The notes under the pieces are model-generated. The model saw only the letters and a list, made by a program, of their open reading frames with translations, did not search any database and was not told the DNA's origin. Source: a virus. From it: a stretch of 31,531 bases of DNA. The stretch spans positions 1 through 31,531 of the IMG/VR virus record IMGVR_UViG_3300042197_000425, one strand, 5' to 3'. Positions 1 through 31,531 of this stretch are shown one piece after another. Every line of letters begins with the position of its first letter. The first letter of the stretch is position 1. Position numbers and translations under genes: made by a program.

Positions 1-1
1 T

Positions 2-1198
2 GCTGATTACACCCGATACGCTCAGAGCGGTCAGCCGTTTAACCAGCCTGTGATGGGCTATAACACTTACGGCCAAATCTTCGCGCAGCCGCAGCGTCCT
101 CCTCCCCCGATAATGGGTGGTGGAAAAGGCGGTGGTGGGTTCCGTCCGCAGCCTCCTCCGATGATGGGCGGCGGGAAAGGTGGATACGATCCTAATCGAC
201 GCATGCAGGCAAATCCGGGATTTGACACACCGTTTGGGAATTTCCCACAGCCTCGCAGACCTGAGCGTCGTACCAATCAGTTGGGATTGAATCAACCTCC
301 GGCAAGTGAAACCAACATAGGTAATTTCCTAGATTTTTATAAGCGTCAAAACAATCCTGCTAACAGTATTTTTGAGCCGGGATCTCAGCCCCCCACTATT
401 GGTGGTAAAGGTGGCGGTGGGCAAACTGATAACATCACGGCTCGTAGACCCAGTGTTGGATTTGATCCAGAAGGTCGTTTCCGCATCCCCAAGCCACCGC
501 CTGTTGGCGCTGTTGTTGGTCCTTACACGGGAGGTTTTGGCAATAACGTGCCAGAGCCTATGTTTGATATGAACCAAGAGTTCAGATCTTATCCGGGCGG
601 TAGCACACCAAGAGGAGGAGTGGGGCAGTCACTTCCCCCAGATATTTCTGGCAGTCCGTTTGGCCAGTTGATTGGTGGCGGCTTAGATAATCGCATGTTT
701 TTCCAAGAAGGCGGTCAGGTTCCCCCTGATGCCAACATGGAAATGATGTTGTCTGAGGCTGGCCCCGCTAACCCTCAGTCCGAAATGGCTGGTGAATATG
801 ATCGTCTGATCCAGATGACGATGCAGGCAATCTTGGGTCAAGTCGAGAACCCGGATGAAGTGATCCAGATGTTCATCGATGAGTTCGGTGTTGATTCGTT
901 TAGACAGTTGCGTGACGCAGTCCTGAAGCAGCAGGTTCCCAACGCCCAAACCGAAGGCATGGTTGATGGCAACGGCGGCGGCATGGACGATCAAGTGATG
1001 GGCATGATCGGTAACCAACGTCCGGTGGCAGTGTCACCGGGTGAATACATTGTGCCTGCTGATGTGGTGTCAGGTCTTGGCGATGGGAGTTCCAAGTCCG
1101 GCGCAGACATTCTTGATGAACTGAACCAAGCCGTTCGCATGGCTCGTACGGGAACCCCTGAGCAGCCCCGTCCGCTGATGGAGACTCTGCAGCAATGA
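2..1198 (+). CDS. Gly/Pro/Gln-rich virion protein, 5' end outside the window
   Basis: The reading frame is open back to the first bases of the window. The GTG at 50 and ATG at 53 are therefore probably internal, and the gene is 5'-truncated. The protein is low-complexity, with several G-G-K-G-G blocks beside proline runs. It ends in a folded-looking part containing V-S-P-G-E-Y-I-V-P-A-D-V-V-S-G-L-G-D-G and, near the end, M-A-R-T-G-T-P. I recognise this ending from uncharacterised structural proteins of marine and freshwater podoviruses. A role in the virion is inferred from that recollection and from position among structural genes; no enzymatic motif is visible. The stop overlaps the next start (ATGA), so the two are probably translationally coupled. 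Confidence 0.75.
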   Translation, partial: ADYTRYAQSGQPFNQPVMGYNTYGQIFAQPQRPPPPIMGGGKGGGGFRPQPPPMMGGGKGGYDPNRRMQANPGFDTPFGNFPQPRRPERRTNQLGLNQPPASETNIGNFLDFYKRQNNPANSIFEPGSQPPTIGGKGGGGQTDNITARRPSVGFDPEGRFRIPKPPPVGAVVGPYTGGFGNNVPEPMFDMNQEFRSYPGGSTPRGGVGQSLPPDISGSPFGQLIGGGLDNRMFFQEGGQVPPDANMEMMLSEAGPANPQSEMAGEYDRLIQMTMQAILGQVENPDEVIQMFIDEFGVDSFRQLRDAVLKQQVPNAQTEGMVDGNGGGMDDQVMGMIGNQRPVAVSPGEYIVPADVVSGLGDGSSKSGADILDELNQAVRMARTGTPEQPRPLMETLQQ

Positions 1199-1641
1199 AT
1201 GCAGCAGTAGAGGAAATGCAAGTCTATGTGTCGTTGGTTCCGCCCATGCACATTGAGGATGCTTGGCCTTCACTGGTGTCTTATTTGGAACCTGCTGTCG
1301 AAAGATCTAACGGCAGATGGACTATGGATGCTCTGAAGATCTGGGCATTCAATGGTGAAAAGCAGATCTGGATCATCTTCGATGACAATAAAACGATACA
1401 CTGTGTGGCAGTCACACAGAATGTCGTTTACCCGGCCAGCAGAATGCTCTCCATCGAGTTCCTCGGTGGCGCTGGCTTAGACAAGTGGGCGTTTAAACTT
1501 CTCGATGTACTTGGTAGTTGGGCCAAGGACAGCGGATGCAATGGGATCGAAGCCACCGCAAGGATTGGCTTTTGGAAATGGCTTGAGAAAGATGGTTTCG
1601 ACAAAGCCTACACTGTATTCGAGAAGAGGTTTGACCCATGA
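1195..1641 (+). CDS. GNAT-fold-like phage protein (148 aa)
   Basis: This is a small alpha/beta protein. Its C-terminal half (about residues 70-145) reads like the core of the GNAT-like proteins found among podovirus virion genes: a strand around V-V-Y-P-A-S-R-M-L, then G-G-A-G-L-D-K-W, a long helix, A-x-x-x-G-C-N-G-I-E-A-T, and W-x-x-L-E-K-D-G-F. T7 gp13 is a similarly sized protein of this kind. The classical acetyl-CoA loop (Q/R-x-x-G-x-G/A) is not clear, so acetyltransferase activity is doubtful. It overlaps both neighbours by 4 nt (ATGA), fitting a structural operon. Head-tail or internal virion protein is the likeliest role. Confidence 0.65.
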   Translation: MNAAVEEMQVYVSLVPPMHIEDAWPSLVSYLEPAVERSNGRWTMDALKIWAFNGEKQIWIIFDDNKTIHCVAVTQNVVYPASRMLSIEFLGGAGLDKWAFKLLDVLGSWAKDSGCNGIEATARIGFWKWLEKDGFDKAYTVFEKRFDP

Positions 1642-3749
1642 GCAAGGGCAAAAGCGCACCGCAGGGTACACAGAAGGTTGAAACTACCCAAACCAACCTT
1701 CCTCCTTACGCAGAACCGTACTATCGATCAGCCCTTGAGAGGGCGATGTTCGAGAGTGCGCGTCCGTATGAACCGTATCTTGGTCAGCGTCTCGCACAGT
1801 TTGCGCCGGAAGAAACCTTCGCCCAACGCGGGATCATGTCTTTGGGTCGTCCGACCCAGATCGGTGAAGCCACCGACATCTTCCGTCAAGTCGCAGGGAT
1901 GCGTGGTCCATCAGGGATGGATATCGCGGGCCAGTTCAACCCGCAAGCAATCTCCCCGCAATACCGTGGCAGAGAGTTCCAGACGGGGTATGACCCACGT
2001 CAGTTTGATTCTGGATACACCGCTGGCGGCATTGGCGATCTGTATCGTGCGGGAACCTATGCTCCGGGATACACACCGGGACAGATCACCTCAGGTTATC
2101 AAGCCGGTCAGTTTGCTCCGGGCTTTGAAGCGCAGGCTTATAAGCCCGGATATGAAGCAGGTCGTTTCACTTCGGGCTATCAGGCAGGTCAGTTTGATCC
2201 GGGGTTTCAAGCCCGTGAATATCAATCCGGCTATCAGGCTGGACGATTCCAGCCCAATTATCAGGCCGGTCAATTCACTCCCGGCTACGAAGCAGGTCGA
2301 TTAGGTGCAGGGTTTGAGGCAGGTTCTCTTGCTGCACCCGGTGCCATCGAGCAGTACATGTCTCCGTACCAGCGCATGGTTACGGACGTGGAGAAGCAAG
2401 CAGCGGTTCGTGCTTCTCAGATGCAAGGTTCCCAAGAAGGTGCTGCTGCAGCCCGTGCTGGAGCCAAGGGCGGCACCCGTGCTGCATTGATCGAAGCCGA
2501 AAGACAGAAAGGCTTGGGTCAACAGTTGGCAGGCATTGAAGCCCGTGGCGCACAGAGTGCGTTCGAGCAGGCTCAGAGAGCCTTTGAAGCGGATCGTGCT
2601 GCGAGATTGCAGCAGGGTCAGTTCGGCGTTCAAGCGTTCCAAACTCAGGAAGCCGCACGTCAGCGTCAGGCTGAGTTGGGTCTGTCTGCTCAACAGGCTG
2701 GTGAACAAGCCCGCCAAGAAGCCGCTCGTATGGGTCTGTCTGCACAACAGCAGGAAGATGCAGCGCGTCAGGCACAAGAGCAGTTCAGTCAACGTGCATT
2801 TGGGATGGGCGCAGAGCAGCGTCAATTCCAAGCCACCATTGGTTTGCAGGCGCAGCAAGCAGGCGAACAGGCCAGACAGGAAGCCGCTCGGATGGGCATG
2901 ACGGCACAGCAACAGGAAGATGCTGCCCGTCAAGCGCAGGAACAGTTTAGTCAAAGGGCTTTTGGAATGGGTGCAGAACAGCGCCAGTTCCAAGCAACCA
3001 TTGGCATGCAAGCCCAGCAGGCTGGAGAACAGGCGCGTCAACGTGCTGCAGAGATGGGTATGACCGCCCAGCAACAGAACGAAGCGGCACGTCAGGCCGC
3101 AGAAGAGTTCCGGTTGCGCGGCTTTCAGGCTACAGAATCGGCTCGTCAGGCTCAGGGCCAGATGGGACTCGGTGCATTCCAAGCCCAAGAAGCCGCACGT
3201 CAACAGCAGCAGCAGTTCCGATTTCAAGCGCAGCAAGCGGGTGAACAGGCACGTCAAGAAGCAGCCCGTATGGGTCTCACTGCACAGCAACAAAGCGATG
3301 CAGCAAACCGTGCCGCACAAGAGTTCTTGTCACGTTCTCAAGAGTTCAACATCGAACAACAGAGGCAACGTGCGTTGCTCGGCTTCCAAGGTATGGAAGC
3401 AGACCGCGCAAGATTGGATCAGTTGCTTCGGACTGGGGAACTGCTTCGTGGAACCGGTTTGTCGCAGCAGGAATCGGACCTCGCTCGTCTGCAGGCTCAG
3501 TTGGGAATCGGCGGTCAGCGTCGAGGACTCATGCAGCAGGGTCTGGATCTTGGCTACGAAGACTTCATGCGTCAGCAAGCGTTCCCGCGTGAGCAACTCG
3601 CGTTCCTCAGCAATCTGTTGCAGGGTGTCCCGGTACAGCCGGGTAGCACCACCGCATCCTTTGGTCGTGTTCCAACACCGACCCAACAGTTACTCGGCGC
3701 AGGCTTAGGTGCAGCGGGTCTGTACAACACCTTGGGTCGCGGGGGTTAA
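1638..3749 (+). CDS. Repeat-rich virion protein (703 aa)
   Basis: The N-terminal 110 residues are non-repetitive. Residues about 113-229 are a tandem array of roughly nine-residue units with pattern [EQ]-A-G-[QR]-F-x-x-G-[YF]. Residues about 347-560 are an Ala/Gln/Arg-rich, probably helical or coiled-coil region with 54-residue units beginning G-[LM]-[QS]-A-Q-Q-A-G-E-Q-A-R-Q. The C-terminus is Gly-rich. No cysteine-rich, catalytic or membrane segment is seen. Rod-like coiled-coil organisation suggests a fibre, tape-measure-like or internal core protein; which one cannot be told from sequence alone. The start ATG overlaps the preceding stop. Long antisense frames across this gene are artefacts of the repeats. 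Confidence 0.75.
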   Translation: MSKGKSAPQGTQKVETTQTNLPPYAEPYYRSALERAMFESARPYEPYLGQRLAQFAPEETFAQRGIMSLGRPTQIGEATDIFRQVAGMRGPSGMDIAGQFNPQAISPQYRGREFQTGYDPRQFDSGYTAGGIGDLYRAGTYAPGYTPGQITSGYQAGQFAPGFEAQAYKPGYEAGRFTSGYQAGQFDPGFQAREYQSGYQAGRFQPNYQAGQFTPGYEAGRLGAGFEAGSLAAPGAIEQYMSPYQRMVTDVEKQAAVRASQMQGSQEGAAAARAGAKGGTRAALIEAERQKGLGQQLAGIEARGAQSAFEQAQRAFEADRAARLQQGQFGVQAFQTQEAARQRQAELGLSAQQAGEQARQEAARMGLSAQQQEDAARQAQEQFSQRAFGMGAEQRQFQATIGLQAQQAGEQARQEAARMGMTAQQQEDAARQAQEQFSQRAFGMGAEQRQFQATIGMQAQQAGEQARQRAAEMGMTAQQQNEAARQAAEEFRLRGFQATESARQAQGQMGLGAFQAQEAARQQQQQFRFQAQQAGEQARQEAARMGLTAQQQSDAANRAAQEFLSRSQEFNIEQQRQRALLGFQGMEADRARLDQLLRTGELLRGTGLSQQESDLARLQAQLGIGGQRRGLMQQGLDLGYEDFMRQQAFPREQLAFLSNLLQGVPVQPGSTTASFGRVPTPTQQLLGAGLGAAGLYNTLGRGG
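1974..2325 (+). repeat. Array of about 9-residue coding repeats
   Basis: Within the 703-aa protein, a nonapeptide-like unit G-[YF]-[QE]-A-[GQR]-x-[FY]-x-[PS] is repeated about a dozen times. The aromatic and glycine positions are strictly periodic. Units differ from each other at the DNA level, mostly at third codon positions. The regular Gly/aromatic spacing suggests an elongated beta-type or spiral structure. Confidence 0.8.
2679..3320 (+). repeat. 54-residue tandem coding repeats, about 3.5 copies
   Basis: Units start at 2679, 2841 and 3003 (exact 162-nt period), and a related partial unit lies near 3225-3320. The first two units encode almost the same protein, with two amino-acid differences over the 48 codons I compared. 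At the DNA level they differ at about half of the codons, almost always synonymously. Confidence 0.85.
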
Positions 3750-3752
3750 ACG

Positions 3753-5696
3753 ATGAACATTCTGCAAATGGAAGACATGGTCAAGGGAATGCCCGATGAG
3801 ATCCTCATGCGGGAAGCCCAGATGCCATCAGGTCAAATCCCCCAGTTCTTGTCGCTGTCAGAAATACAGCGACGTAAGGAGATGCGGGATAAGTTACAAG
3901 CCCCACCACAAGCCACTGTAGCCGATCAGATCCTGCAGGGTGGTATCGCTGCAGCCATGCCACAGCAGCCGCCCCAAGGCGGTATGGGTGCGCCACAGGG
4001 TCCGCCGATGGGTCCGCCTCCGGGTCCAGAAGGTGCGCCGGTCATGGCGTACGGCGGTGGCCAGATGCCGTACCGGATGCAAGGCGGTGGATCTGTTCCT
4101 CCGGGAGGCGGAAACCCTCAAGTATTTAAACAGTTCATGCAGCGCAACTTTGGAACCCCTCAAGGTCTTGCCACCAATATCGGTATGGTTGGTGGTGCTT
4201 TGTTGGGTGGCCCTTTGGGTTCAGTGGCTGGCGCAAACATAGGCTCTTATCTTGGTAGTCGTATGTCCAACCCAGTGCAGATGTCTGACTGGGATCGGAT
4301 GCGTCTTTTCAGTACCCCGTTCTCTCAGGCCGCGCAGCAGCAAGCGGTTCCCGTGGAACCCCCTCCGTTCGTGGATGGGATGTACAGTGGTGGACAGATT
4401 CCCGGCACGGTGTACATGCAGCAAGGCCAGACGGTTCCCAGAACATCTCGCGCACAACGAGTCAACCAACTGCGTGATCAGATTCAAGCGGCCATTCTTC
4501 AGGGCGCTCCCAAAGAGCAGGTTGATGTATTGCGTAGTCAGTTAGAAATACTGACTGCTCCTGCGCCATTGACTCCGCAGGCTCAGGATTATCAGACGTT
4601 CCAAAGGATTCGTGAGGCTGGTGTATTCCCGCAACTCACTACCCCAGCGTTGGAGATGGCAGCACCTGATTTCTCAGCACAACTAAATGCCGCGATGCAG
4701 CCTCCTGCTGCGCCAGATGTTGCTGCTCCGAATGCTGCTCCAGCCATGGCACCTACTGCCGACACAATGCAGGCTCTGCCTGCAACAGACATGGCTTCTA
4801 TGTTTAACCAGTTCCGTGCAAACATTGGCACTGGTGGTGGAATGCCACGAAATCTTGGTCAAGCGATTCAGCCTTTCGAGCAGTACTTTGCCATCGACCA
4901 GAATGCTCCTGCGTTGCAAGCCACTGATTTCAGCCCATTGATTCAGCAGGCTGAGAAGCGTGGTGCAGAACGTGCGGCGAGTTACGCCGAGACCATCAAG
5001 GGCATTGAAAACGAGATGAAGCGGGAGCGCCTTGGCGCTGTCCTGACTACACTTGGTGCCAACTTGATGGCTGGCGAAGGTGCATTAGGTCTTGAGAAAG
5101 CCGGTGCTTTGGCCCAGCAGATGGGTAAAGAAACACGTCAAGAGATTGCTGCAGAGCGTCGTGCTGCAAGATCTGCTGAAGAGGCTACTTCGGATCGTAT
5201 CTTTGCATTGAATGCACAGCAGTTGACCGCCGACAAGGAAGCGCAACGAGCCATCTTCAACGCACAGCAGAATGTGAAGGAGAAGGCTTTCACTGCTTTC
5301 AGCAGTCAGATGAAAGATGAGCGGCAGGCCGCACAAGCCGCAAGCCAGTTGGCTGCAACTCTCACCGTTGGCGCAGTCAACAGTATGCGCGACAAGATTG
5401 TCACCGAAGGAGCCAACGCTCGCGCTGTTCTGGACTTTGCCAAGGAACAAGCGAGGTCGCTCAAGGATACACTGGGAACTTCGACCGTTGGTATGGCTGC
5501 TGCTGATATTCAGAAGTTGGTGGAAGAAACATTGATCAGCGGAATCATCACTGGCTACAAAGCAATTGGTCAGGCTCCGCCGAAAGGCTTTGAATCTCAG
5601 ATGCGAGCCGCTGCCTCTGCTGGAGGAACTGCAGGGACTGCGGCACAATCAGGAAGTTCGAGGTTTAATGTACAAGTAGTTAATCCGGGGCAGTAA
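3753..5696 (+). CDS. Virion protein with glycine-zipper segment, probable ejection protein (647 aa)
   Basis: The N-terminus (M-x-x-L-Q-M-E-D-M-V-K-G-M-P-D-E, then P-S-G-x-I-P-Q-F-L-x-L-S-E-I-x-x-R-K) matches a widespread but uncharacterised podovirus structural family. Residues about 55-115 are Pro/Gly/Gln-rich. Residues about 140-172 form a Gly/Ala-rich, membrane-compatible glycine zipper (G-G-A-L-L-G-G-P-L-G and onward). The C-terminal third (about 400-600) is a long charged helical or coiled-coil region. A glycine zipper plus coiled coil, placed directly upstream of the giant polyvalent protein, suggests an internal protein ejected into the host envelope. That role is inferred. It starts 3 nt after the previous stop. 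Confidence 0.7.
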   Translation: MNILQMEDMVKGMPDEILMREAQMPSGQIPQFLSLSEIQRRKEMRDKLQAPPQATVADQILQGGIAAAMPQQPPQGGMGAPQGPPMGPPPGPEGAPVMAYGGGQMPYRMQGGGSVPPGGGNPQVFKQFMQRNFGTPQGLATNIGMVGGALLGGPLGSVAGANIGSYLGSRMSNPVQMSDWDRMRLFSTPFSQAAQQQAVPVEPPPFVDGMYSGGQIPGTVYMQQGQTVPRTSRAQRVNQLRDQIQAAILQGAPKEQVDVLRSQLEILTAPAPLTPQAQDYQTFQRIREAGVFPQLTTPALEMAAPDFSAQLNAAMQPPAAPDVAAPNAAPAMAPTADTMQALPATDMASMFNQFRANIGTGGGMPRNLGQAIQPFEQYFAIDQNAPALQATDFSPLIQQAEKRGAERAASYAETIKGIENEMKRERLGAVLTTLGANLMAGEGALGLEKAGALAQQMGKETRQEIAAERRAARSAEEATSDRIFALNAQQLTADKEAQRAIFNAQQNVKEKAFTAFSSQMKDERQAAQAASQLAATLTVGAVNSMRDKIVTEGANARAVLDFAKEQARSLKDTLGTSTVGMAAADIQKLVEETLISGIITGYKAIGQAPPKGFESQMRAAASAGGTAGTAAQSGSSRFNVQVVNPGQ

Positions 5697-5698
5697 AT

Positions 5699-8600
5699 AT
5701 GCCGACATATCGCGTTAGAGATTCCGTCTCAGGGGTTACCCTTGATTTGACGGGAGACTCCCCGCCTACGGATCAAGAACTTACCGATCTTTTCGCTCAG
5801 TATGGAAAGAAAGAACCCGAGCGCACTGTCCTCGGCCAGATAGGCGAGACGTTTAAAGCAGTTCCCCGTGGCATAGCCAACACAGTTCTGTCCACTGGCG
5901 AAGGCTTGGCGGAACTCGCTGATGCGGCCACCAACTTGGTGGGCGCTAAGGGGCTGGTCGATTCCGGCGATGAGAATGCTTTGGTCAAGGCTTCTCGCGA
6001 AGGCCGGGACTGGATTGCCAATAGCGCACTCGGTGCAGATCCCACTTACCAAGACGCTTGGTTCACCAAGTTCGGTGAGGGCGTGGGTTCGATGGCGACC
6101 TTCCTTGCGCCAGTTGGAATCCTTCGTGGACTCGGTGTCGCAGGCAAAGCCATTCCCAGACTGGGAACCTCTGCACGGGAACTGGCTGCTACCGGAGCAT
6201 TAGCCACAGGCTCCGGTGCTGGCGAACAAGCACAGCGTGTTGCAGCAGCGCGGGCGCAGGGACTCGAAGTTACCCAAGGTCAAGAAGATCTTGCCGTTGG
6301 ACTTGGTGGTTTAGTCGGTCTGTCTGAAGTTGCGCCGATTGCTTTTCTTTTGAAAAGAGTCCCGAGCAACATAACCCCTGCAAATAAATCTCGGATTCTG
6401 GACTTGTTGCGGCGCTCAATGGTGGGCGGCTTTCAAGAAGCCACACAAGAGGTTGTTGCAGGCGTTGCTCAAGACTTGATCGAACAGAAGATCTATAACG
6501 AGAACATCCCTATTGGACAATCTCTCTGGGACGATCTGACCGTAGGCGGTGCAGTCGGTGCGTTCGCAGACTTCGTGGTCAATGCTGCCGCAGGACGGCG
6601 CAGTTTCATCACCACCGAAGCACAGCGTGAGTACGAAGCGAAAGCCCGTGAACGCGAGCAGGCGAACATTGAGAAGATTCGCCAGTCTCTGGCCACCGCA
6701 GCAGAACGCAGAGCGAACATTCAGGCTGACCCTGAAGGATTCAATAAGGCCGCAGCACAGGCTCAGGCAGCGGCTGCAGGGATTGCCCCGCCCACCGGTG
6801 AGGGTCCGCCCGTAGAACGCGGTGGAGCCTATGCCCGTGCGATCTCCAATCAGTTAGGGGATTACTTCCCCACCAACACCAAGTTCACGGTCGAAGCACT
6901 GCCGCTGGAAACTGAACCAGATTTCACCACTCGAACTCCAGAAGGGCAGCAGGTTACTTTTGCCAAAGCCAAACAGAAGTTTGTTGTTAAGGATTCTCAG
7001 GGCAACCAATACGGTCAAGTGCTGGATAGCCAAGAAGAAGCCTCGGCTTTGGCTTATGGTTTAAACACTGAAGCAATAGACCAACAGGTTCGGGGTCAGG
7101 TTCTTAACACCCTTGAGACTTCAGGTCAGGCTTATGACCGTGTGACTGCGGATACCTTGACCCGGTACGGTGTCCAGATCCTGAGTCCTGATCGGAACCT
7201 GATCACTTCCGCTGCCATCAACGAGGCTGCGGGAACCACTGCCGATAAAGGTTACATCGAGAACTACAGTTTCCAGACCATCCTCGATGGCGAAAAGACC
7301 AAGGATGGGTATGTTGTTCAGGGTCCAAGCCAGCAGCGTGTCACGGTCCCCGGACTGACGCTTTCTCAGCAGATCAACCAGAAGCGCAAAGAGCAAGGAC
7401 TGCCTGAGACCCAGACCTTCACTGTGGATGAAGCCCGTGAAGCGTTGGGCGACAAGTTCGAAAACCTCACCAACATCAATGTTGCTGCGATCCCGGACAA
7501 TCTGTCCTACACCGCGACGGTTATGGATGGCAAGCCGGTGGTGGTCAGTGCTGCCAACGAAGTCTTTAGTTCCCGTTTCGCCAACGAAGCAGACAGCGAA
7601 GCGTCTGGCAAGAACGAGGACGGCACACCGAAGATCAAGGTGGGCCAGAAGATTGAACTGAAGTCCTTGGAAGATGCTCAGGCTTTTGCTGAACGCAAGA
7701 ACAAAGAAGCCGCCAAAGGACAGGGTTTGTCCACACAGGAAATCAACGAAATCCTGAAGGGCAAGAAGACGCTGAACGATGAGATCACTCGGCTGCTCAA
7801 GTCGAAGAACATCGGATCAGAAATTGATACACCCGAAATCAAGACACTGTTTAAATCAATTGTCGGCAAAGAGTCTTTGGCCGACATGTCGTTCGGTGAA
7901 CAGCGTTTGTTGTACGCCCGTCTGCGTACACTGCCGACCTTCGAGGCGACCACCAAGTTGCCGGTGTTCGAGGCCAAGCCTTACACCCGTGACAACTTCC
8001 TTGCTGCATCCAAGTTCGTGCAAGACGCGAACTCATTGGGTCAATCTTTCACTGACGATCAGATCGCACAAGCGGCAGGCATTCTGCCGAATGACGAACG
8101 CAAGGATGTCAAGGTCGAGGCGATCAAGGCTGAACTTGTCAAGCAAGGGGTTCCCGTAACCAAGCCTGAAAAGCCGGTCCTGCTTTTGCCCGGCCCTGAT
8201 GGAACCACTGACACTTACAACTTCTTGCGTGAAGAGATTCGCAAGAAGATGAAAGGGTTTGGGCTGGACGATATCGCGACCCGTATCGACCAGACTCTGC
8301 TCAACTTCGGTGACCCTGTCCGATACATGCAGGAGATGGGCGCTGAAACGGAAGGGTATTACAACCCGCTCTTGCGCGAGATCACGTTGGCTGTGGATCG
8401 TATCGATCCGCAGAAGACGCTGACCCCTGAGCAGCGTGTCAATGCGTTGGTCGATGTGCTGAACCATGAGATCGTTCATCCTGTACGGAGAATGGATTTG
8501 TGGACGGGTAAAGAATGGGACACTTTGTCCAACGCTGCAGCCAGACTGAAGCGCAAAGACGATCAAGGTAAAGACACTGGTCAGACGTACCTTGAATTTG

Positions 8601-11600
8601 CGCGTCAGACCTACGCTGACAAAAGTCCTTTAGTGCATGAAGAAGAAGCGGTCGCGGATCTGTCGCGTCAAGCCAAGAAGTTCGGTGCCAAAGCGGTGGC
8701 TGGCAAGCCCAAGGTACTGGCGGATAGGCTGTTCAACTTCTTTGACCGTTTAGACAACTCGTTCCGTGGTGCTGGGTTCCAGTCGTACTCCGATATCTTG
8801 GATCGTCTGCAGTCCGGTGAAGTGGGTGCGCGTACCCGTGGCGAGATCAGAACGCTCCGTGCCACAGAAGCAGAGATGGTACAACGTGGCGTGTTGCCTG
8901 AGCGTTTCGGTGACTACCAGCCGATCCTTGCCACCCCTGTGGTACGCAACCAAGAGCGCGAGAAGAAGAAGGTTGAGGTGCAGCAGAAAGCGCAGGCTGC
9001 TGGCATCACTGACTTCAATCCTGCATCTCTCGAAGGCGCAGCGATTCGTGAGTCGCGACGGGCTATTGAGAATATTCCGAAGACTATCGATGTCGATGGC
9101 GTGGTTAAACCCACTGACGACTCAGAAGGCAGAGCCATCTACTCCGGCTACGAAGGACCGGAGGTGTATGGCATAGAGACTGCGCCAACCCAGACAGGTC
9201 TGCGTAACTTCTGGAACTGGTTCAGCAATAGCAAGGCTGTCGATAGTCAGGGCCGTCCGGTGGTGTACTACCATGGCACTGCTGCGGATATCACTGAGTT
9301 CCGCCCGAAGCAGGCAGGATCTGTATTCATTACTCGCAACCCAGAGTTTTCTGAATTGTTTGCGGGATACTCTAACAACTACATGATTGTGAACTTCCCT
9401 GATTTTATGAACGATCAGGAAGTTTCTAATGTGTTGACTGAATCAATGCGTAGTGCAACTACGCCCAAGTTTTACGACAAACTTGAGAAGATTCAGAAGC
9501 GAGTGGCTAATCGCGTAGGTCAAGGCAAGGCATTGGATGCTAAGTCTATTGCTGATATCAAGGAACTTTATTCAGATAAAACCGGCGGACTGAGTTCCAA
9601 AATGGTGGACAGTATCCGCAGGAGATTGCCGTCTGCTCCTAATCTTATGCCTGTGTATGTCAAGGCAGAGAACCCTTGGGATTATGAAAACAAAGACCAT
9701 GTTCGCGCTCTTCTTAAAGAAGTAAAAAAACAATATGGCGCTGAACTAGATGTTAGTCAGTTAGATATTGAGAACATTCGCGACGGTGATTGGGTAACCA
9801 TTGAGGGAAGCCCCGGAAACTCTCCTTTCCTTGACGCTATAAGGAACCTTGGATTTGATTCCATGTATGTTAAGGAAGCGGGGACAAAGAACCTTGCTGT
9901 CTTTAATCCCGAGCAGATCAAGTCTGCTGTCGGTAACAACGGACAGTTCGGCCCCACTCCCAGCATTATGGAGTCGCGTGTATCTACAGTTAGTTCTCTA
10001 CAGTATCCGCTGGCACCAGAAGGCACTTGGTATGGAGAGGGAACTTTTAGAGAAGACGGCGGACGACTTATTTATTTAACGCCTGATCAATATATTGCAG
10101 CGGTTCGACCATTGCGGATGGATGATGAAAGTCGCGAAAACATTGATTTGCTAAAAGAGCATATTCAAAGCGGAAAAACGCTTGATCCTTTGTTAATTCG
10201 TGCAAGTGGCAAAGAAGATGGTCGGCATCGCGCCTATGCCGCAAAAGAACTTGGCATTAAAGAAGTTCCTGTCATCGTATATGGCGATCAGTTTAAAGAT
10301 GTTCCATCTGCCACTACCCCCAGCATTCTGGAGTCGCGTAAGTATTCTGCAGTTGGTAAAAAACTTGTTGAACCTGTTGTTAGCACTAGAGTTCCCACCG
10401 CAATTCCGCGTGGAAAAAAAGCCACTGCCGTAGAAAATCCAATCGATATTAGATTGCAGATTGGTGCTGAGACGTTTAATCAAGATCCAAAGTTAATCAG
10501 CAATGCAGCGGCTTTGATTTCAAATTATCCTAATATCAGGACAAAAGACCGGAATCTTCCGCCTGATCAACTTGTCGAAAAGTTTGTTCAAGACATTACA
10601 GGTAATTTGCTGTGGCTGTATGACAATGTTCCAGCAGAAATCCGCAGTAGATCTAAATTGTGGTATGTCGGTGCTAACCGCATTTCTAATTATCTGTCTG
10701 ATCTATACGAGATCAGTCCAAATCAAGCGGCTGCAGTTCTTGCTGTCAATTCTCCGCAGACAGAATGGTTTACCAATGTCACTCGCGGAGAAAGACTGAC
10801 TGACATTTGGTTTAATAAAAAGAACTTTGACTGGTCTCCAGAAATGGAAGAGACCGCTTCCAAAATTTTTGCAAAACAAAAATACAAAAAAGATCTGGAC
10901 GCAATTCGCGGCAAAACATTAGCCGCAATTCCCGGCGACCCTGTCGAAAAGTTAATTCGCCAAGCGATGTGGATTAGAACTTATGATCAATCTCACAATC
11001 GCCGCAATTTTAGAATCATCACACCGGAAGGATCATTCGGTGATTTTGTGGTTACGGATAAGGGCAATCAGGCTATCGCCACATGGGCTGGTCTTGACCA
11101 CATTGTAAAGTCTATTTCTATTCTTGAAGACGGTTCACTGAATAACATTAGCAATCGTCTTGGAAACGCGCATAAGGTCAGAAGTTTTTACAACAACATC
11201 ATTGCGCCAGATGATCCTGCAGGTGATGTCACTATCGATACCCACGCTGTAGCGGCGGCTTTACTTCGACCGTTGTCAGGAAAGTCTATTGAAGTTTCCC
11301 ACAACCTTGGCGCTGGAATGAGTAACGCGCTAAGAGGGGTGCGTGGTCTTTATGGAATTTATGCAGAGGCATATCGAAGAGCGGCAGCACAAAGAAATGT
11401 ATTGCCCAGAGAAATGCAATCGATCACTTGGGAGGCTATTCGCGGAACATTTACGGATGTCTTCAAGAGATCAAAGCCAAAGATAAACGCTATCGAAAAT
11501 TCATGGCGCAGATACCGTGATGGGCAACTTGATAATAACGAAATTCGTGATATAGTTCTTCAAGAAGCAGGAGGAATCAATGAACCAGACTGGTGGCGAT

Positions 11601-14593
11601 CCAATCGCAATGCTCCTAAAGAAACGTGGTCTTCCACTTACGGTGGAGAGTTATCTGGATTTCGCGTATCCGGACGGGGTGCCTCGTCCCGTACCGGAAG
11701 AGTTGATACAAGAAGCGCAAGACGCGATAGACAGCGTGAAGCCCCGAAAACAAAAGGGATAATGGAATCCCGCATTGCGCCTCGCCCCGAGGTGCAGTTG
11801 CAGGATGCAACGAAGAAGGCTCAGGCCAACATCGACCGCACCCCAACTGGTGCGATCCCGCTCTACAATTTAAACGCATCACCTGATGCACTGTACGTTG
11901 CCCAGAATCCTGAGGCTGGTGAACAGTTCGATGCACAGGATCTGATCCGTTACTCGCGAACTAACCAGCCTCAGTACACTACTGGCGTACAGCAGATCAT
12001 CGACAAGTTGGCCGTTGATCCACCCAATCAGACACCGGGGCAGACGGTGATTGGCGCAGTGCAGTTGCCGCCGATTCGAAACATGATCGACAAACTGCGT
12101 CAGCAGTTCATCTTCAACTACTCGCGACTTGAGTACTACAACCAGACTCATCCAAGTCTGATCAACAATCTGGCGGATGTCAGTTCGTTGGCTGGCGCTG
12201 AGATGGCAGATCGTCACAAGGCAATCACTGCCTCTGCAATCACAGATGGTGTTCCGGTATATCGAGATGGACTGGTTCGTGTGGAACCCTTTGTCCATAA
12301 CAATCGTGAGTACAAAGGACTCATCGATGTGATGGCTCCGTTGTACAGCAATCCGTATGGGAACCTTGAACGATTGGCTCAAGCCTATGCCATTGCTATT
12401 CGAGGAAGACGTTTAACCGCTGAAGGTAAGTTGGCTCCGGGCGATCCGGCGGACTTGCCACAGTTGTTGTCCGAGGTTCGTAGGTTCACCAACCCTGCTA
12501 CGGGCAACTCGATCATCGAAGAATGGTATGACGCATGGCAGGCATACAACGCTTACACCGTGCAGTTCCTGCGCGATACCGGGATGATCGATGATGCTGG
12601 CGCACAGTTGTGGCTACAGCAATCAGACTACATTCCGTTTTATCGTGAGACTGCAGCAGGCACAGTCGCTCATCCCAAGATCTTCGGCGGACTGACTTCA
12701 ACAACCCACATGAAAGCGGTTGGTAAAAGTTCTGAAGCCATCAATCTGCCACTGCTGGATTCGGTATTGACCAATCTGGATGCAGCCATCGGCATGGGCA
12801 TGAGGAACGTGGCACAGCAGCGCATCGTTCGCGACATGATCCAGATTGGCATGGGCCGCATGGTGCAGCCGGGGCAGTTAGTTGAAGGTCAGCCCACTGT
12901 CACCTTCAAGGTCGCAGGCAAGAAGTACACCGCGTTCATCGATGATCCGTTGATCTTCGAATCCATGCAGGCGCTACCTGAAATGGGTGCAGCAGGGATT
13001 CTGGAAAACGTATTCAGGGTTCCCGCAACCGTACTCCGTGAACTGATTGTCCGTGAGCCGGGATACATGCTCGCTAACATGATGCGAGATACTGCATCGG
13101 TAGCATTGACCAGCGGCGCAAACATCATCCCTGCCGTTGATACAGTTCGTAATTTTGCGAACGGCCTAGATAACCTGCGTCGGTTTGGTGTGGTCGGCGG
13201 CTATGATTTTTCCCGTGATCCAGAAAACATTACTGAGTATCTGGCGGATGAAGCCAAGAAGCGTGGTCACCAGATCCCTGTTGACTACGACAGCAAACTG
13301 AAAGGCTTCTCCAAGTCCAAGTACATGCGCCCATTAACATGGGTATGGGATTTGTTGGGCGGAGTCTCCGATAAGGCTGAAGCCTCGACCCGTAACGCGG
13401 TATATCAGGACACCTTGAAGCGCACAGGCAACGAAGCCGAAGCGGTGTATCAGGCTTTGTCTGTGATCAACTACGGACGGCGTGGGCGTAACCCGTCTAT
13501 CCGCGCCATCACTGCATCGGTTCCATTCTTGAACGCTCGTATCCAAGGCTTGGATAAGTTGTATCAGGCTGGGACCGGGCAGGCCGGTGCGTTTAAAGAT
13601 CGTCGCAAGAACTTTGCGCGGTTCGTGTTTCGCGCTGGACTCATGGTTGGACTCACGGGCTTGTACTACGCGCTCGTCTCTGACGATGAAGAGTACAAGA
13701 ACGCCAACCCTGAGGTAGTGGATAACTACTATATCATTCCTATATTTAATGCTGATCCTGCCAAAGGAGAAAAGGGTTTAGCGTTTCGTGTACCGATCCC
13801 TTTCGAAGTAGGTCTGTTGTTCAAGACTATTCCCGAACGAATCATGCGTCGGTACTACGATGTCGATGTGGCACGGGACACGGAGCAGTCACTAAAACGC
13901 GCAGTCACTTCGACTCTTGCGTTTAACCCTGTTCCGCAGGCGGTGTTGCCGATTGCGGAAGTCATTGCCAACTACGATACGTTCACGGGTCGAACCATCA
14001 TTCCTCCGTACATGAACGAGAGTATGGCGGCTGAGTATCAGGCTCGCTTTGGAACCAATGAGTTTGCCCGTATCTTGGGCGAAGCCACTGGCATATCGCC
14101 TATCAAGATCGATCACTTGATGAATGGTTACTTGGGAACCATCGGTACCTACACACTGGATGCCATTGACCATGTGTTGCGTGACGCTGATCGGATGTAC
14201 CCTTCACGGGAACCCTATCAGTATCCGTTCGTGCGTCGGTTCTTTGCAGACAGCAATCAGCCGGGACTGCAAACTCAGTACTACGATCTATACAAAGAAG
14301 TCGGCAAGGTCACTAACACCATCCGACAACTGCGTGAAGATGGTCGCGTTGATGAACTCCAAGCCTATCTCATGGAGAACCAGACCATACTTGGCATCAA
14401 GTCAGGGGTCGATGTTCTTAACAAACGGATGAAGCAGTACCGCGATCAGAAGGAAGCGATACTCAAGTCCACCCTTGATCCTGATGTGAAGAAGGAACTG
14501 ATCGATGATCTGGATGCCAGCATCAATCAGACTCTGCAAGTGGTTCCCATCCTGAAGAGAGCGGCATACAGTGAGCAGAGACAAGCAGGCTAG
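5699..14593 (+). CDS. Giant polyvalent virion protein (2964 aa): zincin, ART-like, ParB-like, glycosylase-like and membrane-associated modules
   Basis: Modules in order: residues 1-40 carry a conserved podovirus internal-protein N-terminus (G-D-S-P-P-T-D-Q-E-L); about 125-215 are Ala/Gly-rich hydrophobic helices; about 840-1030 are a metallopeptidase-like domain with H-E-I-V-H at 923-927 and H-E-E-E-A at 980-984 as possible further ligand; about 1170-1420 are an ADP-ribosyltransferase-like domain (Y-H-G-T around 1192, ending N-P-E-Q-I-K-S); about 1430-1535 are a ParB/sulfiredoxin-like domain (E-D-G-R-H-R at 1506-1511); about 1550-2015 are a module resembling HhH-GPD glycosylases; about 2050-2830 are large polyvalent-protein-associated domains, including one hydrophobic helix near 2646-2665. 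Such proteins are known from phages (Iyer and Aravind's 'polyvalent proteins') and are thought to be delivered with the DNA. The motif I-x-E-S-R recurs at the module borders. Confidence 0.85.
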   Translation: MPTYRVRDSVSGVTLDLTGDSPPTDQELTDLFAQYGKKEPERTVLGQIGETFKAVPRGIANTVLSTGEGLAELADAATNLVGAKGLVDSGDENALVKASREGRDWIANSALGADPTYQDAWFTKFGEGVGSMATFLAPVGILRGLGVAGKAIPRLGTSARELAATGALATGSGAGEQAQRVAAARAQGLEVTQGQEDLAVGLGGLVGLSEVAPIAFLLKRVPSNITPANKSRILDLLRRSMVGGFQEATQEVVAGVAQDLIEQKIYNENIPIGQSLWDDLTVGGAVGAFADFVVNAAAGRRSFITTEAQREYEAKAREREQANIEKIRQSLATAAERRANIQADPEGFNKAAAQAQAAAAGIAPPTGEGPPVERGGAYARAISNQLGDYFPTNTKFTVEALPLETEPDFTTRTPEGQQVTFAKAKQKFVVKDSQGNQYGQVLDSQEEASALAYGLNTEAIDQQVRGQVLNTLETSGQAYDRVTADTLTRYGVQILSPDRNLITSAAINEAAGTTADKGYIENYSFQTILDGEKTKDGYVVQGPSQQRVTVPGLTLSQQINQKRKEQGLPETQTFTVDEAREALGDKFENLTNINVAAIPDNLSYTATVMDGKPVVVSAANEVFSSRFANEADSEASGKNEDGTPKIKVGQKIELKSLEDAQAFAERKNKEAAKGQGLSTQEINEILKGKKTLNDEITRLLKSKNIGSEIDTPEIKTLFKSIVGKESLADMSFGEQRLLYARLRTLPTFEATTKLPVFEAKPYTRDNFLAASKFVQDANSLGQSFTDDQIAQAAGILPNDERKDVKVEAIKAELVKQGVPVTKPEKPVLLLPGPDGTTDTYNFLREEIRKKMKGFGLDDIATRIDQTLLNFGDPVRYMQEMGAETEGYYNPLLREITLAVDRIDPQKTLTPEQRVNALVDVLNHEIVHPVRRMDLWTGKEWDTLSNAAARLKRKDDQGKDTGQTYLEFARQTYADKSPLVHEEEAVADLSRQAKKFGAKAVAGKPKVLADRLFNFFDRLDNSFRGAGFQSYSDILDRLQSGEVGARTRGEIRTLRATEAEMVQRGVLPERFGDYQPILATPVVRNQEREKKKVEVQQKAQAAGITDFNPASLEGAAIRESRRAIENIPKTIDVDGVVKPTDDSEGRAIYSGYEGPEVYGIETAPTQTGLRNFWNWFSNSKAVDSQGRPVVYYHGTAADITEFRPKQAGSVFITRNPEFSELFAGYSNNYMIVNFPDFMNDQEVSNVLTESMRSATTPKFYDKLEKIQKRVANRVGQGKALDAKSIADIKELYSDKTGGLSSKMVDSIRRRLPSAPNLMPVYVKAENPWDYENKDHVRALLKEVKKQYGAELDVSQLDIENIRDGDWVTIEGSPGNSPFLDAIRNLGFDSMYVKEAGTKNLAVFNPEQIKSAVGNNGQFGPTPSIMESRVSTVSSLQYPLAPEGTWYGEGTFREDGGRLIYLTPDQYIAAVRPLRMDDESRENIDLLKEHIQSGKTLDPLLIRASGKEDGRHRAYAAKELGIKEVPVIVYGDQFKDVPSATTPSILESRKYSAVGKKLVEPVVSTRVPTAIPRGKKATAVENPIDIRLQIGAETFNQDPKLISNAAALISNYPNIRTKDRNLPPDQLVEKFVQDITGNLLWLYDNVPAEIRSRSKLWYVGANRISNYLSDLYEISPNQAAAVLAVNSPQTEWFTNVTRGERLTDIWFNKKNFDWSPEMEETASKIFAKQKYKKDLDAIRGKTLAAIPGDPVEKLIRQAMWIRTYDQSHNRRNFRIITPEGSFGDFVVTDKGNQAIATWAGLDHIVKSISILEDGSLNNISNRLGNAHKVRSFYNNIIAPDDPAGDVTIDTHAVAAALLRPLSGKSIEVSHNLGAGMSNALRGVRGLYGIYAEAYRRAAAQRNVLPREMQSITWEAIRGTFTDVFKRSKPKINAIENSWRRYRDGQLDNNEIRDIVLQEAGGINEPDWWRSNRNAPKETWSSTYGGELSGFRVSGRGASSRTGRVDTRSARRDRQREAPKTKGIMESRIAPRPEVQLQDATKKAQANIDRTPTGAIPLYNLNASPDALYVAQNPEAGEQFDAQDLIRYSRTNQPQYTTGVQQIIDKLAVDPPNQTPGQTVIGAVQLPPIRNMIDKLRQQFIFNYSRLEYYNQTHPSLINNLADVSSLAGAEMADRHKAITASAITDGVPVYRDGLVRVEPFVHNNREYKGLIDVMAPLYSNPYGNLERLAQAYAIAIRGRRLTAEGKLAPGDPADLPQLLSEVRRFTNPATGNSIIEEWYDAWQAYNAYTVQFLRDTGMIDDAGAQLWLQQSDYIPFYRETAAGTVAHPKIFGGLTSTTHMKAVGKSSEAINLPLLDSVLTNLDAAIGMGMRNVAQQRIVRDMIQIGMGRMVQPGQLVEGQPTVTFKVAGKKYTAFIDDPLIFESMQALPEMGAAGILENVFRVPATVLRELIVREPGYMLANMMRDTASVALTSGANIIPAVDTVRNFANGLDNLRRFGVVGGYDFSRDPENITEYLADEAKKRGHQIPVDYDSKLKGFSKSKYMRPLTWVWDLLGGVSDKAEASTRNAVYQDTLKRTGNEAEAVYQALSVINYGRRGRNPSIRAITASVPFLNARIQGLDKLYQAGTGQAGAFKDRRKNFARFVFRAGLMVGLTGLYYALVSDDEEYKNANPEVVDNYYIIPIFNADPAKGEKGLAFRVPIPFEVGLLFKTIPERIMRRYYDVDVARDTEQSLKRAVTSTLAFNPVPQAVLPIAEVIANYDTFTGRTIIPPYMNESMAAEYQARFGTNEFARILGEATGISPIKIDHLMNGYLGTIGTYTLDAIDHVLRDADRMYPSREPYQYPFVRRFFADSNQPGLQTQYYDLYKEVGKVTNTIRQLREDGRVDELQAYLMENQTILGIKSGVDVLNKRMKQYRDQKEAILKSTLDPDVKKELIDDLDASINQTLQVVPILKRAAYSEQRQAG
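9044..9058 (+). repeat. Seam 1 (I-R-E-S-R) in the polyvalent protein
   Basis: Codons for residues 1116-1120 read I-R-E-S-R. This is the most N-terminal of four in-frame I-x-E-S-R motifs and lies before the ART-like module. Confidence 0.6.
9956..9979 (+). repeat. Seam 2 (T-P-S-I-M-E-S-R)
   Basis: It encodes residues 1420-1427, directly after the ART-like module. The last 21 nt, from CCC AGC through TCG CGT, differ from seam 3 at one base. Confidence 0.8.
10316..10339 (+). repeat. Seam 3 (T-P-S-I-L-E-S-R)
   Basis: It encodes residues 1540-1547, directly after the ParB-like module. It is a near-perfect direct repeat of seam 2, 360 nt downstream and in frame. Confidence 0.8.
11756..11773 (+). 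repeat. Seam 4 (G-I-M-E-S-R)
   Basis: It encodes residues 2020-2025. The protein motif is kept while the codons differ from seams 2 and 3. Base composition returns to the GC-richer genome norm directly after it. Confidence 0.7.
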
Positions 14594-14927
14594 TCGGTAC
14601 CTTGGCAAGGTCAAGGAACTTGACTGCGCTCTGTGTACGCTCTTGGGTCAAGGCCAGAACTCTGTCACCGAAGCCCACCACATCCGCACAGGGCATGGAC
14701 TCGGCGACCGTGCGAGTGACTATCTGACAGTGGCCCTGTGTGTGGAATGTCACCGTGGAACCCATGGATTCCATGGCACCAAAGCACTGATGAAGATCGC
14801 CAAACTATCCGAACTGGATCTGTTGGCTGAAACGATCCGTATGTTGGATGAAAAAAAGGGGGCTGGATTACAGCCCCCGAACTTTGCAGAAGATACCAAA
14901 ATGGACAGAGGAGCAACCGCTGTCTAG
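14571..14927 (+). CDS. HNH/Ref-like nuclease (118 aa)
   Basis: The protein carries C-x2-C at residues 19-22, A-H-H-I-R-T-G at 35-41, and L-C-x2-C-H-x3-H at 56-65. This arrangement is seen in Ref-type HNH nucleases (phage P1 Ref, RecA-dependent) and in related phage recombination proteins. It probably nicks or cuts DNA during phage recombination. Start is GTG at 14571, overlapping the preceding stop by 23 nt, so it is transcribed with the virion genes although recombination genes lie on the opposite strand next to it. The last 20 or so codons contain the terminator of the converging operon, so the C-terminal tail is probably not part of the fold. Confidence 0.7.
   Translation: MSRDKQASRYLGKVKELDCALCTLLGQGQNSVTEAHHIRTGHGLGDRASDYLTVALCVECHRGTHGFHGTKALMKIAKLSELDLLAETIRMLDEKKGAGLQPPNFAEDTKMDRGATAV
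14851..14878 (-). terminator. Rho-independent terminator of the leftward 15-21 kb operon
   Basis: A perfect 8-bp stem, GGGGGCTG / CAGCCCCC, with a 5-nt loop is preceded on the + strand by seven A. Read leftward this is a stem followed by seven T. It lies inside the 3' coding end of the converging HNH gene. Confidence 0.85.
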
Positions 14928-14934
14928 ATTGAGT

Positions 14935-15261
14935 CTAATCCGATTGTTCAGACCACACAACATCGTGGTCGATACCGAACGCAATGATCATGTCGATCAT
15001 GTCCGCCATCTCTTGCTTGGACATGCCAGAGGTAGGTTCCCCAAGGAACACCATTCCTCCCTCGATCCCCGGCACCATCCGCTGTTTGCGTAGTGCTGCA
15101 GTGAAGATCCATTTCCAATCCCGTTTAGACAGTTTCTGTCCGTACCATTCGACCTGATCCGAGATGTCCCCGAGCATCGACCACATCATGGCGTTCTGCC
15201 CAATCGTTCGTTTGTTCTTCTTGATGACAGTCCCGATCAAGGACTCCAAGTTCTGGTCCAT
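14935..15261 (-). CDS. ninB: NinB-family recombination protein (108 aa)
   Basis: The protein matches the conserved core of lambda NinB: Q-N-A-M-M-W-S-M-L-G-D-I-S, V-E-W-x-G-Q-K-L-S, W-K-W-I-F-T-A-A-L, V-P-G-x-x-G-G, and a tail with A-F-G-x-x-x-D-V-x-W-S-E. NinB binds single-stranded DNA and acts in phage recombination, partly replacing RecF/O/R functions. I choose the ATG at 15261: it has a GGAG ribosome site and follows the upstream stop by two bases. An in-frame ATG at 15315 would add 18 residues but overlaps the upstream gene heavily. It is the last gene before the operon terminator. Confidence 0.85.
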   Translation of the reverse strand: MDQNLESLIGTVIKKNKRTIGQNAMMWSMLGDISDQVEWYGQKLSKRDWKWIFTAALRKQRMVPGIEGGMVFLGEPTSGMSKQEMADMIDMIIAFGIDHDVVWSEQSD

Positions 15262-15263
15262 GG

Positions 15264-15812
15264 TTAAGTCTCCGCAGAGAACCAATCGGTTTGTCTCTTC
15301 AGGAACTTCGGCCACTCCGGGTCTGCAAAAGACTTGTCATGCATTAACAGGTGGTTGGTAGGCTGTGCCGTGAACCTGCCAAGGTTAGGGAGTGAGAAGA
15401 AATAGAACTCTTTGGCTTGTGATGGTTCAGCACTGAACCCGTCCCCGATAGGCACAAGGGTGAAGAGGTAATCCCCTACCGCTTCTAACCGATTCTGGAG
15501 GCGCACAGTGGCCTGCATGCCAGAGATGAAGGGGTACTCAAGGGTCGAGAACTGCCAGCCATAAGCGTCCCATGTTGCGGCATCCGAAGGTTCCCAAGGA
15601 ACTGCTTTAGGGGACAGCGCCAACTGGTGCAGTCCCACGTTCCTGTAGATGGCACCGCATTCGAGCATGACATGGCAACCAAACGCCCGTCCCGGCCATA
15701 CGTTTAAACCAAACCACACAGCCCGCATCCAGTCATGTTCCCCACAAGCGTTAGGTTCCAGCCAAACGTACTGGTGTTTGGGGAGCGGACCTGATCCTGT
15801 GGATAACGTCAT
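15264..15812 (-). CDS. Conserved phage protein, unknown function (182 aa)
   Basis: I do not recognise the family with certainty. The protein is rich in Trp, Phe and Pro, has no membrane helix or clear nucleotide-binding motif, and looks globular. The ATG at 15812 overlaps the upstream stop as ATGA and has a purine-rich ribosome site. The longer frame, to 15899, would run through the upstream gene. Its place between an HTH-like gene and ninB suggests a nucleic-acid role, but that rests on context only. Confidence 0.7.
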   Translation of the reverse strand: MTLSTGSGPLPKHQYVWLEPNACGEHDWMRAVWFGLNVWPGRAFGCHVMLECGAIYRNVGLHQLALSPKAVPWEPSDAATWDAYGWQFSTLEYPFISGMQATVRLQNRLEAVGDYLFTLVPIGDGFSAEPSQAKEFYFFSLPNLGRFTAQPTNHLLMHDKSFADPEWPKFLKRQTDWFSAET

Positions 15813-16006
15813 TGCTGGTTCTCTTTCTGGATCTGGATGTCGTATTGCTTGATACCACGCCTGAGCGCAGTACCAAGGGATGACTGACTGATACCCCATG
15901 CATCACGCAGATCCTTGTACTGGACCCGTTCCCCGTACTTTTCCGCTTCCGCTTTGCGTTGCATGAGTTGCTTGTATTGTTCGAGTGTGAGTCTTGGTTC
16001 TTTCAT
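15809..16006 (-). CDS. Small HTH-like protein (65 aa)
   Basis: Residues about 25-55 (Y-G-E-R-V-Q-Y-K-D-L-R-D-A-W-G-I-S-Q) read like a helix-turn-helix with a recognition helix around S-S-L-G-T-A-L-R-R-G. The N-terminal half is a charged helix. A DNA-binding regulator or accessory factor is likely. It is ATGA-coupled at both ends. Confidence 0.6.
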   Translation of the reverse strand: MKEPRLTLEQYKQLMQRKAEAEKYGERVQYKDLRDAWGISQSSLGTALRRGIKQYDIQIQKENQQ

Positions 16007-16278
16007 GTCTCACCCCTTCTTCTAATCATCTCGGCACAGCACCGACATCCTGAATCAAACAACTGCAAAGCATTTTTGCCTGTCACATCTTCTGTTAGTT
16101 CAAACTGTTCTTGTTCACACAACTTCGCACACGCCTCCCGCTCTGCTGCGGCAACGAGGGCGGCGAAACGTTCAAGTTTTTCTAGGTTTGGAATGCGCAC
16201 AACGTATCCAACGCCGTATTTAACGCGCTCATGCAAATTAGCCTTTCGCGCCATGCGGATGATGTCATCGCGGGTCAT
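16003..16278 (-). CDS. Small conserved phage protein, paralogue A (91 aa)
   Basis: It begins M-T-R-D-D-I-I-R-M-A-R and contains L-E-R-F-A-A-L-V-A-A-A-E-R-E-A-C-A-K-L-C, then ends with several cysteines (C-R-C-C). This small-protein family is familiar from prophages and phages of Burkholderiales, with no known function. The next upstream gene starts with almost the same sequence, so the two arose by duplication. The four to five C-terminal cysteines could bind metal. It is ATGA-coupled on both sides. Confidence 0.7.
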   Translation of the reverse strand: MTRDDIIRMARKANLHERVKYGVGYVVRIPNLEKLERFAALVAAAEREACAKLCEQEQFELTEDVTGKNALQLFDSGCRCCAEMIRRRGET

Positions 16279-16874
16279 AAAGGCTCTTCCCTCGTTACAT
16301 ATTTGTTCGGCTTCACGGTGTCGTTACCGTCGCCACGGATACAGTACGCAATCTTTTTTGCCGACAAACCTTCGCACCAATCTTCAACCCATGTAGCGAT
16401 CATTTCTTTACACGCTTCATGCTCGGCTTTCACCGCAGCATCAATCAATCCGCAGTGCTGCGTCGTCTTCTGGCCCTCAGCGCATTGGCGGTAGCCTTCG
16501 TTCTTCAGTGCCTTCAGATGCAGTTCCAAAAACCGATTAAGTTTACTCAGCGTCACCCGATCATCAGTTAGGCTCATTACTATTCCGGCTTCCTCGGCCA
16601 TCTTGATAACGTCATCCGTATTCACGCCGCACATCCTCCAAATGTTTTGATCTTCACCTAACGCTTGCTTGGCTCGCGCCTCTTGATACATGGAGTTCTG
16701 ACTGATGGAAATGTCATGCAGGGCTTCGCGTAGCCGTCCAATCTCTTTGTCCTTCTCGGCGGCAACGAGAGCGGCGAACTTCTCAAGCATATTTGCATTG
16801 CCATCGTTAGATCCATAATCAAACCAGAACATTCCTGCCTCTCGCGCCATGCGGATAATGTCGTCGCGGGTCAT
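16275..16874 (-). CDS. Duplicated-module phage protein, paralogue B (199 aa)
   Basis: The N-terminus, M-T-R-D-D-I-I-R-M-A-R-E-A-G, repeats that of the downstream paralogue, followed by E-K-F-A-A-L-V-A-A-E. A second, diverged copy of the module begins near residue 84 (N-T-D-D-V-I-K-M-A-E-E-A-G, then L-N-R-F-L-E-L-H-L). The C-terminus carries C-K-E-M-I and a Trp/Cys-containing stretch. The gene therefore looks like a fusion of two diverged copies. Function is unknown. It is ATGA-coupled to both neighbours. Confidence 0.7.
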   Translation of the reverse strand: MTRDDIIRMAREAGMFWFDYGSNDGNANMLEKFAALVAAEKDKEIGRLREALHDISISQNSMYQEARAKQALGEDQNIWRMCGVNTDDVIKMAEEAGIVMSLTDDRVTLSKLNRFLELHLKALKNEGYRQCAEGQKTTQHCGLIDAAVKAEHEACKEMIATWVEDWCEGLSAKKIAYCIRGDGNDTVKPNKYVTREEPL

Positions 16875-17062
16875 CGCGGTTTCCTCTTGCGTTTCAGTTT
16901 CTGATTCTCTTCACGCAACTCTCTAATCTCTTGGGCGCACCGTTTAAGCAGTTCACTGATCAAGATAAATTCTGTCTCGGTGGTGATTGAATTGATGGTG
17001 TTCTTGTCTGCTTCACACCAACCCAGAACATCCAAGATATCTTCTCTTTGCCATCCGATCAC
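16871..17062 (-). CDS. Small ORFan, C-terminal basic coiled coil (63 aa)
   Basis: The start is GTG at 17062, overlapping the preceding TGA as GTGA, with an AGGAAAGG ribosome site. The C-terminal half (E-I-R-E-L-R-E-E-N-Q-K-L-K) is a predicted coiled coil ending in a basic tail, compatible with nucleic-acid binding or dimerisation. No family was recognised. Confidence 0.6.
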   Translation of the reverse strand: MIGWQREDILDVLGWCEADKNTINSITTETEFILISELLKRCAQEIRELREENQKLKRKRKPR

Positions 17063-17259
17063 TTGCCTTTCCTCAGGTGTTCGATCTCTGCCTTCAGCAC
17101 ACTGATCTCTTGAGCCAACAGAGAAGCCTCTGTCTGGAACCCACTCTGTCTCAGTGCAGCCAGTGCGTTATCGATACGAACCTGTTGAGAGTACCGCCAT
17201 GGCATCCGGTCCAGTTCATCTTTCCATGCGCCCGGAGGAGAGATGTCATCGACTGACAT
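17059..17259 (-). CDS. Small ORFan (66 aa)
   Basis: I place the start at the ATG at 17259, which has a GGAG site and overlaps the preceding gene by 14 nt. An upstream in-frame ATG at 17307 lacks a ribosome site. The protein begins M-S-V-D-D-I-S-P-P-G-A-W-K and has a C-terminal helix rich in Glu and Leu. The core (W-R-Y-S-Q-Q-V-R-I-D-N-A-L-A-A-L-R-Q) resembles linker regions of many small phage early proteins. Function is unknown. Confidence 0.55.
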   Translation of the reverse strand: MSVDDISPPGAWKDELDRMPWRYSQQVRIDNALAALRQSGFQTEASLLAQEISVLKAEIEHLRKGK

Positions 17260-17533
17260 TCTCGTACTCCGCACGAACCTTGGCTGCTGTTTCTTCTTGA
17301 ACCACATCCCGGACCAATGTCATCAGTTTGCAGATGACATGGCTCTCGGATTTCTCCAGTCCCTGTTTGTGCAGTTCATCAAACTGGAACGCCATCAGAT
17401 TGATCATGGCCCAATCGATGTACTGGAGTTTTAAATCATCACCAATCGTCGCCCACACTTTCTCTTGCGGCGGGATCGCCACCATGTCTTCAGGCTTCAC
17501 GTCCAGAAAAGACACATCATCATCGGTGTTCAT
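17246..17533 (-). CDS. Hypothetical early protein (95 aa)
   Basis: This is an acidic, mainly helical protein with no recognised motif. A GGAG site lies 7 nt before the ATG. It overlaps the glycosyltransferase-like gene upstream by 14 nt and the small gene downstream by 14 nt, so it is a coupled operon member. Confidence 0.6.
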   Translation of the reverse strand: MNTDDDVSFLDVKPEDMVAIPPQEKVWATIGDDLKLQYIDWAMINLMAFQFDELHKQGLEKSESHVICKLMTLVRDVVQEETAAKVRAEYENVSR

Positions 17534-18698
17534 TACGAATCTCCTTGAGTTCTTGAATGACTTGTTTGATCTGTTCGTCCCATGGCGTGACCATGTCTTT
17601 GCGGTTAAACAGTTTCACGCTGGGGTACCACAGGGATCGATTGAAAACTTTATGGTTCCAGTACCAGAGTTTGTTGGCATCCAGTACCAGTACTTGTTTG
17701 CCTAGTGCGCCTGCGATATGTACGTTCGCATTCGAACAGGCCACGATTACATCGCAGAGTTCCATCATTGCGGCTACGCCTTCCAGATCGAAGAACGTGT
17801 TGACAGAGGTCTTGAGTAATCGATGTCCGGTTTCTTTCTCGAAAGGTTCGATCTCTTCCTTGGGTTTGCCGTACTGCAGATTCACCACCTTCACGTTGGG
17901 AATCTCGAAGATCTCTTTCAGTTCCCGCAGGGCCACGCTCTTGTGTGTGTCGATGCGCGGCGCAGTGCTGGCCCATGACAGGCCCACCACAAAGTCTCCC
18001 GGCTTGATGCCGAGTTCCGATTTAACCTGAGCCACTCGCTCCGGTGATGTCTTCAGGTAGTTGGTTGCCGCAATCTCGTTAATAGAACTGAGATCATGGA
18101 TGAAGTGTTTGCCGATACTCGCGATTGGAATCTGGCAATCGAACTCAGAGTTCTTGATCTTCGAGTCATGCCGAATGAATTCGATTCCAAGGTTGGCATC
18201 TGCAAACAATCGGATCAACCGCACATCAATCATCACCGTCAACTTGTTGACCTGCATACGCAGTGCGCGGAGCAATGAACCGTACAGAATCTGATCGCCA
18301 ATCCCCTGCTCGCACCACACCAAACAAGACTTGTAACCTTTGTCAGGTTCCCAACGAGGGAGTTTGGTTTTTAGTTTAGGCGATTTAAACGCCACGCTTT
18401 CCCAACGGGATTCGTACAACTCCCATCCATCGAACTCACCTAACTGTAGTTTCATCAGGCCCATGGTCCATTTGCCATCGGGCTGATCGGGGTCCAGTTG
18501 CAGCGCCATCTTGAAGTCTTGCATCGCTTTGTCCCAGCGGTGCATTTCCCAATGAACCCTGCCGCGTTGTATATAGGCTGCGGTAACGAGTGGATGCAGT
18601 TTCAGAATCGTTTCCAGATTGGGAATCGCTTCATCGAATTTATCTGCATCAACCAGATGCACTGATTCGTTGAACAGATCCTGAACACTTTTACTCAC
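17520..18698 (-). CDS. TPR plus GT-B-like glycosyltransferase (392 aa)
   Basis: Residues about 1-100 form two to three tetratricopeptide-like units (D-K-F-D-E-A-I-P-N-L, Y-I-Q-R-G-R-V-H-W-E-M, M-G-L-M-K-L-Q-L-G-E-F) followed by G-W-E-L-Y-E-S-R-W. The rest resembles the glycosyltransferase half of bacterial TPR-glycosyltransferase proteins: W-C-E-Q-G-I-G-D-Q-I-L-Y near 130, V-G-L-S-W-A in the middle, and A-C-S-N-A-N-V-H-I-A-G-A-L-G near 330 as a likely sugar-nucleotide region. I choose the GTG at 18698 because GGAGGG lies 8 nt before it and it overlaps the stop of a small upstream ORF (GTGA). Target unknown: host surface glycan, phage protein or modified DNA base are all possible. Confidence 0.75.
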   Translation of the reverse strand: MSKSVQDLFNESVHLVDADKFDEAIPNLETILKLHPLVTAAYIQRGRVHWEMHRWDKAMQDFKMALQLDPDQPDGKWTMGLMKLQLGEFDGWELYESRWESVAFKSPKLKTKLPRWEPDKGYKSCLVWCEQGIGDQILYGSLLRALRMQVNKLTVMIDVRLIRLFADANLGIEFIRHDSKIKNSEFDCQIPIASIGKHFIHDLSSINEIAATNYLKTSPERVAQVKSELGIKPGDFVVGLSWASTAPRIDTHKSVALRELKEIFEIPNVKVVNLQYGKPKEEIEPFEKETGHRLLKTSVNTFFDLEGVAAMMELCDVIVACSNANVHIAGALGKQVLVLDANKLWYWNHKVFNRSLWYPSVKLFNRKDMVTPWDEQIKQVIQELKEIRNEHR

Positions 18699-18811
18699 CA
18701 GTAATCCCTCCACCCTCGTTTCGATGCCCACTCCGGCGGCGGCACATGCGCCCACTCGTTCAGTCTGCGCCACTTCCAATCTCGGTACGCTCGCCTGATC
18801 CATTCGATCAT
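18695..18811 (-). CDS. Trp/Arg-rich microprotein (38 aa)
   Basis: This short frame starts M-I-E-W-I-R-R-A-Y-R-D-W-K-W-R-R and ends G-W-R-D-Y-W, with about eight tryptophans in 38 residues. It has a strong ribosome site (GGGAGGGG, about 7 nt before the ATG), and its stop overlaps the GTG of the next gene, as for the other coupled pairs in this operon. These two signs make it a real gene despite its size. It is a basic amphipathic peptide, function unknown. A 7-bp hairpin reaches into its ribosome site. Confidence 0.6.
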   Translation of the reverse strand: MIEWIRRAYRDWKWRRLNEWAHVPPPEWASKRGWRDYW

Positions 18812-18822
18812 GTGTGTCCCCT

Positions 18823-18850
18823 CCCGGCGACACCCGAAGATGCCGCCGGG
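18823..18850 (-). promoter_or_regulatory. Hairpin overlapping the ribosome site of the 38-aa microprotein
   Basis: Perfect 7-bp arms CCCGGCG (18823-18829) and CGCCGGG (18844-18850) with a 14-nt loop. Read leftward, the second arm runs into the purine-rich ribosome site. It could limit translation of the microprotein and of the coupled glycosyltransferase gene. Confidence 0.5.
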
Positions 18851-18858
18851 GATTGTGG

Positions 18859-19074
18859 TTACAGCAGTTTGTTCAGGTCATCCATGAACTGAGAGATCAG
18901 TGCATTGATGCGGACCTTTTTGCTAAGTCCTTTGGCTTTGACGACATGCTTCTTGTGTCGTTTAAATACCGAGTGAACCAACTGTGCGCTGTACTGGGTC
19001 TTGCGAACCACCTCGGATTGGGACAGGCCTTTGTCTGCCCATGCCCGGATGATGTCTGACTTAGAACGGCGCAT
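18859..19074 (-). CDS. Small HTH DNA-binding protein (71 aa)
   Basis: Residues about 5-40 form a clear helix-turn-helix pattern (I-I-R-A-W-A-D-K-G-L-S-Q-S-E-V-V-R-K-T, then S-A-Q-L-V-H-S-V-F-K-R-H). They are followed by a Lys-rich stretch and a C-terminal helix. GGGAGG lies 7 nt before the ATG. It overlaps the upstream gene by 14 nt. Probable transcriptional regulator, or a replication-associated DNA-binding protein. Confidence 0.65.
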   Translation of the reverse strand: MRRSKSDIIRAWADKGLSQSEVVRKTQYSAQLVHSVFKRHKKHVVKAKGLSKKVRINALISQFMDDLNKLL

Positions 19075-19324
19075 CTTCGGCCTCCCGTTCCACCCACTGG
19101 CTTGCTGCCAACGAGATGTACTGGTTGCCTGCCTTACTGGTGTTGTTCCATGCAGAGATGGACAACTTCGCGGGCTTGCCTGCTTTCACTGAGTCCACCA
19201 ACTGCCGCAGCAGATCCTTGGTCAGTGTCAGTTCACCCCGCATCGCGGGTGACTTTTCAGACTTCATGTTCTTGCTCTTGAACAGAGCGCCCGTCGAACG
19301 ATCATCACGATTGTAATCAGCCAT
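19061..19324 (-). CDS. Small OB-like/DUF736-like phage protein (87 aa)
   Basis: The pattern G-A-L-F-K-S-K-N-M-K then L-S-I-S-A-W-N-N-T-S-K-A-G-N-Q-Y-I-S-L is typical of small beta-barrel phage proteins encoded next to recombinases. Single-stranded DNA binding is a reasonable guess because the upstream, overlapping gene is an annealing protein. The family resembles DUF736 but I cannot assign it firmly. Confidence 0.6.
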   Translation of the reverse strand: MADYNRDDRSTGALFKSKNMKSEKSPAMRGELTLTKDLLRQLVDSVKAGKPAKLSISAWNNTSKAGNQYISLAASQWVEREAEDAPF

Positions 19325-20039
19325 TGCTAGTTGCTCCTTCGTACTTCGATTTCAACTCAATAAACGCGGTCTTCAATGCCTCGTACTGCTTCGGGTAGTT
19401 GCTGTCGAGGATGTCAATCAACTGTTTGTTCTCGCCCCAGAACTGACGCAGGGAGTTGGTGTCTTTGCAGAACGTCTTGGCAAACTCCAACAACTTGCCA
19501 ACGATCTCTGCTGCGCCTTCCTCAGAGGGGATATCATTGCCGCCCTGCTTGGTGGGAACCTTTCTCTTCTGTTTCACTGCAGGGGTTTCATCGATGAGCG
19601 GGCCTTCATCCAACTCAGCGACAGACTGCTGAATCTCTTTGTCCGTTTGCACTGGAGCAGACTGGATGTCTTCTCCTGCGTAGATCGCATGACCCAGTCC
19701 GAACATGCTGATGGTTTTCACAAGGCAACGCATGCGGGTATCGCTGATCTTTCGAGCATCAGGATTCTTGATGGCGTTGTTCTTGTAGTCCATGACCGGC
19801 AACCACATGGATCGATGGCAGGTTCCCACACGAACAGTGCAGTGGACCGTTACTGTGCCATCGTTGTGCAACTCATGCGGATCAAACTCGTAGGTAGCGG
19901 ACGGGAAGTGTTCCATCAACACACCCCATGCCCATGCCCATGACAGATACGTCAGTCCGTTCTTTTTCTCGACGTGCTTGGACACATCGACCTTGACTAA
20001 AGTCTGCCAAATCTTTTCGTAAGTAATCACTTCAGACAT
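19317..20039 (-). CDS. DUF1071 (Sak3-like) single-strand annealing protein (240 aa)
   Basis: The N-terminal region has the DUF1071 signature: N-G-L-T-Y-L-S-W-A-W-A-W around residue 24, P-S-A-T-Y-E-F, M-W-L-P-V-M-D-Y-K-N-N-A-I, and M-R-C-L-V-K-T-I-S-M-F-G-L-G with Y-A-G-E-D about residue 140. The family belongs to the Rad52-like phage annealases that pair complementary strands during recombination and replication. The C-terminal part is a variable, charged tail. I chose ATG 20039 (AAGGAG 7 nt upstream) over an in-frame start at 20093. The partner exonuclease is encoded directly upstream. Confidence 0.85.
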   Translation of the reverse strand: MSEVITYEKIWQTLVKVDVSKHVEKKNGLTYLSWAWAWGVLMEHFPSATYEFDPHELHNDGTVTVHCTVRVGTCHRSMWLPVMDYKNNAIKNPDARKISDTRMRCLVKTISMFGLGHAIYAGEDIQSAPVQTDKEIQQSVAELDEGPLIDETPAVKQKRKVPTKQGGNDIPSEEGAAEIVGKLLEFAKTFCKDTNSLRQFWGENKQLIDILDSNYPKQYEALKTAFIELKSKYEGATSNG

Positions 20040-20052
20040 ACGTTGCTCCTTT

Positions 20053-20081
20053 GTTATGTCTTGGTATTGTACACAAGTCAA
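20053..20081 (-). promoter_or_regulatory. Weak sigma70-like promoter candidate before the annealase gene
   Basis: Read leftward: TTGACT, a 17-bp spacer, then CATAAC. The predicted start of transcription would fall inside the ribosome site of the annealase gene. Either it is not a promoter or it makes a nearly leaderless message. Confidence 0.3.
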
Positions 20082-20089
20082 CGAAGCAA

Positions 20090-20968
20090 TCAATAGCCTG
20101 CTTCATTGGCTTCACGTTCACGCTGGTACTGGGAACACCATGCGTTTACACGGCACCAGTTGGCTGTGCATCGGGTCGGTTCACCGCGACGGAACTCAAT
20201 CTCTTGTCCTGCCAACAGATCTGCTTTCGCAGCAGGCTCGTTGTCATAGAGTTTGATCGCTCGTTTGTTGCCAGTCTTTTTCACAGCCCACACTGAAGGC
20301 TTTTCCCATCGTTCTTCACTGGAACATTCCGGCAGTTCTGATCCAGTGAGTCGGTCGAACTCTGCGCCTTGATGCAATGCCACTCGACCATCCAGATATG
20401 AGTCTTGATCTGCATCGGACCACATCGGGATATCGATCTCGACGATAGGGGCTTTGGGATAGTCGGCTTTGTCGAGCGCATCACGCGAACGCCAGTCACG
20501 CAGGATCGCAATGACCTTGAGTGCTTTGACCTTCGATCCTTTCGCACGTCGAAGCAATGAAGCATAGCAGTTCAACTGCCGCTCCCATTCAACCTTGCCC
20601 AAGATCACAGACCACACAGAGGTTGTCTTGTAATCCATGATCGTGATGCCATCATCCTCAATCTTCTGCACGTCAATGGCACCAGAGACAACCCAGCCAT
20701 CGATCTCCAGAAAGATACGCTCTTCGCTGACATGCTTGTCATCGCCGGTCTCTTCGAACATCTTGTGTGCAGCAGTTCCCATGACTGCCCACATCTTCTC
20801 GCTCACATCCTCTTCGAGTTCATCCCAATGCTCTTGACGCAGGATACGAACGCGAGGTGCGTCGATGAGTTGTGTGATCGAACGATTAGATTCGCCTTTG
20901 CTGTACTCGTTGCGAGTCAGTGCTTTGACTACGGGGTCAGGCAACCCGAACTTGTTGGTTAGTTTCAT
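20090..20968 (-). CDS. PD-(D/E)XK exonuclease, RecB/Cas4-like (292 aa)
   Basis: Motifs in order: G-T-A-A-H at 64-68, G-A-I-D at 96-99 with D99 as metal ligand, and M-D-Y-K-T-T at 111-116 giving the D-x-K core. Q-x-x-x-Y follows around 130. This is the RecB-family nuclease pattern. C267, C272 and C278 near the end recall the Fe-S cysteines of Cas4-type enzymes, but a fourth upstream cysteine is not obvious. It probably resects DNA ends for the annealase encoded next downstream. The stop of the upstream small gene overlaps its ATG. Confidence 0.8.
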   Translation of the reverse strand: MKLTNKFGLPDPVVKALTRNEYSKGESNRSITQLIDAPRVRILRQEHWDELEEDVSEKMWAVMGTAAHKMFEETGDDKHVSEERIFLEIDGWVVSGAIDVQKIEDDGITIMDYKTTSVWSVILGKVEWERQLNCYASLLRRAKGSKVKALKVIAILRDWRSRDALDKADYPKAPIVEIDIPMWSDADQDSYLDGRVALHQGAEFDRLTGSELPECSSEERWEKPSVWAVKKTGNKRAIKLYDNEPAAKADLLAGQEIEFRRGEPTRCTANWCRVNAWCSQYQREREANEAGY

Positions 20969-21210
20969 CGTCTCCAGATCCTCACGCCATCGCCCTTCTT
21001 GTCAATGCTCGAACTGAACTTGTACTTGGGATTCTTTTTTGAGAACCTGCTGAGTCTCACGCGCACAGTATGCAACACCTTCTGCAGTTCTTCTTCGGAA
21101 CATTCAACCAGTATGCTGTCACCTGAATTCAAATCTTTGAGTGGTAGTGGTCCTATCTCAACTCGGTTCGCTATCCTCGGCGGGAGCGAAACATTTTTAT
21201 CTATCTTCAT
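20965..21210 (-). CDS. Small conserved phage protein, first gene of the leftward operon (81 aa)
   Basis: The layout is M-K-I-D-K-N-V-x-L-P-P-R, P-L-K-D-L-N-S-G-D-S-I-L-V, a helical middle, and G-V-R-I-W-R-R at the end. I recognise it as a frequent small phage protein family whose function is not known. AGGAGGA, 6 nt before the ATG, is one of the best ribosome sites in the window. It is divergent from the RusA gene, with only 38 nt between them. Confidence 0.7.
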   Translation of the reverse strand: MKIDKNVSLPPRIANRVEIGPLPLKDLNSGDSILVECSEEELQKVLHTVRVRLSRFSKKNPKYKFSSSIDKKGDGVRIWRR

Positions 21211-21248
21211 GGTTCCTCCTAATTGAAACCTAATGAGAGTGTAGCATT

Positions 21249-21611
21249 GTGATCAATGAAACAGAAATATTTTTTGTTGTGTTAGGCGAGCCAGCAAGCA
21301 AGGCTAATAGCCGACAACTTGTGCGTTTAAATGGCAGGCCCGCGTTCATCAAGTCCAAGAAAGCAAGGGACTATGTGAACGCATTTCAACTGCAGTGTCC
21401 GAAGAGATCCGTATTGATGCAGGGAGATCTGTCTGTGACGATCAAGATCTTTTACGCAACGCGCCGCCCTGACTTGGATGAGTCAGTGATACTCGATGCG
21501 ATGCAGGGATTGGTGTACGAGAACGATAGACAAGTGAAAGAGAAGCATGTCTATCACGGGCTGGATAAAGACAACCCGCGAGCGGAGATCAAAGTGGAGA
21601 TCCTGAAATGA
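21249..21611 (+). CDS. rusA: RusA-family Holliday junction resolvase (120 aa)
   Basis: The core R-P-D-L-D-E-S-V-I-L-D-A-M-Q-G (73-87) followed by Y-E-N-D-R-Q-V (90-96) is the RusA signature. D75, D77 and D93 correspond to the catalytic acidic residues. Length matches the family (about 120 aa). RusA dimers cut Holliday junctions during phage recombination or clear branches before packaging. It starts with GTG at 21249 after a GAGAG site. It is the first rightward gene of the divergent pair at 21.23 kb and ends just before a long structured noncoding stretch. Confidence 0.9.
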   Translation: MINETEIFFVVLGEPASKANSRQLVRLNGRPAFIKSKKARDYVNAFQLQCPKRSVLMQGDLSVTIKIFYATRRPDLDESVILDAMQGLVYENDRQVKEKHVYHGLDKDNPRAEIKVEILK

Positions 21612-21613
21612 GA

Positions 21614-21646
21614 AAGCCCCCGACAGAAGAACTCTGCCGAGGGCTT
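21614..21646. terminator. Long hairpin after rusA
   Basis: 14-nt arms at 21614-21627 and 21633-21646 pair at 12 of 14 positions around a 5-nt loop. It begins 2 nt after the rusA stop. There is no T run on the + strand; read leftward it is followed by a moderately T-rich stretch. It may be an attenuator, a stabilising 3' hairpin or a leftward terminator. Confidence 0.5.
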
Positions 21647-21942
21647 GACCGTCTGGGTGAGGGGACGGTAGTCTCAGAGGTACTAGCAACGAGACGGGCG
21701 CGATCCTATCTGGATCTCCCCAGACTATCAAGTCCGTCCTCGTCAGTCGTCTCAAGCCGGGTGCAAGTTCCGGTGTGCAGTGGTGCGCTATCCATCGTCC
21801 ACTGTGCGGGTTGAAAGTGCTGAGGACGTTAAAAAATCAGACAGGCGTGATGCGATGGCTGGCTCCGTCCAGTATGGCGCTTCCGATCCCATGTCATGGG
21901 GTTTAGGGGGCGCTTTGCTCCTGCTCCACCATCCAGTATGGG

Positions 21943-21958
21943 TATATCTCTAGATATA
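21943..21958. promoter_or_regulatory. Inverted repeat TATATCT-CT-AGATATA upstream of the primase-helicase gene
   Basis: Seven-base arms with a 2-nt centre lie about 37 nt before the start codon in otherwise GC-rich sequence. It fits an operator or an easily melted origin element. Confidence 0.45.
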
Positions 21959-21994
21959 TCCTCGGGGTTTTAACCATAACTACAGGGTGTTTGA

Positions 21995-23683
21995 ATGAAT
22001 CAAGAACTCGCAGAACTGATATCCCAACAAACAGAAACAACCAGAATCCGTTGCCCAGTGTGTGCGGATGACAGAAAGAAATCCCACCTGAAAAGTATGG
22101 GTATCAGCGTTGAAGATAACCGTGTGGTGTACCAGTGCTTTCACTGTGGAACCTCCGGTGCAGTCAAGAAAGACAGGTTCATGTACCAAGTGAAAGAACT
22201 GACCAAGAATGTGGTGGTCATCCATCCACCGACAGAAGTCCAACCCCAGATCGTTGAAACATTCCTGAAGAGCCGGGGCATAGATCCCGAAAAGGTTCAG
22301 GACTACCCGCTCGTCGGTGGAACCAAGTGGTTCAGCGACTTGGGCAAAGAGGTGGACGCGATTGGGTTCATCTACGGTGATCCGAAAGCCCCTCACGCGA
22401 TCAAGTGGAGGTCGACAGAAGGCAAAGCCTTTACCCAACAGGGTTCAGCCCGGTCGTTCTTCGGTTTAAACCAGTTACCACCTGACACCAAAGACTTGAT
22501 CATCTGTGAAGGCGAGATGGATGTCCTCGCACTGGCTGCAGCCGGTATCCCTGCTATCGGTTGCCCGAACGGCGCACCCCAGAAGATCAGTGATCGGAAG
22601 GTGGACCCCAAGGATGACGGCAAGTACTCGTTCGTTTGGGATTCACGGGAACTGATCGAGAAGTCAGAGCGGGTGGTGTTCTTCGGGGACCAAGACGAAC
22701 CGGGAGAAGCACTCGTTGAGGAACTGGCACGTCGAATCGGACGCGCCAAGTGCTGGAAGGTCACGCTCCCGGCGAAGGATGCCAACGAGACCCTCCTGAA
22801 ACATGGCCCTGAGGCTTTACGAGAAGCCCTATTGGCGGCTCAACCCCTCCCACTGCAGGGTGTGTATACCCCCGCTGACTTCGAGGACCAGATCCTGTCC
22901 CTGTATGACGATGGTGTGGTGCGTGGTGCCAGTACCGGGATGCCATCACTCGACACCCTGTACACCATCCTCCCCGGTCAGTTGTCGGTGGTCACAGGGT
23001 TGCCCGGATCAGGCAAGTCCGAACTGATCGACCAGATCTGCGTGAACATTGCCATGCAGAAGGGATGGCGATTCGCGATAGCGAGTTTCGAGAACCCACC
23101 GCACATGCATATCGCCAAGTTGTGCGAGAAGGTGGTGGGTAAACCGTTCTTCGGACCCCATCGTATGGATTCAGACGAGCGCGACTACGCATTGCAGTTT
23201 CTCAACCAACACTTCGTGTTCCTGCAGTCCCATGACGGAGCGCCCAGTACTGTCCAGTCCATCATCGACCGAACCAAACAGGCGGTCATGCGGATGGGGG
23301 TTCGAGGGTTGATCATCGACCCCTACAACTACCTCGACATGTCTGGATCAGACAGTGAGCATCAAGCGATCAGCAAGATGCTGACCGATATCGTGTTGTT
23401 CTGTAAGTCGCATGATCTGCATGCATGGTTCGTCGCACACCCTGCCAAACAACTTCCAGACTCAGGGGTTCCCAAAGGGAATCAGATCTCAGGGTCAGCG
23501 GCGTGGTTTGCGAAGGCAGACATGGGTGTCACCGTTCATCGGAGCGGGGACCAAACGGAAGTGCATGTTTGGAAGAGCCGGTTTAAATGGGTCGGCAGGA
23601 TCGGCAAGATCGAACTGAACTACGACCTACCGACAGGCCGGTACTCGGACCTGACACCTGAAGCATGGGACGTGGACCTATGA
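21995..23683 (+). CDS. T7 gp4/Twinkle-like primase-helicase (562 aa)
   Basis: The N-terminal zinc-binding domain has C20-x2-C23 and C48-x2-C51. The TOPRIM-like part shows I-C-E-G-E-M-D at about 170-176 and D-Q-D at 232-234. The C-terminal RecA-like helicase has Walker A G-L-P-G-S-G-K-S at 335-342 and a Walker B-like L-I-I-D-P-Y-N-Y near 440. This is the T7 gp4 and mitochondrial Twinkle architecture: it unwinds DNA at the fork and lays primers. The ATG at 21995 follows an AGGGTG site. It is the main replication enzyme of the window. Its stop overlaps the next start (ATGA). Confidence 0.92.
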   Translation: MNQELAELISQQTETTRIRCPVCADDRKKSHLKSMGISVEDNRVVYQCFHCGTSGAVKKDRFMYQVKELTKNVVVIHPPTEVQPQIVETFLKSRGIDPEKVQDYPLVGGTKWFSDLGKEVDAIGFIYGDPKAPHAIKWRSTEGKAFTQQGSARSFFGLNQLPPDTKDLIICEGEMDVLALAAAGIPAIGCPNGAPQKISDRKVDPKDDGKYSFVWDSRELIEKSERVVFFGDQDEPGEALVEELARRIGRAKCWKVTLPAKDANETLLKHGPEALREALLAAQPLPLQGVYTPADFEDQILSLYDDGVVRGASTGMPSLDTLYTILPGQLSVVTGLPGSGKSELIDQICVNIAMQKGWRFAIASFENPPHMHIAKLCEKVVGKPFFGPHRMDSDERDYALQFLNQHFVFLQSHDGAPSTVQSIIDRTKQAVMRMGVRGLIIDPYNYLDMSGSDSEHQAISKMLTDIVLFCKSHDLHAWFVAHPAKQLPDSGVPKGNQISGSAAWFAKADMGVTVHRSGDQTEVHVWKSRFKWVGRIGKIELNYDLPTGRYSDLTPEAWDVDL

Positions 23684-24156
23684 GTCAGTTCGTAGTGCTG
23701 AGTGAAGCAGAGCAGAGGCTTGCTAAGTTTTTGGCAACTCGACGGTATCAAAACGCCAGATCGAAAGGGCTGTTCAATGCCAAGATGGGCGATCAATCCA
23801 ATGAACTGACTGACCTTGAAGGGATCGCATCTGAAATTGCGTTCTGCAAATTGATGAACATTTACCCGGACCTTGATCTTGATCACACCAACCCCGCAGA
23901 TTGTTTTCTGCGAGACGGTCGGGCCGTTGATGTGAAGTCCACGGTTTACAATTCTGGCAGGCTGCTTTCAGTGCGATGGAAAGACGCTTCAAAGGTTGAC
24001 ATCTTTGTGTTGATGGTCGGAGAGTTCCCAAGATATCGGTGCGCGGGATTCATGAGTTCTGCTGAACTCATACAACCGAATCGACTTGTGGATTTAGGTC
24101 ACGGCGAGGGGTATGCCGCGACACAAAATGAATTGCAATCGATTGATATCCTTTGA
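23680..24156 (+). CDS. PD-(D/E)XK-like phage endonuclease (158 aa)
   Basis: A helical N-terminus carries G-I-A-S-E-I-A-F at 49-56, with acidic residue E52. It is followed by P-A-D-C-F at 72-76 and a D-V-K-S-T core at 84-88, so D74, D84 and K86 can form the nuclease site. The later part (V-D-I-F-V-L-M-V-G-E-F-x-x-Y-R-C-A-G-F) is typical of small phage nucleases placed after replicative helicases. It may process branched DNA or degrade host DNA. The ATG at 23680 overlaps the preceding stop; an ATG 15 nt upstream is less likely. Confidence 0.7.
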   Translation: MSQFVVLSEAEQRLAKFLATRRYQNARSKGLFNAKMGDQSNELTDLEGIASEIAFCKLMNIYPDLDLDHTNPADCFLRDGRAVDVKSTVYNSGRLLSVRWKDASKVDIFVLMVGEFPRYRCAGFMSSAELIQPNRLVDLGHGEGYAATQNELQSIDIL

Positions 24157-24163
24157 GGTCATC

Positions 24164-24391
24164 ATGAAGACTTACATCCACGTTAATCAGCATGTGATTC
24201 GAGCAAACAAAAAGACCGGGCAAGATAACCCGGTCATCACGGTTAAACAGGGGAAGAAGAACACCTACTGTCGGCGGGTCAAGATTCATGGACCCAGTGA
24301 GGTGGTGTACGGTGGTAACGAGAAGCCGCTGCTGCCGTGCGGGGCGCGTGTTGCGGTGGTTACCGAAGCCGAGGTCGAGATACTGGAATAA
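24164..24391 (+). CDS. Small conserved phage protein (75 aa)
   Basis: The start is the ATG at 24164 with GAGGT 6 nt upstream. The protein (M-K-T-Y-I-H-V-N-Q-H-V-I-R-A-N-K-K-T-G) is basic and beta-rich. It contains P-V-I-T-V-K-Q-G, I-H-G-P-S-E-V-V-Y and C-G-A-R-V-A-V-V-T. I recognise it as a family frequent in phages of Proteobacteria, without known function. It ends the rightward replication unit, directly before a convergent terminator. Confidence 0.7.
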   Translation: MKTYIHVNQHVIRANKKTGQDNPVITVKQGKKNTYCRRVKIHGPSEVVYGGNEKPLLPCGARVAVVTEAEVEILE

Positions 24392-24424
24392 AAAAACCCC
24401 GACACCCTGTGACAGGTGCCGGGG
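24390..24424 (-). terminator. Terminator of the leftward 24.4-26.5 kb operon
   Basis: The stem CCCCGaCACC / GGTGcCGGGG (one mismatch) with an 8-nt loop is preceded by seven A on the + strand. Leftward this is a hairpin plus seven T. Because it overlaps the end of the rightward gene it may also slow rightward transcription. Confidence 0.85.
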
Positions 24425-24440
24425 CTTATGCGTGTACCCG

Positions 24441-24629
24441 TCAGACGCGGATGGTCAACGGGCAGAGTTCAGTGGACCGCATGGTGCGGACATACTCACT
24501 GCCCAAGTAGTCATACACGCACTGCTTCGTCATGCCAGTGACGCGCTCGTACTTGAAGAACGCGGTTCTGTTCTGCGCGAAAGCCGAAGCACTCGCCACC
24601 AACGCAATCAACACGATCAACTTTTTCAT
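24441..24629 (-). CDS. Small secreted (periplasmic) protein (62 aa)
   Basis: The first 19 residues form a Sec-type signal peptide: M-K-K, then a hydrophobic core (L-I-V-L-I-A-L-V-A), then A-S-A-F-A-Q with likely cleavage after A-F-A. The mature part of about 43 residues has two cysteines (C37 in Q-C-V-Y-D-Y and C57 in E-L-C-P-L), which could form a disulphide in the periplasm. Similar signal-bearing small proteins occur in betaproteobacterial phages. Function is unknown. AAGGAG precedes the start, which overlaps the upstream stop. It is the last gene of its operon. Confidence 0.7.
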   Translation of the reverse strand: MKKLIVLIALVASASAFAQNRTAFFKYERVTGMTKQCVYDYLGSEYVRTMRSTELCPLTIRV

Positions 24630-24817
24630 ACGTTACTCCTTGCTACAAAATCATCAGCCCATTTAAACACTTGGTCGCGGGAACCCTTGCAGTATTCAAA
24701 CTCAGTGCTGTTGGCAAAGGCAACCCATCGATCCTTCCATATCCTGCCGGGAGAGGGGAACACCCAAACTAGGATGTCCCCCTCCGGTCCACGAAACTCA
24801 GTGATCGGATCGGACAT
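24626..24817 (-). CDS. Hypothetical early protein (63 aa)
   Basis: The start ATG at 24817 gives M-S-D-P-I-T-E-F-R-G-P-E-G-D-I-L-V-W-V-F and a compact Trp/Phe-rich protein. The longer upstream extension of this frame is Ser/Arg-rich low-complexity sequence antisense-like to the overlapping gene, so I reject it. It is ATGA-coupled to the secreted-protein gene and overlaps the upstream gene by 20 nt. Confidence 0.55.
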   Translation of the reverse strand: MSDPITEFRGPEGDILVWVFPSPGRIWKDRWVAFANSTEFEYCKGSRDQVFKWADDFVARSNV

Positions 24818-25121
24818 GGCCCAACTTCCCAAGCATAACCTTCGTAACATACGCGGCAATGCTTTGCAGTTCCTCGCGCTCGTCATCGTCCTCAGTCTCG
24901 AACGAACGCTCGACGAGTGACGCACAGAAGGTCGCGAAGATTCCGAACACCTCCGGGGCTTTGACATCCATGCGTTCGATGTTCTCGATCTTGATGTCGA
25001 ACCCAAACACGTTATCGAATTCCAGATACTCGATGACGGTCGCGAGGTCGATGTTCTGGCGGTGGTAGTACGACTCTGGATGCAGGTCGCCCGTTGCAGG
25101 GTCAACGAATCGTCGTTCCAT
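24798..25121 (-). CDS. Acidic hypothetical protein (107 aa)
   Basis: The protein is acidic, with an E-T-E-D-D-D-E-R-E-E stretch near residue 76, and largely helical. Spaced acidic helices are common in phage inhibitors that mimic DNA, but this is only a suggestion. The ribosome site reads GGAGTTTAAACATG, identical to that of the metallopeptidase gene at 28961. Confidence 0.6.
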   Translation of the reverse strand: MERRFVDPATGDLHPESYYHRQNIDLATVIEYLEFDNVFGFDIKIENIERMDVKAPEVFGIFATFCASLVERSFETEDDDEREELQSIAAYVTKVMLGKLGHVRSDH

Positions 25122-25134
25122 GTTTAAACTCCTG

Positions 25135-25338
25135 TCAGAAAGGGGGGTTGCTGAGGTCAGCCGGTTCAGCCGAGTCCCACTTGACTGGCTTGATGATGAC
25201 TGACTGTTCGATGCGGTTCACTTTCTCCATCATGATCGACAGGTCATGCTGAATCCGCATCAATGCGTAAGCCACCGCAGGATTCAACTGCAGTTGCTTC
25301 ACCTCACGCTCAAGCATTTCGATATCTGCTTCGTTCAT
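25135..25338 (-). CDS. Small coiled-coil ORFan (67 aa)
   Basis: The N-terminal 45 residues are a long amphipathic helix (E-M-L-E-R-E-V-K-Q-L-Q-L, then I-M-M-E-K-V-N-R-I-E-Q-S). A short tail ends S-N-P-P-F. AGGAGGG gives a strong ribosome site. It is ATGA-coupled to the upstream gene. Confidence 0.6.
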   Translation of the reverse strand: MNEADIEMLEREVKQLQLNPAVAYALMRIQHDLSIMMEKVNRIEQSVIIKPVKWDSAEPADLSNPPF

Positions 25339-25523
25339 AATCCCTCCTGCTTTGCACGTTGGTATTCAAAATACTTTCGGGTCAACAGATCCGTAGTGTC
25401 ACTGATCTTTTTGTTGTGCTGCTTTCGCAGCAGTTCGAATGCGTTCACCTCGCGTTCCATCTGAGCCTTCAGCCCACGGTACTCCGAGTACAACTGGTCC
25501 GAGTAAACCTTTAGTCCTGCCAT
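25335..25523 (-). CDS. Small helical ORFan (62 aa)
   Basis: ATG at 25523 with GGAGG about 8 nt upstream. The protein is an almost continuous charged helix (Y-S-E-Y-R-G-L-K-A-Q-M-E-R-E-V-N-A-F, then R-K-Q-H-N-K-K). It overlaps the end of the 31-aa membrane peptide gene by 13 nt. No family was recognised. Confidence 0.55.
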   Translation of the reverse strand: MAGLKVYSDQLYSEYRGLKAQMEREVNAFELLRKQHNKKISDTTDLLTRKYFEYQRAKQEGL

Positions 25524-25606
25524 GTTGCAATCCTCCACGCTACGAACATGAACACCGCAAACAACAGCATGCGGGGCAACGCAAACCAGAACAGTTCCCA
25601 AGTCAT
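25511..25606 (-). CDS. Single-span membrane microprotein (31 aa)
   Basis: This short frame encodes M-T-W-E-L-F-W-F-A-L-P-R then a hydrophobic helix (M-L-L-F-A-V-F-M-F-V-A-W) and a short basic/polar tail ending W-Q-D. Its ATG overlaps the stop of the upstream gene as ATGA, like most junctions in this operon, and its 3' end holds the ribosome site of the next gene. It is predicted to sit in the inner membrane. Too short for a classical holin; a membrane-depolarising or host-modulating peptide is conceivable. Confidence 0.5.
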   Translation of the reverse strand: MTWELFWFALPRMLLFAVFMFVAWRIATWQD

Positions 25607-25788
25607 GATTGCACCGCAGTTTGTGCCATCCACTTAGCAGCAAACTCTTTCAGCACTTGATCGGCTTCCTCTTCCACCGTCTCTGCAGCAGCGCACCATT
25701 CGGGTGTACCTTTCCAGTCATCAGACTTGGCACCATGCAGGTTGATCATCTGCCGCAGTAGCAGTGCCATGTGTGTTTCGATGCTCAT
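25603..25788 (-). CDS. Small ORFan (61 aa)
   Basis: The protein is helical, with T-V-E-E-E-A-D-Q-V-L-K-E-F-A-A-K-W near the C-terminus and W-K-G-T-P-E-W-C in the middle. Both ends are ATGA-coupled to neighbours, which is the main evidence that the frame is used. Confidence 0.55.
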   Translation of the reverse strand: MSIETHMALLLRQMINLHGAKSDDWKGTPEWCAAAETVEEEADQVLKEFAAKWMAQTAVQS

Positions 25789-25952
25789 GATTGCACCCCC
25801 ATACGCTGCTCGTTCAATTCATTGACGATTTCGGGCCGCTCAACATAATCGGCAACTGACTCCAAAAGAATTGCCCTTTGTTCGCTATCGTCACAACAAA
25901 GCAGAATAAAATTTTCGATGATGTACATGGCATCCAGTTGGTTCTGATTCAT
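25785..25952 (-). CDS. Small acidic ORFan (55 aa)
   Basis: This frame runs from the ATG at 25952 (GAGGTG 6 nt upstream) to a TGA overlapping the next ATG. It encodes M-N-Q-N-Q-L-D-A-M-Y-I-I-E-N-F-I-L-L-C-C-D-D and an acidic helical remainder. Operon spacing and the ribosome site support it. Function is unknown. Confidence 0.55.
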   Translation of the reverse strand: MNQNQLDAMYIIENFILLCCDDSEQRAILLESVADYVERPEIVNELNEQRMGVQS

Positions 25953-25965
25953 GATTGCACCTCGT

Positions 25966-26145
25966 TTAAATGCTGATGGTTTTCTGATCGATGATCACGG
26001 TCACGCCCATGTTCTTAATGTCGAACAGGTTCCGGGCATCGAAGGTCTTCTGACGCATGAGCGCAGCGAACTTCTGCGCGAGGTCATTGACCGGATAGAA
26101 CTTGATGTTCCCGTACACGCTACGCTGCTCCACGATGACGTTCAT
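25966..26145 (-). CDS. Small ORFan (59 aa)
   Basis: ATG at 26145 overlaps the upstream TGA (ATGA), with AAAGGTGG about 7 nt upstream. The protein has beta-helix-beta character: M-N-V-I-V-E-Q, L-A-Q-K-F-A-A-L-M-R-Q-K-T-F, then G-V-T-V-I-I-D-Q-K. It is possibly a small nucleic-acid or protein inhibitor; no family was recognised. Confidence 0.6.
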   Translation of the reverse strand: MNVIVEQRSVYGNIKFYPVNDLAQKFAALMRQKTFDARNLFDIKNMGVTVIIDQKTISI

Positions 26146-26483
26146 GCGACCACCTTTTTGCGGTTGTTCCATTCCTTCACGCCGATCTGGTAGTACTGCT
26201 CCAGTACTTCAGGACTGATGACCTCGCCCAACTGGCGAGCAAACTGCAACGCCTCAATGAAATTGCTGATGGCATCGTTGCTGCTCACGCCAGACTTGTA
26301 GTCATACGACGCGCTGTACTCGATGCGCGAAGACCACGAGTCGGTGCCGTCCATGTCGCGAGTGAAACGGACGTTGATCGTGTCGTATGACCAGTGACCG
26401 TCCGGTCGAATTGCGATACGGGCAGTGCCGCCTTTTGCAGCGCGAGCGATATCTTCGAGGCCGTAAACTTTGAAGTTGTTCAT
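26142..26483 (-). CDS. First gene of the small-ORFan operon (113 aa)
   Basis: This is a mixed alpha/beta protein of unknown family. It has a Tyr/Ser/Asp-rich beta middle (R-F-T-R-D-M-D-G-T-D-S-W-S-S-R-I-E-Y) and a helical C-terminus ending in a basic patch (N-N-R-K-K-V-V-A). It sits directly behind a near-consensus promoter, with a CAGGAG ribosome site, so it should be made early and strongly. That placement suggests host takeover or anti-defence, but nothing in the sequence proves it. Confidence 0.65.
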   Translation of the reverse strand: MNNFKVYGLEDIARAAKGGTARIAIRPDGHWSYDTINVRFTRDMDGTDSWSSRIEYSASYDYKSGVSSNDAISNFIEALQFARQLGEVISPEVLEQYYQIGVKEWNNRKKVVA

Positions 26484-26510
26484 GTCAGTACTCCTGCTTC
26501 GATGTTGCGA

Positions 26511-26540
26511 ATTATATTTGATAATCTGTCATCAAGTCAA
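26511..26540 (-). promoter_or_regulatory. Near-consensus sigma70 promoter of the small-ORFan operon
   Basis: Read leftward: -35 TTGACT (26535-26540), 18-bp spacer, -10 TATAAT (26511-26516, perfect). The start of transcription should be near 26504, about 20 nt before the first start codon. The local sequence is AT-rich. Confidence 0.85.
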
Positions 26541-26556
26541 CAACCCCCGAAGGGGC
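26541..26556 (-). terminator. Short UUCG-loop terminator after the VWA-like gene
   Basis: Read leftward: CCCC-TTCG-GGGG plus a G-T pair, followed by TTGTTGA. The stable cUUCGg loop sits 4 nt after the VWA-like gene's stop and just before the next promoter. The T run is imperfect. Confidence 0.5.
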
Positions 26557-26560
26557 GGCA

Positions 26561-27346
26561 TCACGCCGCCACCTTCTGAGTCGCCTGCTCCCACAGCGCC
26601 GTCACTGTCGCGTTGGCGCGGTCCGGGGTGCAGTACTCGCTGCCTGCAATGTTTGGGATCACAAGGTCTGCACCGTTGCACTCTTCTGCGAAGTGCCTCG
26701 AGTACCCGTAGCCGTTCACGACATGCGGCACCATGAACTCCATCACGCGGAAGAAAAACCGCCGCAGCATGATCGGCGTTGCAAACACCAGACCCACGCG
26801 GTCCATGTCGATGGGTTCCTCGGGGCGTTTAACCGTGACCGACCAGACGAATCGGTCATTGCGGTACTCGCCGTGCTTGACCGCGATCAGTTCGACGCGG
26901 CGACCTGCGGACTGGATGCGGTCGATCAGAGTCACAATCGCAGCACCGCGATTGACAATGTGATTAGCATCCACGGCTGCAGAGGCAGACATGTTGACCA
27001 CGATCCGCACGACAGGCGACTGCACGGGCGGCGCGATATCGGACATGGCGAACATGTCTTCGGGAACCCCTGCTGCATAAGCCGGGATGCAGGGGAACGC
27101 ACCGACCGGCGCGGTGTCCCATAACGGTTCGGGCGACGAGGTCACCTTCAAGGTCACCGAATCGATGGCAGCACGGGCAACCGCGTGGCCCTTGACCGCG
27201 TAGTCGAGGGCCGCGTTCCAGTCGCGGCAACCCGACCAACCGTCATGATCAACTCTCTCTGAACCGTCTTCAGACCAGTTGATTTTGCGGGTCCGCAGGT
27301 CATGTACGAACTCATCCCACGATTCTGCGGTGTATCGGTAGATCAT
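26561..27346 (-). CDS. VWA-like protein with degenerate MIDAS (261 aa)
   Basis: Residues about 110-160 read like the first strand and helix of a von Willebrand A domain: V-V-R-I-V-V-N-M-S-A-S-A-A-V (112-125), then a helix and V-E-L-I-A-V-K. The metal-site motif D-x-S-x-S is N-x-S-x-S here (N118), so metal binding may be weakened or lost. The N-terminus (S-W-D-E-F-V-H, then G-W-S-G-C-R-D-W) resembles phage proteins that accompany CobS/MoxR ATPases. It is ATGA-coupled to the AAA+ gene upstream. It probably serves as adaptor or substrate recogniser for that ATPase. Confidence 0.65.
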   Translation of the reverse strand: MIYRYTAESWDEFVHDLRTRKINWSEDGSERVDHDGWSGCRDWNAALDYAVKGHAVARAAIDSVTLKVTSSPEPLWDTAPVGAFPCIPAYAAGVPEDMFAMSDIAPPVQSPVVRIVVNMSASAAVDANHIVNRGAAIVTLIDRIQSAGRRVELIAVKHGEYRNDRFVWSVTVKRPEEPIDMDRVGLVFATPIMLRRFFFRVMEFMVPHVVNGYGYSRHFAEECNGADLVIPNIAGSEYCTPDRANATVTALWEQATQKVAA

Positions 27347-28347
27347 GCTGCAGCCCTCCGGGGCATGTTGGCGCGGACCTTTTCAAGATCGAGCGCAGAG
27401 AGGTTACGGGTCAGGACCATGGCCTCGACGCGGTCCCATGCGAGGCCCGCAGAGAGCAACTTGCCGCCCTTGATCGAAGCGCGAGGGCTGACAACGTGAC
27501 GCAACTTGAGGTCGCGCACCGCCTTGCGGAACGCCTGCACATGGCGCGTCCATGCGTCATTCGGGCTGATCGCAAGTTCGAGCCGCTCGTCATAGTCCAT
27601 GGGGAGGAACGAGAATCGGTCGAGCGTGGCGGCATCGAGTTGGGCGCGGCCCACATACTGCGCGTCAGCACCTGCACCGAAGGTATTCGCAGCGGCGACG
27701 ATCACAAAGTCCGCATGCCGTTTAACCGTTCCGCAGGGAAAGGCGGCGAGGTCATTGGCGGCAATCGCGTTGAACGCGAGCAAAGCCTGTGCGCTCGATG
27801 CGTCGATTTCATCGAACAGGAACACGCCGCCGCTCGTGTAAGCGCGGTACAGGTCGGTTTCCATGTACTTGCCTTCGGCGTTGATGAAGCCCTGCAACTG
27901 GTACGCCATGCCCACAGCGCCGGTCGAGTAGAAGGGCAGTTCCAGTGCTTCAGCAGCCTGCGCGGCGATGGTGGTTTTGCCGGAGCCTGCGGGTCCGACC
28001 AAGTACACATTCTCGCGAACCGACAGCGCGGCGAGAACATCCGCGAACACCGCATGACGGTGACCGGCAGGCAAGGTGCGAATGACGGCACCCTGCTTGA
28101 TTTCGATGCGAATCGGGCGATGCACTTCGACCGCAGCCACCGCAGCCTTGATGGCATCCTGCCGAATGCCCTCGATGGTCGCAGCGTCGAGGGAAGCGGC
28201 AGCGACCGGAGCGGGATCGACCCCGTTCCAAATCGCGAGCAGCACGTCATCCGCGCTGTTGGGCGACTTGCCCTGTCGCACCGCATGCATTTTGAGGTAC
28301 GCGCGGTCGCTGTCGGACAGCGGCAGGGAGAATGAACGCTTTTCCAT
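27343..28347 (-). CDS. MoxR/CobS-like AAA+ ATPase (334 aa)
   Basis: Walker A is G-P-A-G-S-G-K-T-T at 118-126, Walker B V-F-L-F-D-E-I-D at 175-182, sensor I N221, and a likely arginine finger is in L-D-R-F near 244. The order and the long insert between Walker A and B fit MoxR/CobS-type ATPases, which remodel partner proteins together with VWA proteins. The N-terminal 70 residues (L-S-D-S-D-R-A-Y-L-K-M-H-A) resemble a small helical adaptor. ATG 28347 has GGAGG 7 nt upstream and follows the metallopeptidase stop by 2 nt. An in-frame extension to 28464 overlaps that gene and is rejected. Confidence 0.85.
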   Translation of the reverse strand: MEKRSFSLPLSDSDRAYLKMHAVRQGKSPNSADDVLLAIWNGVDPAPVAAASLDAATIEGIRQDAIKAAVAAVEVHRPIRIEIKQGAVIRTLPAGHRHAVFADVLAALSVRENVYLVGPAGSGKTTIAAQAAEALELPFYSTGAVGMAYQLQGFINAEGKYMETDLYRAYTSGGVFLFDEIDASSAQALLAFNAIAANDLAAFPCGTVKRHADFVIVAAANTFGAGADAQYVGRAQLDAATLDRFSFLPMDYDERLELAISPNDAWTRHVQAFRKAVRDLKLRHVVSPRASIKGGKLLSAGLAWDRVEAMVLTRNLSALDLEKVRANMPRRAAA

Positions 28348-28349
28348 GA

Positions 28350-28961
28350 TCAAGCCTCCACGTTGAGTGAGCCAACCGCGATGCAGACCGGGCAGGTCGA
28401 TGCGGCGTGTAAACGATTCGCCTGCAGGGCAGACACACGGGCGGTCCAACCGCAGTCGCTGCACTGCAATTTCAGCAGGCGAGTGCCTTGCTTTTTGCGA
28501 GCATTCGGGTCCACCTTGGCATGCGGGTACACGCCGAGGTCCGCGACGATCCGCTGCAGGGTGCCGCGCAACTCGTCACCGGGAACCGTCGAGGTCATGG
28601 GACCAGTGAGGCCAATGCCGCGAGCGACGGTGGCAAAGCGACCACGGTGACCGCAGGCGATACCGGCTTCGACGTGGATCAACTCATGCGCGAGAACCGC
28701 GATGACATCGACCGGGTTGTCGAGAATCGGGTTGATGAACACCTCCATGGTGCCGTCCGCACTGATCGAGGGATCGAACGCCTGCCCAAGCGTCACCTTG
28801 CCGGTGCGCGAGCCGCGATACCCAATCGGGAACCCGCATGACACGCGATACTTGCGCTGCTCCCATGAGGCAGCATCGATACCGGCGACCGGGAAAACCT
28901 CATGCTGCAGCATCACTGCCGCAGCGGCGAGCCATGACTCGCGTTCGCTGAACTTCTGCAT
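28350..28961 (-). CDS. SprT-like zinc metallopeptidase with zinc ribbon (203 aa)
   Basis: The active-site motif is A-H-E-L-I-H at 91-96 with H105 as a probable third ligand. The C-terminus has C167-x2-C170 and C190-x2-C193, a zinc ribbon. This is the arrangement of SprT-like proteases, which cut DNA-bound or crosslinked proteins. ATG 28961 has a GGGAG site (GGAGTTTAAACATG). It starts a tightly packed three-gene set with the AAA+ ATPase and the VWA-like protein, suggesting that the ATPase and adaptor feed or control the peptidase. No signal peptide is seen, so it acts in the cytoplasm. Confidence 0.8.
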   Translation of the reverse strand: MQKFSERESWLAAAAVMLQHEVFPVAGIDAASWEQRKYRVSCGFPIGYRGSRTGKVTLGQAFDPSISADGTMEVFINPILDNPVDVIAVLAHELIHVEAGIACGHRGRFATVARGIGLTGPMTSTVPGDELRGTLQRIVADLGVYPHAKVDPNARKKQGTRLLKLQCSDCGWTARVSALQANRLHAASTCPVCIAVGSLNVEA

Positions 28962-29086
28962 GTTTAAACTCCCGCGCCTCATTGGGCGCTGTTGGTATGA
29001 ATTCGACTGGTCTCGTCAGTGGCGGCATTACCGCGCAGACACTCACCGGACGATGGCGATCAAGCCCGAGCCGGTGGTGTTTCGAC

Positions 29087-29410
29087 CTAGAGAAATCGTT
29101 CGCGGCCAATCCACTCGCCACTATCGCGGCGAGCCTGCAACGCAGCGTTGTGATGCTCGCGAATCACCTTCATGCCATCGATCACAAGCCCCGCCCAAAT
29201 ATCGAACTCTTCAGGCGAGAGCAGCGAATCGTCAGCACGACCGGCACGATCACCGGCATCGATCAGCGCCTCAGTCAGACCGTGAACTCCGAAGAGGTAT
29301 TGGTTACCGCCCAAGTGCTTGATGCGGTAATGCTTGCAGACGCTGCCGTCATCGAGTTGCAGCGCCTGAACGATGACCATGGGGACAATCATCACGACTT
29401 CGTTCGACAT
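29087..29410 (-). CDS. Hypothetical protein heading the metallopeptidase operon (107 aa)
   Basis: The N-terminal half is beta-rich (M-S-N-E-V-V-M-I-V-P-M-V-I-V-Q-A-L) and the C-terminal half helical (S-P-E-E-F-D-I-W-A-G-L-V-I-D-G-M). No family was recognised. GAGGT lies about 6 nt before the ATG. It is the first gene behind the promoter at 29694-29722, after a leader of about 277 nt. The 125 nt between its stop and the metallopeptidase gene contain no convincing gene or promoter. Confidence 0.65.
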   Translation of the reverse strand: MSNEVVMIVPMVIVQALQLDDGSVCKHYRIKHLGGNQYLFGVHGLTEALIDAGDRAGRADDSLLSPEEFDIWAGLVIDGMKVIREHHNAALQARRDSGEWIGRERFL

Positions 29411-29687
29411 GGGAACCTCACTTGCTGTTGTGGTGACTCAGTGCAGCGCACTCATCGAATGCGCTCTACTCAGTCGAGTTGTTCACGGTTCGTTGGGCAT
29501 CGTCACAATTTCGGGCGGCTGCTGTACTTGCAGGTCGTTGCCTTCAACCCTACGTCTACACCGATGCTTTAGGCCGTGTTCCCCTCCGGGAACCGCCGGG
29601 GCTGCTGCTCGCCCATCCCGGCACCAGAACCTCTTACCTGTCGGTGCGCTGTCTGGGGGCGCTTCCGGTGCGTTGCCGCCGCCGGTG
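29411..29687 (-). other. Long GC-rich leader of the 29.4 kb leftward transcript
   Basis: Between the predicted transcription start (about 29687) and the first gene lie 277 nt without a credible gene. Two clear hairpins are visible: GTTCCC-4 nt-GGGAAC at 29578-29593 and AGCGCA-9 nt-TGCGCT at 29445-29465. A 15-codon frame starting M-G-E-Q-Q-P-R-R lies in the middle, and a 70-codon open stretch without a start codon spans much of it. It may be a regulatory leader or a relic gene. Confidence 0.4.
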
Positions 29688-29693
29688 AAGCGA

Positions 29694-29722
29694 ACTCTAC
29701 GGATATCGGGTTATCACGTCAA
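29694..29722 (-). promoter_or_regulatory. Sigma70 promoter for the metallopeptidase/AAA+/VWA-like operon
   Basis: Read leftward: -35 TTGACG (29717-29722), exact 17-bp spacer, -10 TAGAGT (29694-29699). It is placed upstream of the 107-aa gene and divergent from the terminase genes. Confidence 0.65.
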
Positions 29723-29732
29723 CAAGTTTTTT

Positions 29733-29807
29733 CGTTTACACGACCTCATGTTGCCTAAGTGATTGATTATCGGTCGAATTTAGTTTGAAAAAAATTGCGT
29801 TTACACG
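29733..29807. repeat. Pair of CGTTTACACG direct repeats in the divergent intergenic region
   Basis: Identical 10-mers lie at 29733-29742 and 29798-29807, 65 nt apart, between the leftward promoter and the small terminase gene. Otherwise 29723-29906 holds only AT-rich sequence and TCAAAG repeats near 29865; no gene and no clear rightward promoter were found. They may be operator copies. Confidence 0.45.
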
Positions 29808-29906
29808 CTCCAAGGGGTAGGTTTCGGGGGTGGTTTTGGAGCAATTTCAATCGCCACACAGTCAAAGATTATCAAAGTCACGGGAAAACAAGGGTTAAAC
29901 GCAGAT

Positions 29907-30455
29907 ATGGCAGGCATCACTGACGAGTACGGGCTGACCGAGAAGCAGCGGAAATTCGCGGAAAACGTGATTGCGGGAATGTCTATCGCGGATTCCTATC
30001 GCAACTCGTATGACGCAAGCGAGATGCAGCCTGCGACCGTGCAGCGTAGGGCGGCAGAGTTGATGGTGAACGGCAAGGTCAAGGCATGCATGGATGCGCT
30101 GGCAGCGGTGCGGAGGCGGCAGAGTGAGGCAACCACGGTCTCTGATCGGGACATGCTGGTCACTCTGCTCCGTAAATGGTCGAAGGGTGACGAGTCTGCG
30201 ACCAGTTCCCAACTGCGTGCAGCCGAGTTGCTTGGCAAAGCCTGCGGCCTCTACCGTGACGTAGTCGAGGACCACCGGGAACGTCCCGCCGCACTGGTGG
30301 CGGCAGAGTTGGAGGCGCGGCTAGCGTCCATGCTGCAGGGATCAGCGCCTTCGGTGCAGCCTCAGGTCGCTGATCAGGTTCCCGCAGGGCGTTTAGACGC
30401 TGATTCTATGCAGGTTCCCGTCGAGAATCACGGTCAATCTAGCCTAAGTCATTGA
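29907..30455 (+). CDS. terS: Terminase small subunit (182 aa)
   Basis: The N-terminus is a typical terminase small-subunit DNA-binding region: G-L-T-E-K-Q-R-K-F-A-E-N-V-I-A-G-M-S at 9-26, S-Y-R-N-S-Y-D at 30-36, then a recognition-type helix V-Q-R-R-A-A-E-L-M. The middle is helical and presumably oligomerising; the tail is Pro/Gln/Ala-rich. TerS recognises the phage packaging site and stimulates TerL, encoded 459 nt downstream. The ribosome site is weak (AGGG 13 nt before the ATG). Confidence 0.85.
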   Translation: MAGITDEYGLTEKQRKFAENVIAGMSIADSYRNSYDASEMQPATVQRRAAELMVNGKVKACMDALAAVRRRQSEATTVSDRDMLVTLLRKWSKGDESATSSQLRAAELLGKACGLYRDVVEDHRERPAALVAAELEARLASMLQGSAPSVQPQVADQVPAGRLDADSMQVPVENHGQSSLSH

Positions 30456-30714
30456 ATTTAAACGGGGTCTAGGGGTTAATTCCGGGCTGAAATCGACGAA
30501 AAAAGTCGATGGCTACCCCCCGATTTGCGTGACGGTACCGCGTGATCCGTATACATGCGATTCCACTCAAACGATCCCATTGATTTGCCCACTACTGTTG
30601 CATTTTTACCACAGCGTTGCTGTTAGGTTCCCGTTGTTCCCATGGGATTTTTTTAGAATTTGGTGCAGGAGTCTCTTGCCCAAAAATTTTTTGCAAAAAT
30701 TTAGCGTTTTTCTC

Positions 30715-30743
30715 TTGATCTTCCCGATTAAATATGATAAAAT
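30715..30743 (+). promoter_or_regulatory. Extended -10 sigma70 promoter before terL
   Basis: -35 TTGATC (30715-30720), 17-bp spacer, -10 TAAAAT (30738-30743) preceded by TGA, which gives an extended -10. A strongly AT-rich stretch lies upstream. Transcription should start near 30750. Confidence 0.75.
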
Positions 30744-30782
30744 CGGATTATTCTTTAGGTAAATTTAAAAGATTAGGTATGA

Positions 30783-30840
30783 GTATATCGGTACTTGGGG
30801 TGTGTTCGCCACACTCCAAAGGGTGTGGCTCCCGATATAC
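30783..30840 (+). ncRNA. Nested, possibly switching RNA structure in the terL leader
   Basis: The outer stem is GTATATCGG (30783-30791) with CCGATATAC (30832-30840), a perfect 9-bp match. Inside it, TTGGGGTGTG (30795-30804) pairs with CACACTCCAA (30810-30819) over a 5-nt loop, with one G-T pair. A further GGGTGTGG (30821-30828) repeats the left inner arm and could compete for CCACAC. It lies downstream of the promoter and 75 nt before the terL start. Confidence 0.6.
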
Positions 30841-30914
30841 GATGGGTGGGTTCAAGAGATTCACAATATGATGAAACGGGGGCTATTGTCCCTGCATTTT
30901 GAGGATCATTCATC

Positions 30915-31531
30915 TTGAACATCACTCCCGAAATACTGAATAAAGTCAAACAGTTACCCTTTGATCAGCAGAAAGAGATCCTGAGGCTTCTTGAGGAGTA
31001 TGAAGGGGCGAAATCGAAGGAAGAATGTCGGGAGAAGTTCATTCCTTTTGTGAATCGGATGTGGCCGGGGTTCATTTCTGGTCGTCATCACAAGATCATG
31101 GGGGAGAAGTTTGAGGAAATCGCTTCGGGGAAGTTGAAGCGGTTGATCATTTGCATGCCGCCCCGGCATACCAAGTCAGAATTTGGCTCTTATCTGTTCC
31201 CGGCGTGGTTTTTGGGTAGGTTCCCGCAGAAAAAGGTGATTCAGACCTCCCACACCGCTGAATTGGCGGTGAACTTCGGCAGAAAGGTCCGAAACTTGGT
31301 GGATTCTGAGGACTACCACGCAGTTTTCCCCAATGTCGGACTCCGCGCTGACTCCAAAGCCGCAGGACGCTGGTCCACTTCCAAAGGCGGGGAGTATTTC
31401 GCTATCGGTATCGGCGGCGCTGTGACCGGTAAGGGTGCCGATTTGCTGATCATTGACGACCCCCATGATGAACAGGAGGGACAATCGGCTGATCCGACCG
31501 TCTTTGACCATGCTTATGAATGGTATACCTC
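30915..31531 (+). CDS. terL: Terminase large subunit, 3' end outside the window
   Basis: The frame begins with TTG at 30915 (GAGG 10 nt upstream; the in-frame stop at 30900 excludes earlier starts) and is open to the window edge. ATPase motifs are visible: a Walker A-like P-P-R-H-T-K-S-E near residue 80, and L-L-I-I-D-D-P-H-D-E near 178 as Walker B plus catalytic Glu. Further family features are M-W-P-G-F-I-S-G-R-H-H and G-V/A-V-T-G-K-G-A-D. TerL is the packaging motor; its C-terminal nuclease domain lies outside the window. Confidence 0.9.
   Translation, partial: MNITPEILNKVKQLPFDQQKEILRLLEEYEGAKSKEECREKFIPFVNRMWPGFISGRHHKIMGEKFEEIASGKLKRLIICMPPRHTKSEFGSYLFPAWFLGRFPQKKVIQTSHTAELAVNFGRKVRNLVDSEDYHAVFPNVGLRADSKAAGRWSTSKGGEYFAIGIGGAVTGKGADLLIIDDPHDEQEGQSADPTVFDHAYEWYT

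Follow-up and report, generated by a model that had tools for sequence, protein, structure and literature searches.

Results

A polyvalent protein with repeated motifs at its module borders

The window analysed here is a virus record of 31,531 bases taken in its full length. Its central feature is a single open reading frame for a protein of 2964 aa, in which the following parts were delimited (evidence in brackets).

5699..14593, plus strand: coding sequence of the polyvalent protein, 2964 aa (open reading frame; Pfam domains)
8354..8998, plus strand: zincin-type metallopeptidase module, residues 886-1100, with HEIVH at residue 923, nt 8465-8479 (HExxH; confident AF2 domain; weak Foldseek match)
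9044..9058, plus strand: seam 1, IRESR, residues 1116-1120 (motif scan)
9059..9964, plus strand: ART-PolyVal cassette (Pfam PF18760; AF2 domain)
9965..9979, plus strand: seam 2, IMESR, residues 1423-1427 (motif; homology to relatives L001 and L002 stops here)
9980..10324, plus strand: ParB-like cassette, missing from L001 and L002 (homology, fold match)
10325..10339, plus strand: seam 3, ILESR, residues 1543-1547 (motif scan)
10340..11758, plus strand: third cassette, with DUF7178 at residues 1815-1916 (Pfam; unrelated to L001 and L002 at this place)
11759..11773, plus strand: seam 4, IMESR, residues 2021-2025 (motif; homology to L001 restarts exactly here)
11945..11959, plus strand: seam 5, IRYSR, residues 2083-2087 (related motif; in most, not all, of the relatives examined)
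11960..14590, plus strand: conserved C-terminal core with no further seams and with LPD38 at nt 13685-14233 (Pfam; relatives)

Pfam recognises ART-PolyVal, DUF7178 and LPD38 in this protein, so that several different domains including an LPD stand in one chain, the hallmark of phage polyvalent proteins. Four in-frame I-x-E-S-R motifs had been reported by the first-pass annotation, and all four indeed lie within the coding sequence, at residues 1116, 1423, 1543 and 2021 (nt 9044, 9965, 10325 and 11759); across the six frames of the window the motif occurs nowhere else. IRYSR at residue 2083, which had been overlooked, is related to these and makes a fifth site. The modules between the seams are an ART-PolyVal domain (by Pfam), a ParB-like module and a third module that carries DUF7178 (by Pfam). 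The ParB-like module is 50% identical to an Octadecabacter virus protein, matches ParBc-annotated proteins as well, and gives a weak ParB-N fold match in Foldseek. Searching phage genomes with the window by blastn gave no match, and PDB sequence searches gave no useful one. The "toxin delivery" role that had been attached to the protein is a putative one, read from domain types. Between seams 4 and 5 (window 11774-11944) lies a conserved stretch of ~60 aa that is kept in close relatives. Elsewhere in the window, an AAA-type ATPase-like gene (27343-28464, minus strand) matches a PHROG annotated as porphyrin biosynthesis.

At the DNA level, seams 2 and 3 lie in a 24-nt direct repeat (9956-9979 and 10316-10339, 92% identical); the final 21 nt of the two copies contain a single mismatch, as had been noted, and seam 4 has the same amino acids in other codons (ATA ATG GAA TCC CGC). 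Four copies of I.ESR itself were seen in 0 of 20,000 shuffles of the window protein. When any 4-of-5 pattern with four spaced copies was allowed, 18 of 300 shuffles gave one (P ~0.06, a look-elsewhere value for a single protein). The window alone is thus weak evidence, and significance comes from the relatives.

Cassettes are exchanged at the seams

We aligned the window protein with two close relatives found in IMG/VR, L001, the closest, and L002. Both resemble it strongly as far as about residue 1240 and then from residue 2041 onwards (for L001, mostly ~90% identity outside residues 1240-2020), and both are unrelated to it at residues 1425-2015. The borders of this region are sharp: the three proteins match on the left side of seam 2, the match is lost on its right side, and right of seam 4 the match to L001 restarts, beginning at I-x-E-S-R itself. 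In the place occupied by the ParB-like and DUF7178 cassettes of the window protein, L001 carries an ASCH cassette and another module, and L002 carries only the latter. Over 13 relatives, the window included, 38 of 207 clustered homology breakpoints are no more than 10 aa away from a seam; 2000 circular shifts gave 5.8 on average and 16 at most. The claim that the motif bounds exchangeable modules is borne out by this swap and by the clustering of breakpoints. Enrichment of the motif at module borders in homologues, the lack of which would have counted as refutation in the first-pass annotation, came out strongly in favour.

Each protein uses its own tag

From viral contigs and bacterial genomes we assembled a wider set of ORFs that carry an ART-PolyVal tail, 151 after removal of redundancy. 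The tail itself, KSAxGNxGxFDPxNPDI, is conserved, and the residues that follow it vary between proteins: RFSR, RYSLR, RKSLR, RESR, RFAPR, RYSPK, TK[AK]xGG and others are found there, and these tags are repeated elsewhere in their own protein. At the same borders, other lineages show [KR][YFLK]SL[RK], FSR, FAPR, [YF]SPK or K[AK]xGG as seams. Outside the ART tails, [FYE]SR, [FYLKM]SL[RK] and [KR][AK]xGG are enriched in proteins of the same class (none of 5000 shuffles of the labels was as extreme). The recurrence of a Gln-ended class (NILHQS, LLFQSAWHG), which is also present, was not significant (P 0.16). In a test that used no classes, 41 recurrences of the 4-mer that follows the ART were counted within its own protein, where 6.8 are expected from other proteins, and control k-mers from inside the ART recur 21 times where 26.9 are expected; the exact 4-mer recurs at least once for 32 of 157, and not every protein repeats the exact string. 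At matched ART identity (25-35%), tag likeness averages 10.8 within a protein (n=20) and 1.4 between proteins (n=3056). An unsupervised search for over-represented spaced patterns placed the seam tags among its top patterns, together with unrelated ones.

The tags are not confined to ART modules; they also follow zincin, ParB, DUF7178, ASCH and GP88 modules. The ASCH cassettes of L001, L095 and L112 are 40-45% identical over HSPs and yet are bracketed by IRESR in the first, KATGG in the second and KAKGG/AAKGG in the third. As the same cassette is found in different brackets, the tag goes with the protein that harbours it and not with the cassette.

Several individual cases were noted. The clearest private tag outside the clan of the window is FAPR, present six times in L178 (a Nitrospirales-associated 3851-aa ORF, residues 1653-2962) and twice followed there by ATPPY. 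Tags of the form K[AK]xGG(x)V mark L095, L112, L072, L093, L121 and their relatives, nearly all of which are without HExxH. Possible Gln-ended tags (NILHQS, LLFQSAWHGS) occur before or after the ART in L217 (residue 1795), L175, L215, L219 and L183. In Cupriavidus pampae (L170) three neighbouring ART-bearing ORFs (7526, 12317 and 15805) have the related tags FARx, FRRx and FSRx. The adjacent genes gp59 and gp60 of F116 (L222) apparently form one 4947-aa chain in vB_PaeM_USP_18 (L221), a related Pseudomonas phage, and both phages retain SR tags by the ART. Plasmid relatives are few and short. Finally, we looked for the tag in neighbouring virion genes: the upstream 704-aa protein of L001 has VQESR near its N-terminus, and its homologue in the window lacks it.

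Seams lie mostly in predicted linkers between the metallopeptidase and the core

For residues 790-1600 of the window protein, AF2 predicts the zincin and ART domains with confidence and the ParB-like domain with moderate confidence. This stretch contains three seams, all of them in segments with pLDDT <50 between these domains, and seam 1 has no confident placement. Foldseek matches are weak and consistent with zincin metallopeptidase, ART and ParB-N folds. For residues 1090-1900 of L028, from the SLR lineage, the model was poor (mean pLDDT 40, six sequences), so that the evidence for disorder is from the window protein. Two features expected of a self-processing polyprotein are seen, a site that recurs at domain borders in linkers predicted to be exposed and, given the zincin-like domain with its HEIVH at residue 923, a putative protease within the same chain.

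Almost all seams fall in the stretch that separates the HExxH metallopeptidase from the LPD38 core. In 13 of 13 clan proteins the first seam comes 182-214 aa after HExxH, with none before it. In the SLR clan, tag density per 1000 aa is 2.10 from zincin to core, compared with 0.15 on the N-terminal side of the zincin and 0.69 over the final 900 aa. HExxH is present in 19 of 20 SLR, 19 of 30 SR, 10 of 11 Q and 1 of 11 GG proteins, with 0.014 per 1000 aa expected by chance. Among proteins of 1200-2000 aa it was found in 0 of 9 of the GG class and in 12 of 24 of the other classes (one-sided hypergeometric P ~0.008), a contrast which, the GG proteins being shorter, is drawn from few proteins and in which lineage and zincin type are confounded by phylogeny. 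Since 11 of 30 S-R class proteins are without HExxH, self-processing cannot be the sole route.

Discussion

Tags as proposed processing sites

The tags stand at cassette borders between zincin and core, are private to each protein and are recoded around homologous cassettes; the linkers in which they lie are predicted to be disordered. From this pattern we infer cleavage, its enzyme and its timing. On balance we lean towards reading the seams as lineage-specific processing sites of a phage polyprotein, and the tags are probably cut in one way or another. Cutting by the window protein's own zincin is a reasonable candidate that we put forward tentatively; where a protein bears HExxH, that peptidase would most likely be the cutter. 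The S-R proteins without HExxH count against this reading, and so does the N4 virion RNA polymerase, which is reported to be packaged uncleaved (see below).

In the mechanism that we propose, the conserved N-terminal part with its zincin and the conserved LPD38 core at the C-terminus would be the permanent parts, and the cargo region between them would hold exchangeable effector cassettes, each closed by the protein's own short tag within a flexible linker. After assembly or ejection, a tag-specific protease would cut and so free the cassettes. In the window and SL[RK] lineages the likeliest enzyme would be the zincin whose module directly precedes the first tag, and lineages without a zincin would use another enzyme and with it another tag, such as K[AK]xGG. 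A captured cassette would have to gain the local tag, which would make tags uniform within a protein and different between proteins. Were all seams of the window protein cut, the products would be the N-terminal part, cassettes that the first-pass annotation put at ~34, 13 and 53 kDa, a peptide of ~60 aa and the core. More generally, polyvalent proteins could be true polyproteins with lineage-private cleavage specificity, protease and tag co-evolving, so that a captured cassette would work only once it carries the local tag and the differing tag ends (...SR, ...SL[RK], ...xGG, possibly ...Q) would mark different processing enzymes; this we consider nearly an even call.

Alternative explanations

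The first-pass annotation had left it open whether the motif is a recombination seam or a processing site, and of the two, processing at the protein level fits better and a DNA recombination seam less well. If short common DNA at cassette ends guided exchange, the amino acids would be a by-product. Seams 2 and 3, with 24 nt in common at 92%, would suit such guidance, as would the repetition of ATT CGG GAG TCG CGT at seam 2 of several relatives and the clustering of homology breakpoints at seams. Within one gene, however, seams share codons at rates close to those expected from codon usage for R (9 of 37 versus 8.2) and E (22 of 37 versus 19.2), with a modest excess for S (12 of 37 versus 6.7), and DNA identity beyond what amino acids and codon usage predict was not found. 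Homologous cassettes in other lineages have unrelated seam sequences, and recombination guided by DNA would not preserve one tag where the synonymous codons differ. The repeat at seams 2 and 3 may go back to recent copying, but this leaves unexplained the uniform amino acids over varied codons and the recoding around homologous cassettes. We thus consider the DNA reading improbable; as the sole explanation it is largely refuted, and it may contribute within close relatives. Because homologous cassettes in other lineages have other seams and codon sharing is near expectation, the seam is a tag at the level of the protein, private to each chain, and not a site of DNA recombination. Chance, or tails inherited by duplicated ART modules, could be argued from the single-protein P of ~0.06 and from the several ARTs of some proteins. 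Yet zincin, ParB, DUF7178, ASCH and GP88 modules are tag-terminated too, k-mers from the ART interior do not recur, and breakpoint clustering, tag likeness at matched identity and 4-mer recurrence rule this explanation out, leaving it next to no probability.

Two further readings accept a protein-level tag. In one, the seams are bound and not cut, serving as docking tags for a factor that the phage itself supplies for packaging, unfolding or ejection, with the repeats letting each module be handled separately while the chain threads the tail. The same distribution (private to the protein, in linkers, after each cassette) fits this idea, which needs no protease and so covers the S-R proteins without HExxH. 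It gives no reason, however, for tags lying mainly between zincin and core instead of along the whole chain, nor for a GG class without HExxH, and we regard it as unlikely, if worth keeping in mind. In the other, the phage head-maturation protease cuts the seams in place of the zincin. I-x-E|S-R does resemble the sites of the form (L/I)-x-E| at which T4 internal proteins, the injected ART Alt among them, are cut. The cleavage in the P1 capsid protein likewise falls between an E and an S, E120 and S121 (PMC9024508). The E and S of I-x-E-S-R are invariant in 35 distinct clan seams, though these were collected by that very pattern. Against this, other lineages show Y, F, L, K or A instead of E, so that an (L/I)-x-E consensus holds in the I-x-E-S-R clan and not family-wide. 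Peptidase_S78 and CLP_protease gave no match in 10 clan records, which may be incomplete; a search for S77 in clan records gave none either and is uninformative, the control searches having no match. A head protease as the cutter seems to us distinctly unlikely. Processing sites, as set out above, remain our preferred reading.

Comparison with known systems

In T4, internal proteins including the injected ART Alt carry prohead-protease sites of the form (L/I)-x-E. The window protein is like them in its site form and in having an ART, and it too would be a packaged, injected effector; it differs in that its one chain has a number of sites, placed between modules, in that other lineages have other tags, and in that no S78 or ClpP-type head protease was found in the 10, possibly incomplete, clan records. 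Polyproteins of positive-strand RNA viruses combine one chain, repeated short sites at borders, a protease in cis and a lineage-specific site. The layout here is similar, the products in our case would be exchangeable phage effectors, and we claim no evolutionary relationship. Phage P1 packages the antirestriction proteins DarA, DdrB and DarB into its virion, some of them proteolytically processed. A DarB-like protein of 4515 aa, gp69 of the Bcep22-like phage JC1, was detected in the virion by MS (PMC9144972).

The closest precedent is the description of polyvalent proteins of phages and conjugative elements by Iyer et al. (2017; PMC5512222), in which processing by metallopeptidases is proposed on other grounds and the N4 virion RNA polymerase, with a peptidase domain, is reported to be packaged uncleaved. 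In the searched passages of its main text there is no cleavage site or seam motif. We found no description of a seam motif or cleavage signature in the open-licence literature either, where the papers listed for the seam strings were unrelated. The tags on related phage proteins suggest that each protein marks its own points for cutting after assembly or injection. For many phages such a tag predicts precisely where fragments would end, and it offers a means of marking module borders and thereby of finding unnamed effector domains in giant phage proteins with no recourse to homology with known domains. The window protein has ART-PolyVal, LPD38, ParB-like and zincin modules in a large phage protein in common with the proteins of the 2017 study, and in addition to what the searched passages give, it and its relatives show a site signature private to each protein. 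That study proposed, without sites, that metallopeptidases cut polyvalent proteins, and a readable tag opens this proposal to a direct test.
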